Shown: one piece after another, positions 1 to 49,100 of the stretch
Layout: the number at the start of each line of letters is the position of its first letter
How positions within the stretch are numbered: position 1 is the first letter of the stretch
DNA from: Acidobacteriota bacterium
GTDB lineage: Bacteria > Acidobacteriota > Terriglobia > Acidiferrales > UBA7541
NCBI GenBank assembly: GCA_021818865.1
Contig: JAKASX010000016.1
Location: forward strand, 1 to 49,100
Reading direction: 5' to 3'
Length of the DNA: 49,100 nucleotides
Translations under genes and position numbers: made by a program
The notes under the pieces: model-generated
Told to the model about the DNA's origin: nothing
What the model saw: only the letters and a program-made list of their open reading frames with translations
The model's database searches: none

Positions 1-36
1 CGCGCTCACCCACAGTTCCAGAAAGAAATCCATCAT
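1..36 (-). CDS. Start of a downstream gene, cut by the window edge
   Basis: Two consecutive ATG codons (36-34 and 33-31) begin a frame reading [12 protein letters not shown] to the window edge with no stop. The first ATG overlaps the TGA of the reductase gene that ends at 33, giving an ATGA overlap of the kind seen in translationally coupled operon genes. Only about 12 residues are visible, so no function can be given. It is probably the next gene of the reductase operon. Confidence 0.5.
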
Positions 37-1238
37 CGCGTGAGAACTCCCGCTTCCCGGGGCCACTCCCGGTAAGGATAACGGAACCCGTGTTGGCGGC
101 TGAACCCGAGCAGCGCGTGGCAATAGGCGGAAAATGGCTCCGGCGCTCGGCCCAGTTCCCGGACAACGCGGCTATTGTCGAACACCGTGTCCCAAATCAG
201 GTAGGGAAAAAACACTTTCAGCAGCGAAGCGCCGCGCCCCAGCGCGTTGCGCCCCATCCCGGCGGCGAAATTCACCGCGGCGCCGAACGGGCGGTCGAGC
301 GAAGGCAGGAAAACCGGCTCGCGGCGGCCGGAAGCCGTTGCGAGCGCCCGCGTAATCTGGCGATAGGTTTCCGAATCGCGGCCCGACGACAGATGATAAA
401 TCACGTGGTCGGCGCGGTCTTTCCGGTGCAGCGCGACGATCGCGTCGGCAACGTAATCGGCGGGAACGATGTCGATTTTGTCGCCGGGGCGAAACGGCAG
501 CACCGGCAGCGATGCGAGAAACGCGAACGCGCGAACCATGTCGAATTGCGTGGTTTCCGCGCGCCGGCTGTCGCCCAGCACGATGCTCGGCCGGAAGATC
601 GTCACCGGAACTTCGCCCATCAGCTCGCGCACCATGTGCTCGGAAAATTTTTTCGTACGGGCGTAGGGGTCGTAATCGGCGCGGCTCCAATCGATCGATT
701 CGTCTTCGGCGACCACTTCGTGCGAGCGATGGCCGGCCACGGCCACGGTGCTCACGTGGCTGAAGCGGCGCAGGCCGTGCAATTCGGCCGCGCGGCGCGC
801 CAGCTGAATCACCTCCAGCGTGCCTCGCAGGTTCACGTTGAGACAGCTTTTTTCCGAGCGGCGATTCAGCGTGGCGGCGACGTGGACGACGGAATCGGTC
901 GAGCTGACGAGCCGGCCGTACGCGGCGTCGTCGAGCCCGAAATGCGGCAAGGTCACGTCGCCGGGGAAAATTTCGACGCGCGAGCGCAGCCGTTCCTGAA
1001 ACGCGGCAAATTCGGGGAAATGCAGTTGCCAGGACTGCCACAGGCGCTCGGCGGCCTGGCGTTCCGCCCCGGCGCGGACCAGAACGTTCACGCGGTCGCC
1101 GGCGTCGAGCAGCCGAGCGGCCACATACGATCCAATGTATCCGGTCGAGCCGGTCAGAAACGTCGCCACAGGGTCACCGTCCACTCGCCGGGCCGGCTCC
1201 GGGCGGAGCGGCGGAAAGCGGTTCGTCCGCGCGTTCAT
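33..1238 (-). CDS. NAD(P)-dependent short-chain/thioester reductase-like protein (extended SDR)
   Basis: Extended short-chain dehydrogenase of about 400 residues. The Rossmann motif GSTGYIG lies at residues 30-36 and the catalytic Y-x3-K is Y192/K196 (YARTK). This resembles the thioester-reductase and fatty acyl reductase branch that turns acyl thioesters or aldehydes into more reduced products; the substrate cannot be read from sequence. The gene lies directly downstream of a fatty acyl reductase fusion and overlaps its 3' end by 65 bp if the ATG at 1238 is used. A GTG at 1184, nearer the Rossmann fold, would cut the overlap to 11 bp and is a credible alternative start; neither has a strong ribosome-binding site. 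The stop overlaps the next gene start (ATGA). The two reductases probably act in one lipid pathway. Confidence 0.8.
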
Positions 1239-3597
1239 CGAGACCGGGCCAATGGAATTCCCGCGGCGTGAGTTCGAGCGGCCGGCCTTCGATGAGCGGA
1301 TAGCTCCAGCGGCGCAGCGCGGGCACGTGGATATTGATCCAGTAATCCCACCAGTCGATAACGAAAGGATCGTATCCGAAGACGGGTTTCTGGTCCTCCG
1401 GCAGCGCCTCGGAAAGCAGGCGGACGTTTTCCGCTTCGAAGACGTGCTGATTCAGCAGAATGAACGGCTCGAAGAGCGAAATCAGCGTTTCCACCCATTC
1501 GAGGTCGCGCTCGTGGCGGGCGAGCGGAGCGCGGCGGAAAATCGGCGCGGCCAAGCGATTGATGCGCTGGATGAACGCTTTTTGCGCGGGCACGGAAAGC
1601 CGCTCGTAGCGCTTTTTGGAGACGGGAATCGCGTCGAGCCGCAAGCGAATCTGCGAATCGAGATCGGCGCGCGAGCGCAGATGCTTGCGGTGCGCCAACC
1701 CGGTCAGCTCGATCGAGCGCCGCATGTCGCAAGGATTCGAAACCGACGTGGCCAGATGATAGACAGGCTCGTGGCAGCGTTCGAGCAGCGCCGCGCCAAT
1801 GAGCGTCATGCCGCGCACCACCAGGTCCACGGGAATCAGGTCGAGGCGCTTGCGCTCGTCGCTCGGAAACTGGCGGAAATAGGTGCCGAGCAGATAGCTG
1901 AGCGAAGCCGATGTGTTGATGCCCTCGTTCCAGCCGCGGAACGGCCGCTCGATCGAGGATTCGACGATCGCCGGCCGCACGATCGCCACGGGAAGATCCG
2001 CGGCGTAGCGGGCCAGCAGCGATTCGGCCAGGCTTTTCGTCAGCGTGTAGGTGTTCGGCCAGCCGAGTTCGGCCGCGCGGCGCATGCCTTCCTCGACCAT
2101 CCTCTGGCGAACCCAGCGCAGTCGGTTCTTGCGGATCTGGTTTTCGAGTGCTGTGCCCGTGAGTTCGCGCTCGGCGCCCGATTTCGCGAGCGCTTCCCGG
2201 CGCAACGTTTCGGTGATTTCGGGATCTTCCCCGCTCCGCTCGATTTCCACGGCGCGCCGCTCGAGCGATTCCCATTCGCGGTCGGGATCGAAATCGGCGA
2301 CGCCGGCGGGCGTGTAATTGGGCACAAGCGATTCTGGTACGCGGCCGTCGCGGCGCCCGACGACGTAAGAGGTGGAAAGGTGCAGCAGCGCCGCGTGATC
2401 CGAAGCGCGCAGAAAATCGGCCAGATTGCGCACCGCGCGGACGTTTGCCGCGAGCGCGTCGCGAAGGTCGGGATTGAAGCCGGTGTGGCCCGAACTGTTG
2501 ACCACCAGATCCACGGTGCGTTCGAGCCGCTCCAGAATTTCCGGAGCGAGGCCGAGTCCGGGCTCGCCGGCGTCGCCTTCCACCACTTCGATGCGCTCGG
2601 CCAGGAAATTCGCCAGATTCTCGCCATGCCGCTCGGCGAGCGGCTCGAACACCGGCGACTCCGCCACCAAGCGCTCGAACCGCCGAAGCGCGATCGAGGA
2701 ACGCTTGCGGCGCAAAAGCACCGTAATGCGGCCGACCGACGGCAGCTCGCTGAGCAGGTCCGCCAGCCAGACCTTGCCGATGAAACCGGTGGCTCCGATC
2801 AGCAGAACGTGCTTGCCTTCGAAGGCGCGGCGAACGTCGAGCCGAGCCGGCGCGCGGCGGCAACTGAAGCACACCAGCGGACGCTCGAAGCGAGGCCGTT
2901 CGCGCACGGCGGGCCGCGAGGCCTGACGCAGAAGCTCAGTCCGTGAGGCGTAATCCAGGTCGCGCGCCAGGCGCTCGAACGGCACACGGCCGTCGGGATG
3001 TTCGCCCAGAATCAGCGCCAGCGCTCCGCGCGGCCGGATGACGGGATCGAGCAGGCGCCCGGTGGCTTGGCCATCGCGAAATTCCAGCCGATTGCCAATG
3101 ATTTCGCCGACGCCCAGATGGCGCGCCATCGGCACGAGCACATGGTCGAGCGTCTGACTGACCAGCACGACGCGCGCGCCCGAATCGAGCGTGGCCCGCA
3201 ACAATTCGAGCGATTCGGGTCGCAGACGCGGCTTCAGCACGTATTCGAAAAATTCCTCGCCGAGCAGGTCGAGGCGGTCGCGCGAGACGCCGCGCAGAAC
3301 GGTGTGGAGCGCGCGCGTGGCGAACCCACGATGCGCGGCGTAGAAGAACGGCCGAACCAGCGCCGAAACGGAGATCAAGCCGCGACGCGTCCAGCGCTCG
3401 GTGAACGTCTGCGCGTTCCAGGTGAAATAGCCCAGCGCGCGCACCGGGCTCAGATCGAGCAGGCTGCCCTCGACGCGCCAATACACCACATCGCCCGTGG
3501 GCGTGCTGTCTGCGACTGGACCTCGATCCGGCATGGTCATTTCTGCCAAATTGGCGGAATCGGGGCTCAAGTGACTGTTGATTCTATGCGGGGACAT
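1174..3597 (-). CDS. HAD-like / fatty acyl-CoA reductase fusion protein
   Basis: 807-residue two-domain protein. Residues about 35-235 look like a SerB-type HAD phosphatase fold, but the nucleophile motif is degenerate: RVEGSLL at 41-47 stands where DxDGT would be, so phosphatase activity is unlikely. Residues about 262-700 form a male-sterility-type (NAD_binding_4) reductase, with GATGFIG at 268-274 and the catalytic pair Y517/K521 in YTLTK. A helical stretch at about 425-505 separates the second half of the reductase fold from its active-site tyrosine. The family reduces fatty acyl-CoA or acyl-ACP to aldehyde or alcohol, for wax esters or ether lipids. The C-terminal 100 residues resemble the FAR C-terminal domain. 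The start is uncertain: two further ATG codons follow at residues 20 and 22. It forms an apparent operon with the reductase downstream. Confidence 0.8.
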
Positions 3598-3690
3598 GCC
3601 TCAAGGCAAGATTTTACGCGGCCGCGGCCCGGCACCGTCGAGCCTCACTCCCCACGCGCGCCGAAGCGGGGCCACACGCCGTCTTCGACC

Positions 3691-3960
3691 TCAGAGGAGC
3701 ACCACGCTCTGGCCGGAAATTTCGAAACGCTTCCGGCAGCGGATATTCCGGCAGGCGACCAGGTCGTCCACGCGAACCATGTAGGTGCGCGCCTTCGCGA
3801 AACGCTTCTTATCCTCTTCACTCGCGCCGCGCGGCACGCTCGCCTTTTTCGACCGCACTTTCCAGCGGATCGGATAGGAACCTTCCTGGCGGCAAAAGGG
3901 GCAGACGAGCGGAATCTGCTTGGTTTCCTCGCTCTCGTCGTAGAAAAAGCGGTCGTCCAC
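3691..3960 (-). CDS. Small zinc-ribbon protein, function unknown
   Basis: 89-residue soluble protein starting with GTG behind a very strong ribosome-binding site (AAGGAGGAACT). Two cysteine pairs are visible: C-x2-C in VCPFCRQ near residue 20 and C-x4-C in ACRNIRC near residue 70. They are separated by a lysine/arginine-rich stretch and probably bind one zinc as a zinc ribbon. It begins 17 bp after the stop of the polysaccharide deacetylase, so the two are likely co-transcribed. No family name or function can be supported. The short spacing and strong SD argue that it is real. Confidence 0.7.
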   Translation of the reverse strand: MDDRFFYDESEETKQIPLVCPFCRQEGSYPIRWKVRSKKASVPRGASEEDKKRFAKARTYMVRVDDLVACRNIRCRKRFEISGQSVVLL

Positions 3961-3977
3961 AGTTCCTCCTTGGCGGC

Positions 3978-4715
3978 TCAGTTCGCCGCGGCCGGGAGCG
4001 GCGGCCGCGCAAGATCGTCAATCGTTGGAAACTCAAATCCGTCATCGGCCCAGCGAGGCAACCAATGTTCGAGCGACCGCAGCACGTGGCTGCGGTCGGA
4101 ATTCTGGATGCGGTGATCGCCATCGTGCATCAGCAGCATTTCCCCGCCTCGCACGCGCGCCATCCTGCCGATCATTCGCTCGGGCGGTTGCGGCTTCCAA
4201 TCGAACATCGCGCGCGTCCACAGCGCCATGCCCGCCCACCCGCCGCGGCGCAAAACGCGCGCCAGTTGCGGGCCGCGAAAACCGTACGGCGGACGCATCC
4301 AGCGCGGCGCCATTTTCGTTGCGGCGGAAATCGCGTCCTGGCAACGGGCGAGCTGCTCCTCGATTCGCGCCGGAGAAAGCCAGATCAGGTTCGGATGCGT
4401 ATCGGTATGATTGCCGATGGCGTGGCCGCGCGCGGCCACTTCGCGCACCAGATCGGGAGACGATCGCGCGTGGCGGCCGATCATGAAAAACGTGGCGCGC
4501 GCCCGATACCGATCCAGCAAGTCGAGCAGAGCGGGCGTGACGGCGGGATTCGGCCCGTCGTCGAACGTGAGCGCAATCGCGCGCGGCGAACCGGCGCGGC
4601 GCACGGCGCGGCCGAAAAGGTCGGAACTCGGGCTGACAGCGGCCCACGTGCATACGCCCGCGCCGCCAAGGACGAGCCCTCCTGTCGTCAGCGAAATCGC
4701 CGTCTGGCCGCTCAT
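3978..4715 (-). CDS. Polysaccharide deacetylase (NodB-homology domain)
   Basis: 245-residue carbohydrate esterase family 4 protein. Metal and catalytic motifs are all present: TFDDGPN with D52/D53, the zinc pair H103/H107 in HTDTH, RPPYG at 141-145, and the late motif LLMHDGDH with H197. A hydrophobic segment at residues 8-27 is a signal peptide or membrane anchor, so it acts outside the cytoplasmic membrane. Members remove N-acetyl groups from chitin-like polymers, peptidoglycan or exopolysaccharide; the substrate is not visible here. It is the first gene of a minus-strand run that includes the zinc-ribbon protein and the acyl reductases, which suggests an envelope or glycolipid role (inference). 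Confidence 0.88.
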   Translation of the reverse strand: MSGQTAISLTTGGLVLGGAGVCTWAAVSPSSDLFGRAVRRAGSPRAIALTFDDGPNPAVTPALLDLLDRYRARATFFMIGRHARSSPDLVREVAARGHAIGNHTDTHPNLIWLSPARIEEQLARCQDAISAATKMAPRWMRPPYGFRGPQLARVLRRGGWAGMALWTRAMFDWKPQPPERMIGRMARVRGGEMLLMHDGDHRIQNSDRSHVLRSLEHWLPRWADDGFEFPTIDDLARPPLPAAAN

Positions 4716-4941
4716 GGCGGTTATTCTCTCATGGCAGGATGGGAACTGTCAGTCGCAGCTGGCTTGGGGCACAGGAAAAGCGTGGCGCAGGCGTCCCTGC
4801 TGCTGCCGTCATTGCGCCGGCGCGCCTTCCCGGTTGGCGCATGAAAACGAGCCGGATAGTGTAGGATAACCGTGGACAAAACGGCCGGAAATGGCGCACG
4901 CAAGCGCCAAAATCACTCGCCATCGGGCCGGGGAGATCCGA
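4716..4941. other. Divergent intergenic region
   Basis: 226 bp between the divergent deacetylase and S9 peptidase genes. It must hold both promoters. A possible plus-strand promoter is TTGGCG with a TAGTGT-like -10 after 17 bp near 4834-4862, but the match is weak. No structured RNA is recognised. Confidence 0.3.
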
Positions 4942-6993
4942 ATGAAACTGGGAAACAAGACGGGAATCGGCGCCGAGCTGGCGCTTGTGGGTCTGCTGAG
5001 CATGGGTGCGGCAACCGCAGCGGCCGCCCCGCGGCCCCCAGCCGCGCGTCCAGTGGCGGATAGTCCGGCGGTCGAGCAGGCCATCCACGACATGTTTTCC
5101 GTGCACGAATTTTCGCAAGTGGCGATTTCTCCCGGCGGCAGGCGGGTGGCGTGGGTCGAGTCGCTAAACAAGAAAAGTGGCGCGCCATCGCCGAATTCCG
5201 CTATCTACGTGGAAAACTGGGAAACGCGCGGCAAGCCGGTGCGCGTGACGGCGGCTCGCAATGGTGCGGTTGCTTCCGAAAATAGCATCGCCTGGTCGCC
5301 CGATGGCAAGCAGATCGTGTTTCTTTCCGACGCCGGCCATTCCGGACAGAAGCAGCTTTACGTCGCCACGCCCGGCGAACCCGCGCGGCAACTGACGCAT
5401 CTTACCGGCGCACTCTCCGACCCCTCCTGGTCGCCCAGCGGCCGCACGATCGCCCTGCTTTATATCGCCAACGCGCCGGGAGCGATGGGACCGCTCGCCG
5501 CCGAGCAAGAACGCACCGGCGTGATTGGCTCGAAAATTTACGAACAGCGGGTTGCGCTCGTCGATGTCTCAACCGGGCGCGTGAGCGAGATTTCCCCCGC
5601 CAATCTTTACGTTTATGAATACGGCTGGGCGCCGGATGGCAAACAGCTGGTTGGCACGGCGGCGCACGGGCGCGGCGACGACAATTGGTGGATCGCGCGG
5701 CTCTACGTTTTCAATCGTGCAACCGGAGTTGCGCGCGTCATTTATCGCCCCCCGGCTTCGCTTCAGATGGGCCATCCTACATGGTCGCCCGATGGGCGCA
5801 CGATCGCGTTCATCGGCGGAATCATGAGCGACGAAATCGCCGTCGGCGGCGACGTCTACACGGTTCCCGCGTCGGGAGGCGAAGCTCGCGACGCCTCGCC
5901 GGGAATGAAAGCCACGGCCAATTCCATCGTTTGGGCGCCTGATTCGCGCTCGCTCACCTTTGGCGAAATCGTGGACGGTGAAACCGGCATCGCTTCGCTC
6001 GATCTCGCTTCCAGCGCGATTCGCACACTGTGGCGCGGCCCCGAGCACATCAGCGCGAATTTCTTCGGCGTCGGCCTTTCGCTTTCGCGCAACGGCGCGG
6101 ATTCGGCGATCGTGCGGCAGTCGTTCAGCGAGGCGCCGGAAGTCTGGGCAGGGCCGGTGGGCCATTGGCGCCAGGTGACTTTCCGTAATCGCTCGCTGCG
6201 CCCGGCGTGGGGCGAGGCGAAAAGCCTGCATTGGACGACAGGCATCGGTACCGTGCAAGGATGGCTGGTCTATCCGCGCGATTACAATCCGTCCAAACGC
6301 TATCCGATGGTCGTTTCCGTTCATGGCGGACCGGCGTGGGCGAATCTGCCGGGTTGGCCCGGCCGCGGCAGCTACCAGATGGCACTGCCCGCTGCCGGCT
6401 ATTTTCTGCTCCTGCCGAATCCGCGCGGCAGCTACGGCGAAGGCGAAGCGTTTACGCGCGCGAACGTGAAGGATTTCGGCTACGGCGATTTTCGCGACAT
6501 TATGGCGGGCGTCGACGCCGCGCTAAAGGCCCTGCCGGTCGATCCGAGCGAACTCGGCATCACCGGCTGGAGCTACGGCGGCTACATGACGATGTGGGCG
6601 GTGACGCAGACAGACCGCTTCCACGCGGCGATGGCCGGCGCGGGCCTTTCCGATTGGCTCAGCTATTACGGCGAAAATCAGATCGACCGGTGGATGATTC
6701 CCTATTTCGGCGCGTCCGTTTACGACGATCCCGGCGTTTACGCGAAAAGCGCGCCCATCGACTTCGTCAAGAACGTGAAAACGCCGACGCTGATGCAAGT
6801 GGGCCACGACGACGGCGAATGTCCCGCTCCGCAATCCTATGAATTCTGGCACGCGCTGCGGACGCTCGGCGTGCCGACCGAACTCGTGGTGTACGCGGAC
6901 GAAGGCCACGGATTCGTCAAGCCGGCCGACAACCGCGAAGTGGCGCTTCGCACGCTCGCCTGGTTCAACAAGTACCTGCTCTCGGCTCGGTGA
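4942..6993 (+). CDS. Exported S9 family prolyl oligopeptidase / dipeptidyl peptidase-like
   Basis: 683-residue serine peptidase of the prolyl oligopeptidase family. The N-terminal part is a propeller of WD40-like PD40 repeats (AWSPDGK, SPSGRTIA, GWAPDGK, TWSPDGR, VWAPDSR). The C-terminal alpha/beta hydrolase carries the triad: Ser544 in GWSYGGY, Asp near 623-624 in GHDDGECP, and His656 in DEGHGF. I place the start at the ATG at 4942 because GGGGAG lies just upstream and the first 30 residues then form a clean signal peptide ending in an alanine run; a longer frame begins at 4891. The protein is probably periplasmic or secreted and releases dipeptides or cleaves after proline or small residues. 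It is monocistronic as far as can be seen. Confidence 0.9.
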   Translation: MKLGNKTGIGAELALVGLLSMGAATAAAAPRPPAARPVADSPAVEQAIHDMFSVHEFSQVAISPGGRRVAWVESLNKKSGAPSPNSAIYVENWETRGKPVRVTAARNGAVASENSIAWSPDGKQIVFLSDAGHSGQKQLYVATPGEPARQLTHLTGALSDPSWSPSGRTIALLYIANAPGAMGPLAAEQERTGVIGSKIYEQRVALVDVSTGRVSEISPANLYVYEYGWAPDGKQLVGTAAHGRGDDNWWIARLYVFNRATGVARVIYRPPASLQMGHPTWSPDGRTIAFIGGIMSDEIAVGGDVYTVPASGGEARDASPGMKATANSIVWAPDSRSLTFGEIVDGETGIASLDLASSAIRTLWRGPEHISANFFGVGLSLSRNGADSAIVRQSFSEAPEVWAGPVGHWRQVTFRNRSLRPAWGEAKSLHWTTGIGTVQGWLVYPRDYNPSKRYPMVVSVHGGPAWANLPGWPGRGSYQMALPAAGYFLLLPNPRGSYGEGEAFTRANVKDFGYGDFRDIMAGVDAALKALPVDPSELGITGWSYGGYMTMWAVTQTDRFHAAMAGAGLSDWLSYYGENQIDRWMIPYFGASVYDDPGVYAKSAPIDFVKNVKTPTLMQVGHDDGECPAPQSYEFWHALRTLGVPTELVVYADEGHGFVKPADNREVALRTLAWFNKYLLSAR

Positions 6994-7069
6994 ATCGAGG
7001 ACCAGGAAACAGCGAAAGACCGGCCTGGGGCCCGCCCCCCCGGGACCCCTCGAGAGCGCCAAAAATGTG

Positions 7070-7103
7070 TTGCCCCCCCCCCCCCCGCGAAGAGGGGTAG
7101 AAT
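7070..7103 (+). promoter_or_regulatory. Putative homopolymer-spaced promoter of the exported module
   Basis: A -35-like TTGCCC (7070-7075) and a -10-like TAGAAT (7098-7103) are separated by 22 bp, too long for a standard sigma-70 promoter. Loss of about 5 C would bring the spacing to 17 bp. The start codon is 30 bp downstream of the -10. Both boxes are imperfect, so this is a hypothesis. Confidence 0.35.
7073..7086 (+). repeat. Poly-C tract (14 C) upstream of the Cys-rich/propeller module
   Basis: An uninterrupted run of 14 C follows TTG at 7070-7072 and ends 11 bp before a TAGAAT -10-like box. It therefore occupies the -35/-10 spacer of the putative promoter. Runs this long are prone to slipped-strand length change and also to sequencing error. 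Confidence 0.85.
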
Positions 7104-7132
7104 CGCGCCAAGACTCCATCAGGAGGACGCAC

Positions 7133-7519
7133 ATGGTAAGAGTCGTGTCCGCGCTTGCACTTCTCGGCCTGTTCGTTTTATCCGCTCCCAAAACTGCCTA
7201 CGCACAGGACAACTGCGGCCGTCTGTTCCCCAACCAAATCGGGATATGCACCAACCCCGAGTGCGGTCAATGCACGGTCATGGTGAACTCCTGCGCGCTC
7301 GGCTTCTCGCGCGTTCGCACCTACGTCTTTCCCGGCGTCCAGTGCCCGTGCAACATCAACGAATACGTCGGCACCGCCGAAAAGGCGGGTACCTGCAGCC
7401 AGTTGGCGAGGCCGAGCGTGAGGGTGGCGATTGATCCGGTCGCGGCCCCCCCGCGCTCGTTCTTCATCTACCTGCCCAACTGCGCGGCTGACTTCAGCGT
7501 CGAGGAGGTGCTCGCGTGA
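7133..7519 (+). CDS. Small exported cysteine-rich protein (module copy A, first gene)
   Basis: 128 residues, with a textbook signal peptide ending in AYA before QDNCG. The mature part has about nine cysteines clustered in its first 75 residues (including CTNPECGQC and CPCN) plus one near the C-terminus, as expected of a disulfide-bonded exported protein. The start at 7133 follows AGGAGG at a good distance. Its TGA overlaps the GTG of the next gene (GTGA), so the two are translationally coupled. A protein of the same size and plan, with mature start QCCG, precedes the related propeller gene at 42348-42731. No known family is recognised. Confidence 0.75.
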   Translation: MVRVVSALALLGLFVLSAPKTAYAQDNCGRLFPNQIGICTNPECGQCTVMVNSCALGFSRVRTYVFPGVQCPCNINEYVGTAEKAGTCSQLARPSVRVAIDPVAAPPRSFFIYLPNCAADFSVEEVLA

Positions 7520-8661
7520 GATTCGCCAGGGGCCTTCGGCGCTCTGCGACGCTTGCCGCAGCGGGCGGCCTCTTGCTCGCGTTATGCGCCAACAGATCCG
7601 CAAGGGGCCAAACCAAGCTGGCGCCCGCACCGCCGCCTTCCGTCCCCGAATATAGGCTGAGCGTGGGGAGGGGGACTCCGCTTAATTCGGCAGCAATACC
7701 CAACTTCGGCGCCGTCAAGTGCGACAGCCGAGGCAATGTTTACCTCCGGCTGCTTCTGCAGAACTTCGTCAGCTTTTATACTCCAGTGACCGAATTCTCC
7801 CGTGATGGCTCCCGACGGGCGGCGTTTTCGCTCTCCGCCGCGCCGAGATGGGTGCCGGGCGATATCATGGACTACGCCATCGGACCCAACGGCCGCGTCT
7901 ACCTGCTCGTCGATCACCTCAACAAGCAACGAAAGACGGAAGACGGAATTCTGGTCTTCGGCCAGGATGGCGACCTTCGCTCGACCATCCGCCTCCAGCT
8001 TGGCACGCCGGACGTTGACAGGATCGGCGTGTTCTCGACGGGAGACTTCCTCGTGCTCGCCACGAAACGCGCAAAGCAGGCCCAGCCGCTCATTCCCGGA
8101 ACGCCTGTCCATGGCAAAATCACGGCGGAGCACAGGGCGCCGGTCAATCCCGTCGCGTACCTTGTCGGCCACGATGGCCGGCTGCTCAAAACGATCTTGC
8201 CGCCAGAAGGGCTGGTCCTCACGCGCGACCATCACGCCGGCCCGCCGCTCGAAATCAGTGCAACGTCCGGCGATACCGCGCAACTCGTGATGAGCGAGTA
8301 CGGTCATACGGCGTATTTGATGTTCGAGAAAGGGGTGCCTGTCGTCTATGCCATCTCGTCGTCGGGCGACGTGCTCCGGAGCTTCCCGATTGAACTTCCG
8401 TCCGGGGGGTTCACGCCGATTATGATGACGTGGGCGAATGGCCTCGGCCTACTGCTCGAGAGTGCTCATGTTGTTAACCATGGATTCCCGGCTTCGCAGG
8501 TGCGTTTCTCTGTGATAAATCCGCAAACGGGCGAGCGGCTAGACGACTATCGAGTCGGTCCGCGTCTCGGCACGGACCTGGCGTGTTTCTCGCGCCAGCA
8601 CATCACCTTCCTCACCTCCCCGAAGGGCAAGCTGACGCTGACTGACGCTACGATTCACTGA
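7516..8661 (+). CDS. Exported beta-propeller-like protein (module copy A, second gene)
   Basis: 381 residues with an N-terminal signal-like segment followed by a low-complexity alanine/proline linker. The remainder consists of repeated short beta motifs typical of 6-bladed propellers: KCDSRGNVYLR, FSRDGS, IGPNGRVYLL, FGQDGDLRSTI, FSTGDFLVLA, GHDGRLLKTI, INPQTGERLDDY. No catalytic residues can be assigned. Translation starts at a GTG overlapping the stop of the Cys-rich gene. It matches in plan and motifs the 410-residue protein at 41100-42332, although the two are strongly diverged. A role in binding or scaffolding outside the cell together with the Cys-rich partner is inference. Confidence 0.7.
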   Translation: MRFARGLRRSATLAAAGGLLLALCANRSARGQTKLAPAPPPSVPEYRLSVGRGTPLNSAAIPNFGAVKCDSRGNVYLRLLLQNFVSFYTPVTEFSRDGSRRAAFSLSAAPRWVPGDIMDYAIGPNGRVYLLVDHLNKQRKTEDGILVFGQDGDLRSTIRLQLGTPDVDRIGVFSTGDFLVLATKRAKQAQPLIPGTPVHGKITAEHRAPVNPVAYLVGHDGRLLKTILPPEGLVLTRDHHAGPPLEISATSGDTAQLVMSEYGHTAYLMFEKGVPVVYAISSSGDVLRSFPIELPSGGFTPIMMTWANGLGLLLESAHVVNHGFPASQVRFSVINPQTGERLDDYRVGPRLGTDLACFSRQHITFLTSPKGKLTLTDATIH

Positions 8662-8737
8662 GCGGCCTGGCGAACCGAGACCGGCAGCCGGCGCATCCCG
8701 CACGCCCTCGCCACGCCAGAGGGAAGCTTCTGGTCCA

Positions 8738-8754
8738 GGATTCGGCTCGAATCC
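8738..8754. terminator. Perfect hairpin after the propeller gene
   Basis: GGATTCG, a 3-nt loop and CGAATCC form a perfect 7-bp stem about 75 bp after the propeller stop. No T-run follows, so it is at best a weak or factor-assisted terminator, or an RNA 3'-end stabiliser. Confidence 0.35.
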
Positions 8755-8824
8755 TCGGATCGAGGTACCCGTTTGCACCCTGGGCGCATCCAATCGGGAA
8801 GTATCGTTCGAGGGTGAGCCCGTC

Positions 8825-10765
8825 ATGCCTTTCCGTGTGGCCGCGCGATTCTGCACATTTGGCCCTTTGCTGGCCGCGATCGCGCTGCTACCCCTAGCTA
8901 TCTGTGCCGCGCCTGCATCGGCGCCCGCGCCGACTGTCGCGATTTCTCCCAACCGCTTGATCCAGCTTCTCTCGCAGACGATCGCGCTCGATCGCCAGGC
9001 CGCACTGGAAGAGCAGGCCGCCACGACTCCTCAGGAACAGATGCTCCTGTACGACAATCGCCGCATCGCCGATCAAGCCCTCGGGCTCGCGTTCGATTTC
9101 GCCCGGGCCCAACTCGCCGTCATGGCTGCCCAGCCGGCGCAAGCTGCCGCATCGACCACCGGTGCCGTCATGCCGCAATACGCCGCGTTGCAGCGGATGC
9201 TGGCGAAGCTCGACAAGGATCTGAAGGACACCCAGGCGGAGTCCAATTCCGACCAGCAACGACTGGCCCGCGCGACCGGCGCCCGGCGCGTGCTTTTGCA
9301 ATCGCAGATTTCCGAATTGCAGGGCGAAATCGCCCTCGCGAGGGCGCGCAGAGACGCCGTGCGCAGCATGCTGGAATACGCCAGCGGCTCGGCCGCGAAC
9401 GAAATGAGCGTGAGTGGCCTCAAGGCTCAGATTGACGCATTGGCCGCCTCGGTTCCCGCCGAAGCCGCGGGATCGGCAAGTTCCAGAGGGACCAATCGAG
9501 CCGCCTCTCCCTTCGCTCCCGCCCAGCTCAAACCCGCTCCCTCGGGCATGTGGGGTCTGGCTTCCGATCTGTTCGGCCTTTCCTCAAGAATTCACGCTGT
9601 CAATTCCGCGGTCGCACAGACCGACGCGCTGTTGAGCATTTCACAGGATCTGCGCGCGCCCTACATCTCCCACTTGCGCGCCATGTCGAAGCAAGGCGAC
9701 GAGCTCGCGGCGCAGGCCGATACCGCCAAGCCGGCCCAATTGGCGCAGGAAAAACAGCAACTCGACGCCCTCGCCGCGCAATTCAAGCAGATCGTCGCGG
9801 CCATGACGCCGCTCAGCAGGCAATACGTCCTGTTGAACCTGTACCGGAAGAATCTGGCTGCGTGGCGCGACTCGATTAACGCCCGTTACGCCTCCGATTC
9901 GCGCAGCCTCGGCATTCGCTTGGGACTTCTCGCTCTGCTTTTCGCCGTCCTGTTCGGATTGTCGGAAGTCTGGCGGCGGGCCGTCTATCGCTACGTATCC
10001 GATACCCGCCGCCGGCACCAGTTCCTGCTCATCCGCCGGTTCACTCTCTGGCTCGTCGTCGCTCTGGTGATTGCGGGAACGCTTGCGGGCAAGCTCAGTT
10101 CGTTCCTCACCTTCGCCGGCTTGCTCACCGCCGGACTCGCGCTCGCCCTGCAGAGCGTCATCCTATCCGCCGTCGGTTATTTCTTCCTGATCGGGAAATA
10201 CGGCATTCGCGTGGGCGATCGGGTGGAAGTCAGCGGGGCGGTGGGCGAGGTGATCGATATTGGCCTGGTCCGTTTCCATTTGATGGAACTCGGCGCGGGG
10301 TCGACGCCCACCGGCCGCGTGGTTGCGTTCTCGAATTCCGTCGTTTTTCAGCCGGCCGCCGGTTTGTTCAAGCAGATTCCCGGCGCGAGTTTCTCGTGGC
10401 ACCAACTCGCGCTCACGCTGCCGCGCGACGCGGATTTCGCCGGTATTCGCAAAAGCCTGCTTGGGGCCGTCGAAAACGCCTTGCTCGAATTCCGCCCGGA
10501 CATCGAGCGCGTCTTTCGCGAGATGGAAAAGCGCGGAATCCTGTTTTCCGAGCGCGGCCTCCAGCCCAAGCTTGAGCTCCGCCTCACTCCGGACGGAATC
10601 GAAGCGATCGTCCGCTATCCCGTCGATCTCCATCACGCCACGGAAATCGATTCGCGCGTCTCACGCGAGCTGCAAGCCGTGCTCGAGCGTGATTTCAAAA
10701 ACCAATCCGCCGCGACCCCGGATATCCGATTGAAAACAGACGCTTCCGGCACGCCCGCCGGTTAG
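8825..10765 (+). CDS. MscS-family mechanosensitive channel with long periplasmic N-terminus
   Basis: 646 residues. A signal peptide (residues 1-30) is followed by about 330 residues rich in Ala, Gln and charged heptads, which look like an alpha-helical or coiled-coil periplasmic domain. Transmembrane helices lie near 360-385 and 400-420, and the pore helix and MscS beta domain at about 425-520 (ALALQSVILSAVGYFFL, then IRVGDRVEVSGAVGEV, a standard MscS signature). The C-terminal 120 residues form the mixed alpha/beta MscS cytoplasmic domain. It releases solutes on hypo-osmotic shock. The long N-terminus recalls large MscK/YbdG-like or YnaI-like channels. It is convergent with the SPFH gene. 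Confidence 0.85.
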   Translation: MPFRVAARFCTFGPLLAAIALLPLAICAAPASAPAPTVAISPNRLIQLLSQTIALDRQAALEEQAATTPQEQMLLYDNRRIADQALGLAFDFARAQLAVMAAQPAQAAASTTGAVMPQYAALQRMLAKLDKDLKDTQAESNSDQQRLARATGARRVLLQSQISELQGEIALARARRDAVRSMLEYASGSAANEMSVSGLKAQIDALAASVPAEAAGSASSRGTNRAASPFAPAQLKPAPSGMWGLASDLFGLSSRIHAVNSAVAQTDALLSISQDLRAPYISHLRAMSKQGDELAAQADTAKPAQLAQEKQQLDALAAQFKQIVAAMTPLSRQYVLLNLYRKNLAAWRDSINARYASDSRSLGIRLGLLALLFAVLFGLSEVWRRAVYRYVSDTRRRHQFLLIRRFTLWLVVALVIAGTLAGKLSSFLTFAGLLTAGLALALQSVILSAVGYFFLIGKYGIRVGDRVEVSGAVGEVIDIGLVRFHLMELGAGSTPTGRVVAFSNSVVFQPAAGLFKQIPGASFSWHQLALTLPRDADFAGIRKSLLGAVENALLEFRPDIERVFREMEKRGILFSERGLQPKLELRLTPDGIEAIVRYPVDLHHATEIDSRVSRELQAVLERDFKNQSAATPDIRLKTDASGTPAG

Positions 10766-10770
10766 GCCAG

Positions 10771-10944
10771 ATTTCTCGCGACGAATTCCGGGCCGCCGTT
10801 TTGAACGCTTTTGGCTGGGTGACCGGCAGTCTCGAATGGATGACGCCGTGCCAGCGCGTACGCCGAGATTCTTCGCGCATCCTGGCCGGATGCGCTCAGA
10901 ATGACGCCGTTTGTTCGCGGCGCGGCAAATTCCTGGCGAGAAAT
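10771..10944. repeat. Imperfect inverted-repeat element between convergent genes
   Basis: ATTTCTCGC at 10771-10779 is matched in inverted orientation at 10936-10944, and similarity extends inward for about 28 bp on each side (GAATT and GCCG blocks). The motif AATGACGCCGT or a near match also occurs twice inside. The 174-bp unit fills the space between the MscS and SPFH stops. It may be a non-autonomous MITE-like element that also works as a bidirectional transcription end. Confidence 0.45.
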
Positions 10945-10949
10945 GCTGA

Positions 10950-11909
10950 CTAGGCCTGCGGACCGGAATCGGAACCATCCGCACGCGCGGCGAGCGGAGG
11001 CGGCGTTTGCGCCGCTTCCATGCCCAGGAGCACCGCGTTGCGCAGCTCGCTGAAAAATTCCGAAAGACCGCCGGGAGAATGCGGCGTCATGATCGTGTTC
11101 GTTCGCGAGTTCGCCCCGATTTCCTTCAGCGTGTCCAGATATTGCGTCATCATCACCAGCGTCAGGACGTCGGTGGGCGTGGCGCCGGGCACGCTCTTCT
11201 GAAAGAGCTCGACGGATTCCTGCAAACCGGAAATGATCGCCTTGCGCTGGTTCGCGATGCCCTGCCCTTGCAGCGCCTTGCTTTGCGCGTCCGCTTCCGC
11301 CTGCTTCACCTTCAGGATTTTTTCCGCCTCGCCGCGCGCGTTCGCGGCCACCTGCTCGCGCTGGGCCGCGTTGATGTCGTTCATCGCCGCCTTCACCTTG
11401 TCGTCCGGCTTGATGTCGGTGACGAGCGCCTTGGTGATGTTGTAGCCGAAATCGGCCATGATGGCGTCGAGTTCCGATTTCACCGCCATCGCAATGTCGG
11501 CCTGCTGCAAAAACGCCTCGTCGAGGTTCATCTTCGGCACGTGGCCCAGAATCACGTTGAAAACGAACGACTGGATCTGCTGCGAGGGATCGTTCAGCTT
11601 GTAAAAGGCTTCGTACACCTTGTCGGGCATCACGTGGTATTGAATGGAAACCGGAATCCGAACGAAAACGTTGTCCTTCGTTTTCGTCTCGATTTCCATG
11701 TCGAGTTGCTGCACGCGCAGGTTGATGCGCGCGGTGATCGTATCGAAGATCGGCAGCTTGAAATTCAAACCAGCGTTGGCGACGCGGAGAAATTTTCCGA
11801 ATCTTTGCAAAACCACCGCCTGCGCGGTCGCCACCGTGAAAATGGAATCGAACAGCAGGAACAATACCAGAACGAGAACCACCCCAAGCACGATCAGGAC
11901 CACCGGCAT
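10950..11909 (-). CDS. SPFH/Band 7 membrane protein
   Basis: 319 residues. One N-terminal membrane helix (residues 2-24) is followed by the SPFH/Band 7 domain (about 25-190, with VLQRFGKFLRV and KDNVFVRIPVSIQYHV) and an alanine/glutamate/lysine-rich coiled coil (about 190-250: AAQREQVAANARGEAEKILK). Family members form large ring-like oligomers that organise membrane microdomains or modulate membrane proteases. The sequence resembles the hypersensitive-induced-response/stomatin branch. A good SD (GGAGGT) precedes the ATG. No NfeD partner lies next to it, which is common for this branch. Confidence 0.85.
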   Translation of the reverse strand: MPVVLIVLGVVLVLVLFLLFDSIFTVATAQAVVLQRFGKFLRVANAGLNFKLPIFDTITARINLRVQQLDMEIETKTKDNVFVRIPVSIQYHVMPDKVYEAFYKLNDPSQQIQSFVFNVILGHVPKMNLDEAFLQQADIAMAVKSELDAIMADFGYNITKALVTDIKPDDKVKAAMNDINAAQREQVAANARGEAEKILKVKQAEADAQSKALQGQGIANQRKAIISGLQESVELFQKSVPGATPTDVLTLVMMTQYLDTLKEIGANSRTNTIMTPHSPGGLSEFFSELRNAVLLGMEAAQTPPPLAARADGSDSGPQA

Positions 11910-11943
11910 CGGAGCACCTCCGGAGGCATGCGCTGTGAGTATA

Positions 11944-12180
11944 TCAGCGTGAAACAGCGGGAACGAATTCGCGCACTTCCAGCTCGACCCCCGACCGCAC
12001 CGCTGTTTCCGCGTCCTTGAGGAGCCTGTCGCTTACGCTGGCATCCACGTAAGCCTCTCCGCAGTTCTGGCAGACCTCTGCCGGCACCCCCTTGAACAAC
12101 AGCGTCATGTTGCCGCGCTCTAGAACGACCGTCGTCCTCCCGGGTTGTGTCTCGCCAATCTTGCAAATGACGCACTTCAT
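11944..12180 (-). CDS. YgiT-type zinc-finger antitoxin-like protein
   Basis: 78 residues. The N-terminal half has two C-x2-C pairs (KCVIC near residue 5 and CQNCGEAY near residue 40), the pattern of the YgiT/MqsA zinc-finger N-terminus. The remainder is short and lacks a full HTH domain. The start at 12180 is set by GAGGAGG upstream and by ATGA overlap with the preceding DUF4258 gene. In this family the small zinc-finger protein is the presumed antitoxin of a DUF4258 toxin. Confidence 0.8.
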   Translation of the reverse strand: MKCVICKIGETQPGRTTVVLERGNMTLLFKGVPAEVCQNCGEAYVDASVSDRLLKDAETAVRSGVELEVREFVPAVSR

Positions 12181-12527
12181 GGCTTCCTCCTCGTGAAGTC
12201 CGCTTCCCACCGGGCCGGATCTGGCTCGTATACTGTGATCACAATCCATTCGTTGCCCGGCGCGTTCTCGGCCACAACGACGTGGAGTGGTCGTCCTTCG
12301 CGCCAACCGAGCAGCAGGCGGCTCGGATACGGTTTGTCATCCGGATAATCCTCGACAACCTGTGGCCAGCACCTAACGGCTTTCCGCGCCCTCGCCTCCT
12401 CCTCGAGACTGAGATTCTCCCCGGCGTCGCCTGCCACCCGAACCACAAGCGCAACGTCACTCACCGCGATTCCTCGCTCGAACATTCGCCGCAAGGCGTG
12501 GACGCGGAACGTGATCTTGCGCTCCAT
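12177..12527 (-). CDS. DUF4258 toxin-like protein (RelE/BrnT-type fold)
   Basis: 116 residues beginning ERKITFRVHALRRMFERGI, the typical DUF4258 start in which a conserved His and Arg lead the fold. The C-terminal half has the beta-strand pattern RPLHVVVAENAP then WIVITVYEP. DUF4258 proteins are predicted RNases related to RelE-type toxins. Its stop overlaps the ATG of the YgiT-like gene, so the pair is coupled with the toxin gene first. A GGAGG lies about 10 nt before the start. Toxicity is inferred from family and context. Confidence 0.78.
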   Translation of the reverse strand: MERKITFRVHALRRMFERGIAVSDVALVVRVAGDAGENLSLEEEARARKAVRCWPQVVEDYPDDKPYPSRLLLGWREGRPLHVVVAENAPGNEWIVITVYEPDPARWEADFTRRKP

Positions 12528-12773
12528 TTTCCGGGTGCCTCCGTTTGCGGCTGGGCGGGCTTACCGGCGCCTTCGCTGAACCGTCCGGTCTAGCGGATTC
12601 ACGCCTTGGGCGCGAGGCCGCGAATAGGGCTCTGGCTTCGGCGTGGATTATATCGCGATGCGGCGGCCATTTGCCCTGCTGTCTGGGGCCGCCTCGTTGG
12701 ATTCGCCGAGCAAAGAGGAAGGCATGGCGGGCCCGCCGTTGGCAGTGGTCGGGGCGAAAATTGCGCAGTCGGC
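12528..12773. other. Divergent intergenic region, nothing recognised
   Basis: About 250 bp between the toxin start and the protease promoter. It should contain the toxin-antitoxin promoter and operator. No clear palindromic operator, small gene or RNA was found. Confidence 0.4.
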
Positions 12774-12779
12774 TATAAT
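12774..12779 (+). promoter_or_regulatory. -10 box TATAAT of the site-2 protease gene
   Basis: A perfect TATAAT lies 18 bp before the ATG of the protease. The flanks resemble the box before the response regulator (CTATAATC in both). No good -35 is found at 16-18 bp. Transcription from here would give a leader of only about 12 nt. Confidence 0.5.
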
Positions 12780-12797
12780 CGCGGCGTGAGGCGGTGA

Positions 12798-13928
12798 ATG
12801 TTCCACGGGTCGAATTGGAAGATCGGGCGGATACTGGGAATTCCGATTCTGGTGAATTGGAGCTGGCTGGTGGTCTTTGCGCTGATCACCATCATGTTCG
12901 CCGGTCAGTTTTCTTCCGATCATCCGCACTGGACGACGGCCGAGCAATGGTCGCTGGGCGCGCTGACCAGCCTGCTGTTTTTCGGCTCGGTGCTCTTCCA
13001 CGAACTGGGCCACAGCCGCGTGGCGCAACACTACAAAATCCCCGTGCTCTCGATCACGCTGTTCATATTCGGCGGCGTGGCGCAGATCGCGCGCGATTGC
13101 GAAGGCCCGATCGAGGAATTCAACGTCGCCATCGCGGGCCCGGTGGCCAGCGCGCTGCTCGCAGGCCTCTTCTACGGCATTTCGCGGCTGTTCGCGGCGG
13201 AATCGGCGATTTCGATGACGGCCTATTGGCTCTTTTTCATGAACGGCATGCTGGCGGTTTTCAACCTGGTGCCGGGATTTCCCCTCGATGGCGGCCGAAT
13301 TCTGCGCGCCATCGCCTGGGCGCGAATGAAGGATTACAACCGCGCGACGCACCTCGCCTCGCGCAGCGGCCAGGTGATCGCGTACCTGCTGATTCTGGCG
13401 GGAATCGTGGTGGCGATCAAAACCGGATACTGGCTGAGCGGATTGTGGTGGGTGCTCATCGGATGGTTTCTGCTGACGGAAGCGCAGCGCGGGCACGCGC
13501 AAGTGGCCGTACGCCGCGCGCTCGAAGGACTGCGCGCCGCCGACGTAATGAGCGCGGAGCTGCCGACGATCGATCGCTCGCTTTCGCTGGAAGATTACCT
13601 GGGCGAAGTTCTGCGCACCGGACGCCGCTGCCATCTGGTGCTCGGAAACAACGAACTGGTGGGCCTGATCACGCCGCGCAACGCGGGCGCGGCGCCGCGC
13701 GACGAATGGGCGCACACCTCGATTCAAGCGGTGATGCAGCCGCGCGACCGCATCGAATGGGCGCAGGCGGATGAATCGGCGTTGCGGATTCTGGAGCGCA
13801 TGCGACTCAAGGACGTGAACCAGATGCCGGTGCTCCAGGATCAGCAAATCGTGGGGATGGTCTCGCGCGAAGGCATGCTGCGCGTCATTCAAACCCGGCT
13901 CCAACTCGAGCGATTCGCCCACGCCTAA
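12798..13928 (+). CDS. Site-2 protease family membrane metalloprotease with CBS pair
   Basis: 376 residues. The zinc motif HELGH (H68, E69, H72) lies in a transmembrane helix, and the third ligand motif NLVPGFPLDGGR has D164. Around these are about five to six hydrophobic helices, giving the M50B fold. A C-terminal pair of CBS domains (about 245-372) probably senses a nucleotide. Members cut transmembrane substrates such as anti-sigma factors inside the membrane. A GAGG-rich stretch just before the ATG may serve as SD. No substrate is encoded next to it; the downstream two-component system may be only a neighbour. Confidence 0.88.
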   Translation: MFHGSNWKIGRILGIPILVNWSWLVVFALITIMFAGQFSSDHPHWTTAEQWSLGALTSLLFFGSVLFHELGHSRVAQHYKIPVLSITLFIFGGVAQIARDCEGPIEEFNVAIAGPVASALLAGLFYGISRLFAAESAISMTAYWLFFMNGMLAVFNLVPGFPLDGGRILRAIAWARMKDYNRATHLASRSGQVIAYLLILAGIVVAIKTGYWLSGLWWVLIGWFLLTEAQRGHAQVAVRRALEGLRAADVMSAELPTIDRSLSLEDYLGEVLRTGRRCHLVLGNNELVGLITPRNAGAAPRDEWAHTSIQAVMQPRDRIEWAQADESALRILERMRLKDVNQMPVLQDQQIVGMVSREGMLRVIQTRLQLERFAHA

Positions 13929-13963
13929 TTCCCCTCCCTCGCAAACCCCGCCGTTCGCGGGTC

Positions 13964-13969
13964 TATAAT
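13964..13969 (+). promoter_or_regulatory. -10 box TATAAT of the two-component operon
   Basis: A perfect TATAAT lies only 12 bp before the response regulator ATG. The expected transcript would have a leader of about 6 nt or be nearly leaderless, in line with the absence of a Shine-Dalgarno sequence. No convincing -35 was found. Confidence 0.5.
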
Positions 13970-13981
13970 CTGAGCGTTGCC

Positions 13982-14653
13982 ATGCGCGTCCTTGTGGTGG
14001 AAGACGAACGGAAAGTGGCCAGCTTCGTCGCGCGAAGCCTGCGCGAAAAGGCCTGGGCGGTGGACGTTGCGGGAACGGGCCGGCAGGCGCTCGAATCGGC
14101 GCAAGCCGCCGAATACGACCTGATCCTGCTCGATCTGCGACTGCCGGATATCGACGGCCTCGAGGTTTGCCGCAAGCTGCGCGAACGCGGCGTCGAAACA
14201 CCGATCCTGATGCTGACGGCTCGCGGACTGGTGGACGAGCGCGTGCAAGGGCTCGACGCCGGCGCTGACGATTATCTGGTGAAACCTTTCGCCCTCGCCG
14301 AGCTCCACGCGCGAATTCGCGCGCTCGGCCGCCGCGGCCTGAATCGCGGCGTGGTGCTGCGCTTCGCCGATCTGACGCTCGACCGCCGTCGCCGCACGGT
14401 CGAGCGCGCCGGCGAGCCGCTCACGCTCACGCAGAAAGAGTTTGCTCTGCTCGAATTTCTGCTGGTTCGCGCGCCGGAGACGGTCCCGCGCAGTGAAATC
14501 GTCGAGCACGTTTGGGATTCCTCGTTCGACAGCGGAAGCAACCTGGTCGAAGTCTACGTGAATCGGCTGCGGCAGAAACTGGATCACGACCGCGCGGTGA
14601 AACTGCTGCACACGGTGCGCGGCGTCGGCTACCGCCTGGGACTCGAATCGTGA
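13982..14653 (+). CDS. OmpR/PhoB-family response regulator
   Basis: 223 residues. The receiver domain (1-115) has acidic residues VVEDE near 7-9, the phosphoacceptor D51 in LLDLRLPD and K101 in VKPFA. The C-terminal winged-helix DNA-binding domain (about 130-220) is of OmpR type, with LTQKEFALLEFLL and VYVNRLRQKLD and ending in VRGVGYRL. It is followed with GTGA overlap by its sensor kinase. The efflux operon starts about 220 bp after the kinase, so a role in controlling efflux or metal/drug response is plausible but unproven. Confidence 0.92.
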   Translation: MRVLVVEDERKVASFVARSLREKAWAVDVAGTGRQALESAQAAEYDLILLDLRLPDIDGLEVCRKLRERGVETPILMLTARGLVDERVQGLDAGADDYLVKPFALAELHARIRALGRRGLNRGVVLRFADLTLDRRRRTVERAGEPLTLTQKEFALLEFLLVRAPETVPRSEIVEHVWDSSFDSGSNLVEVYVNRLRQKLDHDRAVKLLHTVRGVGYRLGLES

Positions 14654-16068
14654 AGCGTCCGCTGGGCCTGCGCACGCGAATGATGCTGCTGTTTTGCGCG
14701 GTGGTCGGCGTGCTGCTGGCCGCGTCGTTCGCCACGCTGTACGCGTGGCTGGCGCGGAAAACGCGCGCGCAATTCGACCAGCAGGTGATCGAGGCCGCCG
14801 CGCCGGTGGCCGCCGATATCGCGAGCGACGGCGACGCCGACGACGTCTCGCAACTGAATCTGCCGCAGGAATATTTCGAAGTGCTGGACCCCATGACCGC
14901 GGGCCGGATTCTGGCGCAGTCGCTCAATCTGACGTCGGGGCCGCTGCGGGTGGGAAGCCAGGTGCTCGCAACGAGCCGGCTGTGGCTGTTTGACCTCACG
15001 CAGCCGCCCTATGGCCGATTGCGCGTGGTGGCGCAACCGGTGGAAATCGGTAAAACACGCACCGTGATGCTGCTGGGAATGCCGCTCCAAGGGCGCGACC
15101 AAACGCTTTGGGAGCTACGGCATGGGCTCGGCGCGCTTCTGCTCCTCAGCCTCGGCGTGATGGCCCTGGTTTCCACCTGGTACGTCGGCCGCAGCCTGCG
15201 CCCGATCGCCGCGCTCACCGAACAAACGTCACGCCTGGCCGAGCGGCTGGAAACAGCTGGCAGCGCGCTACCGAAAGAACCGCTTTCGGCAGGCCTCGCG
15301 GAGCGAAGAGATGAAATCGGGCAACTCGCCGAGGCATTCGATCATTTGTGGGAACGAATGCGGGCCGCGGTTGAGCAGTTGCGGCAATTCGTTTCCGACG
15401 CCTCGCACGAGCTGCGCACGCCGCTCGCCGTTTTGCGCGGAGAAACGGAACTGGTGCTGGGCGAGCCGCGCAGCGAAGAGGAATATCGCCGCGCGCTCGA
15501 AGTGATCGAAGACGAATTGGGAAAGCTCAGCCGGATCGTGGAGGGCCTGTTCACGCTGACGCTCGCGGATGCCGGGCAATTGCGGCTGGCGCGCGAGCCG
15601 CTCTATTTGAATGAAGTGCTCGAGGAAGCGTGCGCGATCGAGGAATCGCGAGCGCGGAAAAAGAGCATCGCGATCGAGCGCTCGCTGGGCGCCGAATTGC
15701 CCTACGAAGGCGACGAAACGTGGCTGCGCCAGCTTTTTCTTTCATTCCTCGACAATGCGGTGAAATATTCCCCGCCGGAAACGCGCGTACGGGTGCGCCT
15801 CGCGGCGCAGGACGGCGCGGGGCCGCGCGTGGAATTCGAGGACGAAGGGCCCGGAATTGCGCCCGAGCATTTGCCGCACATTTTCGAGCGTTTCTACCGC
15901 GCCGGCGGCGACGAAGCACAAAGCGGCGGTTTGGGTCTGGCGATCGCGCAGGCGATCGTTGGCGCCTGCGGCGGCCGGATCGAATGCTCCAGCCAACTGG
16001 GAGTGGGGACGCGTTTCGTGGTTCATCTGCCGCCGACCGAACCCCGTGCAAACCTGAACGAGAATTAA
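14650..16068 (+). CDS. Sensor histidine kinase (HAMP, HisKA, HATPase)
   Basis: 472 residues from a GTG that overlaps the regulator stop. Transmembrane helices at about 10-32 and 160-180 enclose a periplasmic sensor of about 125 residues. A HAMP segment (about 185-240) follows, then HisKA with H253 in SHELRTP, and an ATPase domain with N box DNAVKYSP and G boxes EGPGIAPEH and GGLGLAIAQ. This is the heavy-metal/copper type of classical kinase by layout. Phosphotransfer to the adjacent regulator is expected. The sensed signal is unknown. Confidence 0.92.
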   Translation: MKRPLGLRTRMMLLFCAVVGVLLAASFATLYAWLARKTRAQFDQQVIEAAAPVAADIASDGDADDVSQLNLPQEYFEVLDPMTAGRILAQSLNLTSGPLRVGSQVLATSRLWLFDLTQPPYGRLRVVAQPVEIGKTRTVMLLGMPLQGRDQTLWELRHGLGALLLLSLGVMALVSTWYVGRSLRPIAALTEQTSRLAERLETAGSALPKEPLSAGLAERRDEIGQLAEAFDHLWERMRAAVEQLRQFVSDASHELRTPLAVLRGETELVLGEPRSEEEYRRALEVIEDELGKLSRIVEGLFTLTLADAGQLRLAREPLYLNEVLEEACAIEESRARKKSIAIERSLGAELPYEGDETWLRQLFLSFLDNAVKYSPPETRVRVRLAAQDGAGPRVEFEDEGPGIAPEHLPHIFERFYRAGGDEAQSGGLGLAIAQAIVGACGGRIECSSQLGVGTRFVVHLPPTEPRANLNEN

Positions 16069-16290
16069 TCCTGGTTTCATGCGTGCCGCCGCGCGCCCCT
16101 TCTAAACTGGTATCGCGCTGCGCGACGAAGTGACGTAGCATTCTCCCCTTGGGCGTCTGGCCATCGCGCTTTCGGGCCCGGCATCGCACCTCACGGCCCG
16201 GCGAGGGTCTGGAGATGCGAAACCCAAGCGGCTTCAGTTCACATCAGCCGTCACCCCTGAAGAACAACGCGGGGTTTTGGAGAGGCGAAG
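16069..16290. promoter_or_regulatory. Leader region of the efflux operon with short stem-loops
   Basis: 222 bp between the kinase and the efflux operon. Short stem-loops can be drawn: CGGCT/AGCCG near 16229-16250, and ACCCC (16253-16257) pairing with GGGGT (16271-16275) followed by Ts just before the SD GGAGAGG. The last could be a terminator of the upstream operon or an attenuator. No known riboswitch is recognised. Confidence 0.35.
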
Positions 16291-17799
16291 ATGAAGCGTA
16301 AAAACATGCCGGCAACGGGGATGCAGGAATCGCGGCGCGGTCTCGGCGGCAACGCGCGCGGGCGATTCATGACGAACGCAAAGGCGCGACGCAAGTTGCT
16401 CAGCGGCGCGGCCGCGGCGGCGTGCGGCCTGATTTGGCTCGGCGTGGCGCGGGCGCAGGCACAGGCGCTAAAGCCCGCGCCGGTCGCGCTCGCACCGCAG
16501 ACCCTTTCGATGGCTCAGCCGAAAAGCACCTCCGTCGGTCCGCCGCAAACGCTGAGCCTTTCCGACGCGATGGCGATGGCGCGCAAGAACAGTCCGCAAT
16601 TCCAGACGACGGCGACGACGGCGAAACTCGCGCACGAAAACCAGGTGCAGGCGAGCGCGGCGATGAAGCCGTCGTTCAGTTACCTGATGCAATACCTGAA
16701 TACGCAGGGCAACGGGATTTCTCCCGTCGGCCGGTTCGTCACGAACGACGGAGTGCACGTCTATCGCGCGTGGGGAGTGATGCATCAGGATATGCCCGGG
16801 AGCTTTTTCATCAACGCGGGGCCGCGACTGGCCGCATACGAAAAGGCGCTGGCGGACGCGGAAGAACAGGTGGCCGCGCGCGGATTGCGCGTGACGGTGA
16901 CGCAGGATTATTACGCGCTGCTCGTGGCCGAGCGCGAATACGCGACGGCGCAGCAGAGCCTGCGCAGCTCCGAGCGATTCCTGGCCATCAGCGAAGCGCT
17001 CGAACAGGGGGGCGAAGCGGCGCACACGGACGTGATCCGCTTCCAGCTCGACGTGAATCAGAAACAGCAGGCGTTGGCGGATGCCCAGCTCGCGATGTCG
17101 CAGGCGCGCCTGAATCTGGCCGTGCTGCTGTTCCCGCAGTTCAACGAGAATTTCACGGTGGTGGACGATCTGGATACGCCGCCGCCGCTGCCGGGTTTCG
17201 CACAGGCGGCCGCGATGGCGAAAACCCGGAATCCGGTGTTGAAGGCGGCCATGGCCGCCTATCACGCGGCGGGCGTGAACGTGGCGATTGCGAAATCGGC
17301 GTTTTTCCCGTCCTTGGCGATCGATTTCGACTACGGCATCGAGGCCAACGCGCTCGCCCTGCACAGCGTCAACACGACCGTCACGCATCCGGCGGGGGTG
17401 GTGCAGCCGAACCTGGGCTATTTCGTCACCTATTCGCTCAACATGCCGATCTGGGACTGGGGCGCACGATGGAGCAAGCTGCACGCGGCCGAGGATCAGA
17501 AGGAACTGGCGCAGGTGAACCTGTCGTACGCGCAACGACAGGTGCTCGCGCAGCTTTACAGCTTCTATAATGAAGCGGCAGTCGCGTGGAACAATCTGGG
17601 CAAGCTGCGGCGCGCGGTGGATCTGGCGGCGCGGAATTTGCAGTTGGTGACGATGCAATACCAGGCGGGTGAAACGCAAGTGCTGCAAGTGCTTGACGCC
17701 GAAAACTCGCTGGAACTGGCGCGCAATGCGGACGCCGCCGGCGCGGCTCGCTATCACGACGCGCTGGCCGTGCTCGAAACGATGACGGGGAGGTTCTGA
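16291..17799 (+). CDS. TolC-family outer-membrane efflux protein
   Basis: 502 residues. SD GGAGAGG precedes the ATG at 16291. The N-terminus is long, with a signal peptide ending near residue 58 (GVARAQA) after about 30 polar residues; an internal ATG at 16369 gives a more usual signal peptide but has no SD. The mature part has the TolC pattern of two repeated helical halves rich in A, Q and N (SLSDAMAMARKNSP, QDYYALLVAEREYATAQQSL, QYQAGETQVLQVLDAENSLELARN). It forms the outer-membrane channel of the tripartite pump encoded with the next two genes; the gap to the adaptor is 2 bp. Confidence 0.9.
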   Translation: MKRKNMPATGMQESRRGLGGNARGRFMTNAKARRKLLSGAAAAACGLIWLGVARAQAQALKPAPVALAPQTLSMAQPKSTSVGPPQTLSLSDAMAMARKNSPQFQTTATTAKLAHENQVQASAAMKPSFSYLMQYLNTQGNGISPVGRFVTNDGVHVYRAWGVMHQDMPGSFFINAGPRLAAYEKALADAEEQVAARGLRVTVTQDYYALLVAEREYATAQQSLRSSERFLAISEALEQGGEAAHTDVIRFQLDVNQKQQALADAQLAMSQARLNLAVLLFPQFNENFTVVDDLDTPPPLPGFAQAAAMAKTRNPVLKAAMAAYHAAGVNVAIAKSAFFPSLAIDFDYGIEANALALHSVNTTVTHPAGVVQPNLGYFVTYSLNMPIWDWGARWSKLHAAEDQKELAQVNLSYAQRQVLAQLYSFYNEAAVAWNNLGKLRRAVDLAARNLQLVTMQYQAGETQVLQVLDAENSLELARNADAAGAARYHDALAVLETMTGRF

Positions 17800-17801
17800 A
17801 G

Positions 17802-19070
17802 GTGGACCGAAGCCTTCGCGCAACTTTGGCAGCTGGATTGGCCGTGGTCGCATGTCTGGCCGCGGCCGGTTGCGGCGCCGCGCCCGCGAAACCCGCAGAG
17901 CCGGTGGTCGAAGTGCAGGCCGCGACCGTCGAACGGAAAACGATCCAGGACGTGATTTCGGCCGACGCGGTGCTCTACGCGCGAACCGAAGCCACGATCG
18001 TCCCCAAAATCAGCGCGCCGATCGAAAAATTTTACGTGAACCGCGGCAGCCCCGTGCGCGCAGGCCAACTGCTGGCGGTACTCGAAAACAAAGACCTGGA
18101 AGCGGCGGTCGAGGAGGCCAAAGGCGCGTACGAACAGGCGCAAGCGGCCTACGCCACCAGCACGAAGGAGAGCCTGCCGCAGCAGATACAGGCGGCGGAA
18201 CTGAACGTGAGAGCGACGCGGCAGGCGCAAGCGGCGCAACGGCTGATCTACGAAAGCCGGTCGAAGCTTTTCCGCTCGGGCGCGATCGCGCGCAACCTCA
18301 TGAACGAATCCCACGTTGCCTACATTCAGGCGCGCAATCAATACGAAATGGCGGTGGCGCAATTGAACGGCCTCAAAGCAGTGGGACGCAGCGCGGCGCT
18401 GCGGTCCGCCGCCGGGCAACTGGCTTCGGCGAAAGGCCGATACCAGGCCGCGCTCGCCAATCTGCAATATTCCGAAATTCGGAGTCCGATCACCGGGGTG
18501 GTGACCGATCGCCCGCTTTACGAGGGCCAGATGGCCACGGCCGGAACGCCGATGATGACGGTGATGGACCTGGCCGACGTCATCGGGCGCGCCTACATTT
18601 CGCCGCAACAGGCAGCGCTGCTGAAAGTGGGCGACGCGTCGAGCATTGATCCGGGCAGCGGGCTCGCCGCAGTCCCGGCGAAAGTGACAGTTGTGAGTCC
18701 GGCGCTCGATCCAGGCAGCACAACGGTGCAGGTATGGGTTGAGGCGGCGAATCCGGGCGACCGGTTGAAACCCGGCGAAACGGTGCACGTGAACATGGTG
18801 GCGCGAACGATTCCGAATGCGCTGGTGGTGCCAAGCGCCGCGATTTTGACCGCGACCGACGGAACCACATCGGTGATGGTGATTGGGCCGCAGGACCACG
18901 CGCACCAAACCACGGTGCAAACTGGCGTGCGCTCGGGTGGCGAAGTGCAGATCATTAGCGGGTTGCGTGGGGGCGAGCGCGTGGTCACAACCGGCGCGTA
19001 CGGACTGCCGGACGGCACCAAAGTGCTCGTCACCGGCGTGGCGAAGCCGACCGCCGGACCCGGCGAGTGA
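17802..19070 (+). CDS. RND efflux periplasmic adaptor (membrane fusion protein), lipoprotein
   Basis: 422 residues starting at GTG behind GGGGAGG. The signal sequence ends in AAAGC, a lipobox-like site with C24, so it is probably an inner-membrane-anchored lipoprotein. The HlyD/AcrA layout is visible: a lipoyl half (IEKFYVNRGSPVRAGQLLAVLE), a long alpha-hairpin (about 95-215), the second lipoyl half and beta-barrel (SEIRSPITGVVTDRPLYEGQM), and a membrane-proximal domain ending in GLPDGTKV. It bridges the RND pump and the TolC-type channel. The stop overlaps the pump start (GTGA). Confidence 0.92.
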   Translation: MDRSLRATLAAGLAVVACLAAAGCGAAPAKPAEPVVEVQAATVERKTIQDVISADAVLYARTEATIVPKISAPIEKFYVNRGSPVRAGQLLAVLENKDLEAAVEEAKGAYEQAQAAYATSTKESLPQQIQAAELNVRATRQAQAAQRLIYESRSKLFRSGAIARNLMNESHVAYIQARNQYEMAVAQLNGLKAVGRSAALRSAAGQLASAKGRYQAALANLQYSEIRSPITGVVTDRPLYEGQMATAGTPMMTVMDLADVIGRAYISPQQAALLKVGDASSIDPGSGLAAVPAKVTVVSPALDPGSTTVQVWVEAANPGDRLKPGETVHVNMVARTIPNALVVPSAAILTATDGTTSVMVIGPQDHAHQTTVQTGVRSGGEVQIISGLRGGERVVTTGAYGLPDGTKVLVTGVAKPTAGPGE

Positions 19071-22000
19071 GGACGGACCGGCGATCCATGGCAGCCTCCA
19101 ACAGTCCTCACACTCCGACGAAACAGCAGGCGCCGGAAAAGGAATCGGCCGCCTACTGGTTTGCGCGCGAACACAAATCCATCATTTTCCTGATCGTGAC
19201 GCTGGCGCTGGTGGGCGGGTACCTGGCGTTCAGCATTCCGATCGCCGTTTTTCCGTCGACGGATTTTCCGCGAATCATCATCGGCGTGGACAACGGCGTG
19301 ATGCCGATCGATCAGATGCTCGTGACGATCACGCGGCCGGTGGAAGAAGCGGTGAGCGGGGTGCGCGGGATCGAGGACGTGCAATCGATCACCAGCCGGG
19401 GATCGGCGGAAATCGATCTGTATTTCAGTTGGCGCGTGAACATGTTTCGCACGCTGCAGCGCGTGAACGCGGCTCTGGCCCGCGTCGAAACGACGCTGCC
19501 AGCCACGGCACAGGTATCGGCGCAGCGCCTCGAATTTTCGAGCTTCCCGATTCTGGGCTACGGGATGACGTCGAAAACGGTGCCGCAGACCGAGCTGTGG
19601 GAGCTGGCGACCTACGTGATCGAGCCGCGCCTGGCCAGCCTGCCCGGCGTTTCGACCATCCTGATTCAGGGCGGAAAAGTGCCGGAATTCCACGTGATTC
19701 CCGATCCGGCGAAGCTGCGCGTGGCCGGCGTGAACGTCTCCGACATTCTGGCCGCGGTCGAGCGATCGAATATCGTCGAGTCGCCGGGGCTGCTCGAGCA
19801 GAAGCATCAGCTGTTTTTGGGGTTGATCAGCGGACAGCCGCACGATCCGAAGGAAATCGCGCATATTTTCATCAAGAACTCGCCCGACGGCACGCCGATT
19901 TACGTCGGCGACGTCGCCAAGGTGGTGCCGTCCGTCCAGCCGCAATACACCATCTGCACCGCGAATGGGAAGCCCGCGGTTTTGATCAACGTGAACCGGC
20001 AGCGCGGCAGCAACACGGTGCAGGTGGCGAACGAAGTGAATGCGGAACTGGCGAAAATCGAAAAGACGCTGCCGCCCGGCATCCATTTCAGCACGTTCTA
20101 CGACCAATCTTGGATCGTGCGGGAATCCATCAAGAGCGTTCGCGACGCGATTCTGATCGGGCTGCTGCTGGCTTCGGCGGTGCTGGTGCTGTTCTTGCGG
20201 GACTGGGGCACGTCGTTCATCGCCGGGATGGTGATTCCGATCAGTTTGCTCGTCACGTTCATCGTGCTGAAGTTTCTCGGCCAGAGTTTCAACCTGATGA
20301 CGCTCGGCGGGATGGCCGCGGCGGTTGGGTTAATCATCGACGACGCGATCGTGGTGCTGGAAAACGTCGTGCTGCATCGGGAAGCGGGCGAGCCGCGAAT
20401 GCGCGCCGTGTCGCTCACGCTGCAAGAGCTGTCCGTGCCGCTCATCGGATCTACGCTGACGCCGATCGTCGTGTTTTTGCCGCTGATCGCCATCACGGGC
20501 GTCACCGGCGTTTTCTTCCGGGCGCTCGCGCTGACGATTGGCGCGGCGCTATTCACTTCGCTCGCATTAGCGCTCACTTGGACACCGACCCTCTGCCTCT
20601 ACCTGTTGAAGCCGCAGGCAGGGCGCGGGGAAAGCGGTTCGGCGGCCGAGTCGGGCACGGAATCGAAGCTCGCGCCCGCTGCCGGTGAAACGGGCGAGCC
20701 GGCAATCAGCGAAGAAGAGCGAAAACACCAGGAAATCAGCCGCCTGCTGCAAGCCGAAGAAGCGCACTTGATGAAAGGGCAATTCGGGCGAATCATTCGC
20801 TTCTACGAGCGGTGGTTCCGACGCAGCCTGCGCAAGCCGGTCTGGGTTCCCATTCTTGCGGTGGGGCTGATTTTGATTTCGTTCGTGTGCTACCAGCGGA
20901 TCGGGTCGGATTTGCTGCCGAAAATGGACGAGGGCAGCTTCATTCTGGACTACGTGACGCCGCCGGGCAGTTCGCTGACGGAAAGCAACCGGATGATCCA
21001 TCAGATCGGGAACATCCTGCGGACGATTCCGGAAGTGAAAGCGACTTCGCGCCGCACCGGGCTGCAATTGGGCCTGGCCGCGGTGACGGAAGCGAATATC
21101 GGCGATATTTCCATCAACCTGAAATCGAATCGCAGCCGCGATATATGGTCCATCATCAACGAAGTGCGTCATCGCGTGGAGGCGGCCGAGCCGGCCGTGG
21201 AAGTCGACTTCACACAGAAGCTGCAGGACATGATCGGCGACCTGACCAGCGCGCCGCAGCCGATCGATATCATGATGTTTTCGCCGGATGCGAAGCTTCT
21301 CGATTCGTGGGCGCCGCGCGTGGCCGACGCCATCAGCGCGATCCAAGTGAACGGGAAGCATCCGGTGGTGGACGTGGATAACGGCATCGATTCGACCACG
21401 AGCGGGCCGGCGATTTCCTACCAGGTGCACGCGGCGCGTGCCGCGAATGCCGGATTTTCGCCGCAGGAAATCGCCGACGAGGCGAAGGCGATGCTCAACG
21501 GCGTGGCCGCTCCGCAGCCGATCGTGGTGAACGACCGGCCGTACCGGCTGCGCATCCGGTACCCGGAGCGGATTCGCGCTTCGCTCGACGCAATGAACAA
21601 CACGATGATCGTCAGCCCGAACGGGCAGACGGCGAATCTGGGATCGCTCGCCTCGATGACCGATCTGCCGGGGCAGACGGAAATTCTGGAGGATCACGAG
21701 CAGCGATACGTCGCGGTGACGGCGCGGCTGAACGGGCTCGACATGGGGCACGGGATCGAAGCGGTGCAGGCGGTGCTCGCGAAATTGCACATGCCGCCAT
21801 CAATCCGCATCGAATACGGCGGACTGTACAAGACGCAGCAGAAATCGTTTCACGACCTGTTGCTGGTGCTGGCGCTGGCGATCGTTTTCGTGTTTCTGGT
21901 TCTGCTGTTTGAATTCAAGAATTTTTCGGCCCCGATTTCGATTCTGGTTTCGGCGGTGCTTTCAACGACGGGGGTATTTCTGGCGCTGTTCCTCACCGGT

Positions 22001-22354
22001 GTCACGTTCAATTTGTCTTCGTTCATGGGCCTGATCATGGTGATCGGGATCGTGGCGAAGAACGGGATTCTGCTGCTCGACGCGGACGAGAAATTCCGCG
22101 CGGCGGGTTTTTCGCGCGCGGAATCCATTTTCCAGGCCGGGCGGCGGCGGCTGCGGCCGATCACGATGACGGCGATTGCAGCGGTGCTCGGGATGCTGCC
22201 ATTGTCGCTGGCGATTGGTTCCGGATCCGAGATGCTACAACCGCTGGCGATTGCGGTGATTGGCGGATTGCTGATCGCCATGGTGCTATCGCTCTTCGTT
22301 ACGCCGACGATCTACTACTACATGACGCGCGGGGACGACCGGACGCCGCTCTGA
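19067..22354 (+). CDS. RND-superfamily efflux pump (AcrB/MdtB-like)
   Basis: 1095 residues from the overlapping GTG; an ATG at 19088 is an alternative. Two halves of one plus five transmembrane helices surround two large periplasmic loops. In TM4 the proton-relay pair is D425/D426 in GLIIDDAIVVLENV. A second-half hallmark is GLIMVIGIVAKNGILLLD. Between the halves lies a cytoplasmic linker of about 75 residues, rich in Glu and Lys (about 522-590), longer than in many pumps. The motifs fit the HAE1 multidrug group or a broad acidobacterial subgroup more than the metal (CzcA) group; the substrate is not readable. It is the last gene of the operon. Confidence 0.92.
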   Translation: MRTDRRSMAASNSPHTPTKQQAPEKESAAYWFAREHKSIIFLIVTLALVGGYLAFSIPIAVFPSTDFPRIIIGVDNGVMPIDQMLVTITRPVEEAVSGVRGIEDVQSITSRGSAEIDLYFSWRVNMFRTLQRVNAALARVETTLPATAQVSAQRLEFSSFPILGYGMTSKTVPQTELWELATYVIEPRLASLPGVSTILIQGGKVPEFHVIPDPAKLRVAGVNVSDILAAVERSNIVESPGLLEQKHQLFLGLISGQPHDPKEIAHIFIKNSPDGTPIYVGDVAKVVPSVQPQYTICTANGKPAVLINVNRQRGSNTVQVANEVNAELAKIEKTLPPGIHFSTFYDQSWIVRESIKSVRDAILIGLLLASAVLVLFLRDWGTSFIAGMVIPISLLVTFIVLKFLGQSFNLMTLGGMAAAVGLIIDDAIVVLENVVLHREAGEPRMRAVSLTLQELSVPLIGSTLTPIVVFLPLIAITGVTGVFFRALALTIGAALFTSLALALTWTPTLCLYLLKPQAGRGESGSAAESGTESKLAPAAGETGEPAISEEERKHQEISRLLQAEEAHLMKGQFGRIIRFYERWFRRSLRKPVWVPILAVGLILISFVCYQRIGSDLLPKMDEGSFILDYVTPPGSSLTESNRMIHQIGNILRTIPEVKATSRRTGLQLGLAAVTEANIGDISINLKSNRSRDIWSIINEVRHRVEAAEPAVEVDFTQKLQDMIGDLTSAPQPIDIMMFSPDAKLLDSWAPRVADAISAIQVNGKHPVVDVDNGIDSTTSGPAISYQVHAARAANAGFSPQEIADEAKAMLNGVAAPQPIVVNDRPYRLRIRYPERIRASLDAMNNTMIVSPNGQTANLGSLASMTDLPGQTEILEDHEQRYVAVTARLNGLDMGHGIEAVQAVLAKLHMPPSIRIEYGGLYKTQQKSFHDLLLVLALAIVFVFLVLLFEFKNFSAPISILVSAVLSTTGVFLALFLTGVTFNLSSFMGLIMVIGIVAKNGILLLDADEKFRAAGFSRAESIFQAGRRRLRPITMTAIAAVLGMLPLSLAIGSGSEMLQPLAIAVIGGLLIAMVLSLFVTPTIYYYMTRGDDRTPL

Positions 22355-22363
22355 CGGCTCTGC

Positions 22364-22379
22364 CGGGAATTTTTTCCCG
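22364..22379 (+). terminator. Hairpin after the RND pump
   Basis: CGGGAA, a TTTT loop and TTCCCG form a 6-bp perfect stem 10 bp after the pump stop. No trailing T-run exists on the plus strand, so termination is uncertain. Confidence 0.4.
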
Positions 22380-22400
22380 CAGCTGGCGTGGAGGAGCCCA

Positions 22401-22517
22401 ACCTACCGCAAGGCCTTCGAGCGCACCTTGCATCAGATCGGCCTGGCCCTCCTGGTTCGCGAAGTGCGAGAGAACGCAGGTCTGACTCAGGTCGAGCTTG
22501 CGAGGAAAGTTGGTACC
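22401..22517 (+). pseudogene. Truncated XRE-type HTH repressor fragment
   Basis: An open frame reads TYRKAFERTLHQ and continues to REVRENAGLTQVELARKVG, closely matching the first two helices of XRE/HigA-like repressors (consensus L-R-x-A-R-x2-A-G-L-T-Q-x2-L-A-x2-L-G). The recognition helix and everything after it are missing. From about 22518 the DNA is instead the antisense of the small membrane protein gene. There is no ATG at the beginning. It is a gene remnant cut by rearrangement. Confidence 0.6.
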
Positions 22518-22528
22518 ATTAAGCGGTA

Positions 22529-22822
22529 TTACCGTCTCGCGAAGATTCCAAAACCCCAGGCTGCCACGATAAGGCTGACAAACATAAACGCCATCAAGAT
22601 GAGCGTTCAGAGCAGAAGCTGCCCGCCCGGGTAGAACCGTTTGTATTCACGGTTGAGTCTCAGGCGCTTGGCCAGGTACCAGCCTAGTTGTCCGAATTTT
22701 TCTGCCTCTGGCAATTTTTCATTTACCTTGTCGACCATTTCGAAAGTGAGAAAAGTGGACAGGAGGCCGCAAGCTGCGACACACGCAACGGCAACTACTC
22801 CGACGACGATTCGGACGGTCAT
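22529..22822 (-). pseudogene. Small two-helix membrane protein split by an in-frame TGA
   Basis: From the ATG at 22822 a frame encodes a hydrophobic helix (VRIVVGVVAVACVAACGLL), then a charged stretch (MVDKVNEKLPEAEKFGQLGWYLAKRLRLNREYKRFYPGGQLLL), and stops at TGA 22609-22607. The same frame continues without frameshift: after the TGA it reads TLILMAFMFVSLIVAAWGFG, a second membrane helix, and ends at TAA 22531-22529. The simplest reading is a 97-residue two-helix protein with one nonsense mutation, for example CGA to TGA. A functional 71-residue one-helix product is the alternative. No function is known. Confidence 0.6.
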
Positions 22823-22949
22823 TGCAAACGCCAATAGGCTACCCCAGGTCGGCTGTTGCAGTCGCCCTTCTTGAACTGACTGTCAGAGCAAAGTGAGAAT
22901 GTCCGGTCTCGTCGGCCCTCCCCACCCCGACGGAACCGGACATTTCTAC

Positions 22950-23000
22950 TTTGCGTTGATATGGCCAGGCCCTGGCGATTTCCGTGGAAGGCGCGCTCAT
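22950..23000 (-). pseudogene. Remnant of an ECF sigma gene (N-terminal codons plus C-terminal scrap)
   Basis: From ATG 23000-22998 the minus strand reads MSAPSTEI, matching MGAPSTEI at the start of the intact sigma gene at 31234, and then directly RAW, which matches the sigma C-terminus (RAWLLREL). Similarity to the intact gene stops around 22960. It is an internally deleted, dead copy. Its upstream side is the shared leader of the exported gene at 23127. Confidence 0.6.
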
Positions 23001-23126
23001 GGACAGCTCCCACTCTGCGTGGGCCGAAAAAAGACGCCAGACGTGGCCGCTTTTGACGGCAAATTCCGCCTATACCAGCGGGGGAGAGCACGCTCTCAGG
23101 ATGTTCTCCTCAAGAAGGGGGAAAAC
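23001..23126 (+). promoter_or_regulatory. Shared structured leader, copy 1
   Basis: 126 bp that match the leader before 27001 almost base for base, although the downstream proteins are unrelated. Visible parts are a hairpin CCCAC/GTGGG near 23010, a conserved GACGTGGCCGCTTTT block, a CGGCAAATTCCG hairpin, and a segment where GGAGA can pair with TCTCC, followed by the SD AAGGGGG. It also begins at a sigma-gene start on the other strand, so it should hold a divergent promoter. Confidence 0.55.
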
Positions 23127-23651
23127 ATGCGTATCATCGCGAAAGCAGGTCTCTGCATGGTCGTGCTGCTGCTTACCGCCAGCGCGGCAATCGCGCAGAG
23201 CGGATCGAGTCAGGTCGTGTTCAGCGATACGGGCAGTACGATGGCTCTCTCGGGAAACAGCAAACAAACGTCCACACCGTTCGGCTTCTGGATCTGGTGC
23301 GACGCCCAGGCAGCGCCCGGCAGCAATGGCACCTACACGGGCGCCTGCAACGGAAGTATGTATTTTTACAAGCTGCAAACTCAGGCAACGTCCATCGTTG
23401 GGTTTGTGACAGAAAACTCCACAGACCCCGTGACTTACACGATGAACGTTTTCCAGGGGACGTTTGCAGAGTTTATGCACGGCAAGCTCAACCCGCCGTA
23501 CATGTGCACTGTAACCAATACCACCCCGGTTGTGAATGGCCCTGGAAATACGGTGCAGGTGAGTTGCATGTTCGCCAATTCTCTTGGCGGAGGAACGGGC
23601 TCTTCGACGGATACCGGCACGGTAGTGAACATCACCGGCCCGTCCAACTAG
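23127..23651 (+). CDS. Small exported protein of unknown family
   Basis: 174 residues. The signal peptide ends in AIA before QSGSS. The mature protein is rich in Thr, Ser, Asn and Gly, has four cysteines, and is predicted from its alternating pattern to be all-beta (VGFVTENSTDPVTYTMNVFQGTF, NTVQVSCMFAN). The start at 23127 is set by AAGGGGGAAAAC. It is not related by eye to the exported proteins at 27001 or 31995 but uses the same leader, which suggests shared control by the sigma/kinase system. Confidence 0.7.
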   Translation: MRIIAKAGLCMVVLLLTASAAIAQSGSSQVVFSDTGSTMALSGNSKQTSTPFGFWIWCDAQAAPGSNGTYTGACNGSMYFYKLQTQATSIVGFVTENSTDPVTYTMNVFQGTFAEFMHGKLNPPYMCTVTNTTPVVNGPGNTVQVSCMFANSLGGGTGSSTDTGTVVNITGPSN

Positions 23652-23657
23652 CACTGG

Positions 23658-23746
23658 GCCGGCGTCTGAGGCTCGGGAGGCGCTTCGAGAAGCGAGCGCT
23701 TGCGTCCCTCAACCGCGAGAACCGGGGTCGGGGCAAGGACGCCGGC
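23658..23746. repeat. Structured inverted repeat downstream of the exported gene
   Basis: GCCGGCGTC (23658-23666) and GACGCCGGC (23738-23746) are perfect inverted 9-mers enclosing a perfect palindrome CGCTTC-GA-GAAGCG (23681-23694). The position, just after a stop and before a convergent gene, suits a transcription end or a short mobile repeat. The rest of 23747-23840 shows nothing recognised. Confidence 0.4.
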
Positions 23747-23840
23747 TTAAGGCTCCCGGAACGGACGCGGAGCCGCGTCAGTTTGGCGAACCGTAGGGGT
23801 GAATGCGCCTGCAACAATGTTGTCCCGGTAGAAGCAATGC

Positions 23841-23905
23841 GCCGTGTAATTCGCAGGGCGAGAAGACCCGTGGGATGCGGGCGCGCGGAAAGGCGGGACG
23901 CAGCG
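23841..23905. repeat. Kinase 3'-flank repeat, copy 1
   Basis: About 65 bp next to the stop of the kinase at 23920 match 27734-27797 next to the stop of the second kinase (GCCGTGTAATTCGCAG, GTGGGATG, GCGCGGAAAGGC). It shows that the duplicated unit includes the 3' flank and not only the gene. Confidence 0.65.
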
Positions 23906-23919
23906 TAAGAACTGGCCGG

Positions 23920-26784
<2,865 letters not shown>

Positions 26785-26804
26785 GCTTAGCTGGTTGGCT
26801 AATC

Positions 26805-26870
26805 CTACGCCTGCCGGCGTAGCTCCCGCAATAGCGAGGCCCCGGGGGTTTCCCCAGAAAGTACGCCCAT
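26805..26870 (-). pseudogene. Internally deleted ECF sigma gene (21-codon in-frame remnant)
   Basis: From ATG 26870 a complete mini-frame reads MGVLSGETPGA then SLLRELRRQA and ends in TAG. Its ends match the intact sigma gene (MGAPSTE at the start, WLLRELRREA at the end); about 168 codons between them are absent and the frame is kept. It sits exactly where the sigma gene sits relative to kinase 2, 20 bp before the kinase start. It cannot encode a sigma factor. Confidence 0.7.
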
Positions 26871-27000
26871 GAACAGCCCCACTCCTCGCGGGCCGGAAAA
26901 AGATACCAGACGTGGCCGCTTTTGGCGGCAAATTCCGCCTACACCAGCGGGGGAGAGCACGCGCTCAGGATGTTCTCCTCGAAGAAAAAAGGAGGCAGCC
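26871..27000 (+). promoter_or_regulatory. Shared structured leader, copy 2
   Basis: About 130 bp nearly identical to 23001-23126. Features are the CCCAC-TCCTC-GCGGG hairpin (one mismatch), the GACGTGGCCGCTTTT block, the perfect hairpin GGCGG-CAAATT-CCGCC, and GGGGGAGAGCACGCGCTC with later TCTCC, ending in SD AAAAGGAGG. It lies between the divergent sigma remnant and the exported gene at 27001. Confidence 0.55.
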
Positions 27001-27531
27001 ATGAAACGCCTGGTAACCGTGATACTGATGTTCCTGTTTAGTGTCGCAGCGGGCTACGCGCAAGACAGTTCCGTGAAGATGCAGTCTTCCGGGCCGGAGA
27101 TGGTAACGGCATACAACGTACAGGTGAACACAACCACCTGCGAAGAAAAGTTGGCAGGGAACGGGAGCCTGGGACAGTTCACCTACCGCGAGCTGCGGGT
27201 GGACTCGAACAATTTCACGGTTACCGACGCTTGCCCCAACGGACATCTTCAAGTTACGGGCGGTGAGGGCATATTCCGCTTCAGTGACGGAAGCCTGATG
27301 TCGGTCAACATCACAGGAGGATCCATCTGCATAGATGCCAACCAGTTTGGCCACTTGACCGAGACGTATCAGGTGTCAAGCGGCACAGGGCGTTTCCAGA
27401 AGGCGACCGGCGAGCTTAGCCATACGGCGACGCTCAACGTGGTGCTCTCCGACGCCTCGGGCAATCCGCTGCTCTTGACGCATACGGGAACATTCGACGG
27501 AACCATTATCGGCGTGGCCGGGAGCAAATGA
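27001..27531 (+). CDS. Exported beta-rich protein, family shared with 31995
   Basis: 176 residues; the signal peptide ends in GYA before QDSS, and the SD is AAAAGGAGG. It is a paralogue of the protein at 31995-32549, with the same ordered blocks: LGQFTYREL, a GIFRFSDGSLMSVNITGG segment, LTETYQ, GTGRFQ and LNVVLSDASGNP, then G-x-F-x-GTI near the end. The alternating pattern suggests a small beta barrel, possibly like allene-oxide-cyclase-type barrels (weak guess). No enzyme residues can be assigned. Confidence 0.7.
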   Translation: MKRLVTVILMFLFSVAAGYAQDSSVKMQSSGPEMVTAYNVQVNTTTCEEKLAGNGSLGQFTYRELRVDSNNFTVTDACPNGHLQVTGGEGIFRFSDGSLMSVNITGGSICIDANQFGHLTETYQVSSGTGRFQKATGELSHTATLNVVLSDASGNPLLLTHTGTFDGTIIGVAGSK

Positions 27532-27536
27532 AGAAA

Positions 27537-27659
27537 GTAGAAGCTGTTGCATAACCCAACTTCTTGCAGGCGCGGCTTCCGCCATGACGTAAAGGCGGCC
27601 ACTAAAGAGCGCTTTGGCCTTCGCGGCCGATAGCAAACAGGTTATGCAACGGCTTCTAC
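27537..27659. mobile_element. 123-bp element with 20-bp terminal inverted repeats (MITE-like)
   Basis: The left end (27537-27556) and the inverted right end (27640-27659) agree in 19 of 20 bases, both reading GTAGAAGC-YG-TTGCATAACC outward to inward. The 83-bp interior codes for nothing and contains short self-complementary parts. No clear target duplication is visible. It looks like a non-autonomous insertion just after the exported gene; it could also fold into a long terminator-like hairpin. Confidence 0.6.
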
Positions 27660-27733
27660 CGGCAGCAATAGGCCGACCCTTTGATCGTGGCCCATCATGA
27701 GTTTCCGGATGCGACAGCCGAGGCTCAAGGCGA

Positions 27734-27797
27734 GCCGTGTAATTCGCAGCGTGCGAAGACCGGTGGGATGTGGGTGCGCGGAAAGGCAGGACAGGGC
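27734..27797. repeat. Kinase 3'-flank repeat, copy 2
   Basis: Matches 23841-23905. It lies just after the stop of kinase 2 in the same relative position, marking the edge of the duplicated kinase unit. Confidence 0.65.
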
Positions 27798-27812
27798 GTC
27801 GGAGTTGGCTGG

Positions 27813-30644
27813 CTATTGCAATTTGGCATATTCGGATTTGGCTTGCTGCAAGATGGGGATGTCAGGGTCGGCGTTTCTCCAGAGCGTGAGGAAATCTTTA
27901 TAGGCGGCGCGGGCCTTGGCGGTTTCGCCTTCCATGGCGTACGCGCGACCAAGCTGTAGGTGCGCCAGTGCGCCAATGGGATCGCCGAGGACGATGCCGC
28001 GATGATCCAGGATTTTTTGGAATTGGGCCGCAGCCTCCCGGCCCCGCCCGGCGTCGAGGTACGCCTGGCCGCGCACATAGGCGGGATAGAGGCCTCCGAA
28101 CTTGGCGAAGAACGCCGTGCCCGGCATCGCGAGGTCGTAGGGAAGGGCCATTTGCAGCCGCTCGATCGCGTCCCCCGGGGCGTTCTTGGCGAGCGCGAAA
28201 AGCGCGCGCAGCGTGGGAAGATATTCGAATTGGACCGGAGTGTCTTCCGGGAATCGTTCCGCGAGATCCCTGGCGAGCGTTTGCGCGCCGGAACCGTCGC
28301 CGGCGAGCGCCAACGCAAATGCCGCGGCGTACTCCACATCGCGGCCCCTGCCCAGCTCGAGCGCCTCCCGGGCGCGCTCTTTCGCCCGATCGCGGTTTCC
28401 GCAGTGGGCTTCGCAGACCGCTTCCGCAGCCTGGTAAATGGCGACTTTTTTCTCGCGATCGCTGGTCTGTTGGGCGCGCTCGATTGTATGGCGCCAGTGG
28501 ATTCTGGCATCGCGCATCTTTCCGGAACGCGCCAGGACGAGGGCCTGGTTGTGCGACATCCAGTCCTCCGTCTCCAGATTTCCGCGGGCCCGCTCGAATT
28601 CGCGTTTCATCCCCGCTTCGTCGCCCTCGAGAAACGCGAGATAGTAACGGTTGACCAGGAAGGCGGGAAGTTCCAGTTTGCGGTCGGCGGCCCGATCGAG
28701 CGCGGCCTCGGCTTCCGCGAACCGGCCGAGGCCGAGGTTGTGGTCGAAAAGACTGACGTAGGCTAATGTGAGGTCTGGATTGAGTTGGAGGCACTGCTCG
28801 GACGCCCGGATTCCCCTCTCATACTGGCCGGTGCCCCGCGTGCCCCATCCGGACAGCAAACTCCAGGGCCTCCAATCGCCGGGATGGGCTTGCGCCCAGG
28901 ATTCGAGAGTCTCCAACTCTTTCTGCAAGTTTCCGGTTACTTGGCGGTCGTAGAGAAAGAGGATGAAGAGCCGCTCCGGGTCGCTGACGCGGTCCCGCAG
29001 CTCATAAGCTTTCTGGACGTATTCGGCCCCCAAATGGGTTTGTCCCATGTTCCAGTAATAGAAGCCCATGTCGGCTAAGGCCAAAGCGAATTGAGGATCA
29101 ATGGCGATGGCCCGCTGGAGGTGGGGGATCGCAGCAGAGAAACCGCGGGTGAACACGGCGTTACGGGCGGCGCTGTAAGCCTTCAGCGCTTCCAGCGAGG
29201 GTGTGGTCGCCTCTTCGAGCGGCGTCGAGTGCTCGCTGATGGCGGACAGTGACTCGCCGAGCCTCTCCCTGATCCGAGCGGCAAGCCCCGTGAGCGCATT
29301 CAAGACGTCTTCTTTCGTTGCCACTTGCGCTTGTTCGTAGGCGAGGATGTCTCCCGTGAGGCAGTTTCTGGCGCGTATGCATAGGACATACTGGCCTCCG
29401 AGGCTTGCGATCGAACCTTCCAGGGCGAGCGTGCCGCCGCTGCGCTCGCAAATCTCTTGCACCACCTCGGGTGTGAGCCGCGTCTCGGGCGGCCGGTTCA
29501 TCAAACGAAGCACGTGATGGACCTGTTGATCCGAGACGAGAGTCAGCAACCGCGACTGCTCCAGTTGCACGAACAAGCCCTGACGCAGGATTCCATCAAA
29601 CACCGAATCGCCGGTTTTGTTCTCGAATTCGCCTGCCACAATCTTGTGCTTCCGGGCGAGTTTCGGCGCGCGGCGAGGGGAGGATTGTTCGACGGCGCGC
29701 GGCCCGCGGCTCCCTTTAGGACCTGCCGCCAGTTCCCGCGCCAGGTCGGCGACGGATTGCCAGCGGCGCGCGGGATCCTCTTCGAGGCAGCGATTCACGA
29801 TCGTTTTCAGCTTGCGCGAGGGAACTCGCATGCGCTGGAAGGCAACTCGCTCGCCGGTCACCATCTCGTAGAGCACGCAACCGAACGAATAGATATCCGA
29901 ACGGGCATCAGCCGGCTTGCCTTCCCTTTGCTCCGGCGCCATATAGGCTGGCGTGCCCATCACCACGTGGCTGGCGGTGAGAGTCTCGTCCTGCACCGAT
30001 TTCGCCAGACCGAAATCGAGAACCTTGATGCCGGTCTTCGCGATCATGATGTTGCCGGGCTTCAGATCGCGGTGGATGATGCCCTTGCCGTGCGCCTCGG
30101 CCAGCGCGGCCAGAATCTGCGAGCAATAGAGGAGCGTCGTTTTGACGGGAAGAGGACCGCTTTTCAGGCGCGCCGCGATCGTTTCGCCTTCGACCAGCTC
30201 CATCACCAAATAATTCGGGCCGACGTCGTAAAGCGTGCAGATATTGGGGTGATTCAGCGAAGCAATCGCGCGCGCTTCACGCTCGAACCGGGCGCTGAAC
30301 TGCTCGCGAGCGGTTTTGATCGCGACGGCGCGGCCCAGTCGTGTATCTACCGCCCGGTAGACCTCGCCCATGCCGCCCTGGCCTAGTTTGCTTTCGATGC
30401 GGTAGGGCCCCAGGCTCGCGCCTGAAGCCGTTTCAGTGAGAGTCGGGTCACCGGGCAGTTGCGTCGCGTTCTGGATTGCCGGGCGATCGAGAAATTCGCC
30501 GCTGGAGCGCTCGGCGAGAAGAGATTCGACTTCGCTGCGCAGTTCGGGATCCAGTTCAGCCAACAGGGCCGCGAGTTCCTCGGCAGTCTTCCGACGAGCT
30601 GCATGGTACAGCTCTTCAATCCGCTGGAAACGCTCAGGGATCAT
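27813..30644 (-). CDS. Serine/threonine protein kinase with TPR repeats, no membrane helix (kinase 2)
   Basis: 943 residues from ATG 30644. The kinase domain has the same numbering as kinase 1 (K110, D193 in HRDLKPGN, D210 in DFGLAK, APEQREG) and is almost identical up to about residue 260. After residue 310 it diverges. Where kinase 1 has its transmembrane helix, this protein has a charged Gly/Pro/Arg-rich linker ([13 protein letters not shown]), so it should be cytoplasmic. TPR-type helical repeats fill the C-terminal 500 residues and are only moderately similar to kinase 1. The sigma gene ends 20 bp upstream, so sigma factor and kinase form one operon. Regulation of the sigma factor by the kinase is inference. 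Confidence 0.9.
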
Positions 30645-30664
30645 GCTCAGCTAGTGGGCTAATC

Positions 30665-31234
30665 CTACGCCTCCCGGCGTAGCTCCCGCAATAGCCAGGC
30701 CCTCGAGAAGTCCCAGTCGCGTCGAACCGTGCGCACGGAGGTTCCGAGAGCCGCGGCGATTTCCTCCTCGTTCAATCCGCCGAAATAGCGCAACTCGACG
30801 ACCTGAGCTTGGCGCGGGGCGATCTGGGAGAAAGCGGTGAGGGCATCGTCGAGAGCCAGAATGGAGCGGTTTCGCGCGCAGGACAGAATGGCCGATTCGT
30901 CGAGGTTCACTTTGGGAATCTGGGCGCCGCGCTTGCGCGCGCCACGAGCGCGGGCGGCGTCCACGAGGATGCGCCGCATCATTTGCGCCGCCATGGCGAA
31001 AAACTGGGCGCGCTCGTGCCATTCGACCGTGCTCACATCGATCAGGCGCAGGTAGACCTCGTGCACCAGTGCCGTGGCCTGGAGGATATTGGCCTGGCGT
31101 TCATTCCGCATGTACCGGCGCGCCATTTGGCGCAATTCGGGATAGACCTGCTCGGCCAGGCGATCGAGGGCAGCCTTGTCGCCGCCGCTCCAGGCTTTAA
31201 GCAAAGTGGTGATTTCCGTTGAGGGTGCGCCCAT
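30665..31234 (-). CDS. ECF-type RNA polymerase sigma factor (SigX6/ECF_sub group)
   Basis: 189 residues, typical length. Region 2 is around residues 25-95 (YPELRQMARRYMRNER, ATALVHEVYLRLI, FFAMAAQMMRRILVDAARAR) and region 4 around 130-185 (VELRYFGGLNEEEIAAALG, SVRTVRRDW). These are hallmarks of the sigma group common in Acidobacteria and Planctomycetes that is encoded with protein kinases rather than anti-sigma factors. It is the only intact sigma gene of four related starts in this window and is divergent from the exported gene at 31367. Its start codon lies inside the conserved leader repeat. Confidence 0.92.
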   Translation of the reverse strand: MGAPSTEITTLLKAWSGGDKAALDRLAEQVYPELRQMARRYMRNERQANILQATALVHEVYLRLIDVSTVEWHERAQFFAMAAQMMRRILVDAARARGARKRGAQIPKVNLDESAILSCARNRSILALDDALTAFSQIAPRQAQVVELRYFGGLNEEEIAAALGTSVRTVRRDWDFSRAWLLRELRREA

Positions 31235-31366
31235 GGACAGCCCCCACTCCCCGTGGGCCAGAGAACTATACCAGAGATGACCGCTTTTGCCATCCCTTTA
31301 CGCCTGTACAGGCAAGAGGGGAACAGGCTGGAACCGAAGTCTCCTCAGGGGAAAAGGAGGCACACC
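31235..31366 (+). promoter_or_regulatory. Shared leader, copy 3 (diverged after its first part)
   Basis: The first 30 bp (perfect CCCAC-TCCCC-GTGGG hairpin) match the other copies, and ATACCAGA and GACCGCTTTTG blocks follow. The second half has diverged from copies 1 and 2. It ends in SD AAAAGGAGG before the ATG at 31367. It also lies between this gene and the divergent intact sigma gene, so it must hold the sigma promoter. Confidence 0.5.
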
Positions 31367-31807
31367 ATGAGATGGATACGTTCGTTACCGATTGTCGGCC
31401 TGCTGATGCTGACCGGCGCGATGCTGGGAACGACGGCTCGCGCACAGGAAATCGATGCACACGGCACTTTCGTTCTGCCTTACCAGGTTCAGTGGCAGAA
31501 GGGTACGCTGCCGGCGGGCAAATATTCGTTCATCGTCGAGAGCGGCTCCGAGTGGAACACAAGCTTGGTTTTCGTCCGAGGTCCTCGTGGCATCCGGGGG
31601 CGCTTGATCGCCGCTCCCATATCCACCACGGATTTCTCCGGCGAGAGCTCGCTGGTCATCGACACGGTCAACGGCAAGCGCTATGTGCGCTCGCTCCGGC
31701 TCGAGCCAATGAAGATGGAGCTTGAATACTCAGTGCCGAAAGCGAAGGGCCAAAGCTTGCGCGCGGCCGTCGCCAACACTGTTCCGGTTCGCATCGTGGG
31801 CGAATGA
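31367..31807 (+). CDS. Small exported protein of unknown family
   Basis: 146 residues; the signal peptide ends in ARA before QEIDA. The mature part is beta-rich (HGTFVLPYQVQWQKGTLPAG, KYSFIVESG, SLVFVRGPRG) and lacks cysteines. The phrase LPAGKYSF recalls small acidobacterial periplasmic proteins, but no function is known. SD AAAAGGAGG at ideal spacing sets the start. It is divergent from the intact sigma gene and lies upstream of another exported gene. Confidence 0.7.
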   Translation: MRWIRSLPIVGLLMLTGAMLGTTARAQEIDAHGTFVLPYQVQWQKGTLPAGKYSFIVESGSEWNTSLVFVRGPRGIRGRLIAAPISTTDFSGESSLVIDTVNGKRYVRSLRLEPMKMELEYSVPKAKGQSLRAAVANTVPVRIVGE

Positions 31808-31994
31808 ACACAGCAAGGGCGTTTTGAAGAGAGTGAGGACGCGAGGGCCCGCTTTCGGCCCGAAGCGATTGCGGGCTCTGCCCTCACCCTTGATGCACGG
31901 CTTCCGGATTGAATGACCGGTTCGGATATCCAAGCGCTGGCTCGATTCGAGGAGGATCGGCGTACCAACAGGCTTCGAGAAGATAGGAGGGGAC

Positions 31995-32549
31995 ATGAGA
32001 CTCAGATCGCTACCTTCGGCATTGCTGGCGAGCCTTTTGGCGGCTCTGACGATTCCGTTTCTCGGGTGTGATACCGCCGGGGTCCACGCGGAACAGGCCC
32101 CGGTAATGACGTACTCGGGAAGCAATGTGGCCACGACGATCAACCTGGAGAACAACACCGTTACCGACGAGGAGCTTTTTTCGGGCGACGGCCCGCTGGG
32201 AACTTTCACGTACCGCGAGCTACACGCCGAGCTGCAAATTCCGCAGCCTTCCGACAGTTGCGCCTCCGGTCCGCATTCTCCCATTATGACCGGCGCGGGC
32301 GTATTCCGTTTCCAAGACGGAAGCCTGATGACCGTCAACGTGACCGGGGGACAAATTTGTGCGGATCTGACTACCGGAGTGAGCACGCTTTCCGAGACGT
32401 ACCAAATCACCGGCGGAACTGGGAATCTCCAAGGCGCGTCAGGCACGCTTACGCTGACCGGAACATTGAACGTGGTGCTGAAGGACGATTCCGGCAACCC
32501 CAGGCTCTCGTCGAATTCGGGAGAATTCAAGGGAACCATTTTGCAGTGA
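31995..32549 (+). CDS. Exported beta-rich protein, family shared with 27001
   Basis: 184 residues with SD GGAGGGGAC. The N-terminal signal ends in FLGC, a poor lipobox, or is cut later at VHA before EQA. It shares the ordered blocks of the 27001 protein: LGTFTYREL, GVFRFQDGSLMTVNVTGG, LSETYQ, GTGNLQ, TLNVVLKDDSGNP and GEFKGTI. It lies 187 bp after the previous exported gene; that gap shows no promoter I can defend. A broken third copy of its 3' end follows at 32691. Confidence 0.7.
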   Translation: MRLRSLPSALLASLLAALTIPFLGCDTAGVHAEQAPVMTYSGSNVATTINLENNTVTDEELFSGDGPLGTFTYRELHAELQIPQPSDSCASGPHSPIMTGAGVFRFQDGSLMTVNVTGGQICADLTTGVSTLSETYQITGGTGNLQGASGTLTLTGTLNVVLKDDSGNPRLSSNSGEFKGTILQ

Positions 32550-32591
32550 CCAGAGCGGAGAAAGGGCAAAGCGTGCATGGGCAGACTTGTC

Positions 32592-32645
32592 TCAACCGCC
32601 CCAGGCTTTGAGCAAAGTTGTGATTTCGGCAGAGGGTGCGCCCAT
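32592..32645 (-). pseudogene. ECF sigma gene start, stopped after 17 codons
   Basis: ATG 32645 opens MGAPSAEITTLLKAWGG and then TGA. The first 15 codons match the intact sigma gene almost exactly. Beyond that nothing of the gene remains. It is the fourth copy of the sigma start in the window. Confidence 0.7.
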
Positions 32646-32812
32646 GGACAGCCCCCACTCCCCGTGCACTGGACCGGACCTTTCCGGAGCGCGTCCGGCA
32701 CGCTGACGCTCACGGGGATTTTGAACGTGGTGTTGTCCGACGCCTCCGGCAACCCACACCCTTGATGAATACAGGAGAATTTCAGGGAGCAATTTCGAGG
32801 TGGCCATCGTGT
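32646..32812 (+). pseudogene. Broken leader fused to the 3' end of an exported-family gene
   Basis: The first 21 bp are the shared leader hairpin start. The sequence then jumps directly to codons for ASGTLTLTGILNVVLSDASGNP (from 32691), the C-terminal block of the 27001/31995 family, in place of the signal peptide and N-terminal half. A TGA at 32763-32765 follows; shifting one frame restores MNTGEFQGAI, the last block of the family. So this copy carries a large deletion and a frameshift. A short TLTLSG-like scrap near 32914 may be another trace (weak). Confidence 0.6.
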
Positions 32813-32944
32813 GGGCAGCGTATGTCCGCGAGAACGACAACACTGGAGACCGGTCGAGGAACGATTGGGCGTATGGCAAACCGGCCGAGGGCCGCAATCC
32901 AGGAGCGTTTGGGCCACGCTGACGCTTAGCGGGACGCGAGCGGG
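32813..32944. other. Non-coding stretch
   Basis: 132 bp between the broken cassette and the oxidase operon end. Apart from the possible TLTLSG-like scrap near 32914 nothing is recognised. Confidence 0.4.
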
Positions 32945-33265
32945 CTAGGCGCGGGAGTGGGAATGGCTTGGCAGATCGTGGCCGAGCGCGAGTTCGCGCT
33001 GCGGCGCGAAATCCTCGGCTGACGCTCCGCGCCAGGCGTGGCGACGGCGATATATGTAGACGAAGATGGCGATGAAGAGCAGAACCGGGGGAATGCCGAT
33101 CACGAGAATCGCTTTATCGAGGGCGTGGATGCCTTTCTTGTTGAGAGCGGAAGCATTGTCGTAACAGAGAATGCAGCCTTGCGCCCAGGCGGATTGACCG
33201 AAAGCCACCAGCGCCAGAAATACCGCGGCGGCTCGCGCCGCCAAAACCGGGAAACGTGCTCGCAT
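32945..33265 (-). CDS. Small exported membrane protein at the end of the oxidase operon
   Basis: 106 residues from ATG 33265 with SD GAGGCGAACC. The signal peptide ends in AWA before QGCILC; the C-x2-C at the mature N-terminus is followed by one membrane helix (ILVIGIPPVLLFIAIFVYIY) and a charged, His-rich tail. It is the last gene of the oxidase operon, 8 bp after subunit IV. The CxxC facing the periplasm and its location suggest a role in oxidase maturation, such as copper or thiol handling (inference). No family name is known to me. Confidence 0.7.
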   Translation of the reverse strand: MRARFPVLAARAAAVFLALVAFGQSAWAQGCILCYDNASALNKKGIHALDKAILVIGIPPVLLFIAIFVYIYRRRHAWRGASAEDFAPQRELALGHDLPSHSHSRA

Positions 33266-33273
33266 GGTTCGCC

Positions 33274-33597
33274 TCAACTCACGCTCATGTGCATCAGCCG
33301 GACGCTGTCCGGGTAGAGGAAAATGAGAATCATGCAGATGATGAAAACCACCACCGGCACGATCATGAGAAACAGCCCCATGCGCTCGAAGCGCAGGTGC
33401 ATGAAGTAGGAAAGAATGAAGCCCGTCTTGATCACCGAGAGCCCCATCAGGAGGGTCAGCATGATCAGAATGGCCATATCCTCGTAGGCGAGGAGGGTTT
33501 CGAGACCCGTCATCACGAGCAGGGCGACCCAGACCCATAGGAAAAGCTTGGTGGTGCCGGGAACGTGCTGTTCGATGGCTTCCGTTTTCGCGCTCAT
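33274..33597 (-). CDS. Cytochrome c oxidase subunit IV-type protein
   Basis: 107 residues with three membrane helices, including MLTLLMGLSVIKTGFILSYFMHLRFER, the signature region of prokaryotic subunit IV (CyoD/CtaF type). It is a non-catalytic subunit that helps assembly and stability of the heme-copper oxidase. It lies 21 bp after subunit III and 8 bp before the small CxxC protein. Confidence 0.85.
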   Translation of the reverse strand: MSAKTEAIEQHVPGTTKLFLWVWVALLVMTGLETLLAYEDMAILIMLTLLMGLSVIKTGFILSYFMHLRFERMGLFLMIVPVVVFIICMILIFLYPDSVRLMHMSVS

Positions 33598-33618
33598 GGC
33601 TCGGTATTCGTCCTTTGC

Positions 33619-34260
33619 CTATTTCGGCGTCACGTTGATCAGGTAGATCAACGGGAAGATGAACATCCAGACCAAGTCAACGAAGTGCCAGTAGAGGCCG
33701 CTGACCTCGACATCTTCGGCGGCGAAGCGCTTGGTGCCGAAGCCCCAGGCGATGACGCCGAGGTAGATGACGCCAATCGTCACGTGGAGCATGTGGAGGC
33801 CGGTGAGGCCGAAAAAGGCTCCGCCGAAGAGCGGACTGCCCCAGGGATTATGGAACGGCGTGACATGCTCGTTGAGGATGAGGTTGATCCATTCGCTGAT
33901 GTGGATGACGTCGAAGAGGATGCCGCCGAGCATGGTGAACAGGATGTATTTCACCGCGCGGGACCGCTCGCCCTTGTGCGCCGCGTGGACGCCGAGCACC
34001 ATGGTGAGGGAGCTGGTGAGCAGGATCACCGTCATCAGCGTCGCCTTGACGATGGCGGGATAAAATTCGAACGGGCGCGGCCAATCGGGGCTGGCGAGGC
34101 GCACGTAGGAATAACCAATCAGCAGGCAGGAAAAGGTGATCGAGTCCGACAACAGAAAAAGCCACATGCCGAGCTTCTTCTTGTTGACGGCGAGCGGAGA
34201 TGGGCCGCCGGCCCAGGTGATATTGGCAATCGGTTGCGCTTCGGCTTCGGTATGGTTCAA
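33619..34260 (-). CDS. ctaE: Cytochrome c oxidase subunit III
   Basis: 213 residues, with the heme-copper oxidase subunit III pattern: KLGMWLFLLSDSITF, GLHMLHVTIGVIYL, and the ending GLYWHFVDLVWMFIFPLIYL. Five to six membrane helices are visible. The frame starts at TTG (34260) one base after the stop of the other subunit III gene, with no ATG nearby, so translational coupling is likely. It stabilises subunit I and its proton uptake. It is more like the canonical subunit III than its upstream partner. Confidence 0.88.
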   Translation of the reverse strand: MNHTEAEAQPIANITWAGGPSPLAVNKKKLGMWLFLLSDSITFSCLLIGYSYVRLASPDWPRPFEFYPAIVKATLMTVILLTSSLTMVLGVHAAHKGERSRAVKYILFTMLGGILFDVIHISEWINLILNEHVTPFHNPWGSPLFGGAFFGLTGLHMLHVTIGVIYLGVIAWGFGTKRFAAEDVEVSGLYWHFVDLVWMFIFPLIYLINVTPK

Positions 34261-34261
34261 G

Positions 34262-34942
34262 TCACTGCCCCAGCTTCAGAAGTAGGAACAGGAAAATCCA
34301 GAGCCCGTCCAGAAAATGCCAGTAAACCGCGGCCATCTGCGTCGCCGTCGAGCGCGTGACGCGGGCGCGGTCCCAATTCCAATAGGCGATCGCGACCAGC
34401 GCGACGATGCCGCCGAGCAAGTGAATGCCGTGCGCGGCGGTGAGCACGTAGAAAAAGCTGCTCGAAGGATTCGAGGCCAGATAGACGCCGGCGTGGACGA
34501 GCTGGCGCCAGGCGATGAGCTGGCCCGCGAGGAAGAGCAGGCCGAGCGCTGTGGTCATGAACCACCAGTGGCGGAAACCCTGCTGATCGCCGCGGTTGAG
34601 CTTGCGGCGCGAGGCTTCGATGGTGAAGCTGCTGGCCAGCAGAATCGCCGTGTTGACCCAGAGAATCGGTGGGAGCGCGAAGGCGCGCCAGTCGTTCGAA
34701 AGGCCCTGGCGCACGATGAACGCGCTCACGAGCGCCATGAAAAACATCAGGATCGCGGCAAGGCCCATCGTGAGACCGGTCAGGTAGGTGCGCTGCGCCA
34801 CCGCGCCGTGCAGGTCACCCGGACCGCCGCCGCTGCCGCCGCGACCACCCCCGCCCGCCTGGAAACCGCCCGTGCCGGCGCCCGCGCCGCCAACGGCGAC
34901 CGGAACGACCGAGGGTTCCTCGATGATGGGATTGCGAGCCAT
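34262..34942 (-). CDS. Second, divergent cytochrome c oxidase subunit III-like protein
   Basis: 226 residues. A 55-residue N-terminal stretch rich in Gly, Ala and Pro precedes five or so membrane helices with subunit III features (TAAHGIHLLGGIVALVAIAYWNW, and the end AVYWHFLDGLWIFLFLLL). It lies between subunit I and the other subunit III, 19 bp after subunit I. Tandem subunit III genes occur in several acidobacterial and other oxidase operons; the fold may be split-function or redundant. The glycine-rich cytoplasmic tail is unusual. Confidence 0.82.
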   Translation of the reverse strand: MARNPIIEEPSVVPVAVGGAGAGTGGFQAGGGGRGGSGGGPGDLHGAVAQRTYLTGLTMGLAAILMFFMALVSAFIVRQGLSNDWRAFALPPILWVNTAILLASSFTIEASRRKLNRGDQQGFRHWWFMTTALGLLFLAGQLIAWRQLVHAGVYLASNPSSSFFYVLTAAHGIHLLGGIVALVAIAYWNWDRARVTRSTATQMAAVYWHFLDGLWIFLFLLLKLGQ

Positions 34943-34961
34943 CAGGATATCTCCGCGCTCC

Positions 34962-36731
34962 TCAAGATCCCGCCTCCGCCGTTTGCGCCACCTGCTCGGG
35001 CGTCAAATGTTGCGGCAGATAATCCTCGGTGTAGCCGGGAACGCTATATTCGTAAGGGCCGCGATAGACGTGCGGCGCGGCGAGAAAATTGCCGTGCGGC
35101 GGCGGCGAAGGAATGCTCCATTCGAGCGTGGTGGCGTGCCAGGGATTTTCGTCCACTTTTTCGCCGTGGCGCAGGCTCCAGAAGAAATTGAAGTAGAAGA
35201 GGAGTTGGGCGGCGCCGGTGACGAAGGCCGCGATGGTGATGAAAATATCGATCGGGGCCATGCGCGCGACGAAGCCGAGGCCGCCGGGGCTGGCGTAACG
35301 GCGCAGCGCGCCCATGATGCCCATCCAGTGCATCGGCATGAAGGTGAGATAGGCGCCGACGAACGTGAACCAGAAATGGGTCTTGCCCAGTTTTTCGCTC
35401 ATGCGCCGGCCGAACATCTTCGGAAACCAATAGTAGGTGCCGGCGAAGATGCCAAAGATGGCCGCGACGGCCATCACCAGGTGGAAGTGGGCGATGACGA
35501 AATAGGTGTCGTGCAGTGGCAGGTCAATCGAAGGCTGGGCCAGGAACAGGCCCGACAAACCGCCGGTGACGAAGAGCGAAACGAAACCGATGGCGAACAG
35601 CATCGGAGTGGTGAACTGAATCTTGCCGCCCCAGAGCGTTCCCAGCCAGTTGAACGTCTTGATGGCCGAGGGAACGCCGATGATCAGCGTGAGGAACGAA
35701 AAGGCCAGCGCGGAATAGGGGCTCATGCCGCTGACGAACATGTGATGGCCCCAAACGGTGAAGCTGAGGAAGCCGATCGCGCAGAGCGAATAGGCCATCG
35801 CTTTGTAACCGAAAATCGGCTTGCGGGAGAAATTCGAAAGGATGTGGGAGGTGATGCCCATCGCGGGAAGAATCGCGATGTAGACCTCGGGATGGCCGAA
35901 GAACCAGAAGAGATGCTCCCAAAGGAGGGGCGAACCGCCGGCGTGAGCGAGGGCGGGCTGCGTGTCGTTGAAGACGAGGCCGCCGGGAACGAAGAAGCTG
36001 GTCATCGCGAGGCGATCGAGCAGGAGAAGGATGCAGGCGGCGAGAAGAACGCCGAAGGCAAGCAGGCCGAGCACCGCGGTGACGAACCAGCCCCATACGG
36101 TGAGCGGCATGCGCATGAGCGACATCCCCGGCGCGCGCATTTCAATAGTGGTGGAAATGAAATTCAGCGCGGTGAGCAGCGAAGCGAGGCAAAACAGCCC
36201 GATGCTGATGACCCAGAGCGTTTCGCCCATGCCCTGCCCCGGCCCGGAAACCGAGCCGACGGCGGAAAGCGGCGGGTAGCTGGTCCAGCCGTTGATCGGC
36301 GCGCCGCCGGAGGTGAAGAAAGCGGAAATCAGGACGAGGAACGCGACGAGGGTGATCCAGAACGACAGCATGTTGAGCGTGGGAAACGCCATGTCGTCGG
36401 CGCCGATCTGGATGGGCAGGAAATAATTCCCGAAGCCGCTCTGGGGCGCGACGGTGAGCACGAAGAACACCATGATCGTGCCGTGCATCGTGACCAGCGC
36501 CAGATACTGCTCGGGACGCATCTGGCCGCCGAACCCGGGAATCACCAGATGTGGCCAGGCGAGGTGCGCGCGGAAAAGCCAGGAAAGCACCATGCCGACG
36601 GTGACGGCGGCGAGAGCGAGCAGCCAGTACTGAACGCCGATCACCTTGTGGTCGGTGGAAAAGATGTAGCGGCGGATGAAGCTTTTCGGAGCCTCCGAGT
36701 GGTGCGTAACGGAATGCGGTTGCGCGCTCAT
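34962..36731 (-). CDS. ctaD: Cytochrome c oxidase subunit I
   Basis: 589 residues with 12 or more membrane helices. The heme and copper ligands are visible: H in MTMHGT-type VTMHGTIMVFF (low-spin heme), WFFGHPEVYI (CuB His plus cross-linked Tyr and the D-channel Glu), HHMF (two CuB His) and HFHLVM (both hemes). The K-channel Lys is in VPSAIKTFNW. These place it in the A1-type oxidases. It reduces O2 to water and pumps protons. It is the second gene of the operon, 28 bp after subunit II. Confidence 0.95.
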   Translation of the reverse strand: MSAQPHSVTHHSEAPKSFIRRYIFSTDHKVIGVQYWLLALAAVTVGMVLSWLFRAHLAWPHLVIPGFGGQMRPEQYLALVTMHGTIMVFFVLTVAPQSGFGNYFLPIQIGADDMAFPTLNMLSFWITLVAFLVLISAFFTSGGAPINGWTSYPPLSAVGSVSGPGQGMGETLWVISIGLFCLASLLTALNFISTTIEMRAPGMSLMRMPLTVWGWFVTAVLGLLAFGVLLAACILLLLDRLAMTSFFVPGGLVFNDTQPALAHAGGSPLLWEHLFWFFGHPEVYIAILPAMGITSHILSNFSRKPIFGYKAMAYSLCAIGFLSFTVWGHHMFVSGMSPYSALAFSFLTLIIGVPSAIKTFNWLGTLWGGKIQFTTPMLFAIGFVSLFVTGGLSGLFLAQPSIDLPLHDTYFVIAHFHLVMAVAAIFGIFAGTYYWFPKMFGRRMSEKLGKTHFWFTFVGAYLTFMPMHWMGIMGALRRYASPGGLGFVARMAPIDIFITIAAFVTGAAQLLFYFNFFWSLRHGEKVDENPWHATTLEWSIPSPPPHGNFLAAPHVYRGPYEYSVPGYTEDYLPQHLTPEQVAQTAEAGS

Positions 36732-36759
36732 CGGCCGGATCCTCGGGTCACCGGGGTTC

Positions 36760-37590
36760 TCATTGCTGGTTTTCCGCCTCCTGCTTCTTCAGCCAGGCCT
36801 GGAAATCGGATTCGCTGACCACGCGCATCATGCTGTGCATGCGGTTGTGGCCCAAACCGCAGAGCTGGGCGCACATGATGTGGTAGTCGCCGATTTTGAG
36901 CGGGGTGAAATGGATCGGGATATTCATCCCCGGGACGATATCCTGCTTGATGCGCAGCTCGCGAACGTAGAAATCGTGAATCACGTCCTTCGATTCCAGG
37001 TGCAAAACGACTTCCTGATCGACCGGAACGACGAGGATGGGCGAGACGATGTCGTCGGTGTCCTTCGAGTTCGGGTCGATGCCAAACGGATTGCCGTTGG
37101 CGTCGCTGTAGTATTTCGGCGCGGTAGGCGCGAATTTGCCGTCGGGACCGGTATAGCGGAAATTCCAGGTGAACTGCTCGGCCATCACGTCGACTTGTAG
37201 CGCGCCGGGAACGGCGGAGATGAAATGAACCTGCGCCCAGGCGCGAACGGCCATGGCGCCGAGCGTGGTGAAGAGAACCAGGGTCGCGGTGGTCCAGACG
37301 ATTTCGAGAATGTGGCTGCCGCGAACGAAACGCGCTTTCTGGCCGTGATCTCTGTAACGGAAGACCATCCAGGCCAGCGTGAGCTGCGCCAAGATAAAGA
37401 TGATGCCGGTGACCCAAAGCGTCAGATGGTACTGCTCGTCAATCCAGTGACCGACGCGGGTGATCGCCGGCGGCATCGGCCAGATGTGCGCCGCGAAAAT
37501 GTACACCGTGGAAACAACGAGAAGGACCAGCAGCAGCGCGTATACCGCGGCCACCAGGCCCGAGCCACGCTCCGTTTCCCGAGAACGCAT
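36760..37590 (-). CDS. ctaC: Cytochrome c oxidase subunit II (CuA)
   Basis: 276 residues. Two N-terminal membrane helices (about 12-34 and 55-77; then VWTTATLVLFTTLGAM) are followed by a cupredoxin domain with the CuA site: the distal His in VIHDFYV and the cluster CAQLCGLGHNRM (C-x3-C-x3-H-x2-M). It accepts electrons from cytochrome c; no fused cytochrome c domain is present. A short insertion of about 30 residues (SDANGNPFGIDPNSKDTD) lengthens one cupredoxin loop. It is the first gene of the operon. Confidence 0.93.
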   Translation of the reverse strand: MRSRETERGSGLVAAVYALLLVLLVVSTVYIFAAHIWPMPPAITRVGHWIDEQYHLTLWVTGIIFILAQLTLAWMVFRYRDHGQKARFVRGSHILEIVWTTATLVLFTTLGAMAVRAWAQVHFISAVPGALQVDVMAEQFTWNFRYTGPDGKFAPTAPKYYSDANGNPFGIDPNSKDTDDIVSPILVVPVDQEVVLHLESKDVIHDFYVRELRIKQDIVPGMNIPIHFTPLKIGDYHIMCAQLCGLGHNRMHSMMRVVSESDFQAWLKKQEAENQQ

Positions 37591-37831
37591 TCGCTACACC
37601 CCACAATACGTCAAATACGATATTGGCGGGTTCGGCAGAAGCCCCACGCCTCCGGTCCAAACCCTTCATCATATACATCCGCGCGCGAATTTCAAGGCGA
37701 GTTCAGCGGACCGAGAAGAAATCCACAGGCACCGGGGCAATTTTGGCCTCGAAAGCGGCGCCAGCGAGGCGGCCGGCGAGGTTTTCGAGGCCCGGAACCG
37801 GCTGGCGCGCGACGCCGGCCGGCGGCTGCGC
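37591..37831. other. Upstream region of the oxidase operon
   Basis: 241 bp between the BNR gene stop and the oxidase operon start, both on the minus strand. It must carry the oxidase promoter, but I could not pick out a convincing -35/-10 pair. No structured RNA is recognised. Confidence 0.35.
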
Positions 37832-40800
37832 TTAATTCGGCGACGGAGGGACGTAGAGCACGGGAATGTTGTGCTGCTGCATTTGGCGATTGATAGACGC
37901 GAGGTCGGTGCGCTCAAGGGCGCGCCAGCGCTGGATTTGATCTTCGAGGCGCGCGAGGTACAGCTTCGCCATTTCCTGGAATTGGGCGGTGGGCGCGCCG
38001 TCGCCGAAATCCACTTCGTCCTCGAGGTAGGCGATTTTGCTGTTGAGTTCGGTGGGGAAATTCAGGAGTTCCTCGCTGGTTTTCGCGTGCGACTGGTAGA
38101 GAGCGTTTTCGATGACGCTGGCTTTGCGATCGAGAGCGGCCATTGAGGCGAGAAGAGGTTTGGCGCTGGGATCGCCGGCGAGGCGATGGCTCATCTGCTT
38201 GAGTTCGGCGCGGAGATCGAGAATCTGGTCCGCGGTCTGGTGGTCGCGAGCGAGCGCGTCCATCAGAGTGGTCGCGAGATCGTATTCGGCGACCAGATCG
38301 GCTTGCGGAACTTTAGAGCGGAGATCGTTCGCGACGGTGAGCGGCTGCGTGTAGGTTTTGCCATCAACGGTGAGGCGGACGGTGTACTTGCCGGGCAGCG
38401 CCATGATGCCGCGCGGATAGCGTTCGTCGTAGGCCGAACCGCCCTGAATATCCGCCGGAACGGGATAGCGCAAATTCCAGTTCACTCGATGCATGCCAGG
38501 CGCGACGTCGAGTTTATTGGGGCCGGCAGTGGAATAAAGAACGCCGATTTTTCCTTGCGCGTCCACGACGGAAAGCGCCACGGGGCCGGAGGGTTTCGAT
38601 TTCAGGTAGTAATCGAGGAAGGCTCCGGTGGGATTGCCGAGACGCGAACGAATGGCGGTTTCCGGACGGAAGAGATAAACATCCGCAGCGGACGCTTGCG
38701 CTAATTGGCGGAGCGGAGTGATGTCGTCGAGCACCCAGATGGCGCGGCCATGCGTGGCGACGACGAGATCATTGCCGTGAATGGCGAAATCGCGCATGGA
38801 CGTCGTCGGCAGATTGAGCTGAAGCGATTGCCAATGGTCGCCGGCGTCGAAGGAAACGTAGACGCCGGTTTCCGTGCCGGCAAAGAGAAGATTCGGATCT
38901 TTCGGGTCCTGGCGAATCGCGTGGACGTAAGCGGGAGTGGAAATGCCCTGATTGATCCGCGTCCACGTTTTGCCGTAATCGCGCGTGCGAAAAATCCAGG
39001 GCTGGTAATCGTTGTTTTCGTGATTGTCCACGGCGACCCAGGCGGTTGCGGCGTCGGTATCGGACGCGGCGATCATCGAGACGCGGCCCCAGGCGGGCAT
39101 TGCCGGAGGGGTGACGTTGTGCCACGATTTGCCGCCATCGCGCGTGAGCTGAATGAGGCCGTCGTCGGTGCCAGCCCAGATTTGGCCCGCGGCGACGGGC
39201 GAGGGAGCGATGGCCCAAACGGTGTCGTAATACTCGATGCTGGAATCGTCCTGGTTGATCGGGCCGCCGGAGCTTTGCTGCTTGCTCTTGTCGTTGCGCG
39301 TGAGATCGGGGCTGATGGCGTGCCAGCTCTTGCCGAGATTGTCGGTTTCGAGAAGGTATTGCGAGCCGATGTAGAGCACGTTTGGATTTTGCGGCGAAAG
39401 AGCGATCGGCGCGGTCCAGTTGAAGCGGTAACGCAATTCGGCCGCCGCGTGGCCGCCATTGTTGTTGGACCACGGCGCGATGTCGTGGAGCTGGCCGGTG
39501 GTTTTGTCGTAGATCGTGATCGCGCCGCCGTAGCCGCCGGCAATCAACAGATTGGGATTCGCGGGATCGACGAGGACGTAGCCGCATTCGCTATCGTCGC
39601 CGCCCATCCAATACATTTTTCTTTCCACGCCGCCGCGATCGTCGCTCACGACGCCGAGCGCGCCTTCATCCTGCTGCGAGCCGAAGATGTAATAGGGAAA
39701 TTCGTCGTCGGTGACGATGTGATAGAACTGGCCAATCGGAAGATTATCGCGATTGCCCCACGTTTTACCGCCGTCGTCGCTGATGGCGATGCCCTGATCG
39801 TGGCCGTTGATCATGTGGCGCGGGTGAAGCGGATTCACCCAAAACGCGTGATTATCGGCGCCGAACGGGTAGCCGTCGAAACCGGGAATCGGGAGGGCCT
39901 TGAACGTGCGGCCGCCATCCACGGAACGAAGAAAGCTGTTGTCGGCGACGTAGACGACGTTGGGATTGTGCGGATCGGCGAAAACGTTGCTGAAATACCA
40001 GGCGCGCGTGCGCAAAATCTGCTGGCCGTTCACGCGTCGCCAGGTTGCGCCGGCGTCGTCGGAGCGGAACAGCCCGCCGTGCTTGGCTTCGATGAGCGCG
40101 TAGACGCGCTCGCCCTGGCTGCCGCCGGCAACGGCGACGGCGATGCGGCCGAGAACGCCCTCGGGCAAACCGTGGCCGGTCAGATGATGCCATGTCGAGC
40201 CGCCGTCGGTGGATTTGTAGAGACCGGAGCCGGGACCGCCATCGCTGAAATGCCACGGCTTGCGGTAAACCTGCCACAGCGCGGCGTAAAGAATGCGCGG
40301 ATTCGTGGGATCCATCGAAAGATCCACGGCGCCGGTCTGCTCATTCAGATAGAGGACTTTTTGCCAGGTTTTGCCGCCATCGGTGGAACGAAAAACGCCG
40401 CGCTCGGCGTTGGAACCGTAGATATCGCCTTCGGCGGCGACGTAGACGACTTCCGCGTTGCGTGGATCGACCACGATCTTGGCGATTTGCTTCGTATCCT
40501 TCAGGCCGACGTTGGTCCACGTTTTGCCGCCGTCGGTGGATTTGTAAACGCCGTCGCCAAACGAAATATCGCCCCGCGGTGCTTCTTCGCCCGTGCCGAC
40601 GTAGATGACCTGAGGATCGGAAGGCGCGATGGCGATGGCTCCGATGGAAGCCACTGGCTCGTGATTGAAAAGAGGCGTCCAGGTGAGCCCGGCGTTGGCC
40701 GTCTTCCAGACGCCGCCATCCACCGCGCCGATGTAATAAGTGTCGGGCTCGGTGGGAACGCCGGCAACCGCTTCCACGCGCCCGCCAGTGCCGGGGCCGA

Positions 40801-40945
40801 CCAAGCGCCATTTCATTCCAGAGAATAATTGCGGATTGTATTGCTGGCTATGCGCCGGAACAGCGGCAAGAAATGTCGTGGCGAAAGCTACGGCCAGCAC
40901 GGCCCTGAATCCGATGCGGCGAAATGCGACGGGGTGCTTGCGCAA
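37832..40945 (-). CDS. Exported BNR/sortilin-like (VPS10-type) repeat protein
   Basis: 1037 residues. I start it at TTG 40945 because TTGGAGGATTACC gives an excellent SD and the next 30 residues form a signal peptide ending in AHS before QQYNP. The protein then has at least six BNR/Asp-box motifs (STDGGKTW, SDDAGATW, SDDGGKTW, TRDGGKSWH, TRDYGKTW, SFDAGDHW) spaced like blades of one or two large propellers. After about residue 730 a C-terminal domain without repeats follows, ending in helices. Such proteins are common in Acidobacteria and often called glycosyl hydrolases, but no sialidase active site is visible. It is probably a surface or periplasmic binding protein. Its 5' end is repeated at 42728-42981. 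Confidence 0.85.
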   Translation of the reverse strand: MRKHPVAFRRIGFRAVLAVAFATTFLAAVPAHSQQYNPQLFSGMKWRLVGPGTGGRVEAVAGVPTEPDTYYIGAVDGGVWKTANAGLTWTPLFNHEPVASIGAIAIAPSDPQVIYVGTGEEAPRGDISFGDGVYKSTDGGKTWTNVGLKDTKQIAKIVVDPRNAEVVYVAAEGDIYGSNAERGVFRSTDGGKTWQKVLYLNEQTGAVDLSMDPTNPRILYAALWQVYRKPWHFSDGGPGSGLYKSTDGGSTWHHLTGHGLPEGVLGRIAVAVAGGSQGERVYALIEAKHGGLFRSDDAGATWRRVNGQQILRTRAWYFSNVFADPHNPNVVYVADNSFLRSVDGGRTFKALPIPGFDGYPFGADNHAFWVNPLHPRHMINGHDQGIAISDDGGKTWGNRDNLPIGQFYHIVTDDEFPYYIFGSQQDEGALGVVSDDRGGVERKMYWMGGDDSECGYVLVDPANPNLLIAGGYGGAITIYDKTTGQLHDIAPWSNNNGGHAAAELRYRFNWTAPIALSPQNPNVLYIGSQYLLETDNLGKSWHAISPDLTRNDKSKQQSSGGPINQDDSSIEYYDTVWAIAPSPVAAGQIWAGTDDGLIQLTRDGGKSWHNVTPPAMPAWGRVSMIAASDTDAATAWVAVDNHENNDYQPWIFRTRDYGKTWTRINQGISTPAYVHAIRQDPKDPNLLFAGTETGVYVSFDAGDHWQSLQLNLPTTSMRDFAIHGNDLVVATHGRAIWVLDDITPLRQLAQASAADVYLFRPETAIRSRLGNPTGAFLDYYLKSKPSGPVALSVVDAQGKIGVLYSTAGPNKLDVAPGMHRVNWNLRYPVPADIQGGSAYDERYPRGIMALPGKYTVRLTVDGKTYTQPLTVANDLRSKVPQADLVAEYDLATTLMDALARDHQTADQILDLRAELKQMSHRLAGDPSAKPLLASMAALDRKASVIENALYQSHAKTSEELLNFPTELNSKIAYLEDEVDFGDGAPTAQFQEMAKLYLARLEDQIQRWRALERTDLASINRQMQQHNIPVLYVPPSPN

Positions 40946-40948
40946 GGT

Positions 40949-40983
40949 AATCCTCCAATAATGACGCTGGAGAGGATACAACG
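40949..40983. repeat. BNR gene upstream direct repeat, copy 1
   Basis: 35 bp identical to 42947-42981, covering the SD and the upstream leader of the BNR gene. Less exact similarity extends about 90 bp into the coding side. Confidence 0.85.
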
Positions 40984-41099
40984 GCGGGAGGATCCTGCAA
41001 AAAATTTGCAGAGGCTCGCGCAATTCAGCGGCTGGTTCACGACGGGCGAAGGAACGCCTGAAGGCCTTCTCGCCATCGGCTCACCGCAATTCGTCAGGG

Positions 41100-42332
41100 C
41101 TAGCGGGGAGCTAAATCGAAGACGGCGAGACGGTTGCCGGACGTGCTGCCGAGGTATAGGAAGCCACTGTCTCCGTCGCTGCACGCGATGGTGCCGAGGA
41201 ACGCGTTGCGCACCTTGGGCAGCGTGTAGAGGGCGTCGAACTGCCCGGATATACTATTGAAAACGCCTATAAACTCAGACGGGCCCTTTGACGGCCCCGA
41301 GGCCGCGCCGGGGTTGCTAGGCGGAGGCCGTAGGAAGTCAAGGAAGATTTCTCCCGGACGGGCGACTCCGAAACCAAAGGGTATCAGCCCAGGGGCCGGT
41401 GGCGAGATTTCGAAGTGTTGGATCACTTGGCCGGCTGAGTCGACGGCGTAGAGGCGGATGGGGCTGCTTGCCCTCAATATCCAGACATTTCCGTCTGGCC
41501 CGCTGAAAACGCCGCCCGTGCTGATGGCGGCCTCGAAACCTTGCGGAACCCTGGACGCCTGCGCCCTTGCCCTCCCCGCGGCCCGGGGCTTCCCCGCAAC
41601 GCGTTCGTTAAAATTGTTCGTGACGTCGTGCGGCAGGGTCACTTCGCGGACGAAACGCCCCGTCGAGTCGTAAATCGCCGTGAGGGGTCCCCAGGATCCG
41701 AGGCTAGGCCGTTCCTTCGCGGTGGTAGCTTCCCCCACGACCAGGAAGCCGCCGTCGGGGAAGGGAACTAGCTGGTCTGCGTACCAGTGCGCAACTCCGG
41801 CAGGCGCGGGGACGGGTGTGATTGAGCCACTCGTACCGTCGTGTTTGAATCGCTCGACGTAATACTTGACAGCCGACAGAGGGTTTCCCTTGGATGTGAT
41901 TCGGCGCGCGAACATGAGCGCATACAACTTACCACCCGGCGAAACACCGTATGAAATCACGGCCGCGTGCGGGTATTTGGATTCAGGCAGCTGCGGGGTT
42001 ATATACGCTACAATCCGCTTCTCGTTGGGGATAACTTCGGAGATGGAGGGAAACGGCGCAAGGTGCATCGGATCTCCCACGAGGACCGTGAACTGGACGA
42101 AGGCATCGCCACGAGCGTCACACTGCACCCCGCCTCGGAAGCCGTTAGGAGCCGGGAAGGCAAAGACCCTGGTACGTTCTAATTGTAAGGTTTCAGTAGG
42201 GGGCAGACCGGCAGAAACACCAGAGCTCGCCCCGACCGCTTGAGGAGTTCCACGCATGGACCGAGCGCAGAGAAGCGCGGCAACCACGAGTGCCAGGATT
42301 GCCACCAGGGCGCGCAGCTGTCCTTTGCCCAT
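41100..42332 (-). CDS. Exported beta-propeller-like protein (module copy B, second gene)
   Basis: 410 residues. The N-terminal hydrophobic segment (LRALVAILALVVAALLCA) is a signal peptide or anchor. The remainder shows propeller-like motifs in the same order as the 7516 protein: VQCDARGDAFVQF, VSPGGKLYAL, FPDGGFLVVGE, YDSTGRFVREVTLP, FSGPDGNVWIL, VDSAGQVIQHFEI, NSISGQFDALY. No catalytic residues are evident. It begins 15 bp after the stop of the Cys-rich gene with a G-rich stretch before the ATG. It is the second occurrence of the pair. Confidence 0.7.
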   Translation of the reverse strand: MGKGQLRALVAILALVVAALLCARSMRGTPQAVGASSGVSAGLPPTETLQLERTRVFAFPAPNGFRGGVQCDARGDAFVQFTVLVGDPMHLAPFPSISEVIPNEKRIVAYITPQLPESKYPHAAVISYGVSPGGKLYALMFARRITSKGNPLSAVKYYVERFKHDGTSGSITPVPAPAGVAHWYADQLVPFPDGGFLVVGEATTAKERPSLGSWGPLTAIYDSTGRFVREVTLPHDVTNNFNERVAGKPRAAGRARAQASRVPQGFEAAISTGGVFSGPDGNVWILRASSPIRLYAVDSAGQVIQHFEISPPAPGLIPFGFGVARPGEIFLDFLRPPPSNPGAASGPSKGPSEFIGVFNSISGQFDALYTLPKVRNAFLGTIACSDGDSGFLYLGSTSGNRLAVFDLAPR

Positions 42333-42347
42333 ACGCCCCCCCTACCC

Positions 42348-42731
42348 TCAGCCCAGGGCCATCGCCATCCGGACGGCCACGTAGCGCCCCGTGCAGTCCC
42401 TCACATATGCATTGACGTACATTGGCTCGCCACCGCCCGTGCCGCCGGCGCCCTGCGCGACTGGGGGAACTGTGCCGACCACGACGCCATCGTAGCACTC
42501 ACCGGCAGGTGCGTACGTCGAAATCCTGTTCGGGCACAAGCCACAGTTCACCGTCACATACACCATAAACTGACTGCCGGACCCCCCGTAGCACTGGTAC
42601 AGAACCTGATTCCCGCAACCACAGTCTATATGGTAGGGGAAGCTCAGCGTTCCACAGCATTGGGCGCGTGCCGGCCGAGCGGCGAGGCAAATGAAAGCGA
42701 GGCTAGAAGCCACCACCAAGAGAGTTTTCAC
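42348..42731 (-). CDS. Small exported cysteine-rich protein (module copy B, first gene)
   Basis: 127 residues from GTG 42731 behind GGGGAGGTGG. The signal peptide ends in ARA before QCCG. About nine cysteines are clustered in the first 55 mature residues (QCCG, DCGCG, YQC, NCGLC, GEC), with one more near the C-terminus in VRDC. Length, position and cysteine plan parallel the 7133 protein (also mature start Q then CG, and a final YxxxC), but pairwise identity is low. It is probably a disulfide-rich surface or periplasmic protein that works with the propeller protein. Confidence 0.7.
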   Translation of the reverse strand: MKTLLVVASSLAFICLAARPARAQCCGTLSFPYHIDCGCGNQVLYQCYGGSGSQFMVYVTVNCGLCPNRISTYAPAGECYDGVVVGTVPPVAQGAGGTGGGEPMYVNAYVRDCTGRYVAVRMAMALG

Positions 42732-42763
42732 GACCCACCTCCCCTCTTGCTGAACATTGGCGG

Positions 42764-42792
42764 GAAGCTACCCAAAAAAAAAGACTTGTCAA
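42764..42792 (-). promoter_or_regulatory. Putative promoter of module copy B with T9 in the spacer
   Basis: On the minus strand a perfect -35 TTGACA (42792-42787) is followed by a 16-bp spacer that contains nine consecutive T (42782-42774) and then TAGCTT (42770-42765), a poor -10. The GTG is about 33 bp further on. As in copy A, a homopolymer lies inside the spacer. Confidence 0.4.
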
Positions 42793-42943
42793 GCAGGTAT
42801 TGGTGCATTTTGCTGGGCGCGTTTTGGGTGGTTGGCCGGTTTCCGGGGGGACGCGCGGGGGCGGCCGGAAAGGCTTCCGCGAAAGCTATGGCGAGCGCGG
42901 CAGTAATGGCAAAGCGACGAGACGCGACGGGGTTCACGCGCAA
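42793..42943 (-). pseudogene. Truncated copy of the BNR gene start
   Basis: TTG 42943, behind TTGGAGGATTCTC, opens LRVNPVASRRFAITAALAIAFAEAFPAAPA, matching LRKHPVAFRRIGFRAVLAVAFATTFLAAVPA at the start of the BNR protein. Similarity ends after the signal peptide, and the frame runs on to 42728 through unrelated sequence, including the promoter of the Cys-rich gene. It is a 5' fragment left by duplication and deletion. Confidence 0.65.
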
Positions 42944-42946
42944 GAG

Positions 42947-42981
42947 AATCCTCCAATAATGACGCTGGAGAGGATACAACG
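42947..42981. repeat. BNR gene upstream direct repeat, copy 2
   Basis: Identical over 35 bp to 40949-40983 in the same orientation. The two copies bracket the Cys-rich/propeller module B. Confidence 0.85.
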
Positions 42982-43040
42982 CCCGGAGGGTTGGGCGAAA
43001 AATTTAGGTGAAAGTCCGTCGCGGCGGCGAGCCGGCCTGA

Positions 43041-43161
43041 GCGGCTTCTCGACAAAGTGCGTCGGGATGCAAACGACGCAGAGGCCGCGTGGGTGGAGCG
43101 GCGCCTACGGCCCGTCTCCCGCCTATGCCAGACCTTTGGCGGGCGGGGAAGCCGTGCCCTT
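43041..43161. repeat. REP-like element, left copy
   Basis: GCGGCTTCTCGAC through GGCCGC (43041-43087) with a later AAGCCGTGCCCTT (43149-43161). In inverted orientation the same parts in the same order occur at 44388-44479. The core folds into a stem (TCTCGAC with GTCGGGA, one mismatch). Confidence 0.6.
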
Positions 43162-43196
43162 CCGGTGCGGTGATAGAATCGCGGCAAGAGTCGCGG

Positions 43197-44219
43197 ATGG
43201 CTATCGAAGCAAAGGCGGCGTATCGCATCGCGGGAGCGGCGCTACTAGCGGCGATCACTGGCGTGTGTGCCTTGGCCGCACCGCGTACCCGTTTGTCGAA
43301 ACACGCCGAGCGCGAAAAAGCGATTCAAGGAATCGAAAACTGCCTCCAGCGGAACCGCGGGTGTAAGCACGAGCAAAAATACGCGGCGACGCTGGTGGCT
43401 TTCTACCAGCAGGGAGACAAGACGGTCTTGCCGACGCTCTTGTGGGTCGCGGGTCTTGGCCCCATGGCCGACGTCTACCGCGGCGCGTTAATCGGCGATC
43501 CTGAGGGTTTCCTCAATGCCTTGTCGCCACTGCCGAAGAGGAGGCAGTGGGTGGTCTGCACCATCTTGAGCGGGGAGTGGAAATTTATCCCGCGGGCGAG
43601 GTTCGAGGCGATGCGGACCGCTCTGCAGGACATTTCGGCTTCATCGCCAAATTATCAGCTTGCGCAGGCGTGTCTCCTTACGATAGACACGCAAAGCGCG
43701 TCGTTCCTTGTGCGATATTTTCCTCCGCACCCCTTCACCGGCGTGGACTCACACGTGCGTGTGCGCTGGTACTCAAGCGCGGTGTACGCCTTGCAGGACA
43801 AGCCGCTGTGGCCGCCGGCGTCGCCGAGCGAAACCGTCTATCGGGTACTGTGGATGCCGTCGCGTTTCGGAGATTCTTCGGTCACTCTGACCGTGGGGTC
43901 CGACGGCCGGGGGCAGATCGAGTTCAAGTGCACGGACCGGCGCCGGGAGCGCGTGGTCGAAGACACCAAGCATACGGCGACGCCGGAGCAGGTCGCCGAG
44001 CTCAAGGCAGCGCTGAACGAGACCCGATTTTGGCAGACGCCGACCGACCAGCCGCCAAGCTCCTTCCTCATAGAGGACGGGGCCTTCTGGGTTATGGAGG
44101 GCGTGCGGGACGGCAAATACCATATCGTCTACGACACGTCCCCCGGCCAGGCGGTCCGTGCAACGGCGGCGATGATGCTGCTTAGAATGGCCGGCCAGAC
44201 CCCACCGGGCGGGTTCTGA
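43197..44219 (+). CDS. Exported protein of unknown function between inverted repeats
   Basis: 340 residues from ATG 43197; the ribosome site (AAGAG) is weak. A signal peptide (IAGAALLAAITGVCALAA) is followed by an alpha-rich middle with Cys (ENCLQRNRGC) and then a C-terminal domain (about 225-335) containing VTLTVGSDGRGQIEF, ELKAALNETRFW, DGAFWVMEGVRDGKYHIVYD and a final helix AAMMLLRMAG. I have seen this last pattern in proteobacterial and acidobacterial hypothetical proteins but cannot name it. A TAGAAT box lies at about 43175 before the start. It is alone between repeats, which suggests a transferred single-gene unit. Confidence 0.65.
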   Translation: MAIEAKAAYRIAGAALLAAITGVCALAAPRTRLSKHAEREKAIQGIENCLQRNRGCKHEQKYAATLVAFYQQGDKTVLPTLLWVAGLGPMADVYRGALIGDPEGFLNALSPLPKRRQWVVCTILSGEWKFIPRARFEAMRTALQDISASSPNYQLAQACLLTIDTQSASFLVRYFPPHPFTGVDSHVRVRWYSSAVYALQDKPLWPPASPSETVYRVLWMPSRFGDSSVTLTVGSDGRGQIEFKCTDRRRERVVEDTKHTATPEQVAELKAALNETRFWQTPTDQPPSSFLIEDGAFWVMEGVRDGKYHIVYDTSPGQAVRATAAMMLLRMAGQTPPGGF

Positions 44220-44387
44220 AGCACGGCGCCACATCCAGGTTTCCGCCGGGATGGCGCACGTGCAACGTGCCCCTACCAGGAGGTTCGGCTGGTTGGGGGG
44301 CACGGCAGCGGGCGAGACGGGCGTCGCGTGTTGCCGCAAAACAGCACACAGGCTGGAAGAGTCCGTGTGGCAACCAGATTTTTCCCA

Positions 44388-44479
44388 AGGGCACGGCTTC
44401 AGCCGTGCCGTAAGTGCTTGGATGTTAGTGCGGCTTTCGCGTTGTTTGCGTCCCGACGCCTTTTGTCGGGAAGCCGCTG
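44388..44479. repeat. REP-like element, right copy (inverted)
   Basis: A perfect hairpin GGCACGGC-TTCA-GCCGTGCC (44390-44409) is followed by the core 44430-44479 (GCGGCTT through AAGCCGC, with inner TCCCGAC/GTCGGGA). It is the inverted partner of 43041-43161. The first hairpin may also end transcription of the gene at 43197. Confidence 0.65.
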
Positions 44480-44556
44480 AGGGCTGCGATTGCGGGCCGC
44501 CACACAGACTCTAGAAGCCTGTGCCGCCACACGACCGCGCGGCGTGGCACGGACCC
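44480..44556. other. Short region after malic enzyme stop
   Basis: GTGCC near 44521 and GGCAC near 44547 could pair as an imperfect stem after the malic enzyme stop on the minus strand. The rest of the 337-bp gap 44220-44556 is the REP-like element and unassigned sequence. Confidence 0.3.
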
Positions 44557-46809
44557 TCAGCGGAGAATTTGCGCGTGCGCGGCGGCGATGGCGGCCATAT
44601 TCACGATTTCCTCGACGGTGGCGCCGCGCTGCAAGACGTGAACCGGTTTTGACAATCCCACCAGAATCGGGCCGAGGCCTTCGACACCGCCGATGCGAAG
44701 CATCAGTTTGTAAGCGATGTTCGCCGAGCCGAGATCGGGGAAAACGAGGACGTTTGCCCCGCCGCGGAGCGTGGAGAACGGATACTCCTTGGCCATCACG
44801 TCGGACATGAGGGCGGTATCGGCCATCACTTCGCCATCGATCACGAGCGACGGATGGGACTGTTTGACGAGTTCCGCGGCCCGGCGGACTTTTTCGGCGA
44901 GCGGATGGCGCGTGCTGCCGAAATTCGAGAAGGAAAGCATGGCGACGCGCGGCTCGAAATCGAAATCGCGCGCGACTTCGGCGGCGAGAGTGGCAATTTC
45001 GGCGAGGTCGCGGGCGTCCGGCTCGATGTTGACGGTGGTATCGGCGAAGAACAAGACACGGTCCTTGGTGAGGATCACGTAGACGCCGGCGACGCGATGA
45101 ACGTTTTCGCGCGTGCGGATAATCTGGAGCGCCGGGCGAATCGTATCGGGATAATGCTGCGAAACGCCGGCGACGAAGCCATCGGCGTCTCCCATGTGCA
45201 CCATCATCGCGCCGAACGCGTTGGGATTGAGCATGGCGTCGGCGGCTTCCGTTTGCGTGATGCCGCGGCGCTGGCGCAGACGGTAATACTCCTCGACGTA
45301 TTCGGGCATGCGGGAGAACGACGAGGGCTCGACGATTCTGGCGTCGAGGCCGCCGAGGCCGATTCGATCGAGCGTGGCTTCGATCGCAACGTGGCGGCCG
45401 ACGAGAATCGGGCGGGCGATGCGCTCGGAAACCAGGTGGCTGGCGGCGCGAATGATTTTTTCGTGTTCCCCTTCGGAGAAAACGATCTGTTTGGGCGCGG
45501 TGCGGGCGCGATGGCGGACGCCCTGCATGACTTCGTAGGTGCGGCCGAGGCGGCGCGAAAGTTCCTCGGCGTATTCATCGAGGTCCACGCGCGACTGCGC
45601 GACGCCGGTTTCCATGGCGGCTTTCGCGACCGCGACGGGTTCGCGAATCAGGACGCGGGGATCGAACGGCTTGGGAATGATGTAGTCGGGACCGAAACGC
45701 AAGGTGCCGACGCCGTAGGCGCTGAGAACGGCGTCGGGCACGTCCTCGCGAGCGAGAGCGGCCAGCGCGCGCGTGGCGGCGATTTCCATCTCGTGATTGA
45801 TGGTGCGGGCGCGGACGTCGAGCGCGCCGCGAAAGATGAACGGAAAACCGAGAACGTTATTCACCTGATTCGGATAATCGGAGCGGCCGGTGGCCATGAT
45901 GACGTCGGAGCGTGCGGCTTTCGCGTCTTCGTAGCTGATTTCAGGGATGGGATTGGCCATGGCGAAAACGATCGGGCGGTCGGCCATGGAGCGGACCATG
46001 TCCTGCGTCACGCAATTGCCCACGGAAACGCCGACGAAAACGTCGGCGCCGCGAAATGCGTCCGCGAGCGTGCGGGCCTCGGTGCGGGCGGCGAGGCGCT
46101 GCTTGTACGGGTTCATGCCTTCGGTGCGGCCGGCGTAGACAACACCCTTGGTGTCGCAGAGGATTACGTTTTCGCGTTTGACGCCGAGGCGGATGTAATG
46201 CTCGGCGCAGGCGATGCCGGAAGCGCCGGCGCCGTTGAAGACGACCTTGATTTTATCGATCGGTTTGCCCGCCAGTTCGACCGCGTTGAGGAGCGCCGCG
46301 CCGGAAATGATGGCGGTGCCGTGCTGATCGTCGTGCATGACGGGAATCGCGAGTTTCCGGCGGAGGGTCTCCTCGATATAGAAGCATTCGGGAGCCTTGA
46401 TGTCCTCGAGATTGATGCCGCCGACGGTGGTCTGGAGCAGTTCGCAGAACTTGATCACGTCGTCGGGATTTTCGGAATTGACTTCCAGATCGAACACGTC
46501 GATGTCGGCGAAGCGCTTGAACAGGACGCCTTTTCCTTCCATCACGGGTTTCGCGGCGAGCGGCCCGATATTGCCGAGGCCGAGGACGGCCGTGCCGTTC
46601 GAGACGACGGCGACCAGGTTGCCGCGGGCGGTGTAATCAAAAACGGATTCGGGTTTCGAAGCGATTTCGAGGCAGGGCTCGGCGACGCCGGGCGTATACG
46701 CGAGGCTCAGGTCCCATTGCGTGCGGCAAGGTTTTGTGGCGACGACTTCGATTTTGCCGCGGCGCCCGCGGCGGTGGTATTCGAGCGCGTCCTGTTTGGA
46801 AATATCCAT
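44557..46809 (-). CDS. maeB: NADP-dependent malic enzyme with phosphotransacetylase-like domain
   Basis: 750 residues, the usual MaeB length. The malic enzyme half (1-430) has [12 protein letters not shown], the metal/catalytic stretch [12 protein letters not shown] and MHDDQHGTA, and a nucleotide fold [11 protein letters not shown]. The C-terminal half (about 430-750) is phosphotransacetylase-like ([46 protein letters not shown]), thought to be regulatory rather than catalytic. It decarboxylates malate to pyruvate, making NADPH. AGGGAGGG lies 12 nt before the ATG. It follows citrate synthase on the same strand with a 163-bp gap. Confidence 0.95.
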
Positions 46810-46972
46810 TGCTGCGTTCCCTCCCTGGGAACGGAGTTTTCCGCTGCGGTGAACGGGTAGGCCGCCAGCGCGATGCCTGGCGCGGCGCGAAAGGCTCTCG
46901 CACCGCGCCGTTTCTCAATTTGCGCTGCGCCGGGCCGCATGGCACGGAACGGCGCGCTTCCCTTCCCCGCGT

Positions 46973-48286
46973 TCAGCGCGAAGCCGCAGCTGCTTTGCCG
47001 GCGCGCTTTTCCATCGCCACGAATTTGCGCTCGTCGTGGCCGACGTAGATCTGCCGCGGCCGCGCAATTTTCTGCTCGGGATCTTCGATCAGTTCCTGCC
47101 ATTGGGCCAGCCAGCCCACCGTGCGCGGAATCGCGAAAAGCACGGTGAACATTTCCGGCTTGAATCCCATGGCCTGGTAAATGATCCCGGAATAGAAATC
47201 GACGTTCGGATACAGCTTGCGCTGAATGAAATATTCGTCTTCCAGCGCGATCTTTTCGAGTTCGAGCGCGATGTCGAGTTTCGGATTGCGGCCGGTGACT
47301 TCGAAGACGCGATCGGCGGTCCATTTGATGATGCGGGCGCGCGGATCGTAGTTCTTGTAGACGCGATGGCCGAAGCCCATCAGCTTGCCGTGGCCCGCTT
47401 TCACGCGATCCACGTATTCCCGGACGCGATCCTTCGAGCCGATTTCGTCGAGCATCTTCAGCACCGCTTCGTTGGCGCCGCCATGGAGCGGGCCGCTGAG
47501 CGCGGCGGCGGCAGCGGCGGTCGAAACGTAAGGATCGGCTTCCGAGCTGCCCACCGAGCGCATCACATTGGTGCTGCAATTCTGCTCGTGATCGGCGTGG
47601 AGGATGAAGAGAACGTCGAGGGCGCGGGCCAGAGCCGGATGAGCCTGATATTTCGGCTCGACCATTTTCCAGAGCATGTTCATGAAATTTTCGGCGTAGT
47701 TCAGGTCGTTATCGGGATAGACGTAGGGATAGCCGAGGCTGTGGCGATAGGTGTAGGCGGCGATCGTGGGCACCTTGCCGATCAGCCGGCCGATCTGGAG
47801 GCGGCGCGAAGCGGCGTCGCGGACGTTGCGCGCTTCGGGATAGAGCGTCGAGAGCGCGGCGACGGTGCTGATGAACATGGCCATCGGATGGGCGTTGGGA
47901 CTGAACCCCTCGAGGAACTTTTTCGTGGTTTCATGCAGCATCGTGTGGTGCGTGATTTCGTGCACCCAGCTCGCGAGTTCCGTTTCGCTGGGCAATTCGC
48001 CGAAGAGCAAGAGATACGCGACCTCGAGAAACGTGCAGTTTTCCGCCAGATCCTCGATCGGATAGCCGCGATAGCGCAGGATACCGCGATCGCCGTCAAT
48101 GTAGGTGACCGCGCTCTGGCACGAAGCGGTGTTCAGAAACGCCGGATCGTAGCTCATCACGCCGAAATCCTTGCCGTCGGTCTTGATTTTCCGCAGATCC
48201 ATGGCGCGAATGGCGCCCTTGAAAAATGGAACTTCGTAAGTTGCTTTCGTGCGATCGTCCAAAATTCTCAAAACATCTTCACCCAT
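46973..48286 (-). CDS. gltA: Citrate synthase
   Basis: 437 residues, type II bacterial length. Catalytic motifs are present: HGGANEAVL, GFGHRVYK and the Asp in NVDFYSGII. The N-terminus has the small extra domain (YDPAFLNTASCQSAVTYIDGD) of hexameric enzymes. I start at ATG 48286 (MGEDVLRIL); GGAG lies 14 nt upstream, rather far, and a longer frame has no better start. It condenses acetyl-CoA and oxaloacetate at the entry of the TCA cycle. It is next to malic enzyme, which fits a carbon-flow pairing. Confidence 0.95.
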   Translation of the reverse strand: MGEDVLRILDDRTKATYEVPFFKGAIRAMDLRKIKTDGKDFGVMSYDPAFLNTASCQSAVTYIDGDRGILRYRGYPIEDLAENCTFLEVAYLLLFGELPSETELASWVHEITHHTMLHETTKKFLEGFSPNAHPMAMFISTVAALSTLYPEARNVRDAASRRLQIGRLIGKVPTIAAYTYRHSLGYPYVYPDNDLNYAENFMNMLWKMVEPKYQAHPALARALDVLFILHADHEQNCSTNVMRSVGSSEADPYVSTAAAAAALSGPLHGGANEAVLKMLDEIGSKDRVREYVDRVKAGHGKLMGFGHRVYKNYDPRARIIKWTADRVFEVTGRNPKLDIALELEKIALEDEYFIQRKLYPNVDFYSGIIYQAMGFKPEMFTVLFAIPRTVGWLAQWQELIEDPEQKIARPRQIYVGHDERKFVAMEKRAGKAAAASR

Positions 48287-48819
48287 GTGAAAAATGGCTC
48301 CTTTCCGAAAAAATCCGCCGGCGGCCGTTTCACGCGCTCCCAAGCGCCACAAAGCCAAATAGGGGCGCAACCGGCGCCGAATGGTCGCAGTTCAGTAAGA
48401 GCGCCCGGTGCGAACCAGGGCCGCACCGCCTCGCCTGACACTCTCCCCTTTTCGTTTCCAGCACACAGATTGCCAGGAAGCGGAGCGGGCGCTGCGCTAA
48501 GCCCCGTCGGCGCTGGGATTTATGAGCGAGGCGCGCCGGGCGCGCTGCGCGTTTGCGCCAAATCGCCGAAACCCATGCGTAATTTCGCCCGTTCGCGCGC
48601 GGACGCTCGACAGGAGACGTGCGTGGTGCGGCGCAGACAGTGTTTCGTTTGTTGATTCCACAACTCTTATCCAAGGCGGAATTTCGGCCGCGCTGTGGCA
48701 CGGGGCGTGCCACCAGGAAACATCAGATTCATCCGCACTCAGTCACTTCCCGCGAATCGCGCGGCCGGGCCATTCGAACAGCTGGGGCGTTTCCGCGCAA
48801 TTCGCTACACGGCCGAGAA
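48287..48819. other. 533-bp divergent intergenic region
   Basis: It lies between citrate synthase and the CooC-like gene and should hold both promoters. The only clear structure is a perfect hairpin GTGGCACG-GGG-CGTGCCAC at 48695-48713. Small open frames here have neither SD nor protein-like composition. No known RNA is recognised. Confidence 0.4.
48695..48713. repeat. Perfect hairpin GTGGCACG/CGTGCCAC
   Basis: 8-bp perfect stem with a GGG loop. It resembles the GGCACGGC/GCCGTGCC hairpin at 44390 in its first bases. It may be a REP-type unit or part of a leader. Confidence 0.45.
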
Positions 48820-49100
48820 ATGAAAATCGCCATCACCGGCAAAGGCGGGGTGGGCAAAACGACGTTTACCGCGCTCGTCGCCTATGCGTTTGCGGCCGAG
48901 GGCCATTCGGTGCTCGCGATCGACGCCGATCCGGCGCCATCGCTTGGCGCGGCGCTGGGATTTCCCGAGCAGGCGCTGCGCGAGCTGCGGCCAATCGCCG
49001 AAATGAAGGAATTCATCGCCGAGCGCACCGGGCAGAATCCGGACGAATCGGGCGGGTACGTGACGCTGAATCCCCGCGTGGACGATATCCCTGAAAAATT
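48820..49100 (+). CDS. CooC/ParA-like P-loop ATPase, 3' truncated by window
   Basis: From ATG 48820 the frame reads MKIAITGKGGVGKTT, a deviant Walker A (GKGGVGKTT), and then VLAIDADPAPSLGAALGFP, the Walker A' region typical of CooC-type carbon monoxide dehydrogenase nickel-insertion ATPases. No stop occurs before the window ends (93 codons). CooC-like proteins also occur without CO dehydrogenase, so the partner must be sought downstream. The start lacks a strong SD (GGCCGAG). Confidence 0.8.
   Translation, partial: MKIAITGKGGVGKTTFTALVAYAFAAEGHSVLAIDADPAPSLGAALGFPEQALRELRPIAEMKEFIAERTGQNPDESGGYVTLNPRVDDIPEK

Follow-up and report, generated by a model that had tools for sequence, protein, structure and literature searches.

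Overall, our analysis identified a two-gene module in an Acidobacteriota genome, in which a gene for a small, cysteine-rich (Cys-rich) protein directly precedes a gene for a propeller protein, both predicted to be exported. The window (the whole stretch of DNA analyzed here, 49,100 nucleotides) carries the module twice, at 7.1 kb and at 42.7 to 41.1 kb; both pairs had been noticed in a sequence-only reading, and we confirmed their presence together with the GTGA overlap of the first and the 15-bp gap of the second. We tentatively propose that the module is a non-enzymatic exported binding or scaffold pair, an explanation to which we give slightly less than an even chance. Its reading as a pair is supported, among other findings, by the overlap or short gap, the shared strand and the constant gene order.

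In the first pair, on the plus strand, an AGGAGG ribosome-binding site (positions 7,121 to 7,126) precedes a Cys-rich gene (7,133 to 7,519) that starts with the ATG at 7,133 and encodes a member of the A1/A4 families with 128 residues, a mature form of approximately 104 residues, nine cysteines and no tryptophan. Its TGA stop codon (7,517 to 7,519) lies over the GTG start codon at 7,516 of the propeller gene (7,516 to 8,661), which encodes a 381-residue member of the A2/A3 family. In the second pair, on the minus strand, the Cys-rich gene (42,348 to 42,731) has a GTG start and encodes 127 residues (approximately 104 when mature, again with nine cysteines and no tryptophan), and the 15-bp gap separates it from the gene of a 410-residue propeller (41,100 to 42,332) that is six-bladed in the predicted model. 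Read by eye, both small proteins begin with a putative signal peptide ending in A-x-A, followed by Q. The signal peptide and mature N-terminal Gln of the original description were thereby retained, and its "about ten" cysteines became nine in each protein. The two propellers are related (BLASTP E=2e-4); the two Cys-rich proteins do not match significantly in a pairwise comparison (E=0.19) and are linked via the family alignment and profile. With these links, the view that the partners have diverged yet keep the same plan and order held.

The fold of the propeller was taken from a model of the second pair as one read-through chain, in frame, with the stop codons read as Ser. The propeller part was predicted with good confidence (pTM 0.73), and the DSSP strands fell into six groups, predicted to be six blades, the last of which is completed by the N-terminal strand. 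NHL domains and a DUF4221 protein were the best matches in the fold comparison, with the NHL domain of Brat (1q7f) aligned at a Z score of 16.9 and an rmsd of 4.2 over 264 residues. As modeled, the propeller is six-bladed and of the NHL type at the fold level only. It shares the predicted fold and NHL-like DxxGNxY repeats with NHL propellers, but it differs from them in being exported, in having two near-invariant cysteines in the first and last blades and in having a long variable insertion in the latter half; the exported propellers gave no Pfam NHL match. As computed from the alignment, these cysteines are Cys69 (7,720 to 7,722, plus strand; blade 1, within CDxxGNxY) and Cys357 (8,584 to 8,586, plus strand; last blade) in the first propeller, and Cys71 (42,120 to 42,122, minus strand) and Cys384 (41,181 to 41,183, minus strand) in the second. 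Both are kept in 38 of 40 propellers, and because propellers that stand alone keep them too, they probably bond to each other rather than to the partner.

The Cys-rich proteins belong to a single family, which settles in favor of kinship the question whether the two copies in the window are related. They share a cysteine framework and, at the C terminus, the motif YVRxCxGxYxL; in the alignment of the genus copies, the cysteine core is invariant. In the second protein, the motif lies in a hairpin that contains YVRDCTGRY (42,360 to 42,422, minus strand; residues 104-124, with a pLDDT of ~74-80 in the fused model). The corresponding hairpin of the first protein, FFIYLPNCAADFSVEEV (7,457 to 7,513, plus strand; strands 109-115 and 121-127 in a low-confidence model), carries the variant IYLPNCAADF, and its G048 relative has HYIPNCKGEY. 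Modeled alone, the Cys-rich protein was poor (pLDDT 56), and in the fused model most of its domain stayed at a pLDDT of 25-40, the C-terminal hairpin block (74-80) excepted. Structure prediction of the pair, which the earlier reading had suggested, gave a good propeller from the read-through fusion and a Cys-rich domain too poorly defined for an interface. With mature ends set by eye, the cysteine count is odd in 19 of the 22 motif-bearing members (naive binomial p=4e-4) and in 23 of all 27 members (p=2e-4); as the sequences are related, these p values are not true probabilities. The three even-count members (L048, L012 and L083) each lack one core cysteine. From the odd counts, we infer that one cysteine per Cys-rich molecule may be free.

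With the window propellers as queries, we found a third propeller in the same genome, and the four remaining genomes of the genus each yielded at least one. The genus holds eight pairs, spread over all five genomes, with the third pair of the source genome among them, so the recurrence seen in the window extends beyond it. Each of the eight close propellers, counting the two in the window, has a Cys-rich exported open reading frame (ORF) directly upstream; at L003, a contig end cuts this ORF before its signal peptide. A search of the genus with the Cys-rich profile returned exactly eight copies, all beside propellers. Across the order, the propeller occurs only in this genus, save for a single genome from a different genus, which has a broken copy. 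Across the class, it occurs in 29 of 399 genomes, and these carriers represent 20 genera; carriers outside the source family belong chiefly to families f6 and f11, with a few in f7. A hand count of the close group (E below ~1e-60) placed a Cys-rich gene, in some cases frameshifted, directly upstream of 21 of 23 copies; one exception has a short Cys-rich ORF and the other has none. The diverged group contains both real pairs (L050, L053, L058, L067, L073, L074, L075 and L078) and stand-alone propellers (L013, L014, L081, L051, L052, L055 and L057). Because several diverged propellers stand alone, the propeller is, judging from these sequences, able to work without this Cys-rich partner. Two of them, L014 (G050:C12) and L081 (G048:C93), form a stand-alone subfamily situated after a glycosyltransferase-like gene of the MGDG/MurG type (ORFs read by eye).

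Of 42 propeller-family ORFs, a strict detector found 20 to be directly preceded by a Cys-rich ORF with a signal peptide, compared with 1 of 96 other long ORFs, a background from which four propellers had been taken out by hand. In the reverse test, the Cys-rich profile found 25 loci in the 399 class genomes. Of these, 24 adjoin a propeller, and the remaining one lies where a contig ends. Most of the 25 were already in the profile, and five of the six that were not are paired. The propeller search had not reported the neighbor of one blind match, in G320, and the exported ORF downstream of it has both propeller cysteines and matches the propeller profile (E=7e-11 in a one-sequence search). Among the loci read, the order from Cys-rich gene to propeller gene is never reversed. 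The pairing is conserved elsewhere, a point that the sequence-only reading had proposed as a check, with order and orientation kept across several families of one class. A phylum sample of 396 genomes yielded nothing outside the class (four candidates scored per genome). A profile scan of named genomes with A8 returned five loci, all from Acidobacteria MAGs, and the same kind of scan with P0002 returned nothing. One long open frame, at L049, was checked as a fusion of the two partners and is not one. A frameshift or internal stop occurs in one partner of the pair at L045, L063, L064, L069, L024 and G422:C173. Because several pairs are broken in this way, the copies seem to undergo decay in addition to duplication, unless the lesions are assembly errors.

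The distances among the Cys-rich proteins correlate with those among their propellers when 18 pairs are compared (r=0.60, permutation p=5e-5), and they do so as well when the comparison is restricted to the genus (r=0.80, exact p=0.0013) or to f6 (r=0.59, p=0.005). Tight linkage alone could yield matching partner trees without contact between the proteins. Of the proposal that the partners co-evolve, the agreement of the trees stood, but only as co-inheritance of tightly linked genes. Any single Pfam family appears in at most 2 of the 82 neighboring proteins scanned, and none of the genes flanking the window pairs was found beside related pairs, the one exception being a BNR-type gene near L135 that matched distantly. 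Because the neighboring genes are not conserved, the unit is the two genes. The first pair is flanked on one side by an S9 prolyl oligopeptidase-type gene (4,891 to 6,993) and on the other by a mechanosensitive-channel-like gene (8,825 to 10,765), an arrangement that is not common to related genomes. A mobile cassette was considered and is unsupported: the flanks are unshared, but the neighboring channel gene has lost synteny in the same genomes too. The second pair is bracketed by a 145-nt direct repeat, 77% identical (40,863 to 41,007 and 42,861 to 43,005), which takes in the beginning of a BNR/Vps10-type gene (37,832 to 41,023) and, upstream of the Cys-rich gene, a relic of this beginning; by its sequence, this pair sits as if inside an old duplication. 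Elsewhere in the window, at 23,009 to 30,644, two long ORFs on the minus strand (1003 and 943 aa) share 300-nt stretches that are 79-81% identical and ~3.9 kb apart and look like a tandem duplication.

Pfam, NCBIfam and PADLOC-DB gave no convincing match for either partner, and the term "undescribed" is upheld to the extent that no database family searched covers either protein. Profile searches of PDB sequences found no credible relative; a reverse profile match to 3s9j was weak (E=0.035). That structure, the exported DUF4221 propeller BVU_1028 of Bacteroides, resembles ours as a bacterial propeller (Z 16.1 over 297 residues). In Pfam-A scans that admitted E values up to 1, neither the window propellers nor the 19 members of A3 matched the DUF4221 profile itself, and we know of no Cys-rich partner of the DUF4221 propeller. 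The small exported NVEALA proteins (PF14055) of Bacteroides reportedly lie beside six-bladed propellers, a plan that is possibly alike; no NVEALA match was found in the whole source genome or in the Cys-rich alignments, with a positive Bacteroides control. Among the open-access papers searched, we found none on NVEALA or on a Cys-rich/propeller pair of Acidobacteria.

In methylamine dehydrogenase (MADH; MauA/MauB), the periplasmic small subunit is Cys-rich and ~130 residues long, and its partner is a propeller of ~380 residues; two tryptophans of the small subunit form TTQ, and the heavy chain is seven-bladed. In quinohemoprotein amine dehydrogenase, the small subunit has a Cys-Trp quinone crosslink. 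The gross plan of MADH is alike, and the module could be read as a quinone-cofactor amine dehydrogenase with a catalytic Cys-rich small subunit on a propeller large subunit. We consider this extremely improbable. Because both window copies are devoid of tryptophan, no tryptophylquinone, TTQ included, can form, and MADH is ruled out for these copies; the tryptophan that the crosslink of quinohemoprotein amine dehydrogenase requires is likewise absent. Moreover, nine cysteines are an odd number and too few for the six disulfides of the MADH small subunit (PMC7876137), six blades are predicted instead of seven, the gene order is different, no accessory genes were seen nearby, and Pfam gave no hit. 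It is also improbable, if less extremely so, that the module is another extracellular enzyme unit, in which the Cys-rich protein stabilizes a catalytic propeller of the lactonase, lyase or paraoxonase type. The predicted propeller matches paraoxonase and peptidylglycine lyase (Z ~14), but these matches reflect the general propeller fold. In 59 aligned propeller rows, the only residues conserved at 80% or more are structural Gly, Asp, Tyr, Phe, Leu, Ser and Pro and the two Cys; no His, Glu, Lys or Arg is conserved in these diverged sequences. Without conservation of catalytic-type residues, an enzyme reading from the fold match is unsupported. XusB, an exported xenosiderophore-binding propeller, works by binding and not by catalysis (PMC13142918). 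Our propeller matches it at a Z score of 13.6, but XusB has seven blades, is a lipoprotein and has a TonB-dependent transporter as its partner (PMC13142918).

The two proteins might instead be co-transcribed but independent, sharing regulation without forming a complex. The stand-alone propellers, the linkage that explains the matching trees and the models, in which the poorly defined Cys-rich domain yields no interface, speak for such independence. However, independent proteins would be expected to lose one partner, and the Cys-rich gene was not found without an adjacent propeller in the 399 class genomes, save for the one contig-end copy, nor did any locus read show the opposite order. We regard independence as possible but doubtful. 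Alternatively, the Cys-rich protein could be a secreted antibacterial or signaling effector and the exported propeller its cognate immunity or holding partner. The small-first gene order, a secreted Cys-rich protein and diverged, co-inherited paralogues with several copies per genome and broken copies are consistent with this idea, which we nevertheless judge unlikely: there is no PADLOC match, no dedicated export or processing gene recurs nearby, and stand-alone propellers exist. The W7/L012 orthologues stand at 41-42%, compared with 48-50% for the membrane channel gene in the same genomes; because the pair is only slightly more diverged than that gene, there is no sign of an arms race, and rapid evolution of this kind is unsupported.

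We therefore return to a non-enzymatic exported binding or scaffold pair and provide a putative mechanism for it. Both proteins would be made from one transcript, cross the inner membrane by ordinary signal peptides, as their predicted export signals suggest, and most likely act jointly outside the cytoplasm. The two near-invariant cysteines of the propeller, which occupy matching positions in its first and last blades, would probably close the ring with a disulfide. The Cys-rich protein would probably dock through its conserved C-terminal hairpin, YVRxCxGxY, which would leave its variable, cysteine-braced loops to meet a ligand. More speculatively, and with only a slim chance of being right, the Cys-rich subunit might keep one cysteine unpaired and, presented by the disulfide-closed propeller, use it to bind covalently to a ligand, a cofactor or a second copy; the pair would then be a class-wide exported two-protein machine of Acidobacteriota.

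If true, the unpaired-cysteine reading would introduce a novel type of covalent-capture or redox complex outside the cytoplasm. The two propeller cysteines, the YVRxCxGxY motif and the odd cysteine count provide marks for annotation, and the pair is compact and expressible and could be used for testing the idea of a binding complex. The module adds two co-inherited exported families, without a curated name in the libraries searched and with several copies per genome, to a major soil phylum in which most secreted proteins are uncharacterized.
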